Positions 1 through 48,726 of a stretch of 48,726 bases of DNA are shown here, in pieces. The DNA comes from Leptolyngbya sp. 'hensonii'. GTDB taxonomy: Bacteria > Cyanobacteriota > Cyanobacteriia > GCF-001939115. Under the pieces are notes generated by a model. The model was not told where the DNA came from. It was given only the letters and a program-made list of their open reading frames with translations, and searched no databases. Numbering within the stretch: position 1 is the first letter of the stretch; every line of letters starts with the position of its first letter. The stretch covers positions 26,275-75,000 of the forward strand of contig NZ_MQTZ01000028.1 of the NCBI RefSeq assembly GCF_001939115.1, given 5' to 3'. Made by a program: the position numbers and the translations under genes.

Positions 1-4
1 GGAG

Positions 5-30
5 AGGGGGAGGGGTTGGGGGTTGGGGGT
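5..30 (+). other. G-rich tract, possible G-quadruplex
   Basis: Four G-runs of 5, 4, 5 and 5 bases (6-10, 12-15, 18-22, 25-29) are separated by 1-2 bases, the classical intramolecular G-quadruplex pattern. The rest of 1-416 holds no gene; it is AT-richer and presumably carries the promoter of the gene starting at 417. The left neighbour lies outside the window, so the tract could belong to a repeat that starts earlier. Confidence 0.5.
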
Positions 31-416
31 GAGGGCTGAAAATTTCGGAGTTATTAAATCCACGATCCTTAGAGATTTCTAGAGCTCTGGGTGCCCATCT
101 TCCCCGAACCTGGAGAGTGAATGGGATGAAACGGGATATACAGGCCCTGTTTAAACAAATTTTCCAAAGCAGCGGAGCTGGAAAACTCAGTTTGAGTTTC
201 TCTCAGCCCCCTGGAAGGCTGATCTGGCTAAGTTTTCGTTATGGAAAAAAGTTTATGAGAGTTAGGTTAAGGAGTTTGTCGGAAATTTAAGAAAATTTAC
301 ATCACTTGGCCGGAAATTGCGTCATACTCTTGCCAATACGAAAGTTTTTATTAAGAACACGGATAGAAGTCTCCAGGGTACGCTACCTAGCACAATTCCT
401 CATTTAAGAGGCGTTT

Positions 417-1532
417 ATGAATCAAGCTGTTGAATCTGGGTATTTGTTGACTGAGATGAATTTGCCACATGAAGCTTCCATTACCTCCTTGGCGGAGTTA
501 TGGGCTAAGAAATATGTTCAAAACCTCCAGGTTGAAGGAACGGACTCAAGTGCCCCCCTGCTGGGTTTGGCTGAGGTTGCCTCCCAGGAGGGTCGGATAG
601 CTACAGTTGAAAGACTGCGACAGTCGCTCCGTTTTGCCAGTGCCCAGGCCTGGTCCAAAACTGAAGGGCTGCTGGCGAAAGAGGTCCAGAGGCATCACAT
701 TAGCCCGGACCTGATTGATCCCTGGCAAATTGCGGAAGATTCTCGGTACCTGTTTGAGAAAGCCCTTGCGGTCTATAGTGAACAGAATCATGCCCGCCAA
801 ATTTCTTTGTTGAATACGCTGGTTGAGCAGTCTCCCTATGCGTCTCAGGCGAACCTGGGTAAGGCGATCACGGATCTGCCTACCCCAGGTCGGTTGTCTG
901 TTGTGATCGGCTCCGAGGTGGGGCAAATCCGGCGTCAGTATACGGCCCAGGACCCGCGCGTCTTGGGGTTCGTCAGCATGCAATTTCACTATAGTGGACA
1001 GGCGTTGCTGGAATTACTTTCTCCCCTGGAGCAAGCCCTAGTCGGGTCTTACTTTAAGGTGATCGACGACAATCTGTACATGCCCTTGCAGCGATCGTAT
1101 GAAGCAGCGGCAACCCAGGACTATGACAGTCCGGCCTTGGCGGCTGTGCGGCAATTGTTGCCGATTAGTACCGAGATTGCCAAAGCCTTAGTCCAACGAG
1201 TAGCTGAGATTTACTCCGGCTACAGTTGCCATAGCGGACAGTTGAATTCACCAATGATCAAAATCTCCAGCATTCGAGATGTGGAGATGTTCCAGGTTTA
1301 TCTCTGTCTCTGTGTGTTGGAAGGGAGCATTACCTCGATTCAGGAGGAGCTATTCCCCCTCTGTGTGATGCTCTATCCCCCCTTGAAAGTTCGTTGGGAA
1401 ATGATCCGGCACATGCTCCGCCTTCTGGGTCAGGAAATTGGCGATCGTTTGGGTGAACCCTATGTGACCCAATTCAGACCTTATCTCCGGTCTCTCTGGG
1501 AAATGTTTTCAGCGGAAGTTTTGCCTGATTAG
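417..1532 (+). CDS. conserved hypothetical protein, 371 aa
   Basis: I do not recognise a named family. The protein is soluble, has no signal peptide or membrane segment, and reads as mostly alpha-helical with many Leu/Ala/Gln heptad-like stretches. The start is well supported: AAGAGG lies five bases before the ATG. The gene stands alone, with about 260 bp of repeat-bearing spacer before the next gene, which points the other way. The open frame is long, base composition matches the flanking core genes, and there are no signs of transfer. Function unknown; a cyanobacterium-specific cytoplasmic protein is a fair guess. Confidence 0.8.
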   Translation: MNQAVESGYLLTEMNLPHEASITSLAELWAKKYVQNLQVEGTDSSAPLLGLAEVASQEGRIATVERLRQSLRFASAQAWSKTEGLLAKEVQRHHISPDLIDPWQIAEDSRYLFEKALAVYSEQNHARQISLLNTLVEQSPYASQANLGKAITDLPTPGRLSVVIGSEVGQIRRQYTAQDPRVLGFVSMQFHYSGQALLELLSPLEQALVGSYFKVIDDNLYMPLQRSYEAAATQDYDSPALAAVRQLLPISTEIAKALVQRVAEIYSGYSCHSGQLNSPMIKISSIRDVEMFQVYLCLCVLEGSITSIQEELFPLCVMLYPPLKVRWEMIRHMLRLLGQEIGDRLGEPYVTQFRPYLRSLWEMFSAEVLPD

Positions 1533-1650
1533 CATCAAGCTTTGGTGATGAGTCAGTCATTGCAGTTCAGACCTCCGATTTCTCCAATCCGATTTCTCCA
1601 AGAAGCTGTGAGGTCTGAAATTTGGCTTTGCTGAATGCAAATATGAATTA

Positions 1651-1721
1651 CCCTCATCCCCAACCCTTCTCCCGCAGGAGAAGGGAGCTAAAACTCTTGT
1701 TCCCTCTCCTTTGGGAGAGGG
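1651..1721. repeat. dispersed CCCTCA-type palindromic repeat
   Basis: Two adjacent hairpins are present: CCCTTCTCC/GGAGAAGGG (1664-1685, loop CGCA) and CCCTCTCC/GGAGAGGG (1702-1721). They follow the sequence CCCTCATCCC. The same building blocks recur at 45152-45294, so this is a dispersed intergenic repeat in this genome. It sits downstream of the 371-aa gene and the convergent RidA gene and could act as a weak bidirectional terminator, but neither stem has a T-run. Confidence 0.7.
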
Positions 1722-1793
1722 CTGCATAAGGCTCAAGCACGAAAATCATACTTCTATTCAGCAACGCCTGAAATTTAAGGCAAGAGATTGATG

Positions 1794-2186
1794 TCATGAC
1801 AGAACGGCAATGCAGTCAATCTCAACCAGAGTATCTTTGGGCAATCGGGCTACCTGTACGCAGGCTCTGGTCGGGGCAGTGGTTGACTCAAAATAGTTGC
1901 TATAGACTGCATTCATCGCTCCAAAGTCATTCATGTCGGCTAGGAAAACAGTCGTTCTGACGACGCTCTCAAAAGTTGCTCCAGCCGCAACCAAAATGGC
2001 CTGCAAATTGGCCATCACCTGCTCCGTCTGGCGAGCCACATCCCCTGGGCCAACGATATCCCCGGTCGCCGGGTCAAGGGCGATTTGTCCGGCCACGAAA
2101 ACCATAGGCCCGCTGGCCACGATCGCCTGATTGTAGGGGCCGACAGGGGCCGGTGCAGCGTCAGTCCGAATAATGCGATGGGTCAT
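1794..2186 (-). CDS. RidA-family reactive imine deaminase
   Basis: RidA (YjgF/UK114) proteins hydrolyse reactive enamine/imine intermediates such as 2-aminoacrylate released by PLP enzymes. From the chosen ATG the product is 130 aa, the normal family size. The C-terminal signature is intact: APTRACVQVARLP followed by LVEID, with the Arg that binds the substrate carboxylate. The N-terminal GPYNQA and FVAGQI strands are also typical. An upstream in-frame ATG at 2225 would add 13 residues not usual in the family, and no ribosome site precedes it, so I chose 2186. The Nudix gene upstream faces the same way, 91 bp away. Confidence 0.92.
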   Translation of the reverse strand: MTHRIIRTDAAPAPVGPYNQAIVASGPMVFVAGQIALDPATGDIVGPGDVARQTEQVMANLQAILVAAGATFESVVRTTVFLADMNDFGAMNAVYSNYFESTTAPTRACVQVARLPKDTLVEIDCIAVLS

Positions 2187-2277
2187 ATCTTGTCGATTCC
2201 AAATAATTTGATTAAGGTCGGACAAACAAGGACAGGAGACTGGGGGCAGGGCCTAAACCCTTAGAGGACCCAGAACC

Positions 2278-2709
2278 TCAGAACAAACGCGGGCGCAAGG
2301 CATGGTGGCGGTATTGCCAGTAATCCTGCAGGATGCGATCGTGGTCAAAGCAGAGATTGGCTGGAACATGCCAGAACTCAAAGATACCCACGGACTTGGC
2401 ATCATCTGCCGCTTCTGGTTCTCCTCGGGCTGTGGCCAGAAAGACCACGCTAATGGTGTGTTTGCGGGGATCTCGGTTCGGATCGGAATAGACGTGGAAC
2501 TGTTCGACCAGATCAACCAGGAGGCTGGTTTCTTCCTGGGCTTCCCGGAGCGCCGCAGCCTCAACCGATTCCCCATAGTCTACAAAACCTCCAGGAATGG
2601 CCCAACCATGGGGTGGGTTGCGACGCTCAATGAGGAGAATGGGCCGATGGGGCCGATCCACCATCTCGATAATGATATCCACCGTAGGAGCGGGATTGCG
2701 GGGTTGCAC
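2278..2709 (-). CDS. Nudix hydrolase
   Basis: A 143-aa Nudix hydrolase that would cleave a nucleoside diphosphate linked to another moiety. The Nudix box (G-x5-E-x7-REUxEExGU) is visible at about residues 42-64 as GFVDYGES ... REAQEETSL. The usual Gly near its end is Ser here; the metal-binding glutamates REAQEE are kept. The WAIPGG segment before the box resembles ADP-ribose or NUDT1-like members, but the substrate cannot be read from the sequence. It lies just upstream of ridA on the same strand and could share its transcript. The divergent malQ starts about 110 bp away. Confidence 0.88.
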
Positions 2710-2818
2710 AGGCGTCAGATGACTAATTAAATGAGGTTATGGATTCTACCTAAAGGCTATGAGTAAAACCTAACGATAAAACCTAACATAGGGTAAAGCC
2801 ATTTTGAATAGTCTTACC

Positions 2819-4345
2819 ATGCCTTTTCCTAGAGCGAGCGGTATTCTTCTTCATCCTACGTGTTTTCCAGGACGCTTTGGTGTTGGTGATCTGGGGCCAG
2901 CAGCCACCCATTTTATTGATTTTCTGGTCCAGAGCAGTCAGCGTCTATGGCAGGTTTTGCCCCTGGGGCCTACCGGCTATGGTAATTCCCCCTATATGGC
3001 TTACTCGGCGATGGCCGGTAATCCCTTGTTAATCAGCCCGGACTTGCTTCAGCAAGAGGGTTGGCTGGATGAGTCAGATCTGGAACATGTTCCAGATTTT
3101 CCAGCCGATCGGGTGGATTTTGATCGGGTGATTGAGTTTAAACTCCCCTTGTTTCGGAAAGCCTTCGAGAACTTCAAGCAAAGAGCTTCAGAAGAGCAGA
3201 GAGAGGAATTCAGGGCATTTTATGGAAGTCGGGCCGATTGGTTGGATGACTATGCCCTGTTTATGGCGTTGAAGCAGGCTTTTGATGGGGCACCCTGGCA
3301 TCAGTGGGAGCCGGAAGTGGCGCAACGTAAACCGATGGTGCTCGATCGCTGGCGGCGGGAACTGGCCGATGAGATTGCCTTTCAGCAGTACTTGCAATAT
3401 GAGTTTTTTCGCCAGTGGTCTGCTTTGAAAGCCTATGCCAACGAGCATCAAATCCAGATCATTGGGGATATTCCGATTTATGTGGCTCAGGATAGTGCCG
3501 ATGTCTGGGCTTTCCCAGAAAATTTCTGTCTGGATGAGGAAACGGGGGAACCAGCTCTGATGGCTGGGGTGCCGCCGGATTACTTTAGCGAGACGGGGCA
3601 ACTCTGGGGCAATCCCGTCTATAACTGGGACTATCTGCAGGAGCACAACTTTAGCTGGTGGGTGCGGCGCTTTCAGGTCCTATTGGATTATGTCGATATC
3701 ATTCGTGTGGATCATTTTCGGGGCTTTGAGGCTTTCTATGCTATCCCCCAAGGGGAAGAAACAGCCGTCAAGGGGGAATGGATTGAGGCTCCTGGTGAGG
3801 CGTTGTTCGAGACGTTGGCGGCCCAGCTAGGCAGACTGCCGATCTTAGCTGAGGATTTGGGGATTATTACACCGGAAGTTGAAGCCCTGCGCGATCGGTT
3901 TGAATTTCCCGGTATGCGAGTGCTGCATTTCGCTTTTGGATCAGATCCCGGCAATCCGTTTCTGCCCTTCAATTACACCCGCAATGCGGTAGTCTACACG
4001 GGTACCCACGACAATGACACAACCGTAGGGTGGTTCCGACAACTACCCTCCTGGGAACGGGAGGCTGTGTTTACCTATTTGGGTTGTTTCAGCGCGGAAG
4101 GGATTCACTGGGATTTGATTCGGTTAGCCCTCAGTTCGATCGCAAACCAGGCCATTCTGCCTCTACAGGATCTGCTGGGTCTGGATACGGGAGCCCGGAT
4201 GAACTTCCCAGGTAAGCCAGAAGGAAACTGGGACTGGCGGTACTGGGCAGACAATCTCAAAATGGATCATGAGGATGATGCAGGAAGTCTACTGTGCCAA
4301 CATCTTAAAAGACTGACCCACATTTATGGCCGAGCTGGCCGCTAG
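2819..4345 (+). CDS. malQ: 4-alpha-glucanotransferase (GH77, amylomaltase)
   Basis: This enzyme moves alpha-1,4-glucan segments between malto-oligosaccharides during glycogen turnover in the cytoplasm. The length (508 aa) fits bacterial GH77. The catalytic set is complete: nucleophile Asp298 in RVDHFRGFE, acid/base Glu345 in ILAEDLG, and stabiliser Asp398 in GTHDNDT. The N-terminus RASGILLHPTCFPGRFG is the usual GH77 opening. I chose the ATG at 2819. An in-frame TTG at 2804 lies about 10 bases after AGGG and would add five residues, so it remains possible. The gene converges with the RodZ-like gene across a stem-loop. Confidence 0.95.
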   Translation: MPFPRASGILLHPTCFPGRFGVGDLGPAATHFIDFLVQSSQRLWQVLPLGPTGYGNSPYMAYSAMAGNPLLISPDLLQQEGWLDESDLEHVPDFPADRVDFDRVIEFKLPLFRKAFENFKQRASEEQREEFRAFYGSRADWLDDYALFMALKQAFDGAPWHQWEPEVAQRKPMVLDRWRRELADEIAFQQYLQYEFFRQWSALKAYANEHQIQIIGDIPIYVAQDSADVWAFPENFCLDEETGEPALMAGVPPDYFSETGQLWGNPVYNWDYLQEHNFSWWVRRFQVLLDYVDIIRVDHFRGFEAFYAIPQGEETAVKGEWIEAPGEALFETLAAQLGRLPILAEDLGIITPEVEALRDRFEFPGMRVLHFAFGSDPGNPFLPFNYTRNAVVYTGTHDNDTTVGWFRQLPSWEREAVFTYLGCFSAEGIHWDLIRLALSSIANQAILPLQDLLGLDTGARMNFPGKPEGNWDWRYWADNLKMDHEDDAGSLLCQHLKRLTHIYGRAGR

Positions 4346-4381
4346 AGGTTACTGCAGGGTAGCCAGGATTTGGGGGCGAGG

Positions 4382-4421
4382 GGAGCCAGAAAGTCGGTCT
4401 TGAATCATGACTTCTGGCTCC
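4382..4421. terminator. stem-loop between convergent malQ and RodZ-like gene
   Basis: GGAGCCAGAAAGTC (4382-4395) pairs with GACTTCTGGCTCC (4409-4421) with one bulged base and a 13-base loop. Its place between two convergent genes suits a shared terminator. Neither side has a T-run, so it may only stabilise the mRNA 3' ends. Confidence 0.5.
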
Positions 4422-4429
4422 TGAAGTGG

Positions 4430-5443
4430 CTAAAACAGGGAATTGTAAATTGAACCTTGGGCTTGCCTTTCACCGTCTGGTTGATTGACATCTGGCTGGG
4501 TCAGCCTATCAGAGCTCTGGGGAAAAGTGACCTCCTCAACAGAGCCGGGAGAGCCCAGAGGTTTCGGCAGGGCATTGTTAAACGCAACCAGGACTCCCCC
4601 CGCATTGCCTGCGCGAATGGTGACTTGTTTGGTAGCGGCCCAGATTCGCTGGGTTCCTTCTGGTAGTACCCCTTCAAATTCAACTTTATTGTCCGTGGTC
4701 ACCCGCACCCAGGATTGCCCCGTCAGCGTGACACTGACCCGTACTGGTTTACCCATCACAGTTGGATCAGCCGGTAAGGTAATTTGTGGATCAGGTTGAG
4801 CTTTGGGGGAGGCTGGAATACGAGATTCTGCTTCCAGTTGCCCCATGGGGAATACTGCCTTCAAGGGACTGGCAGATTGCTTGGAGTCAGGTGCCTGGGC
4901 TGTCCGTAAATCGGAAGGTAACGTGAATTCTTCTTGAATCTCAGTTGGGCTGATTGCCTGGGTTGAATCCCGATCGATCATAGAAGATAGGCCATTCACC
5001 GCTCCGATCACCAGGAAAATGTAGAGCAAATACAGGTGCATGGGTTGCAACTGAGCCGCCGGTAAACTGCGCCAGGAAGGCAGCGATCGCGGTGCAGCAG
5101 ATTGCAGGACCGAACCAATGGGGAACTGATTGGCAAACAGGGTTCCATCCAGACCCAGAGTTTCGGCGTAGCGTTTGATAAACCCTTGAATATAGACGGG
5201 CTCAGGCAGATGATCCAGGCTGCCCTGCTCGATTGCCCGCAGGAGCCGCTGGGAAATTTTGGTCTGAATGGAAATTTGTTCCAGGGTGAGGGATTGTGCT
5301 TCACGCATCTGACGCAGATAAGCTCCCAGGTCGGCGAGTTTTGCAGCTCGGACCTGCTCCGGATGAAGAGCATGATTTTGCCTGCGTCTAGATCGGGAAA
5401 GCAGGTGTTTCATCACAGCTTTAACGCTTGGCATGATGTCCAT
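4430..5443 (-). CDS. RodZ-like helix-turn-helix membrane protein
   Basis: RodZ-type proteins link the MreB cytoskeleton to wall synthesis; cyanobacterial homologues share the architecture. In order: a basic N-tail, a Cro/RodZ-type HTH (about residues 36-105, GAYLRQMREAQSLTLEQIS ... EPVYIQGFIKRYAE), a single membrane span (about 135-153), a Pro/Ser-rich linker, and a C-terminal DUF4115-like beta domain (about 225-315, VRVSVTLTGQSWVRVTTD). The gene overlaps the end of the upstream pseudouridine synthase gene by 23 bp, so the two are probably co-transcribed. It could instead be a transcriptional regulator, but the membrane span plus DUF4115 favour RodZ. Confidence 0.82.
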   Translation of the reverse strand: MDIMPSVKAVMKHLLSRSRRRQNHALHPEQVRAAKLADLGAYLRQMREAQSLTLEQISIQTKISQRLLRAIEQGSLDHLPEPVYIQGFIKRYAETLGLDGTLFANQFPIGSVLQSAAPRSLPSWRSLPAAQLQPMHLYLLYIFLVIGAVNGLSSMIDRDSTQAISPTEIQEEFTLPSDLRTAQAPDSKQSASPLKAVFPMGQLEAESRIPASPKAQPDPQITLPADPTVMGKPVRVSVTLTGQSWVRVTTDNKVEFEGVLPEGTQRIWAATKQVTIRAGNAGGVLVAFNNALPKPLGSPGSVEEVTFPQSSDRLTQPDVNQPDGERQAQGSIYNSLF

Positions 5444-6191
5444 TTGGCGGGATAGAAACTTGGGCTTTTAGACAGTGATAGTCATCTGAACTGAGCGATC
5501 GGACTTGCCCCACAGGCAATTGTCCCAGATGAATTGGGCCAATTGCAACGCGATGTAAAGACAATACGGGATGACCCAACAATTCTGCAACTCGCCGAAT
5601 CTGGCGATTGCGGCCTTCCCGGAGGATTATTTCCAGAAGCGTCTGATGGGAGTTGTGTTGTAAAACTTTAATTTCAGCCGGACGGGTTTTCTTCGTATCC
5701 AAAAATAATCCCTGACGCCAGCGGTTCAGAGTGGTTTCAGGTGGATGCCCCTGAACTAAAACTTGGTATGTCTTCGGACAATGGTGGCGGGGGTGGGTGA
5801 GCATGAAGGTGAGATTCCCATCGTTCGTGAGCAGGAGCGCACCGGTTGAGTCGATATCCAGTCTTCCTACCGGATGAATTCCTTGATGCTGTTGCAGGTC
5901 TGGCGGTAGCAGGTCCAGGACTGTTGGGCGACCCTGAGGGTCTTCGCAGGTAGAAACAATTCCCAGGGGTTTATGGAGGAGGAGGTAGGTCAGGCATGGG
6001 CGCTGAGCGGGGTTAACCTGCATCCCATCAACCTCAATCCGATCGAGATTGGGATTGGCTCTTTGCCCGATCTGAGCAATCTCATCGTTCAAGCGCACTC
6101 GCCCTGCCAGAATGAGCTGCTCCGCTTCTCGTCGAGAAGCGAGACCCCACTGGGAAATGATCTTTTGTAGCCTTTCAGTCACAACAACCAT
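5421..6191 (-). CDS. RluB/RsuA-family pseudouridine synthase
   Basis: This enzyme isomerises uridine to pseudouridine in rRNA. An S4 RNA-binding domain (about residues 4-60, ERLQKIISQWGLASRREAEQ) precedes the catalytic domain, whose motif II GRLDIDSTG (109-117) supplies the catalytic Asp112. KTYQVLVQG and REGRNRQIRRVAELLGHPV are also diagnostic of the RsuA/RluB/E/F group. At 256 aa it is close to RluB. The exact target uridine cannot be told from sequence. The gene overlaps the RodZ-like gene downstream by 23 bp. Confidence 0.9.
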   Translation of the reverse strand: MVVVTERLQKIISQWGLASRREAEQLILAGRVRLNDEIAQIGQRANPNLDRIEVDGMQVNPAQRPCLTYLLLHKPLGIVSTCEDPQGRPTVLDLLPPDLQQHQGIHPVGRLDIDSTGALLLTNDGNLTFMLTHPRHHCPKTYQVLVQGHPPETTLNRWRQGLFLDTKKTRPAEIKVLQHNSHQTLLEIILREGRNRQIRRVAELLGHPVLSLHRVAIGPIHLGQLPVGQVRSLSSDDYHCLKAQVSIPPNGHHAKR

Positions 6192-6242
6192 GAAGACTGA
6201 TGCTGAGGGGAAGTATTTCCCGAATGTATGTACAAATATTAC

Positions 6243-6269
6243 AACATCCCACGCCTTGTTAGGGATGTT
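6243..6269 (-). terminator. hairpin between sphS and the pseudouridine synthase gene
   Basis: AACATCCC and GGGATGTT pair perfectly around an 11-base loop in the 178-bp gap between two leftward genes. On the minus strand the stem is followed by a moderately T-rich stretch (GTAATATTTG). It is a plausible weak terminator for sphS, but not a classical one. Confidence 0.4.
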
Positions 6270-6369
6270 TCAGGGAATGTCCGTGCCAAAAGATAACAGT
6301 GAAAGGAGAAAAAGAAACGCCTGTACGGATAGGCTAAATGAGGGCCAGATTGATAAGATTCCCTCCTCA

Positions 6370-7731
6370 TCAGGGTTTGGGTTGTTGACAGGGGAGTATT
6401 ACTTGTAACCAGGCTCCTCCAGTTTCAGGATGATTACCCGCTGTCACCGATCCCCGATGGGCCTCGACAATTTGCCGCACGATCGCCAGCCCCAACCCAC
6501 TGCCCCCACCGACCTGTAAATTCGGCAGGTACTCGTCGGTTTTGAGGGTTTTGTCTTCCTGGCGGGCAATGGGGGAGGTTCCTGACAGACTGCGAGAACG
6601 GGAGGGCTCGACCCGGTAGAAGCGTTCAAAGACATAGGGCAGGGCGCTTTCAGGAAACCCTGATCCCGCATCAATCACCTCCAGGCGAACCTTCGGTTCT
6701 GCTGAGTCGGTCTCCCGGATTGGGGTTGCCTGCACCCTGATCCATTGGCGCTCCGGGCTGTATTTGATGCTGTTATCTAGTAGGTTGAAGAGTACCCGAT
6801 ACAGTCTTGCTTCGTCTGCCTCGATCAGAAGTTGCTCTGGTCCCACATAATCCAGTTGAATATTTTTCCCTTTGGCCAGGGGTTCTAGGCTGGTCCAGGT
6901 GGCCTGAATTAATTTTGGCAGGTCAATGCGCTGGAAATTGAGACTGTAGGATGTTCCCATCTCAATCTGACTCAAATCCAGTAAGTCTTGAACCAGGGTG
7001 CTTAGGCGCAGGGTTTCATTCAGCAACCGATCGATCCACTGACGCAGGGGGGGCTCCAGTCGGGATTGTAGGGTTTCGGCGACCAGACGGATAGACGTGA
7101 GGGGGGTCTTCAGCTCATGGGCGACATCCGAGGTCCAGCGATCACGCTGCAGCAGCAAGGTGGCTGCTTCCTGGCGGTTTTCCAGAAATACTCCGATGTA
7201 ACCATTTGCCATGGGAAAGCAGTACCCGCGCAGCGGTCGAGGTTGCTGTCGGGCCAGTTCTGCCGAATCGGCACTGACAGGGTGAAAGATCCATTCAGCC
7301 TGACAGGGCTTTTGGCGATCGCGGGCCTGTTCAATCAGGTGATCGAGTTCATAAGACCGGACGACTTCCAGGAGCAGGCGTAGACGGGATGGTTTGCTGT
7401 AGTCGATATTCAGCAACTGGCAGGCTTGGGCGTTGCAGGAAACCAACTGGTTTTCATCATCAACTTGTAAATAGCCGATTGGGGCGACTTGCAGTAACTG
7501 TTTCAGGCCAACCAGTTCCAGTTCTACGTCATAGAGATGTTGATGCTGCCAGTTGGCCGCCATAGCCAGACGCAGGAGCTCAGGCAGGGAAGCTGAAGAG
7601 ATCTGAGTCTCTATTCTGGGTAATAAAATTTTGAAAGTGCGGTTAATGTAAGCTCGCTGCAGCATCAGCAAGCCCAGACCAATCCCCAGACCAATCAGAA
7701 AAGTCAGGATTTCCACGACGATCCAATGCAA
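6370..7731 (-). CDS. sphS: phosphate-sensing histidine kinase, SphS/PhoR type
   Basis: SphS senses phosphate starvation and phosphorylates SphR, which turns on the cyanobacterial Pho regulon. The order is: an N-terminal hydrophobic segment (about residues 6-24, needed for sensing in SphS), a PAS-like region (about 75-130, APIGYLQVDDENQLVSCN), HisKA with phospho-acceptor His205 in SDVAHELKTPLTS, then HATPase with the N-box NLLDNSIKYSPE, DAGSGFP and GGGSGLGLAI. All catalytic boxes are intact. The start is a TTG at 7731; a stop lies just upstream and a GTG at 7716 is the alternative. No sphR or phoU lies beside it, so the name rests on architecture. Confidence 0.82.
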   Translation of the reverse strand: MHWIVVEILTFLIGLGIGLGLLMLQRAYINRTFKILLPRIETQISSASLPELLRLAMAANWQHQHLYDVELELVGLKQLLQVAPIGYLQVDDENQLVSCNAQACQLLNIDYSKPSRLRLLLEVVRSYELDHLIEQARDRQKPCQAEWIFHPVSADSAELARQQPRPLRGYCFPMANGYIGVFLENRQEAATLLLQRDRWTSDVAHELKTPLTSIRLVAETLQSRLEPPLRQWIDRLLNETLRLSTLVQDLLDLSQIEMGTSYSLNFQRIDLPKLIQATWTSLEPLAKGKNIQLDYVGPEQLLIEADEARLYRVLFNLLDNSIKYSPERQWIRVQATPIRETDSAEPKVRLEVIDAGSGFPESALPYVFERFYRVEPSRSRSLSGTSPIARQEDKTLKTDEYLPNLQVGGGSGLGLAIVRQIVEAHRGSVTAGNHPETGGAWLQVILPCQQPKP

Positions 7732-7822
7732 GGGCTACGCCATCATTTATTGTAGTGACTCCAGTCACTCTTGCGCAGGATCCGATGAAGTCCCTGTGGT
7801 GAGGTTGCTTAGCAGAGGGGTT

Positions 7823-8656
7823 TTACCCAACGCCCTGGTTGGAGTCCCCAGCCTGCCAAGTCTGAGGCTGGCGAAACTGGTAAATATCTTCAATCACCTG
7901 GACCCAACCCGCCGCCAGAGAGACCAGAATCCGATCGCCCTTTTCCCGACTGGCTGTGGTGGGGTCTCCCAGAACGCCACTCCGGGTCAGATCCCGGGTG
8001 ACCCAGGCAAACGGAAGTTGGCCTTCCATGCTCAGCAAACTATCTTGGGGCAAATTCTGCGGATATTCCGCCACGGCTGCCTCCATCCTGACCTCCTCCG
8101 GTAGAATGGCCAGCATCAGACTTGTTTCTGCATCCCCAGCATGGATGCCTAGCGCCAGTTCTTTGGGGGTCAGTAGCTCTCCTACTTGATGAGGGACTTG
8201 CCAGGTGAACAGGGGAAAGACCAGAAAGTCTTCATACTGCTGGTGCAAGTCGCGGGCTACGATTTCCATCACTTGGGGTTGCCCCCCATGGGAATTCATT
8301 AAAATGAGCTTGCGAAACCCTGACCGATAAAGGCTTTCGGCAATCTCGGTGATCAGTGCCAGTAGGGTCTGTACGGTCAAGGTCAGGGTGCCGGGGAAGT
8401 GCCAATGTTCGTTAGACTTGCCGTAGTAAAGCGGAGCCAGGGCATAGGCTGGAATCTCCGGGTTCAGGGATGCCAGCGCTTTCCCCAGAACGGCACTCCC
8501 GATCGCTGCATCCACGATCAGGGGCAGATGGGGGCCATGCTGCTCGATCGCCCCGATCGGCAAAATCAACACGATCTTTTCTTTCCCTGGCATCGCTGCG
8601 ATATCGGTCCAGGAGAGGTAGGGAAAAAATCGGTTAGCTGGGATGAAGTTGTGCAT
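7823..8656 (-). CDS. creatininase-family amidohydrolase
   Basis: A metal-dependent amidase of the creatininase/MftE/ArfB family. The metal and active-site motifs are present: LPIGAIEQHGPHLPLIVDA (Glu, His, Asp ligands), NSHGGQ, and HAGDAETS with its conserved Glu. At 277 aa it is of normal size. The open frame runs upstream to 9016, but that part overlaps sixA antisense and has no family similarity, so I start at the ATG at 8656, beginning MHNFIPANRFFPYLSW. It is divergent from sixA with only 30 bp between starts. The substrate is unknown; cyanobacterial members are commonly annotated simply as creatininase family. Confidence 0.88.
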   Translation of the reverse strand: MHNFIPANRFFPYLSWTDIAAMPGKEKIVLILPIGAIEQHGPHLPLIVDAAIGSAVLGKALASLNPEIPAYALAPLYYGKSNEHWHFPGTLTLTVQTLLALITEIAESLYRSGFRKLILMNSHGGQPQVMEIVARDLHQQYEDFLVFPLFTWQVPHQVGELLTPKELALGIHAGDAETSLMLAILPEEVRMEAAVAEYPQNLPQDSLLSMEGQLPFAWVTRDLTRSGVLGDPTTASREKGDRILVSLAAGWVQVIEDIYQFRQPQTWQAGDSNQGVG

Positions 8657-8686
8657 AGTAAGGTAATGACCAATCACAAATGACCA

Positions 8687-9181
8687 ATGACAGAACTTTA
8701 CTTGATTCGACATGGCCTGGCTGTAGAGCGGGGTAGGGAGGTGCGGGATCAGGATCGGCCTCTCACGGAGGAGGGGCGGTATAAAACTGCTCAGATCGCT
8801 AAACGCCTGCGTCAACTGGATCTGGAGTTTGAGCTGATCGGGTCCAGTCCCTTGGTCCGGGCCGCTCAGACGGCAGAGATTTTGCTGCAGGAAGGGGTAG
8901 GGAAAAGGCTGGACCTGTGTGAACATCTGGCACCTGGAGGACGGTTGGAGGACGGATTGGCCTGGCTGAACCGATCGCGTCTGCCTAAGGCTGCCCGCGT
9001 GGCTCTGGTGGGTCATGAGCCAGATTTAAGTGCATGGGCAGAACGCCTGATCTGGGGGGAGGTCCGATCGGTCTTGAGGCTTAAGAAAGCTGGAATGATT
9101 GGGTTGATGTTGCCAGATCAAGGGTCTGAGATCGGCCAGACTGTGCTGTTCTGGTTGACCCCTCCCAAGTTCCTCCTTTAA
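8687..9181 (+). CDS. sixA: phosphohistidine phosphatase SixA
   Basis: SixA removes phosphate from histidine residues of phosphotransfer proteins. The 164-aa protein is a minimal histidine-phosphatase-superfamily domain: LIRHG near the N-terminus carries the catalytic His9, RPLTEEGR and SSPLVRAAQTAEI follow, and VALVGHEPDLSAW carries the second His. The short length and missing insertions separate SixA from phosphoglycerate mutases. It is divergent from the creatininase gene and lies about 100 bp upstream of gltA on the same strand. Confidence 0.92.
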   Translation: MTELYLIRHGLAVERGREVRDQDRPLTEEGRYKTAQIAKRLRQLDLEFELIGSSPLVRAAQTAEILLQEGVGKRLDLCEHLAPGGRLEDGLAWLNRSRLPKAARVALVGHEPDLSAWAERLIWGEVRSVLRLKKAGMIGLMLPDQGSEIGQTVLFWLTPPKFLL

Positions 9182-9282
9182 TCCGGGGATCATCCCCCAG
9201 ACTGTTACCAGGAGACTGATAACGGATAATGGTCTCGCCTAGTATAATTTGAGTCTATTCGTCATCACTGGTTGGGGCCGCT

Positions 9283-10425
9283 ATGACATCTGTTTGCGAA
9301 TATCGTGCCGGTTTGGAAGGGGTTCCTGTTACGCAATCCAGCATCAGTTTTGTGGATGGTCAGAAGGGGATTTTGGAATATCGGGGGATTCCCATCGAGG
9401 AACTGGCCGCCAAGAGCACGTTTCTGGAATCTACCTACCTATTGATCTGGGGAAAATTACCCAATCGACAGGAACTGGAAGAATTTAAGCGTGATATCCA
9501 GAACCACCGCCGGATTAAATATCGCATTCGGGACATGATGAAGTGTTTTCCTGAAAGTGGCCATCCGATGGATGCACTGCAGGCTTCTGCGGCAGCCCTA
9601 GGGCTCTTTTACTCCCGACGCGATCTGGATAATCCAGTTTATATTCGGGATGCTGTGGTGCGTCTGGTGGCGAAGATCCCGACCATGGTGGCAGCCTTTC
9701 AACTCATGCGAAAGGGAAATGATCCGGTGCAGCCGCGAGATGACCTGGATTACTCGGCGAACTTCCTGTACATGCTGAATGAGCGGGAACCGGATCCGTT
9801 GGCGGCCCGAGTCTTTGATGTCAGCCTGAATCTGCATGCAGAGCATACGATCAATGCGTCTACTTTCTCGGCAATGGTTACAGCGTCAACCCTGACAGAT
9901 CCCTACGCAATTATTGCGTCGGCGGTGGGCACTCTGGGGGGGCCGCTCCACGGAGGGGCAAATGAGGAGGTAATCGACATGCTGGAGCAGATTGGGTCGG
10001 TGGAAAATGTGCGGCCTTACCTGGAAGACCGACTGGAGCGCAAAGCCAAGATTATGGGGTTTGGGCACCGGGTCTATAAGGTCAAAGACCCCCGGGCCAC
10101 GATCCTACAGAACTTGGCTGAGCAGTTGTTTGAGAAATTTGGCCGGGATAAGTACTACGACATTGCGATCGAAATGGAACGGGCGGTTGAGGAGAAATTG
10201 AGCCATAAGGGCATTTACCCCAACGTGGACTTTTACTCTGGTCTGGTTTATCGCAAACTGGGGATTCCAACGGATTTGTTTACCCCTGTGTTTGCGATCG
10301 CCCGGGTTGCCGGTTGGTTGGCCCACTGGAAGGAGCAGATTGAGCAGAATCGGATCTTCCGTCCAACCCAGATCTACACGGGTGAACATCAGGTCACCTA
10401 TATCCCGATCGAGGAGCGGGAATAG
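9283..10425 (+). CDS. gltA: citrate synthase
   Basis: Condenses acetyl-CoA with oxaloacetate to citrate, feeding 2-oxoglutarate and nitrogen assimilation in cyanobacteria. The 380-aa length is that of type I dimeric bacterial enzymes. The catalytic triad is visible: His223 in LHGGANEEV, His262 in GFGHRVYK, Asp316 in NVDFYSG. A TATAAT at 9243-9248, 35 bp before the ATG, is a good -10 element, although the -35 match is weak. The start begins MTSVCEYRAGLEGV, the expected N-terminus. The next gene follows after 153 bp. Confidence 0.96.
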   Translation: MTSVCEYRAGLEGVPVTQSSISFVDGQKGILEYRGIPIEELAAKSTFLESTYLLIWGKLPNRQELEEFKRDIQNHRRIKYRIRDMMKCFPESGHPMDALQASAAALGLFYSRRDLDNPVYIRDAVVRLVAKIPTMVAAFQLMRKGNDPVQPRDDLDYSANFLYMLNEREPDPLAARVFDVSLNLHAEHTINASTFSAMVTASTLTDPYAIIASAVGTLGGPLHGGANEEVIDMLEQIGSVENVRPYLEDRLERKAKIMGFGHRVYKVKDPRATILQNLAEQLFEKFGRDKYYDIAIEMERAVEEKLSHKGIYPNVDFYSGLVYRKLGIPTDLFTPVFAIARVAGWLAHWKEQIEQNRIFRPTQIYTGEHQVTYIPIEERE

Positions 10426-10578
10426 CTGCGGCATGGGGAAACTCCTCTTGTCAAGCCTGGATCTGGAGCCTGTTAGCCCCTGGATCCCGCCTAACGATAA
10501 ATCAAAGGGTGCAGATCGGTGATTTGCAGTTAACCTTGTGGGGTAAATTTACCGGCTTCGCTTGTCTTCAGGATTGGC

Positions 10579-12948
10579 ATGGTCAAAAAAGCTCACAAAA
10601 TGCCTCTCCAGTCTTCTCAGCGATCCACTCCGGCCAGCCCAGGGTTGTCCAGGTCCCAGACGGAAAATCGCAGGTTGCTTCTGTACCAGTCAGGGGCAAA
10701 ATCGTCCCTCTGGACCCGTTGGATTGCCGGATGTGTTGCCTGGATTCTGGTGCTGGGGGCTGCAGGGATTACCGCTGGCGGGATCTGGCTGAGTGCTCAA
10801 TTGTTGCTCCATCCAGACACCGCACTGTGGATTAATCAGTATTTGCCTGCCTGGACTCGCATCCCCGTCCAGAGCCGGGATCCCCTGCTTACCCTGCCCG
10901 AAATTCTGGCGGCTATTCGTCGGGTGGGCCTGGTTCCAGGGGAGATTATGCCCTTAACCGATCCCCGATCGGTCCGGAAGGGCCGTCCCAATCTCCTGAT
11001 TGTGGTTCTGAATCCTCGGGGTCAGGTGGTGGAACTGCGAGTTTATCAGCCGGAAACCCAGGGCCCCTATGGTTCAATGAAGGAACAATATTTTTGGCCT
11101 GTGAGCCAGATTGCGGTTTCTGGCCCGGAAGAATCTTTTGTGATTGGACCGTTGGTGAATGCCCAATCTGCCAATCAGGGGTCCAGTCGGATTTTACCTC
11201 TGACAACCCTGCAACGATTTGAGGATGAAACGCTCCCGCCGGGGCTCTGGTTTAACCTGACTGGGATCTGGTCCCAGGCCGACCATACGGTGCCCTATGG
11301 GACGGTTGTACATTACAACCCCGATCGGGCCCATCTCAGTCTCATGCTTCAGTGGACCAGTCCGGGGGGACAATTGCCGCAATGGCGCAGTCTAACTGGA
11401 AATAAATTTCCCGATCTGCTGCTGGATCAAACGATCGGCCTGGAGCCCCAATACAGTCTCTATCAGGTTGTACCGCGCCGATTTCTGCCGAATCCCATCC
11501 ATCTCCAGCCCGTGGCCCTGAATGAAGCTGCGTCCGGGAGTCGGGTCTATCAAAATGCCTTGATCCTGGCCCGAGGGGGTCTCTGGTCCCCAGCTTTGGA
11601 ATGGATGCGGTCCTATAAGCGGCAGGTGGGGAACAACCCCAAGCTGTGGAAACCGGTGATGCGAGGGCAACTGGCTCTGATTGAAATTCATGCCACTTTT
11701 ACTCAGACTCAAGCGGAAAAATCCTGGGCCGGGGTGAGTGATCAGGTACTGGCCAATTTAATCGATGGTCGCTGGGCCAGGGCCTTGACTGTTTATGAAA
11801 AAGCAGAAGACATTTCTGAGATCACCAGTCTGCTGCGATCGGACAGTGGCCGGATTCGGAAGCGGGTGACGGCTGCTTTGAGAGTCAGACCCACCCAGGT
11901 TGAGGTTCAGGCTTGGGGGGCTTTGCTGATCCAGGCCCGCCAAGGCAAGGCCAGGGCGATCGCCTGGTTGCAGCAACACCCGCGCCAACCTGCTGCCACG
12001 GACCGGATCTATCGCCTGCTCGATAAGCTAGAGGTTTCCATGTATCTTGCCCGAGCTGCTGATGACAGCCACATCAGTCAGATCATCGGCTCGGCTGTGC
12101 TGGTCCGTGGGGTTGATGCCCGAGCTTGGCTGAGACCTGCATCAGCTCCGCCCCTGACCTTGGACAAAGGACAGGTCTGGTACCAAATTGAGGTGGTTGC
12201 GTTCCAAGATGGAATTCGCTGGCGACGAACCCCCTTTACCACCATTAAGCTGATCCCTGCTGTCGCCAGTCAACAGCTCTGGACGCTGCTGGGGATTGAT
12301 GCGGATCCCAACATTACGATTTCGGCCTGGGATGAAGCGGGAGAGCAACAGACGGTCTCCGCGATCGTGAAAGCGGCTCGGTTGAATGGCAATGCAATTC
12401 AGCTTTTGGCGGCGGGAGAACCCCCCCCAAAAGCAGGTAAACAGGGAAAACTCTCCAAACCTTTGGCGATGACTGTGACTGCGATCCAGGGGGTTGAACC
12501 GAGCAGTTCTACCCTGATGGAAGTCAATCAGCAGCAGCCTGAACTGGCTCGGAAGTTGCTGCAAAATCTGCTACAGGAACTGCGGAATACGGGGTACCTG
12601 CGGGGCCGGGCTCCCAGTCCGGAGGATATCCTGCAACAGGAAATCAGTACCAATTGGACGATCCAGCAAGTTGACTTAACGGGGAATCAGCAGCCGGAGT
12701 ACATCGTTACCCTGGATGCCCCCCTGCTCACCAGTCTGTTGGGCCGGAAAAGTCGTCTTCGCTCTCGACCGGCCCTCATTTTCTCTGATATTGGTAATCT
12801 GCTCTATAGCGAACTGGGCCAGGAGGCCGGGTATTCCTTGACCACGATCGTGGATCTGGGAGATGGCGGAGCCAATGCCCTGATTATTGAAAGTCCCACT
12901 GGGTATAATCTGTGGCGCTGGTCTTTGAAGCGACACCGGTTTTTGTAG
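10579..12948 (+). CDS. large membrane-anchored hypothetical protein, 789 aa
   Basis: I do not recognise the family. About 47 polar residues precede one membrane span (about residues 48-75, rich in Ala/Gly/Ile/Leu), and the remaining 710 residues would lie on one side of the membrane. The middle (about 310-500) is helical and Arg/Gln-rich, with segments resembling TPR-like repeats (LARGGLWSPALEWMRSYKRQ, NLIDGRWARALTVYEKA). No catalytic motif stands out. The start at 10579 is the first ATG; the ATG at 10600 is an alternative. It ends 17 bp before the convergent exonuclease III gene. It is probably a conserved cyanobacterial envelope protein. Confidence 0.75.
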   Translation: MVKKAHKMPLQSSQRSTPASPGLSRSQTENRRLLLYQSGAKSSLWTRWIAGCVAWILVLGAAGITAGGIWLSAQLLLHPDTALWINQYLPAWTRIPVQSRDPLLTLPEILAAIRRVGLVPGEIMPLTDPRSVRKGRPNLLIVVLNPRGQVVELRVYQPETQGPYGSMKEQYFWPVSQIAVSGPEESFVIGPLVNAQSANQGSSRILPLTTLQRFEDETLPPGLWFNLTGIWSQADHTVPYGTVVHYNPDRAHLSLMLQWTSPGGQLPQWRSLTGNKFPDLLLDQTIGLEPQYSLYQVVPRRFLPNPIHLQPVALNEAASGSRVYQNALILARGGLWSPALEWMRSYKRQVGNNPKLWKPVMRGQLALIEIHATFTQTQAEKSWAGVSDQVLANLIDGRWARALTVYEKAEDISEITSLLRSDSGRIRKRVTAALRVRPTQVEVQAWGALLIQARQGKARAIAWLQQHPRQPAATDRIYRLLDKLEVSMYLARAADDSHISQIIGSAVLVRGVDARAWLRPASAPPLTLDKGQVWYQIEVVAFQDGIRWRRTPFTTIKLIPAVASQQLWTLLGIDADPNITISAWDEAGEQQTVSAIVKAARLNGNAIQLLAAGEPPPKAGKQGKLSKPLAMTVTAIQGVEPSSSTLMEVNQQQPELARKLLQNLLQELRNTGYLRGRAPSPEDILQQEISTNWTIQQVDLTGNQQPEYIVTLDAPLLTSLLGRKSRLRSRPALIFSDIGNLLYSELGQEAGYSLTTIVDLGDGGANALIIESPTGYNLWRWSLKRHRFL

Positions 12949-12965
12949 AGCGAACAGTCAGGGGA

Positions 12966-13784
12966 TTAAGCTAGGTCTAATTCTATGATTACAGGGGTAT
13001 GGTCACTGGGTTTTTCCAGGCGGCGGGGAGCGATGTCGATCGTGCAGGCGATCGCCCGCTCATACAGGGCCGGGGACAGGTAATGATGGTCAATCCGCCA
13101 GCCCCGGTTGCGCTGGAATCCCCCGGTGCGGTAGTCCCACCAGCTAAAGTGCCCTCCTGCTTGGGTAAACTTGCGGAAAGCATCGGCAAATCCCAGGTCT
13201 AGCACCGCTGATCGCAGGGCCTGTCGCTCTGCTTCGGAAGACATGATGTGAGTCTCCCGGCCCTGATCGGTGTAAATATCCCGATTTTCTAAAGCAATAT
13301 TGAAATCCCCACACAGGCTGATTTGACCAGATTCCCCCAGCAATTTCTCCAGATAGGGACGGAGAACGCTCAACCAGGCCAGCTTGTATTGATATTTCTC
13401 ACTTCCGACTTCCGACCCATTCGGGACATAGAGATTGACAATCCGGACGCCGTTCACCACACCTGTAATCACCCGCTTCTGCTCATCGAACTGCTGGGCC
13501 AGGGCTTGGGTTTCGACATCAGCACTGTCACCTAAAATGGCAGCAAAACCAGTGCTGATATCTGTTACGGGAAGCTGACTTAAAATGGCGACTCCGTTAT
13601 AAGACTTCTGCCCTACAAAGTGAGGCTGATATCCCAACGCCTGAAATGGGGCCTGGGGAAAGTCGGCGTCGATGACTTTCGTTTCCTGCAAACAGAGAAC
13701 CTCGATTGGATTTCCAGTCAGCCACTGGATCACCTGCTCTAGTCGGGTCCGAATTGAGTTGACATTCCAGGTCGCAATTTTCAT
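12966..13784 (-). CDS. xth: exodeoxyribonuclease III (AP endonuclease)
   Basis: An exonuclease III / AP endonuclease of the EEP fold, acting in base-excision repair. The motifs are complete: WNVNSIRTRL at the start, LQETK with the metal-binding Glu, NLYVPNG, CGDFNIA, and the C-terminal SDHTPV with the catalytic Asp-His. At 272 aa it matches the family. The frame opens 11 codons upstream, but the product normally starts MKIATWNVNS, so I use the ATG at 13784. The 3' end nearly abuts the convergent 789-aa gene (17 bp), leaving no room for a separate terminator. Confidence 0.93.
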   Translation of the reverse strand: MKIATWNVNSIRTRLEQVIQWLTGNPIEVLCLQETKVIDADFPQAPFQALGYQPHFVGQKSYNGVAILSQLPVTDISTGFAAILGDSADVETQALAQQFDEQKRVITGVVNGVRIVNLYVPNGSEVGSEKYQYKLAWLSVLRPYLEKLLGESGQISLCGDFNIALENRDIYTDQGRETHIMSSEAERQALRSAVLDLGFADAFRKFTQAGGHFSWWDYRTGGFQRNRGWRIDHHYLSPALYERAIACTIDIAPRRLEKPSDHTPVIIELDLA

Positions 13785-14026
13785 GGGTTTTGATAGACAG
13801 AAAACATCGTGCGTCATAGGGGCAGATTATGATAGGCCCATCATAAAACTGTCAGGTTAACCCCATCATCCGAGTGGGGGGATGGGGACAGGGGATACCA
13901 TATTGGGTATATTCATTAAGGAAATGTTTAGAAAGAATCGTCTCCATCTCTGCTATTAAGTCTGGGTCATTTGTGGCTACAGTCTGACTTTTAAAGCCCC
14001 TTATTCCCTCATTGCCATCCAGTCCC

Positions 14027-14716
14027 ATGCTTGAAGTGGTTGTTTTTAGCTTGTTTGTCGGCAGCGTTGGGTTTCAAACTGTATTATTGGGTGGCTGGAA
14101 AATCCAGCAGCAACGCAGGCTGGAGCAAGAGTGCGTCGAAGAAGAGGAAGTATTGACCCGCTACGACTCTCAAGAATACAAGATTTCTACCGAAGCGACC
14201 CCAGAAATACCCAGTTCCAACTCTTATCCATTCATGCCCATGTCCCCAGCGACTCAATCCCCTGTTCAACAAAACGGTAGCGCTCCGACGGAAGAGGACA
14301 ATGCTAAAGATCCCCGCCTGACTGGTTGGGAATTTAAGATTGTGCGGGCCAATCGGGATGTCTTCCGCAATCCTGCAGTCTTACAACGCCTCTGCAAGGA
14401 AGAAGCAGAGTCTGGTTGGATTCTCCTGGAGAAACTGGACGATCGGCGCATTCGCTTCCGGCGGCCTATGGCTCTGCGGGAGATTCTCAAACCCGAATTT
14501 CTGCACCACGATCCCTATCGCTCCTGCTACGGGTCTTCCACCAATCTGGGCACCTGGTTGTTTGCCATCGCCTTTCTGACGATTTCGATTTCCTCAGCCT
14601 ACCTGGGCTATGCGTTGGTGAAGACAACCTTAGCCACCTCTCAGGCTGCTCCACCTTCCCCGGCTACGGTTTCCTTCCCCGAACTCCCCTCCCCGAAGGA
14701 GTCCCCATCCAAGTAA
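14027..14716 (+). CDS. membrane protein with two spans, unknown function
   Basis: A 229-aa protein of unknown function. It has an N-terminal hydrophobic segment (MLEVVVFSLFVGSVGFQTVLLGG) and a second one near the C-terminus (about residues 174-200, WLFAIAFLTISISSAYLGYAL). Between them lies a polar domain of about 140 residues containing GWEFKIVRANRDVFRNP ... LCKEEAESGWILLEKLDDRRIRFRRP, which looks like a compact alpha/beta fold. The frame opens at 14012; the second ATG at 14027 places the hydrophobic segment at the very start and is preferred. It precedes serS on the same strand, separated by a repeat-like spacer. Confidence 0.72.
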   Translation: MLEVVVFSLFVGSVGFQTVLLGGWKIQQQRRLEQECVEEEEVLTRYDSQEYKISTEATPEIPSSNSYPFMPMSPATQSPVQQNGSAPTEEDNAKDPRLTGWEFKIVRANRDVFRNPAVLQRLCKEEAESGWILLEKLDDRRIRFRRPMALREILKPEFLHHDPYRSCYGSSTNLGTWLFAIAFLTISISSAYLGYALVKTTLATSQAAPPSPATVSFPELPSPKESPSK

Positions 14717-14740
14717 GGGACAGTGTATTCTGACCTATGG

Positions 14741-14819
14741 GAATTCAAAGTTCAAACTTCAAACTTCAAAATCGAGATTGTCCAGGAATGTTGAACTTTG
14801 AATCTTGAACTTTGAATTG
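14741..14819. repeat. inverted repeat built of AACTTTGAA units
   Basis: The left arm contains AATTCAAAGTTCAAACTTCAA and the right arm is its approximate reverse complement, TTGAATCTTGAACTTTGAATT, around a centre of about 35 bp. The AACTT(T)GAA word occurs several times in each arm, so the element is both tandem and palindromic. It lies in the gap before serS and ends within 16 bp of its start codon, so it could fold in the serS leader. Confidence 0.65.
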
Positions 14820-14833
14820 TTGTGGGAGTTTTT

Positions 14834-16111
14834 GTGCTCGATCTGAAGCAAATCCGGGAAAATCCAGCGCAGGTACAGGCGGAGTTGAATCGGCGGGGGC
14901 AGGGGTATGATATCCAGCCCATTGTGCAGCTCGATCAGCAACAACGGGAGCTGGAGCGGGAGCGATCGCAACTCCAGGCCCGCAGTAATGAGATAGGCAA
15001 GCTGGTGGGCCAAAAAATTAAAACAGGCAGTGATCCTGTTGGTGAAGAGATCCAGGCTCTGCGGGAAGAGGGAAATCAGCTCAAGGCCAGCCTGGGAGAA
15101 TTAGAGCCCAGGGAAAAAGATCTGAAAACCCAGATCGAGAGCTTACTCCTGGCCCTGCCGAATCTTCCCAGTGCGTCCACGCCTACCGGTCTGAGCGAAG
15201 ACGAGAATGTGGAAGTGCGGCGCTGGGGAGAGGAATATATTCCCCAGGATAAACGCCTACCCCACTGGGAAATTGGCGAAAAATTGGGGATTTTGAACTT
15301 TGAACGATCGGCAAAAGTTGCCCAGAGCCGGTTTGTGACTCTGATCGGGGCTGGAGCTGCCCTAGAGCGGGCCTTAATCCAGTTCATGCTCGATCGCCAC
15401 ACGGGGGCCGGTTATGTGGAGGTCTTGCCTCCCGTGCTGATTAATACAGCGTCCCTCACGGCCACGGGCCAGCTCCCCAAATTTTCTGAGGAGAGTTTTA
15501 AGTGTGCCCAGGATGATTTGTGGCTGGCTCCCACGGCAGAGGTACCGGTAACCAATCTTTATCGGGATGAGGTGCTGGCAGGGGATGGCCTGCCCATTAA
15601 CCACTGTGCCTATACTCCCTGCTTCCGGCGCGAAGCTGGGAGCTATGGTCGGGATACTCGGGGCCTGATTCGCCTGCACCAGTTTAATAAAGTAGAGCTG
15701 GTCAAATTTGTGCATCCCCAGACTTCGGAACAGGAGCACCAGAAGCTGGTCCAGGATGCGGAGGCAATTCTGCAGGCGCTGAAATTGCCCTATCGGGTGT
15801 TGGAACTCTGCAGTGGAGATTTGGGTTTCAGTGCTATGAAGTGCTACGACCTGGAAGTTTGGTTGCCCTCTGCCGATCGCTATCGGGAAATCTCCAGTTG
15901 TTCCAACTTTGGGGCGTTTCAGGCTCGGCGTGCGAATATCCGCTTCAAGGAAACGGGCCAGAAAGGAACCCAGTTTGTCCATACCCTGAATGGGTCTGGA
16001 TTGGCGATCGGGCGGACCATGGCTGCTATTCTGGAGAACTACCAGCAACCGGATGGGACGATTCGCTTACCTGAGGTGTTGCAACCTTACCTGGGGCGGG
16101 AAACCCTCTGA
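14834..16111 (+). CDS. serS: seryl-tRNA synthetase
   Basis: Charges tRNA-Ser with serine. The 425-aa protein has the N-terminal coiled-coil arm (about residues 25-110, Gln/Glu/Arg-rich) and the class II catalytic core: TAEVPVTN, motif 2 [21 protein letters not shown] and motif 3 [17 protein letters not shown] chose the GTG at 14834 because the protein then opens [11 protein letters not shown], the near-universal SerS N-terminus. The earlier in-frame GTG at 14822 adds four atypical residues. The leader holds an inverted repeat. Confidence 0.96.
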
Positions 16112-16200
16112 ACGGGAGATTTGAAACGTCTTGAAGAAGTTGCAGATCTAATACTTGAAGCCGTCGTAGACCTGCACAGCGGAAGTAGCTTAGTACGATT

Positions 16201-16234
16201 TACAGCGATTCAAAATAATTCATGAATAGCTGTA
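16201..16234. other. imperfect stem-loop downstream of serS
   Basis: TACAGCGATTC pairs with GAATAGCTGTA with one mismatch around a 12-base loop. No T-run follows, so it is not a typical terminator. It lies in the roughly 400-bp stretch between serS and dps, which otherwise shows no gene; the only other signal there is the Fur-box-like site at 16382. Confidence 0.4.
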
Positions 16235-16381
16235 GAACAGGCTTTTCATCAACACTCGATCGGGCATTTGGGATGCGGGTGATCTCAGATTTCATCGATC
16301 GGGGAGAGGGACATGATTGGTATCTTTTAGAATAATTCTTCCTAATAATTCAGGTCATCTTCATCTGCTTTTATCTATGTT

Positions 16382-16400
16382 GAAAATGATTCTTATTAAG
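16382..16400 (+). promoter_or_regulatory. candidate Fur box upstream of dps
   Basis: GAAAATGATTCTTATTAAG matches the classical 19-bp Fur box (GATAATGATAATCATTATC) at 13 positions by eye. It lies 110 bp upstream of the dps start in a long AT-rich leader. Iron- or peroxide-dependent control by a Fur/PerR-family repressor is common for dps genes. The call is a manual alignment only. Confidence 0.45.
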
Positions 16401-16509
16401 CCCCAACCTGTTTTTTGGACCTAGAATTTGAAGACATAGGTTGCTCATCATCGCTCTAAAACTCCTGGTAGTCATAACGGCAGGTCCATTCAAAATAGGA
16501 GAGAAAGTC

Positions 16510-17064
16510 ATGTCTGGAACTCAGAATTTAGTACAAGCCTTCGATCAAGTTCATGAGAATCCAGTGGCCTTAGAACACAGTGTCACGGTTCCCGTTTGTG
16601 AAGGGTTGAATATTGCTTTAGCTAGCTTTCAAGCGCTCTATTTGCAGTATCAAAAACATCATTTTGTTGTCCAGGGTTCTGAGTTTTACTCTCTCCATGA
16701 GTTCTTCAACGACAGTTATGAAGCTGTCCAGGGGCATGTTCATGATTTGGGAGAGAGGCTGAACGGTTTGGGTGGGGTGCCGGTGGCCAGCTTCACCCGA
16801 CTGGCAGAATTGTGCTGTTTCACGCCAGAAGGGGATGGGGTTTACACGAGTCGTCAAATGGTCGAGAATGACCTGCAGGCAGAGCAGGCTTTGATTAAGG
16901 TGATCCGTCGTCAAGCTGGTCAGGCTGAGAGCTTGGGCGATCGGGGAACCCGTTACCTCTATGAACAGATTCTGCTCAAAACGGAGGATCGCGCCTTTCA
17001 TCTGTCCCATTTCCTGGCCCACGACAGTTTAACTCTGGCTTTTGTCCAATCTTCCCGTAATTAG
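16510..17064 (+). CDS. dps: Dps-family ferritin-like DNA-protection protein
   Basis: Dps proteins form dodecamers that oxidise and store iron with peroxide. This 184-aa protein has the Dps helix pair with ferroxidase-type residues: [23 protein letters not shown] followed by [12 protein letters not shown], where the His, Asp/Glu and Glu positions fit the inter-subunit iron site. GGAGAGAAAG six bases or so before the ATG at 16510 fixes the start; the frame opens further upstream at 16441 without a site. A Fur-like box lies upstream. The apparent terminator (17124-17146) falls inside the annotated start of the next gene. Confidence 0.88.
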
Positions 17065-17107
17065 GCGTTAACCCGCTCACAGATCCCGGATTAGGTCATT
17101 CCTCGCT

Positions 17108-17887
17108 ATGGTTTGTGATTATCAGGGTGCCGCAGGGCACCCTTTTCTGCGTTTTGATTCAGCTCTGGTGCTGGTATTTCATGGAAGTCGAGACCCCCGC
17201 CCCCAGGCAGCCATGGAAAAATTGGCTCACCTGCTCCAGCAACGACTGGCAGTGCCAATCCCGATCGGAATCGCAGCCCTGGAACTGGCGACCCAGCCCT
17301 TACATTGGCAGCTCTATGAGTTTGCAGCCGTAGCTGCGGCTCAGGGATTTGATCGGTTGCAAATTGTTCCCCTGTTTTTGTTGCCTGGGGTTCATGTTAT
17401 GGAAGATATCCCGACCGAGCTTGCCCTGACCCAGCAGATCCTGAAGCAGAAGATAACGCTGGAACTGCGTCCCTATCTGGGGAGTCACCCCCAGTTGGCC
17501 CCGTTGCTGGCGGCCCAGATCCCCGACTCTACCCAGAACCGAATTTTGCTGGCCCATGGAAGCTGTCGTCCTGGCGGCAACCAATCGGTTGCAACCCTGG
17601 CGGATCAACTCAATGCCCTGCCCGCTTATTGGTCTGTGCCACCGACCCTGAAAACCCGTCTAGAAGAATTGGTGCAGCAGGACCAACGGCAGGTTACGAT
17701 CGTGCCCTATTTTCTTTTTCGGGGTGGCATCACTGACGCGATCGCCCAAATGGTAGAACAGTTGGCAGAAGAATTTCCATCCCTGACTTTACAGTTAGCA
17801 AATCCGATCGGCCCTACCCCCGAACTCCTCCAACGAGTGCTCGATCTGCTAGCTCCCAGACCCACCCTCAACGATACGCCCGTCTAA
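17108..17887 (+). CDS. CbiX/SirB-type sirohydrochlorin chelatase
   Basis: Inserts Fe(II) (or Co(II)) into sirohydrochlorin in siroheme or cobalamin synthesis. Two CbiX halves are fused (about residues 20-125 and 140-250). The first holds LVFHGSRDPRPQ with a catalytic His; the second holds ILLAHGSCRPGGN with its paired His; PLFLLPGVHVMEDIP is also typical. cobA follows 10 bp downstream, which supports siroheme production for nitrite and sulfite reductases. The start is uncertain: from the ATG at 17108 the first 20 codons run through a strong terminator, so initiation at the GTG at 17168 (VLVFHGSRDPR) is a real alternative. Confidence 0.88.
   Translation: MVCDYQGAAGHPFLRFDSALVLVFHGSRDPRPQAAMEKLAHLLQQRLAVPIPIGIAALELATQPLHWQLYEFAAVAAAQGFDRLQIVPLFLLPGVHVMEDIPTELALTQQILKQKITLELRPYLGSHPQLAPLLAAQIPDSTQNRILLAHGSCRPGGNQSVATLADQLNALPAYWSVPPTLKTRLEELVQQDQRQVTIVPYFLFRGGITDAIAQMVEQLAEEFPSLTLQLANPIGPTPELLQRVLDLLAPRPTLNDTPV
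17124..17146 (+). terminator. intrinsic terminator after dps
   Basis: AGGGTGCC and GGCACCCT form a perfect 8-bp GC-rich stem with a GCAG loop, followed by TTTTCTGCGTTTT. It is positioned about 60 bp after the dps stop. It overlaps the first codons of the chelatase reading frame that opens at 17108. Confidence 0.85.
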
Positions 17888-17897
17888 ACCTTGCCTG

Positions 17898-18761
17898 ATG
17901 ACTGATACTCCCCCCTCCCCCCGTAAAGACGCGATTGAAGGCGTCTTTGATGACACCTCCGAGTCAGAGGTGATTGAGCGCGTCTCTACCCCTGTCCCCG
18001 ATCGTGTCCTGGGTAAGGTCTACCTGGTTGGCGCTGGTCCCGGCGATCCAGGTCTGCTCACCCTAAAGGGCAAAGCCCTCCTGGAATGTGCCGATGTTGT
18101 CGTTTACGATGCCTTAGTCAGCCCCCCGATCGTGGCCATGATCAATCCTCAGGCTGAACGCATCGACGCTGGAAAGCGCCGAGGGCGTCACTCACGCATG
18201 CAGGCAGAAATCACCCAGATGTTGATTGAAAAAGCTCAGGTCCATGCGATCGTCGTCCGCCTGAAAGGGGGTGACCCATTTATCTTTGGCCGGGGTGGCG
18301 AAGAAATGGAAGACCTAGTTCGGGCCGGGGTGTCGGTGGAAGTGGTTCCGGGGATCACCTCTGGTATTGCTGCACCGGCCTATGCAGGGATTCCCCTGAC
18401 CCATCGCAACTACAGCTCCTCTGTTACTTTTGTGACAGGTCACGAATCGATCGGCAAGTATCGTCCGGCAATCAACTGGCAGGCCCTGGCCCAGGGGTCA
18501 GAAACCATTGTGGTTTATATGGGGATTCACAATTTGCCCCATATTGTGGCAGAACTGGATGCCGCCGGGATGTCGCCGACCACGCCGATCGCCCTGATCC
18601 GCTGGGGCACCCGCCCGGAACAGGAGGAACTGATTGGGACCCTGGGGACGATCGTACTCCAGATGGCGGCGGCTGGCTTTGAAGCGCCTGCGATCGCGGT
18701 CATTGGTTCCGTGGTTCACCTCCGTGGTCTGCTGGGTCAGGCCGAGCGCCTGATCGAATAA
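17898..18761 (+). CDS. cobA: uroporphyrinogen-III C-methyltransferase (SUMT)
   Basis: Methylates uroporphyrinogen III at C2 and C7 to give precorrin-2, the branch point to siroheme and B12. A variable N-tail of about 40 residues precedes the SUMT core. Core motifs: [75 protein letters not shown] and RWGTRPEQE. There is no CysG-type dehydrogenase/chelatase domain, consistent with a separate chelatase directly upstream (10 bp gap). The 3' end overlaps the convergent aminotransferase gene by 62 bp. Confidence 0.95.
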
Positions 18762-19917
18762 TTGTGGTTAATCCCTGAAGCAGACGGTCCAGCCCTTCCA
18801 GGGCTGTTGCTTGCTGCAGTGCGCCATAGGCAACCCGAATTGAGCAACTATCGGTTATCCCGAAGGTATTTCCAGGCAGAACTGCTACTCGGTGTGACTG
18901 AATCAGGCGTTTGGCCAGGGTGAAGTCATCCAGGTCAGTCTGTAGCGTTAGCAATAGGTAAAAGGCTCCCTGGCTGGGGGGAACTCGGCACCAATCGGAG
19001 AGCCCTGTCAGAGCGGTTAGAAAGGTGGTGCGGGTCTGGGCGATCGCGCTCAAATGCTGCTGACAGTAAGCTTTGCCTGCCTGTAAGGCTCCCATCGCTG
19101 CATACTGGGAGATCACCGGCGGGCAGATCACGATCGTGTCCTGGATTTTTTTGACTGCCGTCAGTAGGTGTGCGGGCATCACCATGTAACCAATGCGCCA
19201 ACTGGCCAAGCCGTAGGCTTTCGACAGGCTAAATAGGGAAATGGTATGGGCTTGACTTCCGGCTAGAGAAGCCGGAGAAAAGTGGCTGGCCCCATCGTAG
19301 GTGAAATATTCGTAGGCTTCATCACTGATGTGATAGCAACCGTGCTCCCGGCAGAGGTCATTCACGGCAGTGAGACTGGCGGTGGAATACACGGCCCCGG
19401 TGGGATTGTTGGGAGAAATGGTGACGATCGCCCGAGTGCGAGGGGTGAGTGCAGCGCGGATAGCGGCTGGCTGGAGCTGGTAATGCTCATCCGTAGGAAC
19501 TAAGACTGGCTTGCAATTGGCCATCCGGATAGCCATCTCATGATTGAAGTAATAGGGGGTTTGCAGGATGATTTCGTCCCCTGGATCGGCGATCGCGAGC
19601 AGGGCATTCATAAACCCCATGTTCCCGCCTGCCGTCACCAGGACAGAGGTTTTCTCTGTCAGAGCAATCTTATTTTCGGTTTCTAACTTGCGCTGAATCG
19701 CGGCTAGCAACGGTGGAATTCCCTGGACGGACTGGTACTGGTGATGGTTTGGATTGGCCAGGAATGGGGCAAGCTGAGCGGTTGCCTCTGGGGGAGGACC
19801 ATAATAGACTACGCCCTGGCCCAGGGAAATTGTTCCCGGATGAGCCCGAATTAAATCTCCGATCACCGGGATGATGGGGGATTGGACGGTAGCTAAACGA
19901 GCAGACTGAGTTAGCAT
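18700..19917 (-). CDS. class I/II PLP-dependent aminotransferase
   Basis: A 405-aa fold-type I aminotransferase. It has the PLP-lysine in SLSKAYGLASWRIGYM, the SPNNPTGAV loop, ISDEAYEYFTY with the PLP-contacting Asp and Tyr, and a carboxylate-binding Arg in SCSIRVAYG. The opening LGQGVVYYGPPPEA ... HQYQSVQGIPPLLAAI is that of aspartate/aromatic-type transaminases; the substrate is not certain. The last 20 or so residues ([18 protein letters not shown]) lie in the 62-bp region shared with cobA on the opposite strand and look unlike a normal C-terminus, so they are probably a recent read-through extension. Confidence 0.9.
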   Translation of the reverse strand: MLTQSARLATVQSPIIPVIGDLIRAHPGTISLGQGVVYYGPPPEATAQLAPFLANPNHHQYQSVQGIPPLLAAIQRKLETENKIALTEKTSVLVTAGGNMGFMNALLAIADPGDEIILQTPYYFNHEMAIRMANCKPVLVPTDEHYQLQPAAIRAALTPRTRAIVTISPNNPTGAVYSTASLTAVNDLCREHGCYHISDEAYEYFTYDGASHFSPASLAGSQAHTISLFSLSKAYGLASWRIGYMVMPAHLLTAVKKIQDTIVICPPVISQYAAMGALQAGKAYCQQHLSAIAQTRTTFLTALTGLSDWCRVPPSQGAFYLLLTLQTDLDDFTLAKRLIQSHRVAVLPGNTFGITDSCSIRVAYGALQQATALEGLDRLLQGLTTIIRSGARPDPADHGGEPRNQ

Positions 19918-20254
19918 GAACCCGGATCAAAAAGACTGTTTTTTCCTATTATCCCTGGTAGTCTGAAAGCCCCCATCGGATTGTTCCAGTCTTTGTCCTG
20001 GGAAAAGCAATCGGGCGATGGAGGGGGAAACTAAAATATGAAAGATATGAAAAAGTGAATTTCGGGTACCTTGATACCATAGTGATGGACTATCACGGCA
20101 GGACTGGAGCCAATTGGTTGTCTGAAGGATTGCTGCAGCCTGTTTTGCAAGAAAATTAGGTTGATAGCAGCGATCGTGATAACAAAACGTAATACAATGA
20201 AGCGTCCCTTGTTCGCTATTTTTTAGATCCCTCATTCTCTCTGGGGCTTGACCC
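19918..20254. other. intergenic region, promoter space
   Basis: 337 bp between two divergent genes (the aminotransferase and the HTH protein). An open frame crosses it on the minus strand into the HTH gene, but its composition is not protein-like and it runs antisense to that gene, so I reject it. No strong hairpin or repeat is seen. The stretch probably holds the two divergent promoters. Confidence 0.5.
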
Positions 20255-20674
20255 ATGCCAGCACGGTTGCAAATTAAAGCTGAGGATTGCTCTCCTTTAG
20301 GGCAGTTAATTCTCAAACATCTGGAAGAACAGGGAATCAGTATGAACCGTCTGGCAGAGCTGTCTGGTATTCCCCAGCCTCGATTACGGGGAGCCTGTTT
20401 TAAGGGCACCTGCCCCACGCCAGAAACGTTGCGCAAACTGGCTCGGGTCATGGGTAAGCACCACCTGGAGCTCTATACCCTGGCCTATCAGGGCAGAATG
20501 GAAAATTTGCCCGAAGATCTGAATGAGAATTCTTTAGATCTGCTGATGCGAGAGTTGTTTGAAACAGCGCGGGAAATGGGATTGACACCACCGAAGACCC
20601 TTCCCTCTAAAGCAAAAATCCGCAAGGCTCTGATGGAATTGGGCTTTCAATCGAATAGTGAGGAATGTGCCTGA
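20255..20674 (+). CDS. XRE-type helix-turn-helix protein, 139 aa
   Basis: A small cytoplasmic protein with a Cro/C1-type HTH at about residues 14-67 (LGQLILKHLEEQGISMNRLAEL ... TPETLRKLARVMG), followed by an acidic helical tail that ends in PSKAKIRKALMELGF. The recognition helix reads IPQPRLRGACF. It is monocistronic: a hairpin with TTTT follows its stop. It sits at the left border of the phycobilisome cluster, but nothing in the sequence ties it to those genes. It is a likely DNA-binding regulator with unknown target. Confidence 0.75.
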   Translation: MPARLQIKAEDCSPLGQLILKHLEEQGISMNRLAELSGIPQPRLRGACFKGTCPTPETLRKLARVMGKHHLELYTLAYQGRMENLPEDLNENSLDLLMRELFETAREMGLTPPKTLPSKAKIRKALMELGFQSNSEECA

Positions 20675-20701
20675 ATTCAAACCCACCTTCGTTGAATATA
20701 A

Positions 20702-20753
20702 AAAATGAAGCCAGAGCGGTGAGGTAGGGATCCTCCTTCGGGCTTCATTTTGA
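20702..20753 (+). terminator. bidirectional-type terminator after the HTH gene
   Basis: AAAATGAAGCC (20702-20712) and GGCTTCATTTT (20741-20751) are perfect complements. A smaller inner helix (GAGG/CCTC) lies in the loop. T-tails on either strand make it suitable for the HTH gene in one direction and for cpcG read-through in the other. Confidence 0.75.
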
Positions 20754-20799
20754 GGCTGAATTTTTTGTATCTGATCCATGAGGCCAGCACTACTGCTCC

Positions 20800-20824
20800 A
20801 TCCCCTATCTGTGAAATAGGGGAT
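20800..20824. terminator. hairpin at the cpcG 3' end
   Basis: ATCCCCTAT (20800-20808) pairs perfectly with ATAGGGGAT (20816-20824) around a 7-base loop, 17 bp past the cpcG stop on the minus strand. No T-run follows in that direction, so it may protect the 3' end of the mRNA, with termination at the larger hairpin beyond. Confidence 0.5.
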
Positions 20825-20840
20825 AAGCGAGGAACCTGCC

Positions 20841-21596
20841 TTACTTGCGACGATAAGGAACGGAAGTCATATAGTCGATATTGGAGGCTGCAATCCGCTG
20901 GGGCGGATTGACTTTCGGACCAATGCCCCGGGCCATATCGAGGAACAGTGCAGGATTCCCTGCTTTGGGCTGTTTGTCTTGAGGAACATAGGTGCGGACT
21001 GTGGTTTGCCAGATGACCTGTGGGAAACCCAGCTTGCCACGGTAGTAATCATCATAGCGAGGAGACTTGATGTTAAAAGGCAGTTCCCCCTCAGAACGAC
21101 CGGGTAACACCCGACGACGCTGGTAGGGGACGGTGTCATAGCCAAAAGCTTCCAGATACTCTTCGCTGTTGAGCAGGTCATCAATAAAGCCTTTGGACCC
21201 TTTGGTTGCGACTACGATCGACCAGGCGATCTTTTCCCGCTGATTGTAGATGTCACGCCCGAGCACCCGCTGTACCGTTTGCTCGACATAGCGATAGTTG
21301 CTATTGAGGTCGTAGAAACTGCGCTTGTAGGTATTGGACAGCAACAAGCCGCGAATGAAATCTCTGACAGTGATTTGGCCGCTCCGCAGTTGGGACTCCA
21401 GGTACTTCTCCCGATCGGCTGCAAAGGCATGGAAGAAAATCTGACGATAAGCCGCTTCGATCAGATTATCCATATCTGTTGCGGAGAGCAGGTTATCTGT
21501 GGAATAAACTCTGGGCTGCTCATCACCAAAAACTTCAAAACCAGTAACCCGTTGGTTCTGGCTAGTGGGGGAATAGTCTAAAAGAGGAATTGCCAC
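20841..21596 (-). CDS. cpcG: phycobilisome rod-core linker CpcG
   Basis: CpcG joins phycocyanin rods to the allophycocyanin core. The 251-aa protein starts with the characteristic [16 protein letters not shown] and holds one PBS-linker domain (about residues 18-148, with [50 protein letters not shown] and [18 protein letters not shown]). The C-terminal part is soluble, so this is the core-attaching CpcG1 type and not the membrane CpcL type next door. Two L boxes lie 150 and 198 bp upstream, implying control by light colour. A 16-bp-stem terminator separates it from cpcL. Confidence 0.96.
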
Positions 21597-21745
21597 GCCT
21601 ACAAAAACTCCCTTTTCTTACGAAATCTTACAAATTTAATCCCAATCATAAGGGACAAGGGACCCATTATTCGATGTAGTCTGATAAAAGTTACATAACT
21701 TAACTTGGCAGTTAAGCATGCCGAAATTCAGTCTAGGCAAACTTT

Positions 21746-21763
21746 TGGCACAATATTTGCACA
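21746..21763 (+). promoter_or_regulatory. L box-like site 1 (RcaC type), one mismatch
   Basis: Reads TGGCACA-ATAT-TTGCACA, one base off the L box TTGCACA-N4-TTGCACA bound by the response regulator RcaC in Fremyella diplosiphon. It lies 150 bp upstream of the cpcG start, on the strand opposite to cpcG. Together with site 2 it forms a direct repeat with an 18-bp identical core (21748-21765 and 21796-21813), 48 bp apart. Confidence 0.7.
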
Positions 21764-21793
21764 ATCAAAATGTACTTCGGCAGTCTATGGCTC

Positions 21794-21811
21794 TTGCACA
21801 ATATTTGCACA
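21794..21811 (+). promoter_or_regulatory. L box site 2 (RcaC type), exact match
   Basis: TTGCACA-ATAT-TTGCACA matches the L box consensus at all 14 defined positions, with the same N4 spacer as site 1. It lies 198 bp upstream of cpcG in the non-coding gap between cpcG and cpcL. RcaC is an OmpR-class regulator of chromatic acclimation; that link is from the literature, not from this window, which contains no rca gene. Confidence 0.8.
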
Positions 21812-21966
21812 ATTCTGGTGAATGAGTTAAATAACTTCAAGATTGGATCCGGATGGGTAAGGATGGTCATTCTTGGCCTTGCAGGGGGCTCAAAATAGAT
21901 CGCTTTGGGGCAGGTGATTTGGAGAGATCCCATCATCTCACAGACTTCAGAGCAATCGGGCTAAAG

Positions 21967-22014
21967 ACAATGCAGGAAACAGCACCGGCGGTTGGAGTCT
22001 GTTTCCTGCATTGT
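21967..22014 (-). terminator. strong stem-loop after cpcL
   Basis: ACAATGCAGGAAACAG (21967-21982) and CTGTTTCCTGCATTGT (21999-22014) form a perfect 16-bp stem with a 16-base loop, 38 bp past the cpcL stop. A short T-rich tail is present on both strands. It should isolate cpcL transcription from the L-box-bearing cpcG control region. Confidence 0.85.
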
Positions 22015-22052
22015 TTTAAGTCAATGGGCTCAATCGATTAGGTTGGGAACGG

Positions 22053-22811
22053 CTATCCAACTGAACTGCTGGCAGTGGTCGCAAGGGTGAGTGAGAAAGC
22101 AATCAAAATAAATAGGACGATAAAGAGTCCGGCAGTAACCGGCCAGTTAGCCCGACGGATAAAGGTGTCGAAGTCAAAAGGCTCAAACTGTCCAAACAGG
22201 CCATCAGCTCTGCCTGAACCGAACAGCCAGCCAGTACGGGGCAACTGATCGCGGTAGTCTGTGCCGTAGCGGGCCATCCGCTCAAAGGGTAATTCCCCCT
22301 GAGACCGGTTGGCAAGGGTCCGCCGTTGCTGGTAGGGAACCGTATGGTCCCCAAAGCGGTTCATGTACTCTTCGCTATTTAGTAACGTGTCGATGAACCC
22401 TGGTAGACCCTGGGTGGCCAGCACAATCGACCAGGCCATTTTTTCCCGATCGCTATACACTTTCCGGCCCAGAATTCGAGGTACACAGAGTTCTACAAAA
22501 CGGTAGTTGTTATTGACATCATAATTGAGCCGTCGAAAGGCATCGGATGTGGCTAAGCCTCGAATAAATGCCTTCACGGTGATTTGCCCCGATTTGAGCT
22601 GAGATTCCAGCAGGGTTTGGCGATGGTGGGACAGCATTTGTTGTTCGTGGAAGACCTGACGATAAGCGGATCCAATCAATGCATCCATCTCATCTGCTGA
22701 GAGCAGAACCTCAGTGTTGTGTACCCTGGGCTGGTCATCTCCTGGCACTTCAAAGCCAGCTACGCGCTGGTTTTGTGCAGAGGGAGAGTACTCTAGCAAA
22801 GGAATAGGCAT
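22053..22811 (-). CDS. cpcL: membrane-anchored phycobilisome linker CpcL (CpcG2 type)
   Basis: CpcL organises coreless rod-type phycobilisomes that feed photosystem I. The 252-aa protein begins PIPLLEYSPSAQNQRVAGFE and carries a PBS-linker domain (about residues 18-150), like CpcG. It ends in a hydrophobic segment (about 225-245, TAGLFIVLFILIAFSLTLA) that anchors it in the thylakoid. This tail is the defining feature of CpcL. It lies upstream of cpcG on the same strand, behind its own terminator. I found no CcaR G-box (CTTTNCNATTT) in its 226-bp upstream gap, though a diverged one could be missed. Confidence 0.95.
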   Translation of the reverse strand: MPIPLLEYSPSAQNQRVAGFEVPGDDQPRVHNTEVLLSADEMDALIGSAYRQVFHEQQMLSHHRQTLLESQLKSGQITVKAFIRGLATSDAFRRLNYDVNNNYRFVELCVPRILGRKVYSDREKMAWSIVLATQGLPGFIDTLLNSEEYMNRFGDHTVPYQQRRTLANRSQGELPFERMARYGTDYRDQLPRTGWLFGSGRADGLFGQFEPFDFDTFIRRANWPVTAGLFIVLFILIAFSLTLATTASSSVG

Positions 22812-23037
22812 ATCAAAAAACCTCTATTTTAAGTTGCAGCAGTTTTCAACTGAAAACATAGGGGATAGAGCGGTCATGTCTCCTGTGGGGGGATTACCCC
22901 TTCCCCTAGACAGATGCCAAGAGTTTTCGGATCGTCTGAAGTCTACTGAACTGATCTGTTAATGCTCTTGCGGCATCTCACAGATTTTAGAATACGTTTG
23001 AGTAGGTACTTAAACCTATAAAGTGAGTAAGAAAGTA

Positions 23038-23613
23038 TTAATTTGTAATAGTCGATCGCCAGTCTCTGCTCTCTCCCCGCCAGAAGGACAGCGGATTTTG
23101 AGTCCGACGACAATGGGGATAAGATTGCAAACGGCTTTCTATGCCTGCTTGCCAGGCAAGGGGTTCAATCTCTAGGCCGAGACACAGATGGGCCAGAGCT
23201 TCAGCAAACTGTTGGTGGTGACCGGGAGAACCTGCATGGGCGTGGGCGTACTCGTGAATGACCAGGGATAGCCAGTCTGCTGGAATGACTCGCCCCACAT
23301 CGATCAGGATGGTGGTTGGTTTGGTTTTCAGGTTACAGAGGCCGTCAATCCCAAAAGCTGGAGAGAGAGGAGCCGCAAAAATTTGTACGGTCCGCTGCTC
23401 CCAGGGATGAAAACAGTCATAACAGGCCTGCAAGCAGAGTTGGAGGAATTCGTTGACAGCGTCAATGTGATCACCAATCCAGGTACAGATAGGCTCACGA
23501 TCGCGGCTGTTGTAGACCATATCCACCATCTCGGGGTCAAGAGCCAGACTGCGGGCACCGTATAGATAATCGAGTCCGCGCGTAAACGGATCGGCACTCG
23601 TTGTAATCAGCAA
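23038..23613 (-). CDS. HExxH-motif protein, putative metallopeptidase
   Basis: A 191-aa protein of unknown function. Residues 120-124 (HEYAH) are a zinc-type HExxH motif inside HEYAHAHAGSPGHHQQF, giving further His at 126, 132 and 133 that could complete a metal site. The motif follows a hydrophobic strand (WLSLVI), as in zincin helices. There is no signal peptide, so it would act in the cytoplasm. It starts one base from the end of cpcS, on the same strand, so it is very likely co-transcribed with that lyase gene. A role in phycobilisome processing is only inference from position. I cannot assign a peptidase family. Confidence 0.78.
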   Translation of the reverse strand: MLITTSADPFTRGLDYLYGARSLALDPEMVDMVYNSRDREPICTWIGDHIDAVNEFLQLCLQACYDCFHPWEQRTVQIFAAPLSPAFGIDGLCNLKTKPTTILIDVGRVIPADWLSLVIHEYAHAHAGSPGHHQQFAEALAHLCLGLEIEPLAWQAGIESRLQSYPHCRRTQNPLSFWRGESRDWRSTITN

Positions 23614-23614
23614 T

Positions 23615-24247
23615 TTACCAACCTAGGAAAGAAAAGTATTGTGTGGGATTTCCTGTTGCCCCGATTGCAGGGGAAGACGGAGGTGCTGTTTCAGCAGGAG
23701 TCAGGCTGGAGGGCAGACCTGAACTCTCTTCAATCCGAATTTCTGTGCAGAAGGTGGCGGTACTGAACCCCCCAAACCGCTTTACGGTGCTGGTTCGCAA
23801 CCGGAGATTGGGACTGGCAAACCAGAAGCGCTCGATCGAGCTGGTGGTTTCGTATTCTGTGGTCAAAATCAGGCCGTCTTCATCGTCCATCTGATATTGC
23901 CCAATCACAGGCACAATCTCGGCGTAGCCCCGCTCGCGCAGCAGCTTTCCCTGGCGGGGGTGCTCAGCGTCCGGAACCAGGACAAAAATGGTGGAACCGT
24001 CGTGGCTATCTTCTTCCCTGTCCCAGCCCATGGAGCCCTGCCAGGAAACAAAAGCCCCGCCAATGGCCAAACTTGGATCAACGTCATGGAGCTGACAGAT
24101 TTCCAGGATTTGAGGGTGATCAGCAGCCAGGGCCTCGATCTGAATTTCGGAAGCACCCGGTTCAGAGCGTTTGAAGGCCAAATGATGCGTGGTGCGGTGC
24201 GATCGCCACTTGCCTGTGCTGACTTGAAAAAACTCCATTACATCCAT
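23615..24247 (-). CDS. cpcS: CpcS/CpeS-family phycobiliprotein lyase
   Basis: S-type lyases attach bilin to Cys-82-equivalent residues of phycobiliproteins. The 210-aa protein opens MDVMEFFQVSTGKWRSHRTTHHLAF, the family signature, and keeps VDPSLAIGGAFVSWQG, GYAEIVPVIGQYQMDDEDGLIL, TEYETTSSIERFWFASPNLRLRTSTV and GFSTATFCTEIR. A Pro/Ser-rich tail of about 35 residues extends the usual end. The frame opens 13 codons earlier, but the ATG at 24247 gives the normal N-terminus. It could be a CpcS or a CpeS; both share this pattern, and neighbouring cpeBA makes a phycoerythrin substrate possible. It is divergent from nblA. Confidence 0.88.
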   Translation of the reverse strand: MDVMEFFQVSTGKWRSHRTTHHLAFKRSEPGASEIQIEALAADHPQILEICQLHDVDPSLAIGGAFVSWQGSMGWDREEDSHDGSTIFVLVPDAEHPRQGKLLRERGYAEIVPVIGQYQMDDEDGLILTTEYETTSSIERFWFASPNLRLRTSTVKRFGGFSTATFCTEIRIEESSGLPSSLTPAETAPPSSPAIGATGNPTQYFSFLGW

Positions 24248-24316
24248 AGCTGACAACGCTGACTCCTCCCAAGACAATAGGGGCAAAAAATGCAGTTCTT
24301 TCCATCATAAAACCCC

Positions 24317-24339
24317 ATTAGCCTGGAAAACAGGCTAAT
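24317..24339. promoter_or_regulatory. perfect palindrome between cpcS and nblA
   Basis: ATTAGCCTG-GAAAA-CAGGCTAAT is a 9-bp perfect inverted repeat in the 214-bp divergent promoter region. It could be an operator for a dimeric regulator or a hairpin in the cpcS leader. No GTA-N8-TAC NtcA site was found nearby. Confidence 0.45.
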
Positions 24340-24461
24340 TTGATCTGGCTTTATTCGCAAACGTCTAAAACCGTCTACTTGTCAAGCTTGAGTTACTTTT
24401 ATTAATATATAAAGCAAGACAAGGAATGAGATCAAATTGCATCAACCGGGGAGTGGACGCA

Positions 24462-24632
24462 ATGGAACTGCCATTAGAGCTCAGCATGGAGCAAAAGTTT
24501 AATCTCAAGGTCTACGAAGAGCAGATCAAGGGATTGAGTCCAGAGCAATCCCAGGAATTTCTGTTGGAGGTTTTACGCCAGTTGATGATCAAAGAAAATG
24601 TGATCAGACATCTGATGAAACAGACCTACTAG
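24462..24632 (+). CDS. nblA: phycobilisome degradation protein NblA
   Basis: NblA is the small adaptor that binds phycobiliproteins and the Clp protease so that antennae are dismantled under nutrient stress. The 56-aa product MELPLELSMEQKFNLKVYEE ... QEFLLEVLRQLMIKEN has the diagnostic N-terminus, the helix pair and the conserved LLEVLRQLMIKENVIRHLM segment. An upstream in-frame ATG at 24426 adds 12 residues unlike the family, so I start at 24462. It lies directly before cpeBA on the same strand, with an L-box-like site just after the stop and a terminator 210 bp further on. Confidence 0.95.
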   Translation: MELPLELSMEQKFNLKVYEEQIKGLSPEQSQEFLLEVLRQLMIKENVIRHLMKQTY

Positions 24633-24636
24633 GTGT

Positions 24637-24654
24637 TTGCACATCTTCTGCACA
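24637..24654 (+). promoter_or_regulatory. L box-like site 3 between nblA and cpeB
   Basis: TTGCACA-TCTT-CTGCACA differs from the L box consensus at one position and keeps the N4 spacing. It starts 5 bp after the nblA stop and about 360 bp before cpeB. It is the only other such element I saw in the window, and it falls in the same pigment gene cluster. Confidence 0.6.
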
Positions 24655-24843
24655 GTTGCCCTCCTCCAGTGCTCCACCGTCGCCTATCCCTTCAGGAATG
24701 TTCGTAGGCTGACCCCCAGTTGGGATGGTAAAAGTGAGGTCTGTTTCCAAGGTGCGATCGTCCAAGTATCGCCGACTTGAAAGCCAGGCAGAATCGCGCT
24801 CCCAAATTTCTGTATCCCCTGCATCCGCCCATCCCTTTCCCCT

Positions 24844-24881
24844 TCACCCCTGTCAGGTAGACCCTGGCAGGGGTGATTTTT
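24844..24881 (+). terminator. intrinsic terminator between nblA and cpeB
   Basis: TCACCCCTG pairs with CAGGGGTGA, extended inward by CAGG/CCTG across a T-G wobble, and is followed directly by TTTTT. This is a strong rho-independent terminator, 212 bp after nblA and 134 bp before cpeB. It either ends nblA transcripts or, if cpeBA starts further upstream, acts as a leader attenuator. The 382-bp nblA-cpeB gap holds this element, the L-box-like site and two smaller hairpins, and no gene. Confidence 0.88.
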
Positions 24882-24957
24882 GAAAATGTTAAGGATTATT
24901 GCTTTGTTTCTCATAACTGGGACTGGGGGCCAGTTCATCTTTTATGGTTTATACGTC

Positions 24958-24977
24958 GTCGTTAACAAACGACTTTT
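24958..24977 (+). promoter_or_regulatory. small hairpin with T-tail in the cpeB leader
   Basis: GTCGTT-AACA-AACGAC followed by TTTT lies 38 bp before the cpeB start. A second hairpin, AACTGG...CCAGTT, is at 24915-24935. The stem-loop plus T-tail looks like a short attenuator, but a 6-bp stem is weak, so this is a suggestion. Confidence 0.45.
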
Positions 24978-24981
24978 GTGA

Positions 24982-25569
<588 letters not shown>

Positions 25570-25633
25570 TTTCTATCCGCTTGCTCAGAAACACATAAAC
25601 AACAATCAACACTCTAACTATTCGGAGATTTAA

Positions 25634-26131
<498 letters not shown>

Positions 26132-26139
26132 TTTTAGGT

Positions 26140-26187
26140 CAGGTTTGATCCTTGCATAACAGGGTAGATTGATTCCCTGCAAACCTG
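26140..26187 (+). terminator. compound stem-loop after cpeA
   Basis: CAGGTTTG (26140-26147) pairs with CAAACCTG (26180-26187), and inside it CAGGG pairs with CCCTG around TAGATTGATT. No T-run follows, so it may be an RNA-stabilising structure for the abundant cpeBA mRNA, with the next hairpin as the terminator. Confidence 0.65.
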
Positions 26188-26230
26188 GAGGCTTTTGGCT
26201 CTTTGCTTTACCTGTAGAGGTTAAGTAATG

Positions 26231-26258
26231 ACAAAAAACCTTCAGGTTTGTTTTTGGT
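26231..26258 (+). terminator. T-rich hairpin before cpeY
   Basis: AAACC-TTCA-GGTTT with flanking A-runs and TTTTT downstream, about 100 bp after cpeA and 110 bp before cpeY. It is a plausible partial terminator between highly expressed cpeBA and the lyase genes. The 237-bp gap contains no other gene. Confidence 0.6.
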
Positions 26259-26368
26259 TTTTTGGTGACAGATAGTAACCCACAGATGTTTCGAAGCAGG
26301 TTTTACAATTGACTGGCGGATGGGGTTATGCCATCTCCGTTCAACCTGTCCCTGCGCCAACCTGTTTT

Positions 26369-27646
26369 ATGGATAAACGTTTTTCTAATCTTTTCAATCT
26401 GACTGAAGAACAGGCGATCGCCTTGTTAGATACCCCCCAGGACCAGATCGGCGAAGAGGATTCCCGCTACATCGCTGCATCTCACCTGGTTAATTTTCCT
26501 ACGGAGCCATCGATCAATGCACTGATGCGGGCGGTGCAGCAAACGGACCCGGTATTGGATAACCGAATTGTGCGCCGGAAGTCTGTCGAGACCCTGGGAC
26601 GGTTAAAAGCGGTGCAGGCCCTGCCGATCATCGTTGCCTGTTTGGGGGACGGGGACTGCTACACGGTGGAAAATGCGGTTTGGGCGATCGGAGAGATCGG
26701 AACGCAGGACCCCGTTATTCTGGAAGCAGTGGCTCAATTACTGGATAAGCCAGGGCAAACCTATCGAGTCATTATCCATACCCTGGCCAAGTTGAATTAT
26801 CAACCAGCACTGGAACGGATTCGCCGCTTTGTGCAGGACAGTGACCCGCCCACGGCCAGTGCTGCCATTACTACCGTTTGCCGGTTTACCCGGGATGACG
26901 CCCAGATGGGGCAGGTGGTGGCTATGCTGCAACATAAGAATGTGCTGGCGCGCCGCTTATCCATCCAGGATCTGATTGACGCTCAATATTATCTGGCGAT
27001 TCCTCAAATTGCCCGCTGCCCGGTGTCTCTGGTTTTCCGTCTGAGGGGAATTCGAATGCTGGCTGAATTGGGGATTCCTGACGGCGCGATCGCCTTTGCA
27101 GAGATTCAACCCCATCTGGAACAGACCCTGCGGGACCATCCCAATGATCTGACTCTGGTGCATGCCTATGACCAGACGCCAACCCTGCCCTTCCTGATCC
27201 GGGAGTTATACGAGACGGATTTTGGTCGCTGTTACCTGGCAACAAAAACGATTCTGGACCATTATCCCGATCAGGCTCCAGCGGCTCTCTTTGCGACCTA
27301 CGACGAAGAAGCGAACAATGACTATGGGGCGCACTTCCATGTGATGAAGCTGTTCGGTTGGCTGCGCCATGCACCGGCCTATGATCTGCTGCTGGAAGCC
27401 CTGCATAATAAACAGCCCCAGTTTCAGAAATCGAGGGCGGCGGCGGCGATCGCCCTGGCTGAATTGGCCAACCCCAGTGCCATCCCGGAGCTACGGGCCT
27501 GCCTGGATAGTAAAATCTGGGATCTAAAATATGCTGCCCTGCTGGCTCTGGAAACTTTGGGGGATACCAGTGGCTACGAGTGGGCGATCAACGATGAAGA
27601 TTGGTTGATTCGGGAAAAGGCCAAGTCACACTTAAAAATGAGTTGA
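26369..27646 (+). CDS. cpeY: CpeY, HEAT-repeat phycoerythrin lyase
   Basis: CpeY belongs to the E/F-type lyase clan; in Fremyella diplosiphon it attaches phycoerythrobilin to alpha-Cys82. The 425-aa protein consists of HEAT/PBS-lyase repeats throughout, for example NRIVRRKSVETLGRLKAVQALPIIVACLGD, NAVWAIGEIG, and near the end SRAAAAIALAELANPSAIPELRACL. I start at the ATG at 26369, giving MDKRFSNLFNLTEEQAIALL; the open frame before it has no family character. cpeZ follows with no gap. The position right after cpeBA agrees with the role. Confidence 0.92.
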   Translation: MDKRFSNLFNLTEEQAIALLDTPQDQIGEEDSRYIAASHLVNFPTEPSINALMRAVQQTDPVLDNRIVRRKSVETLGRLKAVQALPIIVACLGDGDCYTVENAVWAIGEIGTQDPVILEAVAQLLDKPGQTYRVIIHTLAKLNYQPALERIRRFVQDSDPPTASAAITTVCRFTRDDAQMGQVVAMLQHKNVLARRLSIQDLIDAQYYLAIPQIARCPVSLVFRLRGIRMLAELGIPDGAIAFAEIQPHLEQTLRDHPNDLTLVHAYDQTPTLPFLIRELYETDFGRCYLATKTILDHYPDQAPAALFATYDEEANNDYGAHFHVMKLFGWLRHAPAYDLLLEALHNKQPQFQKSRAAAAIALAELANPSAIPELRACLDSKIWDLKYAALLALETLGDTSGYEWAINDEDWLIREKAKSHLKMS

Positions 27647-28267
27647 ATGATGTCTATAGAAGAACTGTTCCAACAACTGAAGCATCCCAATCCGAATTTG
27701 CGGGAACGGGCCATGTGGGAATTGGTGGATGCCCAGGATGAAACGACGATTCCCCGCTTGATGGGCCTGCTGGGAGAGGAGGACACCACCTATCGGCGGG
27801 CAGCAGTGAAGGCTCTGGGGGCGATCGGGGTGGATGCGGTGCCTCCCCTGGTGGAGTCCCTGCTGCAGAGTGACAATGTCACGATTCGGGGGAGCGCGGC
27901 CAAGGCACTGGCCCAGGTGGCTCTGAACTATCCAGACATTCCCTTTCCACCAGAGGGGGTCCAGGGTCTGAAAGCGGCCTTGAACGATGCCAATCCCGTG
28001 GTGCATATTGCGGCGGTGATGGCCCTGGGAGAGATTGGGACGCCTGTGGTGGATGTGCTCATTGAGGGGCTGCAAGCGACGGATAATCCGGCTCTGGCGG
28101 TGTCGATCGTGAATGCCCTGGGGTCGATCGGAGATAGTCGGGGGGTGGATGTGCTCACGGCCCTGATTCAGGATGAGGCGACTGATTCCTATGTGCGTGA
28201 GTCAGCCACCAGTGCCCTGTCCCGTCTGGAAATGACCGTGAAATTCAAACGCGGTGAACCTGCGTAA
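27647..28267 (+). CDS. cpeZ: CpeZ, HEAT-repeat lyase partner/chaperone
   Basis: CpeZ works with CpeY and acts as a lyase partner or chaperone for phycoerythrin maturation. The 206-aa protein is built of five or six short HEAT repeats (RERAMWELVDA, YRRAAVKALGAIG, IRGSAAKALAQV, VHIAAVMALGEIG, ALAVSIVNALGSIG, VRESATSALSRL). It starts at once after the cpeY stop (TGA-ATG-ATG), so the pair is translationally linked; the second ATG at 27650 is an alternative start. The order cpeBA-cpeY-cpeZ is that of known phycoerythrin operons. Confidence 0.92.
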   Translation: MMSIEELFQQLKHPNPNLRERAMWELVDAQDETTIPRLMGLLGEEDTTYRRAAVKALGAIGVDAVPPLVESLLQSDNVTIRGSAAKALAQVALNYPDIPFPPEGVQGLKAALNDANPVVHIAAVMALGEIGTPVVDVLIEGLQATDNPALAVSIVNALGSIGDSRGVDVLTALIQDEATDSYVRESATSALSRLEMTVKFKRGEPA

Positions 28268-28350
28268 CGTGGGTTCATGAATTGGTGTGAGATGATGGGA
28301 TGATGTCTGTCCTGTCCTTTATTGTCCTGTCTTCCTGAACGACCCCGATC

Positions 28351-29553
28351 ATGTCAGATTCCCAAACCATCAGCGCTGCCGTTGCCCGTCTCTACGATAC
28401 CTATCCCTTTCCGCCAGAGCCCTTACTGGATGAACCCCCACCGGGGTATAACTGGCGCTGGAACTGGCTGACTGCCTATAGCTTCTGTACGGGTCAGAAG
28501 CCTGTCACCGATCGGGTCCGGATTCTGGATGCCGGGTGTGGCACGGGGGTGGGCACTGAATATCTGGTGCATCTGAATCCCAATGCCACGGTGGTGGGGA
28601 TTGATTTGAGTGCCGGAGCGCTGGCCGTGGCCCAGGAACGCTGCCAGAAGTCGGGAGCCACTCGGGTGGAGTTTCATCACTTGAGTCTGTTTGACGTGGA
28701 GCAACTGCCTGGTGAATTTGATTTGATCAATTGTGTGGGAGTTTTGCACCATACACCTGATCCGATCCGGGGCATTCAGGCTCTGGCGAAAAAGCTGGCT
28801 CGGGGTGGGTTGCTGCACATTTTTGTCTATGGCGAATTGGGCCGCTGGGAAATTAAGCTGATGCAGGAAGCGATCGGCCTGTTGCAAGGGGAACAGCGGG
28901 GGGATTATAGCGACGGGGTCAAGGTGGGACGCCAACTGTTTGCCTCCTTACCAGAAAATAATCGGTTGCGCCAGCGGGAGCAGGAACGCTGGTCCTGGGA
29001 AAATCAGCGGGATGCCTGCTTTGCGGATATGTATGTGCATCCGCAAGAAATTGATTACAACATCAATACAGTGTTTGAGCTGATTGAGGCTTCTGGTCTG
29101 GAGTTTATTGGTTTATCCAATCCACGGGTTTGGGATCTGGATCGCCTGATTGGGAAGGCTCCAGAGTTGATGGTACGGGCGCAGCAGTTGAGCGATCGGG
29201 AGCGATATCGCTTAATTGAACTGCTTGATCCGGGAGCCATTACCCACTACGAATTTTTCCTGGCCCGTCCGCCTCTGTCTCGACAGGATTGGGCCGCTGA
29301 TGCCGAACTGCTGGCGGCTATCCCTGAAGTCAGTCCCTGTCTGGATGGCTGGCAGACCAGCGCCCAGTTCTTCAACAACGACTATCAAATCGTCAAGCTA
29401 GATGAAGCGGAATGGCAGTTTCTGAAAGCCTGTGAGGGGAATCAGACGATGCAGAAAACGGTCGGTGAGATTTTGCAGACGGCGGAGCTGAGTTTGGCTG
29501 GGGTGCGATCGTTGCAAAAACAACAATTACTTCTCCTCGAAGCCAAAATTTAA
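28351..29553 (+). CDS. class I SAM methyltransferase, possible CpcM
   Basis: A 400-aa SAM-dependent methyltransferase. Motif I is VRILDAGCGTGVGTEYL, followed by VVGIDLS, LINCVGVLHHTPDP and ARGGLLHIFVYGELG; a further 200-residue region follows. The N-terminus LYDTYPFPPEPLLDEPPPGYNWRWNW is distinctive. The size and the place next to cpeBA-cpeYZ fit CpcM, which N-methylates Asn72 of phycobiliprotein beta subunits, and CpeB here keeps that Asn. I am not sure enough to give the symbol; another O- or N-methyltransferase is possible. It lies 83 bp after cpeZ and is the last core gene before the accessory island. Confidence 0.8.
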   Translation: MSDSQTISAAVARLYDTYPFPPEPLLDEPPPGYNWRWNWLTAYSFCTGQKPVTDRVRILDAGCGTGVGTEYLVHLNPNATVVGIDLSAGALAVAQERCQKSGATRVEFHHLSLFDVEQLPGEFDLINCVGVLHHTPDPIRGIQALAKKLARGGLLHIFVYGELGRWEIKLMQEAIGLLQGEQRGDYSDGVKVGRQLFASLPENNRLRQREQERWSWENQRDACFADMYVHPQEIDYNINTVFELIEASGLEFIGLSNPRVWDLDRLIGKAPELMVRAQQLSDRERYRLIELLDPGAITHYEFFLARPPLSRQDWAADAELLAAIPEVSPCLDGWQTSAQFFNNDYQIVKLDEAEWQFLKACEGNQTMQKTVGEILQTAELSLAGVRSLQKQQLLLLEAKI

Positions 29554-29639
29554 GGCACTAATATACTTGGCACACCGAAATATTTTTAATTTCCTTAAGA
29601 AAATTGGATTTGGTAATTACACTCAGCAAGGCTGTCACC

Positions 29640-29745
29640 AGCCCCGCTGGTCTCCACAACCGGAGGGGAATCGTTTCGATAGTAAATCTAATCGGCATCA
29701 AACACCGAGCGCTGACCTTGAACCTTAATATGCCGCCCAATCGCG
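29640..29745 (-). pseudogene. remnant, possibly group II intron maturase/HNH tail
   Basis: One minus-strand frame reads GRHIKVQGQRSVFDAD, a stop, then IYYR. This resembles the RHVKVKG...SPFNGDLVYWS segment found near the C-terminus of group II intron reverse transcriptases. What follows does not match. It would be a short decayed fragment at the left edge of the island. The 29554-29761 gap shows nothing else. Very tentative. Confidence 0.25.
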
Positions 29746-29761
29746 GTGTGACTATGTCTTC

Positions 29762-29989
29762 CTAGGCGTTGAATACCCTAATTTGATGGATTGAGAAAGA
29801 AGTGGTTTGACCGGAATCCAGATTGCGAACAGCAATAGAGGTAATCCTTGGAGATGAGCCATCGGGTCGGTCATAGAAACTTTCACAAGAATAATGGATA
29901 ACGATTACCTGATCAGACTTGCTCATTAGCTCAGACAATTTTATTTTTGCTTGCCTGCGCTCCTGCACTTTGTTACAAGCTTCACCCAT
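29762..29989 (-). CDS. small hypothetical protein, probably truncated
   Basis: A 75-aa frame. The core DQVIVIHYSCESFYDRPDG and ITSIAVRNLDSGQTTSFSIHQI reads like the first domain of a longer protein: two beta strands with HYSCESF and a conserved-looking SIAVRNL. It stops abruptly in IRVFNA, with a decayed region behind it. I think the C-terminal part was lost. No function can be given. The lower GC and the position beside the cassette array suggest cargo of the island. Confidence 0.5.
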   Translation of the reverse strand: MGEACNKVQERRQAKIKLSELMSKSDQVIVIHYSCESFYDRPDGSSPRITSIAVRNLDSGQTTSFSIHQIRVFNA

Positions 29990-30190
29990 GAAGAACTTCC
30001 TAATCTAGATTGACCGCCAATCAATATAAATTAGATGTTGTCCAATGGACTCTCTAAGATCACAACTTGAGTCTAACGTAACCAGAACGATTGCCTGGAA
30101 GGGATTGTACTGTATCAGTAAGGAGCTGCTCCAGACGGGTCGGAGCCCGTAGATTAATATAGAGAATGTGTATTTTCTCAAAATTAACCT

Positions 30191-30433
30191 ATGCTGCGAG
30201 AAGATCTTAAAAAAGAATTAGACAAGCTAAATGATGAGCAACTTAAAAAAATTGCTGATTTCATAGCCGACCTTGAATTTCAGTCTAGACAAGTTGTATC
30301 GTCTGTTCCATTTTGGCAAAGAGCAACACCATCCGACAGGGCTAGGGAATTTCGTGAATGGGTTTTACAACTTCCTCAAGGTAGTCCAAGTCTAGGAGAC
30401 GAAGCCTTTAGCCGCGACAGTATTTACGAATAA
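30191..30433 (+). CDS. antitoxin-like partner of the PIN toxin
   Basis: An 80-aa protein whose N-terminal half is a charged helix (LREDLKKELDKLNDEQLKKIADFIADLEFQ), a layout common in small antitoxins of cyanobacterial PIN modules, followed by a Trp-containing tail likely to wrap the toxin. Its stop overlaps the toxin start (TAATG), so the two are translationally coupled. No classical AbrB or RHH fold is evident. The call rests mainly on the partner. A small hairpin (ACGGG/CCCGT, 30135-30150) lies upstream. Confidence 0.7.
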   Translation: MLREDLKKELDKLNDEQLKKIADFIADLEFQSRQVVSSVPFWQRATPSDRAREFREWVLQLPQGSPSLGDEAFSRDSIYE

Positions 30434-30897
30434 TGACGAGATATTTGCTTGACACTAATGTTGTTATGCGATTCTGCAATCCTTCCGACGTGCAGCATGA
30501 GCTTGCAACAGATGCAATCTCTCGTCTGCTCCTGCAATCAGATGAATGCTTACTTGTGACACAAGTAATTATTGAGTTTTGGGTCGTTGCCACAAGACCA
30601 ACTCAATTCAATGGCTTGGGCTGGACTGTAGAACAAACCAGAAGCACAATAGATCAACTTCTTGATCGTTTTCCATTCTTAGAGGAATCTCCGCAGATTT
30701 TTCCAAATTGGCTGAACTTAGTCACAAATAACAGAGTGATGGGTAAACGCACCCATGATGCTCGTATCATTGCAGCCATGCTTGCGAATGGAATTACACA
30801 TCTCTTGACCTTCAACCCAAGCGATTTTGCAGGTATATCAAGTATTACAATCATTCATCCACAAGATTTGTCTTCGTCTGTCGCTGATGAGCCATAG
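30433..30897 (+). CDS. PIN-domain ribonuclease toxin (VapC-like)
   Basis: VapC toxins are Mg-dependent RNases that cut tRNA or rRNA. This 154-aa PIN protein has YLLDTNVVMRF with Asp7, an internal Glu in TQVIIEFWVV, THDARIIAAMLANGITHLLTFNPSDF with the third and fourth acidic residues, and VMGKR before it. The gene starts within the antitoxin stop codon. It is followed 15 bp later by an attC-like palindrome, as a one-cassette toxin-antitoxin module would be. Confidence 0.88.
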   Translation: MTRYLLDTNVVMRFCNPSDVQHELATDAISRLLLQSDECLLVTQVIIEFWVVATRPTQFNGLGWTVEQTRSTIDQLLDRFPFLEESPQIFPNWLNLVTNNRVMGKRTHDARIIAAMLANGITHLLTFNPSDFAGISSITIIHPQDLSSSVADEP

Positions 30898-30911
30898 CAT
30901 TGGCGATCGCG

Positions 30912-30997
30912 GCATAACAAATCGATGGAGCCGATCGCCGAGAGGTTATCTGTGAGAATTAGGAGTTATTTGCGGCGACTCATCTCAGCCGTTATGC
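30912..30997. repeat. attC-like site A (86 bp)
   Basis: Begins GCATAAC and ends GTTATGC, perfect complements that fit the R''/R' boxes loosely (RYYYAAC/GTTRRRY, with one off position). The inner parts pair through GATG(G)AG and CGCCG/GCGGCG. The 86-bp length equals that of sites B to D. It lies between the PIN toxin and the ATP-grasp gene. Confidence 0.55.
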
Positions 30998-31035
30998 ATC
31001 TCAATCTGTAGTCTAAAAGATTAGATCTTTGAGTC

Positions 31036-31821
31036 ATGCGTGTTCTATATCCTGAAAATCCATTAAATAAAACACAAGCAGATGAGCCGTATCACGAAGA
31101 GTTCACTTTTGTGCGTAGTGCTGGGTATAGTCAATGTTCACTTTTTGATTTTGATGCATTAGACTTCGATGAATTCAATCCACATCCGAGAATTCAGACT
31201 GGTGAGCGAGTGCTTTACCGTGGCTGGATGCTCAACTCGCAAAAATATAAAACCTTGATCACGCAAATCGAACACAAAGGTGGTGTACCAATAACTTCCC
31301 ATGATGACTACCTTCGATGTCATCATCTACCAGGTTGGTATCAACAATGCTCACATTTCACAGCAGAGACATATTTTTTTGCGGTTGACAAAGAGTTAGA
31401 AGCAAAAGTAGAAGAACTTGGATGGGAGCGCTATTTTGTAAAGGACTTTGTGAAGTCCAATACAGCTCAACTAGGTTCAGTTGCAAATTCACCATCCGAA
31501 GTCCGCAGTATTGTTGAGCAAATTGCTACTTATCGAGGTGAAATTGAGGGTGGCATTGCGATACGACGTTTTGAAAACTATCGCTCCAGTACAGAACGTC
31601 GATACTTTATAGTTAATGGTACACCTTACTCATCTGATGGCGCAGTTCCTGAGATAGTACAGGAAATAGCCAGCATCATTAATGCACCGTTTTACTCTGT
31701 CGATGTGGTAGAAAACTCAGAAGGGAAACTGCGGCTTGTTGAGTTGGGAGATGGGCAGGTGTCAGATAAAAAGGCTTGGTCAATATCCAAATTTGTGGAG
31801 GTCATTGCAGCGAATGCATAA
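31036..31821 (+). CDS. ATP-grasp protein (R2K-like)
   Basis: A 261-aa protein of the ATP-grasp fold, a ligase-type fold that joins a carboxylate to an amine using ATP. Visible features: the ATP-binding lysine segment ERYFVKDFVKSN, GGIAIRRFENY, ERRYFIVNGTPY, and SVDVVENSEGKLRLVELGDGQVSD with the metal-binding Glu/Asp. This pattern resembles the R2K clade of ATP-grasp proteins, often found in phage or defence contexts. The substrate is unknown. It is low in GC, stands alone between attC-like sites, and its stop codon lies inside the next one (GCATAAC), typical of cassette genes. Confidence 0.78.
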   Translation: MRVLYPENPLNKTQADEPYHEEFTFVRSAGYSQCSLFDFDALDFDEFNPHPRIQTGERVLYRGWMLNSQKYKTLITQIEHKGGVPITSHDDYLRCHHLPGWYQQCSHFTAETYFFAVDKELEAKVEELGWERYFVKDFVKSNTAQLGSVANSPSEVRSIVEQIATYRGEIEGGIAIRRFENYRSSTERRYFIVNGTPYSSDGAVPEIVQEIASIINAPFYSVDVVENSEGKLRLVELGDGQVSDKKAWSISKFVEVIAANA

Positions 31822-31864
31822 CAATCCACTTGCACAGCGACCGTATGTAGACTTTTGGTTAAGA
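31816..31864. repeat. attC-like half site, cut by the IS
   Basis: GCATAAC again starts the element, followed by AATCCACTTGCACAGCGACC, but the matching GTTRRRY end is missing because the insertion sequence begins at 31865. Beyond the IS only three bases remain before the Uma2 stop codon. The other half seems to be deleted. Confidence 0.5.
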
Positions 31865-33220
31865 TTGCTGGTTCTAACGGGTTTTGAGTCTTGGAGTGAA
31901 GAGGCGTAAAATGAGAGCAAAGGGTTACGTCAAGGAGGCGGCACCCCATGTCAGATCGCAAGACCAGAGGCACAGCCGGGGATAAAACGATTTGCCTACC
32001 GATTGCTGAAGGGATTGACTACGAGCAGTTAGTTAAGGATACTGCCGGATTTAGAACCTATCTCGACAGTCAAATTGCTGAACATCCTGAATTGTTTCCA
32101 ACCCGCATTGGGGAAGGCTACTGCCTGCACGGATTCATCCACTCGGATCGTTTGGGAATCACAACCCGTCGCATTCGACTGAAATGCAATCGCGATAGCT
32201 ATCAGATTCGACCGGATAGGGTGATGCCTTACATGGTGGGAACAACGGAGGAAGTCGAGAAGGGACTCTATTTACGGCGTTACGGGGTGCCCTACGAGGG
32301 AATTGCCCATGTGTTAGGGCACTCGGCGATGTATTGGTATCGAGCGACCCAAGCAATGGGACGGGCTTCCATTGTAGGCAGTAGGGTGAAAGACCCGGAG
32401 GCAATCCCCCCCTCACCTCGTTGCTGATGAAAAGCATAGCTGGTGGTGGGGTGAACCCATCTACATCACCGTCACTGCGGCGGCTGGATGTTTTCTGGGT
32501 GTCAGTGTCGCTCAGTCTGCCGATGCAGTTGCCCTCAAGCAGGCGTATGGGGACTTTCAACTCGAAGCCCAGCAGGTAAACCCCAACTACAGCCCCCAAA
32601 GTGTCAATACTGATGGTTGGGACGCTACCCAGCAAGCCTGGAAAGCATTGTTCCCAAGCATTACGCTCGTGCTTTGTTTTTTGCATACGGTGCTGGGCAT
32701 TCAAACGTTGTGCCGTCGCACGTCCTCAGTGTTCCAGGTTCTCACAGACAAACTCTGGCAACTCTACCACAGTCTCAATCGACGGCAATTTGCTCAGCGC
32801 TTACGCCGATTGATGGAGTGGAGCCGACGGACAGATAACGAGCTGCCTGACAAAGCCCGACAAAAACTACTGACCCTACCGAGCAAAGCAGAATCATTCA
32901 AGGTGCATTTTGACCTGCCACAGGCGTATCGTACCAGCAATCAAGTAGACCGATTGATGAACTATCAAGATCGTATCCTCTATACCATGCAGTACTTCCA
33001 CGGCACCCTAGATTCTACCAAACAGGGATTACGGGCAATGGCATTGCTGTGGAACTTCCATCCCTACACCCGTAAAGTTCAGGCAATAGAGCCTCATTCG
33101 ATGTCCCCCTTTGAAGACCTCAATGGGTTTCGTTATCACGATAACTGGCTGCACAATTTCCTCATTGCCTCGTCTCTCAACGCTCGCGGGACCGGACACA
33201 AACTCCGTCAGAACTAGCAA
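31865..33220 (+). mobile_element. insertion sequence with 24-bp imperfect inverted repeats
   Basis: The left end starts TTGCTGGTTCTAACGGG (31865) and the right end, read inward on the other strand, starts TTGCTAGTTCTGACGGA (33220); 19 of 24 bases match. The element is 1356 bp and holds one DDE transposase frame whose stop lies inside the right repeat. I see no clear target-site duplication, which fits deletion of one flank. The family was not determined. Confidence 0.85.
31948..33217 (+). pseudogene. DDE transposase split by a frameshift at a C7 run
   Basis: Two adjacent frames give one continuous transposase. The first (31948-32427) holds an N-terminal helix-turn-helix-like part ending GVPYEGIAHVLGHSAMYWYRA. 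The second, open from about 32402 to 33217, holds HLVADEKHSWWWGEPIYITV with the first Asp, VNTDGWDATQQAW with the second, and a later helical part with the final acidic region. The switch falls at CCCCCCC (32406-32412): removing one C restores the frame. It is either an inactivating insertion or a slippage site that permits some full-length product. SD-like AAGGAGG lies upstream of the start. Confidence 0.82.
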
Positions 33221-33223
33221 GTT

Positions 33224-33787
33224 TTACTCCAGTAACCAAGCAAACAAGTCTTTGATTGTAAGCTGTAGCTCACTTGCAAACGATGGTACAGGAACAACTT
33301 CACCTGGCTCATCCAACACTTCAGGTTCTTGCTTGGGACGATAGACAAACACAGTTTGCTCATCTGGATCGATTAACCAACCCATTTGGGTTCCATGTCG
33401 TAGGCAGTGAAGGATGTTCTTGGTTACTTTTGTTTGGCTTTGGTCAGGAGACAGGATTTCAATTGTCCAATCTGGTGCAACAGGAAACGTGTTGGCAACC
33501 TCTCCATTCTCATCACGAGGAATTCGGCTCCAAAGAAACACTGCAATATCAGGAACAGTTGAACGACCACCAAAGGTACTGCGTAGTTCAGGAAATGCAC
33601 GAGCAATACGCTTGGACTTAACTACCCCATTGATAGCAGGTACGAGTTCCCCTTGGATAGCACTATGTTTCCCTTGAGGCATGGGTTTCTGAATAATTTG
33701 ACCATCAATGTATTCACTCGCAGGTTTTGTTTCTGGTAATTGCAAAAACTCCGCCAAGGTCAATGTTTTAGATGGTGTTTGTACCAT
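33224..33787 (-). CDS. Uma2-family endonuclease
   Basis: A 187-aa PD-(D/E)xK nuclease-fold protein of the Uma2 (DUF820) family, very frequent in cyanobacteria and often carried by mobile DNA. It has LTLAEFLQLPETKPASEYIDGQI at the N-terminus, VPDIAVFLWSRIP with the catalytic Asp, and DWTIEILSPDQSQTKVTKNI with the catalytic Glu. The biological target is unknown. The stop codon is three bases from the right end of the insertion sequence, so its own downstream attC has been lost. Confidence 0.88.
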   Translation of the reverse strand: MVQTPSKTLTLAEFLQLPETKPASEYIDGQIIQKPMPQGKHSAIQGELVPAINGVVKSKRIARAFPELRSTFGGRSTVPDIAVFLWSRIPRDENGEVANTFPVAPDWTIEILSPDQSQTKVTKNILHCLRHGTQMGWLIDPDEQTVFVYRPKQEPEVLDEPGEVVPVPSFASELQLTIKDLFAWLLE

Positions 33788-33884
33788 TTGGGTTTACCCC
33801 TATCAGCCAGATCAGAAACTAATCTCTAGTTTAATCAGAAATGCAATGAGGTTAACTGCTCTGCCTCAACCGATAGACTAAGCA

Positions 33885-33970
33885 AGCTAACGGTGAAGTT
33901 GTGCGGCGGCAGACAGCCTTGAACTCAGCACCAGCGGCTTGCGTCCGTCCGCTGCCGTGAAGTGTTGGGC
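33885..33970. repeat. attC-like site B (86 bp)
   Basis: Begins AGCTAAC and ends GTTGGGC. The inner arms GCGGCGG and CCGTCCGCTGC pair, and the centre contains TTGAACTCAGCACCAGC, shared with sites C and D. It lies 8 bp past the stop of the glycosyltransferase gene. The close similarity of B, C and D is what one expects of attC sites of one array. Confidence 0.75.
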
Positions 33971-33978
33971 TGCTGTGC

Positions 33979-35256
33979 TTACGAAGAGATTGAAGCGGAT
34001 TGAAGTTGTTTTTCAATCGCATCATATGCCACGTCAACCCCATTTTCTGCTCGGATAATACCTCCAATTTCTGAAGCTTTAGCTGCATAACTTGGATTTT
34101 CTAATAACTGGCGTAATTGCTTGGCTACTTGTTCTGCTGTGTACTGTTTTCGAGGAATCGTCCGCGACGTTCCCAAACGTTCAACTCTGGCAGCATTGTC
34201 TGGTTGGTCGTGACTGTAAGGCATGACCAGGGTTGGACGACCTGCCCGTAATGCCTGAGCTGTTGTGCCAATACCACCCTGATGCACGATCGCACAAGCA
34301 CGCGGAAAAATTTGAGAATATGGAACATAACTCGTGGTAAATACGGACTCTGGCAGAACATTGGGAGGAACATTTTTACCCATCAGCAAAACAGCACGGC
34401 GATTCAGTTGCGTTGCAGCTTCAACACTTTCCTGGTAAAAACGTCCAGGAGCCATGACTGCGGCTGAACCTAAAGTAAAAACGATTGGGGGATCGCCCCT
34501 ATCCAAAAACTGCTGAAGCTCCAGTGCAAGTTCTGTCTTACCCTCGTTGCCGTCATAGAATGCAAAGCCAGTGAGCACTGTATTTTCTGCCCAGTCGGGT
34601 TGAGGCTTTGCGAATACTGAAGAGAACAGTGCTAATACAAGATACGGTGAATATTTATCATCAATAAATGGATTCCCTGTCAGAGGTGGCAAGCCGATCT
34701 CGTGCCGCAATTGGTGAATTGGCTCTGCCCAGGACTTAGACAATACTTTTGATAATTGAATGATGCCCCGGTTAGCCAGAGAACCTAGTCCTCGTAGCTT
34801 GGCAAGAAATGGCAGTATAGGTAAGACGGATGGATCATAAACCGACAGAAACGAGGCGGGCTGTAGGACAGCAAACGCCCATGGAATTTCTAATTTTTCT
34901 GCGACCAATCGAGCCGCTACAACTCCTTCACCTGTAATGATGAAATCTGCATCTTTTGCACTGTCCATCAAATCGATGTAGGTTTCACGTAAATTCGCGC
35001 AAACCCAATTTTTGATGACATACTCTGTACCTGTTTTCAGATCCATCATTCGCGCCATTTCTTGTGGATCATTCAGTGCGGTGTTGTCAGGGCGCATCCG
35101 ATGAAACTCGAAACCGAGAGCTTCAATTTTGTCCTGGTATTCTTTATGAGTTGCAAATACGACATCATGACCGCGCTTTCGTAGTTCAAGCGCGATCGCA
35201 ATTTTGGGATGCAAATCACCAAAAGAGCCAATGGTGGTTAAAACAATTCGGCTCAC
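33979..35256 (-). CDS. GT1-family glycosyltransferase (UGT/sterol-glucosyltransferase-like)
   Basis: A 425-aa GT-B glycosyltransferase that would transfer a sugar from a UDP donor to a small hydrophobic acceptor. The N-terminal half has TTIGSFGDLHPKIAIALELRKRGHDVVFAT, the UGT opening; the C-terminal half has the donor-binding motif IVHQGGIGTTAQALRAGRPTLVMPYSHDQPDNA. There is no signal peptide. It is large for a cassette gene (1.28 kb) but bounded by attC-like sites on both sides. The acceptor might be a sterol-like lipid, a carotenoid or a natural product; the sequence does not say. Confidence 0.88.
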   Translation of the reverse strand: MSRIVLTTIGSFGDLHPKIAIALELRKRGHDVVFATHKEYQDKIEALGFEFHRMRPDNTALNDPQEMARMMDLKTGTEYVIKNWVCANLRETYIDLMDSAKDADFIITGEGVVAARLVAEKLEIPWAFAVLQPASFLSVYDPSVLPILPFLAKLRGLGSLANRGIIQLSKVLSKSWAEPIHQLRHEIGLPPLTGNPFIDDKYSPYLVLALFSSVFAKPQPDWAENTVLTGFAFYDGNEGKTELALELQQFLDRGDPPIVFTLGSAAVMAPGRFYQESVEAATQLNRRAVLLMGKNVPPNVLPESVFTTSYVPYSQIFPRACAIVHQGGIGTTAQALRAGRPTLVMPYSHDQPDNAARVERLGTSRTIPRKQYTAEQVAKQLRQLLENPSYAAKASEIGGIIRAENGVDVAYDAIEKQLQSASISS

Positions 35257-35364
35257 TACCGCGCCTCTCGGTTAACGACACCGTATAAATATACTTGCTT
35301 GATTTTAAAGCCTTGCTTCCCTAACAGTGAAATTGGAGTACTGTCCTCACCGAGACATAAAGCA

Positions 35365-35450
35365 GCCCAACGGTGAAGTGCAGCGGCGGCAGATAACCTA
35401 GAACTCAGCATCAGCAGTTTTCGTTCGTCCGCTGCCACGCAGTGTTAGGT
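35365..35450. repeat. attC-like site C (86 bp)
   Basis: Begins GCCCAAC and ends GTTAGGT, exact fits to RYYYAAC and GTTRRRY. The arms GCAGCGGCGG and CGTCCGCTGC pair, and the centre AGAACTCAGCATCAGCAG matches sites B and D. It lies 22 bp past the stop of the retropepsin-like gene. Confidence 0.8.
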
Positions 35451-35472
35451 GGCTGGCAAGAACGTCTACAGC

Positions 35473-35898
35473 CTACTCCGAAAGAGCTTTAGGGCTAACT
35501 GCAAACTCTAGCTGTGAACGATAGAAGCAAACATCGAACTCCATAAAGAAGTTCACCTGACCCAAGATAAGCGGTACATTGGTAGCTTGTGTCCAGGCAA
35601 ATACAAGTTGCACAGGCTCAAATTGACCAACGACTGCTTGAGCAAGTACGACACGCGCCTCATACTGAGCCAAATTTCCTGTCAAACTCAGTGCTGTTGT
35701 TTGCCGTTGCCAGTCATATCTAAGCTCGACTCCTATTGAATATGGCAATACATTTACACTTGCTCCGGTATCCAGTAGAGCCGATGCTGTAATGGAACTT
35801 TGCTGGTAAAGCAGAGTAAAAGGCAAATATGGGCGAAAACTGGCTTCACCCAAAGTTGGATCGCCTTCAAGAAATGAATACCGCTGGGCGTTACGCAT
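35473..35898 (-). CDS. retropepsin-like aspartic protease
   Basis: A 141-aa protein with one aspartic-protease motif, ALLDTGASVNVLPYSIG (Asp43-Thr-Gly), as in retroviral-type proteases that work as dimers. A second typical element is VPLILGQVNFF (the ILG flap-side hydrophobic-Gly motif). No signal peptide, so it would act inside the cell. It starts inside the end of the upstream 71-aa gene (8-bp overlap), the pattern of coupled two-component modules. The target is unknown; the overlapping partner or the neighbouring HNH protein are candidates. Confidence 0.82.
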   Translation of the reverse strand: MRNAQRYSFLEGDPTLGEASFRPYLPFTLLYQQSSITASALLDTGASVNVLPYSIGVELRYDWQRQTTALSLTGNLAQYEARVVLAQAVVGQFEPVQLVFAWTQATNVPLILGQVNFFMEFDVCFYRSQLEFAVSPKALSE

Positions 35899-36106
35899 GG
35901 TCTTGAGCTTTAGCAGCCTCTAGCACTTTTAGCATCGTATCCGCAGCCTCATCCGCACCATAAGGAGACCATATAGGATAAGCTTGTTCAGGCTTAATAA
36001 GATCGGTTTCCTGCTGAGCTAGTTCTGAGATCAAAAGCTGCATAATATAAAACTTATCTGAACGACTCAAACTTCTCAATGTCGAGATTAGGTCTGTTGA
36101 AACCAT
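35891..36106 (-). CDS. small partner protein of the protease, antitoxin-like
   Basis: A 71-aa mostly helical protein. The first part, LISTLRSLSRSDKFYIMQLLISELAQQETDLI, resembles N-terminal helices of small antitoxins in cyanobacterial modules. The rest, PEQAYPIWSPYGADEAADTMLKVLEAAK, is Pro/Trp-containing and may be a binding tail. It overlaps the protease start by 8 bp. I do not recognise a named family. A toxin-antitoxin-like regulation of the protease is an inference from size, order and overlap. Confidence 0.65.
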   Translation of the reverse strand: MVSTDLISTLRSLSRSDKFYIMQLLISELAQQETDLIKPEQAYPIWSPYGADEAADTMLKVLEAAKAQDHA

Positions 36107-36139
36107 GCAAGATACTCCAGTTTAATTGGGTTTGCCCTT

Positions 36140-36844
36140 CTATTCTAGAGATTTTTTCAATCGTACGATCTCTTCAATGCTTAATGAAGGGGAACGCCGA
36201 TGAATCATGGCATGGCAATTAGGGCAGACAGGACGCAAATCTTTTACGGGATCAACTTCGTACTCTCCGGCAATTTCAGAAATTGGGCATAAATGATGTA
36301 CATGGATAAATCCTTCACCTAACTCTCCAAAAAACTCTCCAAAATTGAACCCACAAACAAAGCAGCTCACGCCATAATGTTCTATGCATTTTTGACGAGC
36401 TTGGAAATTACGTTCATATGCATTAACTGAAACTCTAAGAATTGCCCCCTCGCGAAAAACTTCAGATTCATCAACTTCGTCAGGGAACAGGTTTTCTTCG
36501 GATTCAAGTTTGACAGTATTCTTTTTCTGACTTTGTTGAGGACTAATTAAGTCCCCAATAAGCCAATAGCCTCTTAAGCTAGAATCTTCCTGATTTCTAG
36601 GAACGATTCCTGTCCCTTTCCGCTTTAAGTCATTAAGGACTGTTCGGACGGTGTGCTTCCAAGCAGGCTCATTTCTATTACTTGTACCATTCATGGAGCG
36701 AAGATATAAATCATCACAAAGTTTAGGATAATGATTCTTAACTCTGGAATAAATCTCGCTGATGTGAAACTCTCCTGTCCCCATAAAACTAAAACGTGAA
36801 TTTCTGAGGAATTGATATAGTTCTGAGAGATCTTCTCTGGCCAT
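36140..36844 (-). CDS. HNH endonuclease with N-terminal winged-helix-like domain
   Basis: A 234-aa nuclease. The N-terminal part (about 1-100, FHISEIYSRVKNHYPKLCDD ... WKHTVRTVLNDLKRKGTG) looks like a winged-helix DNA-recognition domain. The C-terminal HNH domain has Cys161/Cys164 (CFVCGF), HVHHLCPIS (His181, His183, His184), DPVKDLRPVCPNCHAMIH with Cys207/Cys210, and the last His. All zinc and catalytic residues are present. It resembles restriction-type HNH proteins, but no methyltransferase is near. It lies 33 bp upstream of the small protein/protease pair on the same strand, with no attC between them, so all three may form one cassette. Confidence 0.85.
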   Translation of the reverse strand: MAREDLSELYQFLRNSRFSFMGTGEFHISEIYSRVKNHYPKLCDDLYLRSMNGTSNRNEPAWKHTVRTVLNDLKRKGTGIVPRNQEDSSLRGYWLIGDLISPQQSQKKNTVKLESEENLFPDEVDESEVFREGAILRVSVNAYERNFQARQKCIEHYGVSCFVCGFNFGEFFGELGEGFIHVHHLCPISEIAGEYEVDPVKDLRPVCPNCHAMIHRRSPSLSIEEIVRLKKSLE

Positions 36845-36977
36845 TATGATTTGAATTAAATGGAATTAATGTTCTGCTTGCATATTTTGCGGCATCAGGT
36901 TCTACATCTTGCACCGTATCTTTGATAAACTTCTGTCGATAAAATGGCAACAACGTTCCACTATCTAACTAAAAGCC

Positions 36978-37063
36978 GCCTAACGTTCCCAACCAGCGGC
37001 GGTAGATCACCTTGAACTCAGCATCAGCAGCCTCGTCCGTCCGCTGCGTTGGGGTTGTTGGGA
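36978..37063. repeat. attC-like site D (86 bp)
   Basis: Begins GCCTAAC (exact RYYYAAC) and ends GTTGGGA. The arms CCCAACCAGCGGCGG and CCGTCCGCTGCGTTGGGG pair well, and the centre TTGAACTCAGCATCAGCAG is shared with B and C. It separates the BrnTA pair from the HNH gene. Confidence 0.78.
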
Positions 37064-37087
37064 TGCTGGCTGCAACCTAAACTCAAA

Positions 37088-37372
37088 CTAACGCCCAGTC
37101 ACTTCGCCAAGTGCCTCTTGAATCACTTCATCACTGACACCGTGACGTTTTAGACTTGCAATCAAGGCAGATACCGTATCACCTTCCAAACGCTCCAAGT
37201 CAGATCGCAACCCTTGCCCGATATAAGCACGCACTAACGGTTGATACCCAGAAAAACCAAGCAGGGGCGCAACTTGCTTCAAGTCCTCAATCACATCTTC
37301 GGGCATACGAATGGTGATCGTTGTCATGGGACGATTTCTATCCAACCGCTTTTTCAACGCTTCAGGTTTCAT
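37088..37372 (-). CDS. BrnA-like antitoxin
   Basis: A 94-aa antitoxin of a BrnT/BrnA module. MKPEALKKRLDRNRPMTTITIRMPEDVIEDLKQVAPLLGFSGYQPLVRAYI has the ribbon-helix-helix start TITIRMPEDVIEDLK that binds operator DNA, and the linker GFSGYQPLVRAYIGQGLR typical of BrnA. The C-terminal tail should cover the toxin. The start at 37372 overlaps the end of brnT by 11 bp; the frame itself is open further upstream. Confidence 0.85.
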   Translation of the reverse strand: MKPEALKKRLDRNRPMTTITIRMPEDVIEDLKQVAPLLGFSGYQPLVRAYIGQGLRSDLERLEGDTVSALIASLKRHGVSDEVIQEALGEVTGR

Positions 37373-37658
37373 AAAATTCCCGCTCCTTCCGGGTCGCTTT
37401 ACGAGCCGAAATGATCCGAATAATGTCGTTTTCCCGCTCAACGAAAACAACGTACAGCAAGTTCCAACGCCGATCTAAACCAATAACAGCATCTCGCGCT
37501 TCATCATTACGACTTGCATCAACAACCACAAGTAATGGATCGAAGAAGACTTCTGCGGCTTGCTGAAACGTAACACCATCATGGTTTATCGGGTTGATCC
37601 TGGCTTTTTCGTCATTCCAGACAAACGTAATGCCATTGAGAACGAAATACACATCCAT
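37362..37658 (-). CDS. BrnT-family ribonuclease toxin
   Basis: A 98-aa RelE-fold RNase toxin. It has FVWNDEKARINPINHDGVTFQQAAEVFFDP, the BrnT N-terminus, followed by RWNLLYVVFVERENDIIRIISARKATRKEREFYE, the typical C-terminus with the catalytic Arg and Lys-rich end. It precedes and overlaps the antitoxin gene, the usual toxin-first order for brnTA. The module sits between attC-like sites D and E. Confidence 0.9.
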   Translation of the reverse strand: MDVYFVLNGITFVWNDEKARINPINHDGVTFQQAAEVFFDPLLVVVDASRNDEARDAVIGLDRRWNLLYVVFVERENDIIRIISARKATRKEREFYET

Positions 37659-37784
37659 ACTTGTAGTGTAAACAGGGCGTATTTACGTTGTCAATACACT
37701 TTAACGCTGTAACAGGATCTGTTCGATCGCTTTTGGCACTCAACAGAAGTGATTTGAGTACTGCCCCAACCAAGGACTGAAGCA

Positions 37785-37853
37785 GCCCAACGTTTGAATT
37801 CACCGGCCTTGCGCGGCTTCATGCGCAAGGTCCGGTGAAATGATGGGTTGGGC
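37785..37853. repeat. attC-like site E (69 bp), near-perfect palindrome
   Basis: Begins GCCCAAC and ends GTTGGGC (exact boxes). The arms TTCACCGGCCTTGCGC and GCGCAAGGTCCGGTGAA pair with a single unpaired base around GGCTTCAT. The extrahelical base is the feature integrases use for strand choice. It lies 16 bp past the stop of the DUF4263 gene. It differs in sequence from B-D but shares the ends. Confidence 0.85.
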
Positions 37854-37868
37854 CTAAACGCGATCCGG

Positions 37869-38987
37869 CTAAGCTGGATTCTCATTGCCAGCTATTGCCT
37901 CCAGATTGGTGATTGTGCTTCTGAAGCGAGAGAGCACATCATCGTATGTCAATAGCGTTGTGTTTTTCCATTCGCGATTGTAGGAGCGAAGATAGGCGCG
38001 TTCATCGTCACTCAGCTGGTGGCCTCTACCGATAACTACCAAATATGTCGGGGTTTCGAACCCAGGAAGTTTGTTCTGGATGTACGCCTTATTCTTTTCT
38101 AACCAGACATCCCAATCGCGTGTCTGCTTAATCGCGTGATTAACGGGGCCAGAAAGCACAAGGTCTTTGTTCAGGATTGCATGGGACGATCTTTCCAACT
38201 CCACCAGTATGTAGGTGGGGCCTTGCGTCGTTGTGGACACGAGTACAAAGTCAGTAACAAAGTCTTCGCCAAGCTTCTTCTTCGGTATGCATTCTGCGGA
38301 AGGGTGAAGTACAAACGGATTCGCCTTCAGGAAAAGTTGAATCTCTTCCTCCTTCGTACCCGCTCCGATGAGTGACTCCAATTCGTCGGCGAGCTTCTTC
38401 AGCTTTGCAACGGTCTCGACTCCGGAAACCGCTTTTGGCGATTCACTGGACTGCGGCTGAGTTTGCAGACCAAGCAGCGCCAACTGAAAATCAAGGACCG
38501 CCCGCTCAACGGACGGTGTATTTGTTGGATCACCATATCGTAGGTGCGAGAACTGAACAAAGGGAATGTGAATGTCGTTGAACGCACAATTGATCATTGA
38601 AAGGTTGCCAAGACCGCGAATAAAGCCAGCCCTCGCGAGAGAAAATTCTCCCGCAGGAAGCGGCACAATTAAGCCGCTGTTTCCCCATTCGTCTAAAGTG
38701 ATTGGCAGTACTCTGAAATTGACTCTGGCCTTTGCGCCAACTGTCTTATGGCGCACAAAAGCGACACCATCCTTCAGGCCCCAGACCGTACTTGAGATAT
38801 CTTGAGGAAGACTGTCTTCAAATGGAAGGTCAAGGGTACTGGCGGCCTCGTGTCTTTGGTGACGCAAAGAATTAATGGCGTCCCAGTAGTTCTTTTCCGC
38901 CGCCAATAGAGCTTTAGCCTTCTTTTCTAACAGCAGCTCAATTGCACTGCGGGCTGGTCGTCGCGATGATCGGTTCTTCTTCGCCAT
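37869..38987 (-). CDS. Shedu-like protein (DUF4263) with N-terminal domain
   Basis: A 372-aa protein whose C-terminal half (about residues 205-355) resembles the SduA nuclease domain of the Shedu anti-phage system: LESLIGAGTKEEEIQLFLKANPFVL, EDFVTDFVLV (Asp246), ILVELERSSH (Glu263-x-Glu265), HAIKQTRDWDVWL and PTYLVVIGRGHQLSDDERAYLR. In the D-ExK motif the lysine is Glu here, which may change activity. The N-terminal 200 residues (basic start, coiled-coil to about 50, then a beta-rich domain) are not a fold I know and probably sense the trigger. It is the rightmost cassette gene. Confidence 0.8.
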   Translation of the reverse strand: MAKKNRSSRRPARSAIELLLEKKAKALLAAEKNYWDAINSLRHQRHEAASTLDLPFEDSLPQDISSTVWGLKDGVAFVRHKTVGAKARVNFRVLPITLDEWGNSGLIVPLPAGEFSLARAGFIRGLGNLSMINCAFNDIHIPFVQFSHLRYGDPTNTPSVERAVLDFQLALLGLQTQPQSSESPKAVSGVETVAKLKKLADELESLIGAGTKEEEIQLFLKANPFVLHPSAECIPKKKLGEDFVTDFVLVSTTTQGPTYILVELERSSHAILNKDLVLSGPVNHAIKQTRDWDVWLEKNKAYIQNKLPGFETPTYLVVIGRGHQLSDDERAYLRSYNREWKNTTLLTYDDVLSRFRSTITNLEAIAGNENPA

Positions 38988-39163
38988 AGTTTTGTTCGCA
39001 GTGACAGTGCTGATCTAAGAGGCCCAACAATAAATAGACTGAAACTTTCCGCCTAAGATCCCAATTTCAGGTGGATAGGCAGAATGATTCGGCATAAAGC
39101 CCTAAAAATACTATGTGTGTAAAGAATAATCTCTTCGGTGTGTCAAGCATATTAAGCCTAAAT

Positions 39164-39664
39164 TTAAACTGTAAACGCCGCTGGATAAATCACCTGCCCC
39201 CGGTGTTCGGGCAGATAACCTGGTAGGGGATAAACCCGGTACACTTCCTCCGGGACTGGGAACGGGCACTCAATGCCATAGTCCAGGGCGGGTTCAAAGC
39301 CGCAACGCTGGTAAAAATGGGCATGGCCCAGGACGACCACCAGGGGTTCCTGGCGACGATCGGCTGCCTCCAGACCGACCCGTACCAGGGTACTGCCGAT
39401 GCCCTGCCGCTGGTAATCTGGATGCACTGCCAGGGGAGCCAGGGCCAGCACAGGCACTCTGGAGATGCCGACCAGATCCACTTGGCTGAATAGAACGTGC
39501 CCCACGATCGCTCCCTCGCGCTCCGCCACCAGAGCCAGGTCTGGGAGATACCGATCGCTCTGCCGGATGAGATCGACCAACCGGGCCTCGTCGGTGCGTC
39601 CAAAGGCGGTGGTAAGCACTTCCGAGATTGCCGGATAGTCGTCAGGTTGTTCGGCACGAATCAT
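39164..39664 (-). CDS. GNAT-family N-acetyltransferase
   Basis: A 166-aa acetyl-CoA-dependent acyltransferase. The GNAT motif A is complete: LAPLAVHPDYQRQGIGSTLVRVGLEAA, with the Q/RxxGxG/A loop as RQGIGS. Following parts VVVLGHAHFYQRCGFEPALDYGI match the YhbS-like group. The start opens MIRAEQPDDYPAISEVL, typical. It marks the return to core DNA after the cassette island. The substrate is unknown. Confidence 0.9.
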   Translation of the reverse strand: MIRAEQPDDYPAISEVLTTAFGRTDEARLVDLIRQSDRYLPDLALVAEREGAIVGHVLFSQVDLVGISRVPVLALAPLAVHPDYQRQGIGSTLVRVGLEAADRRQEPLVVVLGHAHFYQRCGFEPALDYGIECPFPVPEEVYRVYPLPGYLPEHRGQVIYPAAFTV

Positions 39665-39821
39665 GGGGGCTCCGGAAGGGTGAGATTGTGATCGAGATCG
39701 GGGGTTTTGTTGTAAGCTATCACGCTACAACGCCTGATTTATCACGGGTTTGACCCCAGCCTCTCACTGGAAGAACGGGTCAAAAAGTTGATATTAAAGA
39801 TATAGAGTTCCTGAATCACAA

Positions 39822-40049
39822 ATGTCACCCGTTAGCCTTCTCCCTACTGCCATTTCTGAACTGTTTGCCCAGGCCAGTGTCACTGGCAAAATCACCCTGG
39901 CTGATCGCTATGGCATGATGGCGGCCATTCTAGAGGGAACGGCGGATGCTGAGGAGATGCGCTCCATCGATCGCCTGCTTCATGCTGTGGTTCGGGGTCG
40001 TCTGAAAATGGTGGACGAATTGTCTAGCTTGATTGACGCCGAATCTTAA
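39822..40049 (+). CDS. small conserved-type hypothetical protein, 75 aa
   Basis: A 75-aa helical protein (SLLPTAISELFAQASVTGKITLADRYGMMAAILEGTADAEEMRSIDRLLHAVVRGRLKMVDELSS). Codon use matches the core genes. The start follows a 157-bp gap that also serves the divergent GNAT gene. No named domain is recognised; similar short proteins are frequent in cyanobacteria. It converges with murE. Confidence 0.68.
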   Translation: MSPVSLLPTAISELFAQASVTGKITLADRYGMMAAILEGTADAEEMRSIDRLLHAVVRGRLKMVDELSSLIDAES

Positions 40050-40164
40050 TGTCTTCATCCCGATGTTGGACCCTGTTAAACCGTACCGGAGGGGCGTTGC
40101 ATGCAATGCCCCTCTCTATTTTGCCGGTCAGGTTTTTAGTAACCTGGTTTCTGCTGCTCTTGCA

Positions 40165-41661
40165 TCATGTCGCCAATCGTTCAGCTAGAGCGGCCCTCGC
40201 CTGTTCCCGATCGTCAAAATGGATCTTTTCCGTACCCAGAATTTGGTAATCTTCGTGGCCTTTGCCCGCAATCAAGACCCCATCTCCAGGGTGGGCCTGC
40301 AGAATCGCTGTGCGGATGGCCTCAGCCCGATCGGCCAGGACGATCGGACTTACCTCGGCGGGGATGCCTGCTAGGATGTCCTCCAGAATTTTCTGGGGGT
40401 CTTCTGTGCGGGGATTGTCTGAAGTCACGATCGCCTGATCAGCGAGGCGGGCAGCAATCCCCCCCATCAGGGGCCGTTTGGTCCGATCCCGATCGCCGCC
40501 ACAACCGAAAACGCAAATCATACGACCCTGAATGAAGGGACGGGCGGCCCGCAGTAGGTTCTCCAGGCTGTCGGGGGTATGGGCGTAATCTACAATCACG
40601 CTGATGTCCTGCTGGGGCTTGAGGATGACCTGTTGCATCCGACCAGGAACGCCGGTGAAGTTGGGCAGAGCCGCGACGATCGTTTCTAAATCTAGGCCCA
40701 GGTGCAGAGCCGCCCCCACTGCTGCCAGGAGATTTTCGACATTGAACTGGCCTACCAGAGGAGAGTGGAAAGGGATAGCCCCGACGGGGGTGTGGAGGGT
40801 GCCCTGGACGCCATCTGGCTGATAGACCAGGTCAGCGGTCCAGAGATCAGCACGGTCATCCTGAGTGCTGTAGCTCCAGATCTGTTCTGGCTTCAGTTGG
40901 TCGATCAGACGGCGACCATAGGCATCATCTCGGTTGACGATAGCCCGTCCCTGCAAATATTTCGGCTGGAAAAGGAGGGCTTTGGCAGCGAAATAGTCCT
41001 CCATGTCCCGGTGGTAGTCCAGGTGATCCTGGGTCAGGTTGGTAAAGACGCCCACCTGGAAGGTACAGCCCAGGACCCGCTGTTGGGCCAGGGCATGGGA
41101 GCTGACTTCCATGACGCCATATCGGCAGCCCGCCTGAACGGCGGTGGCAAGCTGGTGCTGCAGTTCCACGGCAAAGGGGGTGGTGTGGATCGCAGTTTGC
41201 TGATATCCTGGCCAGCGGGTGTAGAGGGTGCCCAGCAAAGCGGTGGGCTGTTGGGTCCGGTTCAGTAAAAACTCAATCAGGTGGGTGGTGGTGGTTTTGC
41301 CATTGGTGCCTGTGACTCCAGCCAGTTTCAGGGTCTGGCTGGGATAGTGGTAAAAGGCGGTGGCTATCTGGGCGCAGGCCCAAGGCAGATCAGTCAAGGG
41401 AATCAGGCAGGTATTGGGGGCGATCGTGGGGGGCTTTTTCACCAGGGCTGCCGGGGAAATCAGGGCGGCGATCGCACCAGCCGCGATCGCACTCGGCCAG
41501 AACTCACCCCCATCCACTCGGGTTCCCGGCATACCAATAAATAGGTCTCCAGGCTGGCAGGTGTGAGAGTTGGTGGATAGCCCTGTCACCTCCCTGTCCA
41601 GGGCGGGATGGTCTGGGAATTGGACCTCCGGCAGAGTAGTGAGTAGTTCTCGCAGCTTCAT
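40165..41661 (-). CDS. murE: UDP-MurNAc-tripeptide synthetase MurE (meso-DAP adding)
   Basis: Adds the third residue to UDP-MurNAc-L-Ala-D-Glu in peptidoglycan synthesis. The 498-aa protein has the ATP loop GVTGTNGKTTTTH, FTNLTQDHLDYHRDMEDYFAAKALLF, the carbamylated-Lys region, and VDYAHTPDSLENLL. The specificity motif reads SDNPRTEDP; DNPR marks the meso-diaminopimelate enzymes, in keeping with cyanobacterial walls. The glutaredoxin-like gene lies 34 bp upstream on the same strand and could be co-transcribed. Confidence 0.96.
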   Translation of the reverse strand: MKLRELLTTLPEVQFPDHPALDREVTGLSTNSHTCQPGDLFIGMPGTRVDGGEFWPSAIAAGAIAALISPAALVKKPPTIAPNTCLIPLTDLPWACAQIATAFYHYPSQTLKLAGVTGTNGKTTTTHLIEFLLNRTQQPTALLGTLYTRWPGYQQTAIHTTPFAVELQHQLATAVQAGCRYGVMEVSSHALAQQRVLGCTFQVGVFTNLTQDHLDYHRDMEDYFAAKALLFQPKYLQGRAIVNRDDAYGRRLIDQLKPEQIWSYSTQDDRADLWTADLVYQPDGVQGTLHTPVGAIPFHSPLVGQFNVENLLAAVGAALHLGLDLETIVAALPNFTGVPGRMQQVILKPQQDISVIVDYAHTPDSLENLLRAARPFIQGRMICVFGCGGDRDRTKRPLMGGIAARLADQAIVTSDNPRTEDPQKILEDILAGIPAEVSPIVLADRAEAIRTAILQAHPGDGVLIAGKGHEDYQILGTEKIHFDDREQARAALAERLAT

Positions 41662-41695
41662 GGTGCCATCTCCTCGGACAAACTAGCGCTTATTG

Positions 41696-42004
41696 TTAAT
41701 TATTGACGGTGATGTACTTCTGTAACAATTGCGCCAATTGTTTCACGTTGGCCCGGGGAGAAGGTCGGGGAATAGGTATCAGAGAGGGGCTGTCTCCATT
41801 CTCCGGACTGCCCTGGCTGCCTTCTGCTTTTGCTGAGAGGAGGTAAAGAACTGGGATCTCATACTGATAAGCGGTGGACCAATCCTCACGGGTAGTGATG
41901 TCCCGAACTTCCAGGTTCAGAGAGATGCCTTCGATCTGTCTCAATTTTTCTTCCAGTCCCTCGCACAGATGGCAACCGGGCTTGCTATAAAGAACCAGAT
42001 GCAT
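41696..42004 (-). CDS. glutaredoxin-like protein
   Basis: A 102-aa thioredoxin-fold protein. The N-terminal strand LVLYSKPGCHLCEGLEEKL holds a CxxC active site (Cys-His-Leu-Cys), and YEIPVLYLL carries the cis-Pro. It resembles the DUF836 group, small glutaredoxin-like proteins. A Pro/Ser-rich insert of about 30 residues (EGSQGSPENGDSPSLIPIPRPS) precedes the C-terminal helix, longer than usual. It likely has a cytoplasmic redox role; the partner is unknown. Confidence 0.85.
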   Translation of the reverse strand: MHLVLYSKPGCHLCEGLEEKLRQIEGISLNLEVRDITTREDWSTAYQYEIPVLYLLSAKAEGSQGSPENGDSPSLIPIPRPSPRANVKQLAQLLQKYITVNN

Positions 42005-42305
42005 GGGTTGTGATCCGCTCCATTCAGGCTACTTTTCCTGGGGTCTGAGAAAGTTGACCCGTCTTGCCAACAATAAATTTTGCAATAGTAGGGGATCGGA
42101 GGCAAAGGCCCCAAGAGGAAATGAACCTCCCTCCCACGCCGACAAAACTTTTGCTTGGGTCTACTCGTGATCCCGATCCGTTAGGAAAAGTTGAGTTATT
42201 GAAGTGAATTTTACTTTTTTATTACAACCTTTTGCATTGTGTGAGACGGGACAGGAGTCCGATATTGTAGAAAAGAAGGCTACTTGTAATTGAGCGATCG
42301 TGACC

Positions 42306-43037
42306 ATGTCTTATCCTGTAAGCTCTCTGATTCAAGTCTCAGACCTTGATCTGGCCCAACTTAATCGTAAATTTGACCTGGCAAATCCGGGTCGTATTCT
42401 GGCCTGGTGCGTGGAGAACCTGCCAACAGGGTTGGTGCAGGCCAGTGCTTTTAATGTGGATGACATGGTTTTGACAGATATCCTGTATCGAGCGTTAAGG
42501 CCGGTTAAACCAGTTCCGGTTCTGTTTTTGGATACCCTGCATCACTTTCCCGAAACGTTGGACCTGGTGGCCCAGGCTAAAGCACTCTATCGTCTCAATC
42601 TCAAGGTTTATCGGATTCAATGCCTTCGATCGGCAGAAGCGTTTGCGGCGAAATATGGGGAAGCCTTCTGGAAACAGGATATTGAGAAGTTTCATTACCT
42701 GACGAAGATTGAACCCTTACAGCGGGGATTGTCTGATCTGGGATCTGTAGCCTGGATTACTGGAAGAAGACGCGATCAGTCTCCCACTCGCTCGGAGATG
42801 CCAGTGTTTGAATGGGATCACCAGGGGCGGTTGAAAGTGAATCCTCTGGCAAATTGGAAGCGCAAAGAAAGCTGGGCTTATGTCTTTGAACATGATGTGA
42901 TTTATAACCCGCTCCATGATCATGGCTATTCCAGCATCGGCGATGAGCCGCTCACAACGCCCATTCGGGAAGGGGAGGACGAGCGGGCAGGGCGCTGGCG
43001 GGGAACCAACAAAACGGAATGTGGCATCCACATCTGA
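42306..43037 (+). CDS. cysH: phosphoadenosine phosphosulfate reductase
   Basis: Reduces PAPS to sulfite with thioredoxin in sulfate assimilation. The 243-aa protein keeps LAWCVENLPTGLVQASAFN, FLDTLHHFPET, ITGRRRDQSPTR and the C-terminal redox-active Cys in TNKTECGIHI. It lacks the paired-cysteine motifs that bind the Fe-S cluster in APS reductases, so it is the PAPS type. The ATG at 42306 is preferred over an in-frame GTG at 42300. The 295 bp upstream hold no gene. A strong terminator follows, overlapping bioF. Confidence 0.94.
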   Translation: MSYPVSSLIQVSDLDLAQLNRKFDLANPGRILAWCVENLPTGLVQASAFNVDDMVLTDILYRALRPVKPVPVLFLDTLHHFPETLDLVAQAKALYRLNLKVYRIQCLRSAEAFAAKYGEAFWKQDIEKFHYLTKIEPLQRGLSDLGSVAWITGRRRDQSPTRSEMPVFEWDHQGRLKVNPLANWKRKESWAYVFEHDVIYNPLHDHGYSSIGDEPLTTPIREGEDERAGRWRGTNKTECGIHI

Positions 43038-43048
43038 AGATTGATCCG

Positions 43049-43097
43049 AAAACCGTAGCAGAGCCGTGACATGCGGCGTTTGGGCTACGGTTTTTTT
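43049..43097 (+). terminator. intrinsic terminator shared by cysH and bioF
   Basis: AAAACCGTAGC (43049-43059) pairs with GCTACGGTTTT (43084-43094), and T7 follows (43091-43097). It terminates cysH. Its right arm contains the bioF stop codon on the opposite strand, and a T4 on the minus side makes it useful in both directions. Confidence 0.88.
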
Positions 43098-44275
43098 CCA
43101 GAGAGCCACGATCGTAATCCCTGACTCAATTGCTGCAAATGCCCTTCCTGGTGGCTGGACATCACGGTGAGTCGAATTCGACTGGTGGGGGCTGTGGGTG
43201 GACGGATAGCGGAGACAAAGAGACCAGATTGTTTCAGATGTTGGCCCATTGCCAGGACTGTGGCTGCATCTGTCACCTGCAAGCAGAGAATGGGTGAATC
43301 CGAGGGTAATTGCTGCCATGGTGGTGGGGTGGGGAAATCCTGGGACAGGAGCTCTTTCAACCGTTGGACATTATGCCAGAGGCGGGTGCGACGATCGGGT
43401 TCCCCTCGCACGATCGTCACTGCCGCCAGGGCGGCAGCGGTATCGGCTGGAGAGAGGCCTGTGGTGTAAATCCAGGTGGGGGAACGGTTGCGCAGAAAGT
43501 CAATCAGCAGCCTGGAACCAGCAACATACCCACCCAGGCTCCCCAGGGCTTTGCTCAGGGTTCCCATCTGGATCAGGGGTTGGCCGGTACAACCAAAGTG
43601 TTCCACGCATCCGGCTCCAGTTGGCCCTAGAACGCCGGTACCATGGGCTTCATCGATCAGGACCATACAGTTGAACTCATGAGAGAGCGCCAGCAATTCT
43701 GGAAGGGGACACAGATCGCCGTCCATACTGAACACGCTGTCGGTGAGGATCAGGCAACGGCGATGGGCTGATCGCTGCTGTTCCAGCTTGTATCGGAGGT
43801 CGGCTAGATTGCCATGGGCATAGTCCAGCCCATGGGCACGACTGAGAATCACGCCCTGTTTCAGGCTGGAGTGATTGTATTGGTCGGAGAGCACTAGATC
43901 GCGTGGACCGACTAGGGCTGCGATCGTTCCCAAATTGGCTAGATAGCCTGAGCTGAAGACCAGGGCCTCTTCGGTTTGTTTCAAATCGGCGATCGCGATT
44001 TCTAACTGGCGATGTAAGGCCCGATGACCGCTGAGGAGCCGGGAGCCAGTACTGCCTGTGCCAAATTCGCGAGTCGCAGCGATCGCCGCTTCGATCAGAC
44101 GGTGGTCACTGGCCAGGTTGAGATAATCATTGCTGGCAAAGTTAAGGACTTCTTGCCCGTCTAGGTTGACGACAGCCCCTGGTAACCCGTACAGAGTTTG
44201 GGTCGATCGGGTCCAATGGGCGCGATGAATGGTTGAGAGTGCCCGCTCGATCCAGCCATAGGCTGATTCGCTCAT
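43085..44275 (-). CDS. bioF: 8-amino-7-oxononanoate synthase
   Basis: Condenses pimeloyl-ACP (or -CoA) with alanine in biotin synthesis. The 396-aa PLP enzyme has [66 protein letters not shown] and the PLP-lysine in [14 protein letters not shown]. Its stop codon lies in the right arm of the cysH terminator, so the last codons (GKKP) are part of the T-run. No other bio gene is near. Confidence 0.93.
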
Positions 44276-44281
44276 AACGGT

Positions 44282-44647
44282 TTACCCATGGTCTTCTAGA
44301 TAGCTGAGCAACCAGTTTGCCAGGGTTGCTCGTCGGGTGAGCCGGGGAATGAGTTCGCCAACTTTGTACCCGGCAAATCCCAATTTTTCCTTCAGGAGTT
44401 GCTTATTTGCAGTGGGAATCGATCGGGTTAATTTTACGGTGGCTGGACGACTCTCAATGAAATTGGGGGGTTCTGGATAGTCCTGACGCCAATCTGGAGA
44501 AACTTTGTCTGTTTGCCATTGTTGGGTTGCTTCATCATAGCGATATCCCAGACTGCACCAGACCAGTTGATTGGCTGTGTCATCATCAATCTCATCCTTC
44601 AGAATGGCCCAAATGGTTTCTAAGGTGAGGGGAGGAATTGTGGTCAT
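44282..44647 (-). CDS. DUF1823 family protein
   Basis: A 121-aa protein matching the cyanobacterial/plastid DUF1823 pattern: LETIWAILKDEIDDDTANQLVWCSLGYRYDEATQQW, then YPEPPNFIESRPATVKLTRSIPTANKQLLKEKLGF ... LTRRATLANWLL. Function unknown. The frame opens at 44800, but the ATG at 44647 gives the family N-terminus and avoids the neighbour; 44662 is an alternative. It ends 6 bp upstream of bioF (same strand), so the two may be co-transcribed. Confidence 0.85.
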   Translation of the reverse strand: MTTIPPLTLETIWAILKDEIDDDTANQLVWCSLGYRYDEATQQWQTDKVSPDWRQDYPEPPNFIESRPATVKLTRSIPTANKQLLKEKLGFAGYKVGELIPRLTRRATLANWLLSYLEDHG

Positions 44648-44726
44648 GATTAATGGAGGCATCACTTTCTCAAGATTTTCATAGTTTGAGCATAGGGTGA
44701 GACCATCACTGCTTGGGAGAATATTA

Positions 44727-45140
44727 ATGACCGCGTTACAGATTGTTCCGGCCACGCCAGAAATGCTGGCTGCTCTGACTATTCCTGGTAACAAATCCAT
44801 GACAGAACTGCGTCCCTGGGGGTCTTTTACGATTCTGGATCAGGGGGTAGGGTATAAAATCAAGCGGATTGAAGTGAGGCCTGGTCATCGCTTGAGCCTC
44901 CAGATGCACTATCATCGCAGCGAACACTGGATCGTTGTTTCTGGAACCGCCAGGGTGCTTTGTGATGGCGATAGTATTACCCTGCATAATAATCAGTCCA
45001 CCTATGTGCCTCAAACGAAAAGCCATCGCCTGGAAAATCCTGGCGTCATTCCTCTGGTGTTGATTGAGGTCCAGAACGGTGAGTACCTTGGGGAGGATGA
45101 TATTGTGCGTCTGGAAGATGACTATGCCCGAATTCCCTGA
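44727..45140 (+). CDS. cupin protein, mannose-6-phosphate isomerase type II-like
   Basis: A 137-aa single cupin domain like the C-terminal isomerase part of bifunctional ManC. TELRPWGSFTILDQGVGYKIKRIEVRPGHRLSLQMHYHRSEHWIVVSGTARVLCDG contains the metal ligands (Gln, His, His, then a late His in PQTKSHRLENPG). GGGAG seven bases before the ATG at 44727 supports this start; the ATG at 44799 is closer to the minimal domain. The substrate is probably mannose-6-phosphate, for sugar-nucleotide supply, but stand-alone versions are not well studied. Confidence 0.85.
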   Translation: MTALQIVPATPEMLAALTIPGNKSMTELRPWGSFTILDQGVGYKIKRIEVRPGHRLSLQMHYHRSEHWIVVSGTARVLCDGDSITLHNNQSTYVPQTKSHRLENPGVIPLVLIEVQNGEYLGEDDIVRLEDDYARIP

Positions 45141-45149
45141 ACATCCCCA

Positions 45150-45294
45150 TTACCCTCATCCCTGCTCTTCAGGGGAGAAGCAGTACGTTCTGAAGCGTGG
45201 CACCTCACCCGAGCCCCTCATCCCTGCTCCTCAGGGGAGAAGGAGAGCCTGATTGAAGTCCCTCTCCTGCCAGGAGAGGGACTTAGGGTGAGGG
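45150..45294. repeat. dispersed CCCTCATCCC palindromic repeat cluster
   Basis: Two near-identical direct copies (CCCTCATCCCTGCTC(T/C)TCAGGGG, from 45152 and 45215), then a 14-bp perfect hairpin AAGTCCCTCTCCTG/CAGGAGAGGGACTT (45256-45284), ending GGGTGAGGG. It is the same repeat type as at 1651-1721. The space from 45141 to 45442 holds only this and a probable promoter. Confidence 0.75.
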
Positions 45295-45442
45295 CAAATG
45301 ACCCACTAGGTTAGAAATATTCAACCTGGAATCTTTGCCTGCGCTGTGATGAGGGCATAATTGCGGTAATCCTGTCTGGGTTAGCCGAAACGGGGTACAA
45401 GATTTGAGATGATGAACGCAGTACTGCCAACACATTGTGCCC

Positions 45443-45910
45443 ATGGACTTTGAGACTGCTGGCCAGAAAGCTTGTTATGAAAAAATTGCCCCCTGGATGC
45501 AGGATTTGTTCGGTGATTCTCTGGTGCCTTATGAGATTGAACCGGTATTCAGCATTAACTTTGGCTCAGCGATCGCTTACACCAAGGTCGCTCCCTGGGA
45601 TGATGAAGATGACGCGATTATCATCACCCGTTCCTTTGTCGTGACGGATATTGCAATCAATGCTGACCTGACCTACTATCTGCTTCATCTCAATGAGAGT
45701 CTCCTCTTTGGCGCTTTTGGTCTGGATAGTGATGACGATATTGTGTTTGAACATAATTTGATTGGCTCGACCTGTGATCAGGAAGAATTACGGATGTCGG
45801 TCATGACTGTGATTCGTATTGCTGACGAGTACGATGATGAAATTGTTGAAACCTGGGGGGGGCAGAGGGCTCTGGACCGAATGTTACTGAAAATGTTAGA
45901 TAGTGAATGA
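45443..45910 (+). CDS. YbjN-like domain protein
   Basis: A 155-aa acidic protein of the YbjN / CesT-like chaperone fold: a helical start FETAGQKACYEKIAPWMQDLFG, then strands PVFSINFGSAIAYTKVAPW and AIIITRSFVVTDIAI, LTYYLLHLNESLLFGAFGLDSDDDIVFEHNL, and a helical end. This pattern is common among cyanobacterial proteins annotated as YbjN domain; the function is unclear. The ATG at 45443 is chosen over the GTG at 45437. The tRNA-Lys gene follows after 64 bp. Confidence 0.75.
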   Translation: MDFETAGQKACYEKIAPWMQDLFGDSLVPYEIEPVFSINFGSAIAYTKVAPWDDEDDAIIITRSFVVTDIAINADLTYYLLHLNESLLFGAFGLDSDDDIVFEHNLIGSTCDQEELRMSVMTVIRIADEYDDEIVETWGGQRALDRMLLKMLDSE

Positions 45911-45974
45911 TTTCTTGGCCAAAACTTCTGAAGTATGCTACGCTTGTAAAGTTGAAATTTTTGCTTCTTCGCAT

Positions 45975-46046
45975 GGGTCGCTAGCTCAGTGGTAGAGCAC
46001 TCGGCTTTTAACCGATCGGTCCTGGGTTCGAATCCCAGGCGACCCA
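45975..46046 (+). tRNA. tRNA-Lys (anticodon UUU)
   Basis: A 72-nt cloverleaf: acceptor GGGTCGC/GCGACCC, D-arm GCTC/GAGC, anticodon loop CTTTTAA with anticodon TTT, T-arm CTGGG-TTCGAAT-CCCAG, discriminator A. CCA is not encoded. The outermost anticodon-stem pair is C-U, an unusual mismatch; the other four pairs are good. Confidence 0.97.
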
Positions 46047-46297
46047 TAATTTTAGAGAAGATCACGATTCTTGGTCGCTCGCTTCTTCTGAATTGCTGCA
46101 GCCTGGGATTTGAACGCGAGTCAATCCCCTTGAATCGGATTGGGATTTTAGATTTACTCAAGGTTGTCCTTGGGTAAGCAATCTTTCTTATCACGGTGAC
46201 CAGAAAGTGTCTTAAGATTGTCGTAAGAATTAAGCTTTGTGCTGCGCTCTGCTACGGCAAACTTGCTGATTAACGATTATTTTTAGGAGGCTCATCT

Positions 46298-47377
46298 ATG
46301 GCGCTCGTTCCTATGCGACTGCTGCTTGATCACGCGGCTGAGAACGGTTATGGCATTCCTGCATTTAATGTCAATAACATGGAGCAGATCCAGGCCATTA
46401 TGCAGGCTGCCCATGAAACCGATAGCCCTGTGATTCTGCAGGCTTCTCGGGGCGCTCGGAAGTATGCGGGAGAAAATTTCCTGCGTCACCTGATCCTGGC
46501 TGCGGTGGAAACCTACCCTCATATCCCTATTGTGATGCACCAGGATCACGGTAATGAGCCTGCAACCTGTTACTCTGCCATTAAGAATGGTTTCACCAGT
46601 GTAATGATGGACGGTTCCCTGCAAGCAGATGCTAAAACCCCTGCCAGCTATGACTACAATGTATCGGTCACTAGTGAAGTGGTCAAAGTTGCTCACGCGA
46701 TCGGTGCTTCTGTAGAAGGTGAACTGGGTTGCCTGGGTTCTCTAGAAACCGGTAAAGGTGAAGCAGAGGATGGTCACGGTTTTGAAGGTGAACTGGATCA
46801 TTCCATGTTGTTGACTGATCCGGATGAAGCGGTTGATTTTGTAGAGCGGACTCAGGTGGATGCTCTGGCTGTGGCGATCGGAACCAGCCATGGGGCTTAT
46901 AAGTTCACCCGTAAGCCGACTGGTGAAATTCTGGCCATCAGCCGGATCGAAGAAATCCATAGCCGTTTGCCCAATACCCACCTGGTCATGCATGGCTCTT
47001 CTTCCGTCCCTGAAGATCTGATTGCTCTGATCAATCAGTTTGGTGGTGCGATTCCTGAAACCTACGGGGTGCCTGTGGAGGAGATCCAGAAGGGCATTAA
47101 GAGTGGTGTGCGGAAGGTCAACATTGATACGGATAACCGTCTGGCGATCACGGCTGCTGTACGAGAAGCCCTGGCGAAGGATACGAAGGAATTTGATCCC
47201 CGTCACTTCCTCAAGCCTTCCATCAAGTACATGCAAAAGGTTTGTGCTGACCGTTACCAGCAATTCTGGTCTGCTGGCAACGCGAGCAAGATTAAGCAAG
47301 TCTCTCTGGAAGAGTATGCGGCTAAGTATGCCAAGGGTGAATTGAATCAGGTGGCTAAGAAAGCTCTGGCCGTGTAA
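46298..47377 (+). CDS. fba: fructose-bisphosphate aldolase, class II
   Basis: A zinc aldolase joining dihydroxyacetone phosphate with glyceraldehyde-3-phosphate or erythrose-4-phosphate, needed in glycolysis and the Calvin cycle. The 359-aa protein has [14 protein letters not shown], the Zn-binding [34 protein letters not shown] and [20 protein letters not shown]. This is the cyanobacterial class IIB form. AGGAGG eight bases or so before the ATG is a strong ribosome site, and codon use is highly biased, so expression should be high. A terminator follows. Confidence 0.96.
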
Positions 47378-47419
47378 TTTCCTGGGAACTCTGTTTTTTG
47401 TGAAGAGATTCCTTTGTGG

Positions 47420-47444
47420 GGGCGTATTACAATGCGCCCTTTTC
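47420..47444 (+). terminator. intrinsic terminator after fba
   Basis: GGGCGTATT and AATGCGCCC pair with one G-T wobble around a tight loop, followed by TTTT. It lies 43 bp after the fba stop and ends 3 bp from the stop of the convergent DUF2358 gene. Confidence 0.8.
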
Positions 47445-47446
47445 TA

Positions 47447-47833
47447 TTAGGAAAATGGCAGGTGTTGCCTGACAACATTCCAGGGGGAACAGCTCCAATA
47501 ATCAATATGAGAGATAATTAGTTCCTCTGAATTGAGTGTCATCTCGCTCCAGCCGAGGATGGTGATTCTAGGTTTCCAGGGCAAGGGAGTGGTCCAACTC
47601 AAGCTCCAGGATGTTGTAATCCGATCGTGCTCTCGCTCGATTTTGTGCAAATCCAGGTGGGGTTCTAGAAACCAGGTTTGAATAAAACCAATCATTTGAC
47701 GATACCGATCGAGTCCCCGGAATCGAGTTAAGGGATCTTGAAAGTAAACGTCCTGGGCATAGAGACTGTAGGTCTGATTATGAGGAAATTGACGATAGTC
47801 CTCTTGCAGGATTTCTAAAATATCTTTGACCAT
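47447..47833 (-). CDS. DUF2358 family protein
   Basis: A 128-aa SnoaL/NTF2-like protein of the DUF2358 family found in cyanobacteria and plastids. VKDILEILQEDYRQFPHNQTYSLYAQDVYFQDPLTRFRGLDRYRQMIGF and the late GWSEMTLNSEELIISHIDYW are the typical segments. The cone-shaped fold often holds small hydrophobic molecules; no substrate is known. It converges with fba. Confidence 0.85.
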   Translation of the reverse strand: MVKDILEILQEDYRQFPHNQTYSLYAQDVYFQDPLTRFRGLDRYRQMIGFIQTWFLEPHLDLHKIEREHDRITTSWSLSWTTPLPWKPRITILGWSEMTLNSEELIISHIDYWSCSPWNVVRQHLPFS

Positions 47834-48276
47834 AACTTGGACTGCTCCTGATGCTGAAACTGTTGTGCGGCCCTCTTATGCAGGATCGGGGTGGGTTCAT
47901 CCCATCTCTGGGAACTATTCAGATATGCAGATCCTGATGAACTTGTGGGTTCAGGCAGTGGAAATCCTCTCAAATCCCCTCTAGTGTTCCGTTAGGAAAA
48001 TTTTGACGGGTCGAAGACCCGCAAAATTTAACCCCAATCAACAACCTGGATTTTGGCTGCCCGTCAATCATTGATTGACTTACCACTAGGGAGTGGGGAC
48101 TATTCATTCCCTCCCGCCCAGACTCTGCTTGGGCAGATCTGTGGCAGGGACAGCGATCGATCACATGGACCTGGAACCTCGATCGAGATCCCTTGCCCAA
48201 GCTTTTTACCTTCCCAGAATGAATAGTCCCTGCTCTGGGAAGGGTTGGCCTGCAAGGCTGGAGCGGATCTTGCTGC
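47834..48276. other. 443-bp gene-free stretch with a long-armed inverted repeat
   Basis: No convincing gene. GGGACTATTCATTC (48096-48109) is the exact reverse complement of GAATGAATAGTCCC (48217-48230), with about 107 bp between. The inner part has several CGATCGA words. It could be the remnant of a small mobile element, or a folded RNA. Confidence 0.6.
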
Positions 48277-48726
48277 TTAAGGATTTACCGTGGGCCATAA
48301 CCGCTCTAGCTGATATCGCCAGCTTGCCAAAACCTCTTCCTTGGCCTGCCCTCCTTCCATTTCTCCCATTAATCCTTCTTCGTAAAAGTGATTTAACTGC
48401 TGCAGAGTTTCTTCCAGGGATTGCCCCTGTTGTTTGGCTGCCTGGATAATCAGCCGAATTCGAGATTCGACAAATTGGTTGAAAGAGCTGGAGAGCCCCT
48501 GTTCATGTATGAGTAGGAGCCGTTTCATGGCAGCCCTCAGGTCCTCGGGCTTTAAACTTTCCCGATGATGATGGTAGACGCCCCACAACACGCCTTGGCT
48601 GAGGGCATACCGGGTTTCCTGCGTTAAATCAAAATTTGCTTCCAGCAATTGCTCTAGAAAGGGGGCGGCAGCATCTGCTGGTGCGATCGGGATCAGGACC
48701 CGTAACCAGGACAGGTCTTCTGACAA
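48277..48726 (-). CDS. hypothetical protein, truncated by the window edge
   Basis: 149 residues are visible, and the frame is open to the window end. The only start inside is a TTG at the very last base, so the real N-terminus probably lies beyond. The visible part is helical and Glu/Gln-rich (RAAMKRLLLIHEQGLSSSFNQFVESRIRLIIQAAKQQGQSLEETLQQL), without membrane segments. No family is recognised. Confidence 0.6.
   Translation of the reverse strand: MSEDLSWLRVLIPIAPADAAAPFLEQLLEANFDLTQETRYALSQGVLWGVYHHHRESLKPEDLRAAMKRLLLIHEQGLSSSFNQFVESRIRLIIQAAKQQGQSLEETLQQLNHFYEEGLMGEMEGGQAKEEVLASWRYQLERLWPTVNP

Follow-up and report, generated by a model that had tools for sequence, protein, structure and literature searches.

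Paired, backward-facing L boxes before the rod-core linker gene cpcG1 of Leptolyngbya sp. 'hensonii' and their possible role in RcaC-dependent repression in red light

Does the light-colour regulator RcaC act on a rod-core linker gene in Leptolyngbya sp. 'hensonii', and would it switch this gene on or off? The question is raised by two sequences upstream of cpcG1 in the window analysed here, that is, the whole stretch of 48,726 nucleotides from contig NZ_MQTZ01000028.1 (positions 26,275 to 75,000 of the forward strand). In Fremyella diplosiphon, RcaC reportedly binds TTGCACA-N4-TTGCACA and controls pigment genes by light colour, and we take this consensus to be the RcaC L box. A pattern search of the window found both sequences exactly where an earlier note on this DNA had placed them, on the same strand and 48 bp apart from start to start; the copy at 21794 is an exact direct repeat and the copy at 21746 has a single mismatch (TGGCACA). 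These two sites and the genes around them are as follows, with scores from a position weight matrix (PWM) built from the sites of relatives.

20841 to 21596, minus strand: cpcG1, rod-core linker without a membrane helix (PF00427 and CpcG family matches)
21594 to 21705, minus strand: proximal promoter/leader block of cpcG1, conserved in an alignment of 19 cpcG1 upstream regions
21645 to 21650, minus strand: probable -10 element of cpcG1, TATGAT (TATAAT in locus L058), assigned from conservation in the alignment
21746 to 21763, plus strand: L box 2, TGGCACAATATTTGCACA, one mismatch, reverse relative to cpcG1, PWM score 22.2
21794 to 21811, plus strand: L box 1, TTGCACAATATTTGCACA, exact, reverse relative to cpcG1, PWM score 28.8
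21969 to 22012, minus strand: hairpin after cpcL with perfect 14-bp arms (arms and fold)
22053 to 22811, minus strand: cpcL-type linker gene, the upstream neighbour of cpcG1 (PF00427, C-terminal hydrophobic helix)
23615 to 24286, minus strand: cpeS-type bilin lyase gene (PF09367)
24456 to 24632, plus strand: nblA (PF04485)
24637 to 24654, plus strand: possible third L box, TTGCACATCTTCTGCACA, one mismatch, forward relative to cpeB, without an activator -10, weak when taken alone
25015 to 25569, plus strand: cpeB, phycoerythrin beta (NF058508 above cut-off)
25637 to 26131, plus strand: cpeA, phycoerythrin alpha (NF058506 above cut-off)
26309 to 28267, plus strand: cpeY (NF058505 above cut-off) and a cpeZ-like lyase gene, the latter named from position and HEAT-repeat lyase similarity only

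The region around cpcG1 is a phycoerythrin cluster, with cpeS, nblA, cpeBA, cpeY and cpeZ. It also codes for a protein without a Pfam family (23038-23613), an uncharacterised companion of the phycoerythrin cluster. In dozens of cyanobacterial loci its gene keeps its place, with cpeS on one side and cpcG1 (or cpcL) on the other. Both L boxes lie 150-215 bp upstream of the GTG start codon of cpcG1 and point away from the gene, and 242 bp separate them from the 3' end of cpcL. As both have ATAT as spacer and AAT as flank, the pair may have arisen by local duplication. The hairpin after cpcL has no T-run, and by this criterion no textbook terminator is present after the gene; it nevertheless likely separates the transcription of cpcL from that of cpcG1, and due to its perfect 14-bp arms we consider that cpcG1 probably has its own transcript. 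Because of this hairpin, and because the next gene on the plus strand, nblA, starts only at 24456, cpcG1 is the only plausible target of the two boxes. In the alignment of the 19 upstream regions, conservation is confined to a block that covers the last 110 bp or so ahead of the cpcG1 start codon, and the boxes lie immediately upstream of this block. A scan of 21500-22100 for sigma-70 consensus promoters returned no promoter-like site, and the -10 was therefore assigned from conservation. It implies a start site near 21638, which would place the boxes at about -108 to -125 and -156 to -173, the nearer of them about 72 bp before the expected -35.

To judge these matches against chance, we used the whole genome assembly (5.94 Mb, 99.98% complete). 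It contains three exact L box copies, six with one mismatch and 33 with two mismatches, where a first-order Markov model predicts 0.07, 2.7 and about 50 copies, respectively. The enrichment is thus strong for exact copies, about twofold for copies with one mismatch and absent for those with two. Since the number of two-mismatch copies is not above chance, weak matches carry no meaning and weight is placed only on near-perfect copies; within the window alone and with three mismatches allowed, four copies compare with five expected. The reversed pattern gave no copies with zero or one mismatch, a control that is lenient owing to the TGCA content, and the Markov estimate was used in its place. 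By the same model, about 4e-5 same-strand pairs no more than 60 bp apart are expected in the whole genome, and a chance origin is rejected for the exact copy and for the pair. Of the nine copies with no more than one mismatch, six lie up to 500 bp upstream of phycobilisome genes: the two at cpcG1, the one at cpeB, and the following three.

Contig C17: L box before cpcB2A2, exact
Contig C17: L box before pcyA, one mismatch
Contig C47: L box between the divergent cpcB3 and cpcG3, exact

A genome-wide scan of this kind could have found the motif at chance frequency across unrelated genes; the copies instead gather at pigment genes and exceed chance, an outcome in favour of the earlier note. The other three copies, each with one mismatch (C2:94966, C5:19846 and C40:1036), matched no pigment gene, fit the 2.7 expected by chance and were set aside; that at C5:19846 lies inside a GGDEF-type open reading frame. 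For the third set of cpcBA genes (C17:121635-122725), the stretch read contained no L box. The copy at 24637-24654, absent from the earlier note, sits just past the 3' end of nblA, and cpeB starts 360 bp further on; its CTGCACA half is found in real sites (L171, L289, L165), and we give even odds that it would prove a genuine L box.

The presence of L boxes had led to the inference that this genome has an Rca-type chromatic acclimation system, which an absent RcaC homologue would have contradicted. A search for the three genes found rcaC, rcaF and rcaE in a row, adjoining pcyA and cpcB2A2, both of which carry L boxes, and this inference is thus supported. RcaC (C17:134529-136463) has the domain order REC-DNA-binding-HPt-REC and is 70% identical to its best orthologue; D51 (counted from the MKILLVEDD start) and the HPt histidine are retained, and the recognition helix is nearly invariant among orthologues. 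RcaE has the domains PAS-GAF-PAS-kinase. The structures nearest to its GAF domain are 7CKV, of RcaE, and 8k9o, and this domain keeps the CL motif of the aligned RcaE. Of the features that mark type 3 chromatic acclimation (CA3), in which RcaC is the DNA-binding response regulator, the genome thus holds the RcaE cyanobacteriochrome with RcaF and RcaC, and likewise phycoerythrin genes (cpeBA, in the window) together with inducible phycocyanin genes, two of the three cpcBA sets having activator L boxes. Two further RcaC-like proteins are encoded in the genome at E <= 1e-120, one of them at C59:37934-39760 with 47% identity. A complete CcaSR-type cluster (C17:176467-183489) comprises ccaR, cpeC, cpeD, a small linker gene, cpcL and ccaS and contains a G-box-like repeat, CTTTCCGATTTTTTTCCGGTTT, at position 6563 of this locus. 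As it exists in addition to rcaEFC, the genome has two separate green/red light systems. Control of cpcL or cpcG1 by CcaR was considered and rejected, since no G box (CTTTNCNATTT direct repeat) was found near 21596-22811 with up to four substitutions; one is present at the CcaSR cluster instead. A third CpcL-type linker gene (C45:135578-136366) lies directly 3' of two CP43-like (isiA/pcb) genes.

What RcaC might do at cpcG1 can be approached through the arrangement of L boxes in 25 RcaC-bearing genomes, counting sites with no more than one mismatch. In these genomes, forward L boxes precede cpcBA and pcyA. At every listed cpcB2 (15/15) and cpcB3 (8/8) promoter, the box is forward and TTTAAT or TCTAAT, evidently the -10 element, stands exactly 10 bp beyond it. 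The arrangement at cpeC is the reverse: in seven genomes, a reverse L box lies 248-264 bp upstream of the start codon. A -35 resembling TTGACA/TTGATA follows it at 31-33 bp, or in one case at 21 bp, closer by one helical turn. Phosphorylated RcaC activates red-induced genes and represses green-induced ones, and repressing L boxes have the opposite orientation and a greater distance from the start site (PMC8256508; PMC4633512), with which the forward and reverse pattern in the relatives agrees. This orientation rule, like the boxes, the rcaEFC genes and the clustering at pigment genes, is read directly from the sequences. Neither of the cpcG1 boxes nor the copy at 24637 has the forward orientation with TTTAAT or TCTAAT 10 bp downstream that marks activator sites. 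The cpcG1 boxes instead share the reverse orientation and the position upstream of the promoter with those at cpeC in the seven genomes, and the guess that their orientation could mean repression thereby gains support. They do not keep the distance of 21-33 bp before the -35 seen at cpeC, which is a regularity of the relatives and no established criterion; about 108-125 bp lie between the nearer box and the predicted start site, versus roughly 66-84 bp at cpeC, and repression would therefore need another contact geometry. In one relative (G121, contig C339; position 2339 of L165), cpeB takes the slot after rcaC-pcyA, and its L box is of the activator type, with TTTAAT at the 10-bp spacing; contrary to the textbook scheme, RcaC would here switch phycoerythrin on in red light.

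We propose that the two boxes form a doubled, reverse RcaC operator that would repress cpcG1 in red light, so that the linker would be made together with phycoerythrin in green light, and we assign this reading a probability of roughly 0.62. Taken separately, it is highly probable that the boxes are an RcaC operator acting on cpcG1 and, if they are, repression in red light is the likely outcome. In red light, RcaE would phosphorylate RcaF and RcaC, and phosphorylated RcaC would occupy both boxes and lower the transcription of cpcG1; meanwhile, it would activate cpcB2A2, pcyA and cpcB3A3 via their forward boxes. In green light, RcaC would be unphosphorylated and the boxes empty, and the CpcG1 linker would be made together with the products of the phycoerythrin genes of the same cluster. 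We infer here the binding of RcaC, repression, its red-off/green-on sign and the co-operation of the two boxes. In favour of this mechanism, the boxes are reverse, have no activator -10 and lie directly upstream of a promoter block that is conserved in 19 cyanobacteria. Against it, boxes at cpcG1 occur in this genome alone among those examined, so that conservation does not back their function, and no reverse L box is present at the rca-linked cpeC of this genome (L031:18076-18380), although the rest of that promoter looks conserved and seven relatives have the box. The wiring of this genome therefore differs from that of its relatives.

Of 390 genomes of the class, 26 have a full-length RcaC (51% identity or more), and 23 of these contain exact L boxes, compared with 38 of the 364 others (Fisher p ~1e-17, only indicative, as related genomes are not independent). 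Several of these 38 have a shorter RcaC relative adjoining the box, and the true association of RcaC with L boxes is therefore stronger than counted. No L box was found within 700 bp upstream of 80 named cpcG loci with two mismatches allowed (over a shorter stretch where the contig begins near the gene), no strong L box at the cpcG1-type genes found in RcaC-bearing genomes, and no tandem pair in any other of the 390 genomes; one genome with RcaC and the same gene order (G076) is without boxes before cpcG1. This genome is the only one in its family and in its order, which leaves no close relative by which to date the duplication. In two relatives, cpeS, cpcG1 and the gene for the protein without a Pfam family directly adjoin rcaE-rcaF-rcaC (Stenomitos frigidus, L042) or rcaF-rcaC (Tildeniella nuda, L046), and in two further loci (L053, L069) cpcG1 is near rca genes; elsewhere, cpcG1 thus belongs to the neighbourhood of the RcaEFC system.

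The main rival to repression is that RcaC activates cpcG1 from upstream in red light, with linker and phycocyanin produced together. At cpcB2, pcyA and cpcB3, RcaC acts as an activator; an upstream position is compatible with activation by OmpR/PhoB regulators, and a pair of sites could allow looping or the recruitment of polymerase from afar. However, the listed cpcBA activator sites are all forward with a -10 ten bases downstream, whereas at cpcG1, a gene located in a phycoerythrin cluster, the boxes are reverse and lie far upstream, and we regard activation as unlikely. It is somewhat less probable still that the boxes bind RcaC without effect on cpcG1, as decoys or as a recent neutral duplication. 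Their restriction to this genome, the common spacer and the position outside the conserved promoter block would fit such an origin, but a random pair is very improbable and the exact copy has been kept where it faces cpcG1 alone. Still less can be said for another regulator of the OmpR/PhoB family with a similar 11-bp repeat, either a stress regulator or an RcaC paralogue, for which the two additional RcaC-like proteins would be candidates: the remaining copies lie at cpcB2, pcyA and cpcB3, classic RcaC targets adjoined by RcaC itself, and the motif is far commoner in genomes with RcaC. Tandem TTGCACATAAATTGCACA runs before non-pigment genes in two genomes would speak for such a regulator (L156 in G179, contig C16, with three half-sites, and L174 in G282, contig C75; one of the genes is phosphate-binding-protein-like), and these runs are perhaps its sites. 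Finally, that the boxes drive a plus-strand promoter, for example of an RNA antisense to cpcL, is scarcely credible. They do face cpcL on the opposite strand in forward orientation, but neither has a -10 at the invariant 10-bp spacing, no promoter-like site was found in 21500-22100 and the next gene on their strand starts only at 24456.

Returning to repression by a doubled RcaC operator, one might speculate that RcaC directly exchanges rod-core linkers by light colour, with cpcG1 off in red light and other linkers remaining. Acclimation would then also alter rod-core attachment, or free phycocyanin rods for CpcL-type, photosystem I-linked antennae; we hold this wider view only tentatively and slightly doubt it. 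The RcaEFC system itself is already known. New are cpcG1 as a target and the doubling of the boxes, of which there is no description in the literature surveyed, a survey that excluded the primary L box papers. CA3 has been described as a change of rod pigment, and in the same literature direct control of a linker is described for CcaSR (types 1, 2 and 7). Should a tandem RcaC operator indeed govern a rod-core linker gene, RcaC control would extend beyond pigment to the attachment of the antenna. The 25 genomes also provide a usable rule, by which a forward box with its -10 would activate and a backward upstream box would repress, and the cpcG1 promoter offers a compact testbed for the position and orientation of RcaC sites.

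Compared with the CA3 systems of F. diplosiphon and Synechococcus PCC 7335, the sensor, the two response regulators, the gene order beside pcyA and cpcB2A2 and the L boxes at those promoters are alike, whereas in this genome a tandem reverse L box would make cpcG1 a further target and the rca-linked cpeC is without a box. The closest parallel to the cpcG1 boxes is the repressing class of reverse L boxes at cpeC in relatives and at pebAB in PCC 7335, which also lie backward and upstream of the promoter of a green-light antenna gene; there, a single box is present rather than two, while here the distance to the promoter is about 40 bp greater and the gene codes for a rod-core linker. The L box between the divergent cpcB3 and cpcG3, found on contig C47 of this genome and in G144, G137, G014, G076 and G108, is likewise near a cpcG gene and backward to it, but is a cpcB3 activator site with its own -10, whereas the boxes in the window face cpcG1 alone. 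Control of cpcL or phycoerythrin by CcaS-CcaR (types 1, 2 and 7) resembles the proposed mechanism in placing a linker of the CpcG/CpcL family under green/red control; it does so through a different regulator, with the G box as its DNA site, and in this genome it has a separate cluster of its own at 176-183 kb of contig C17.
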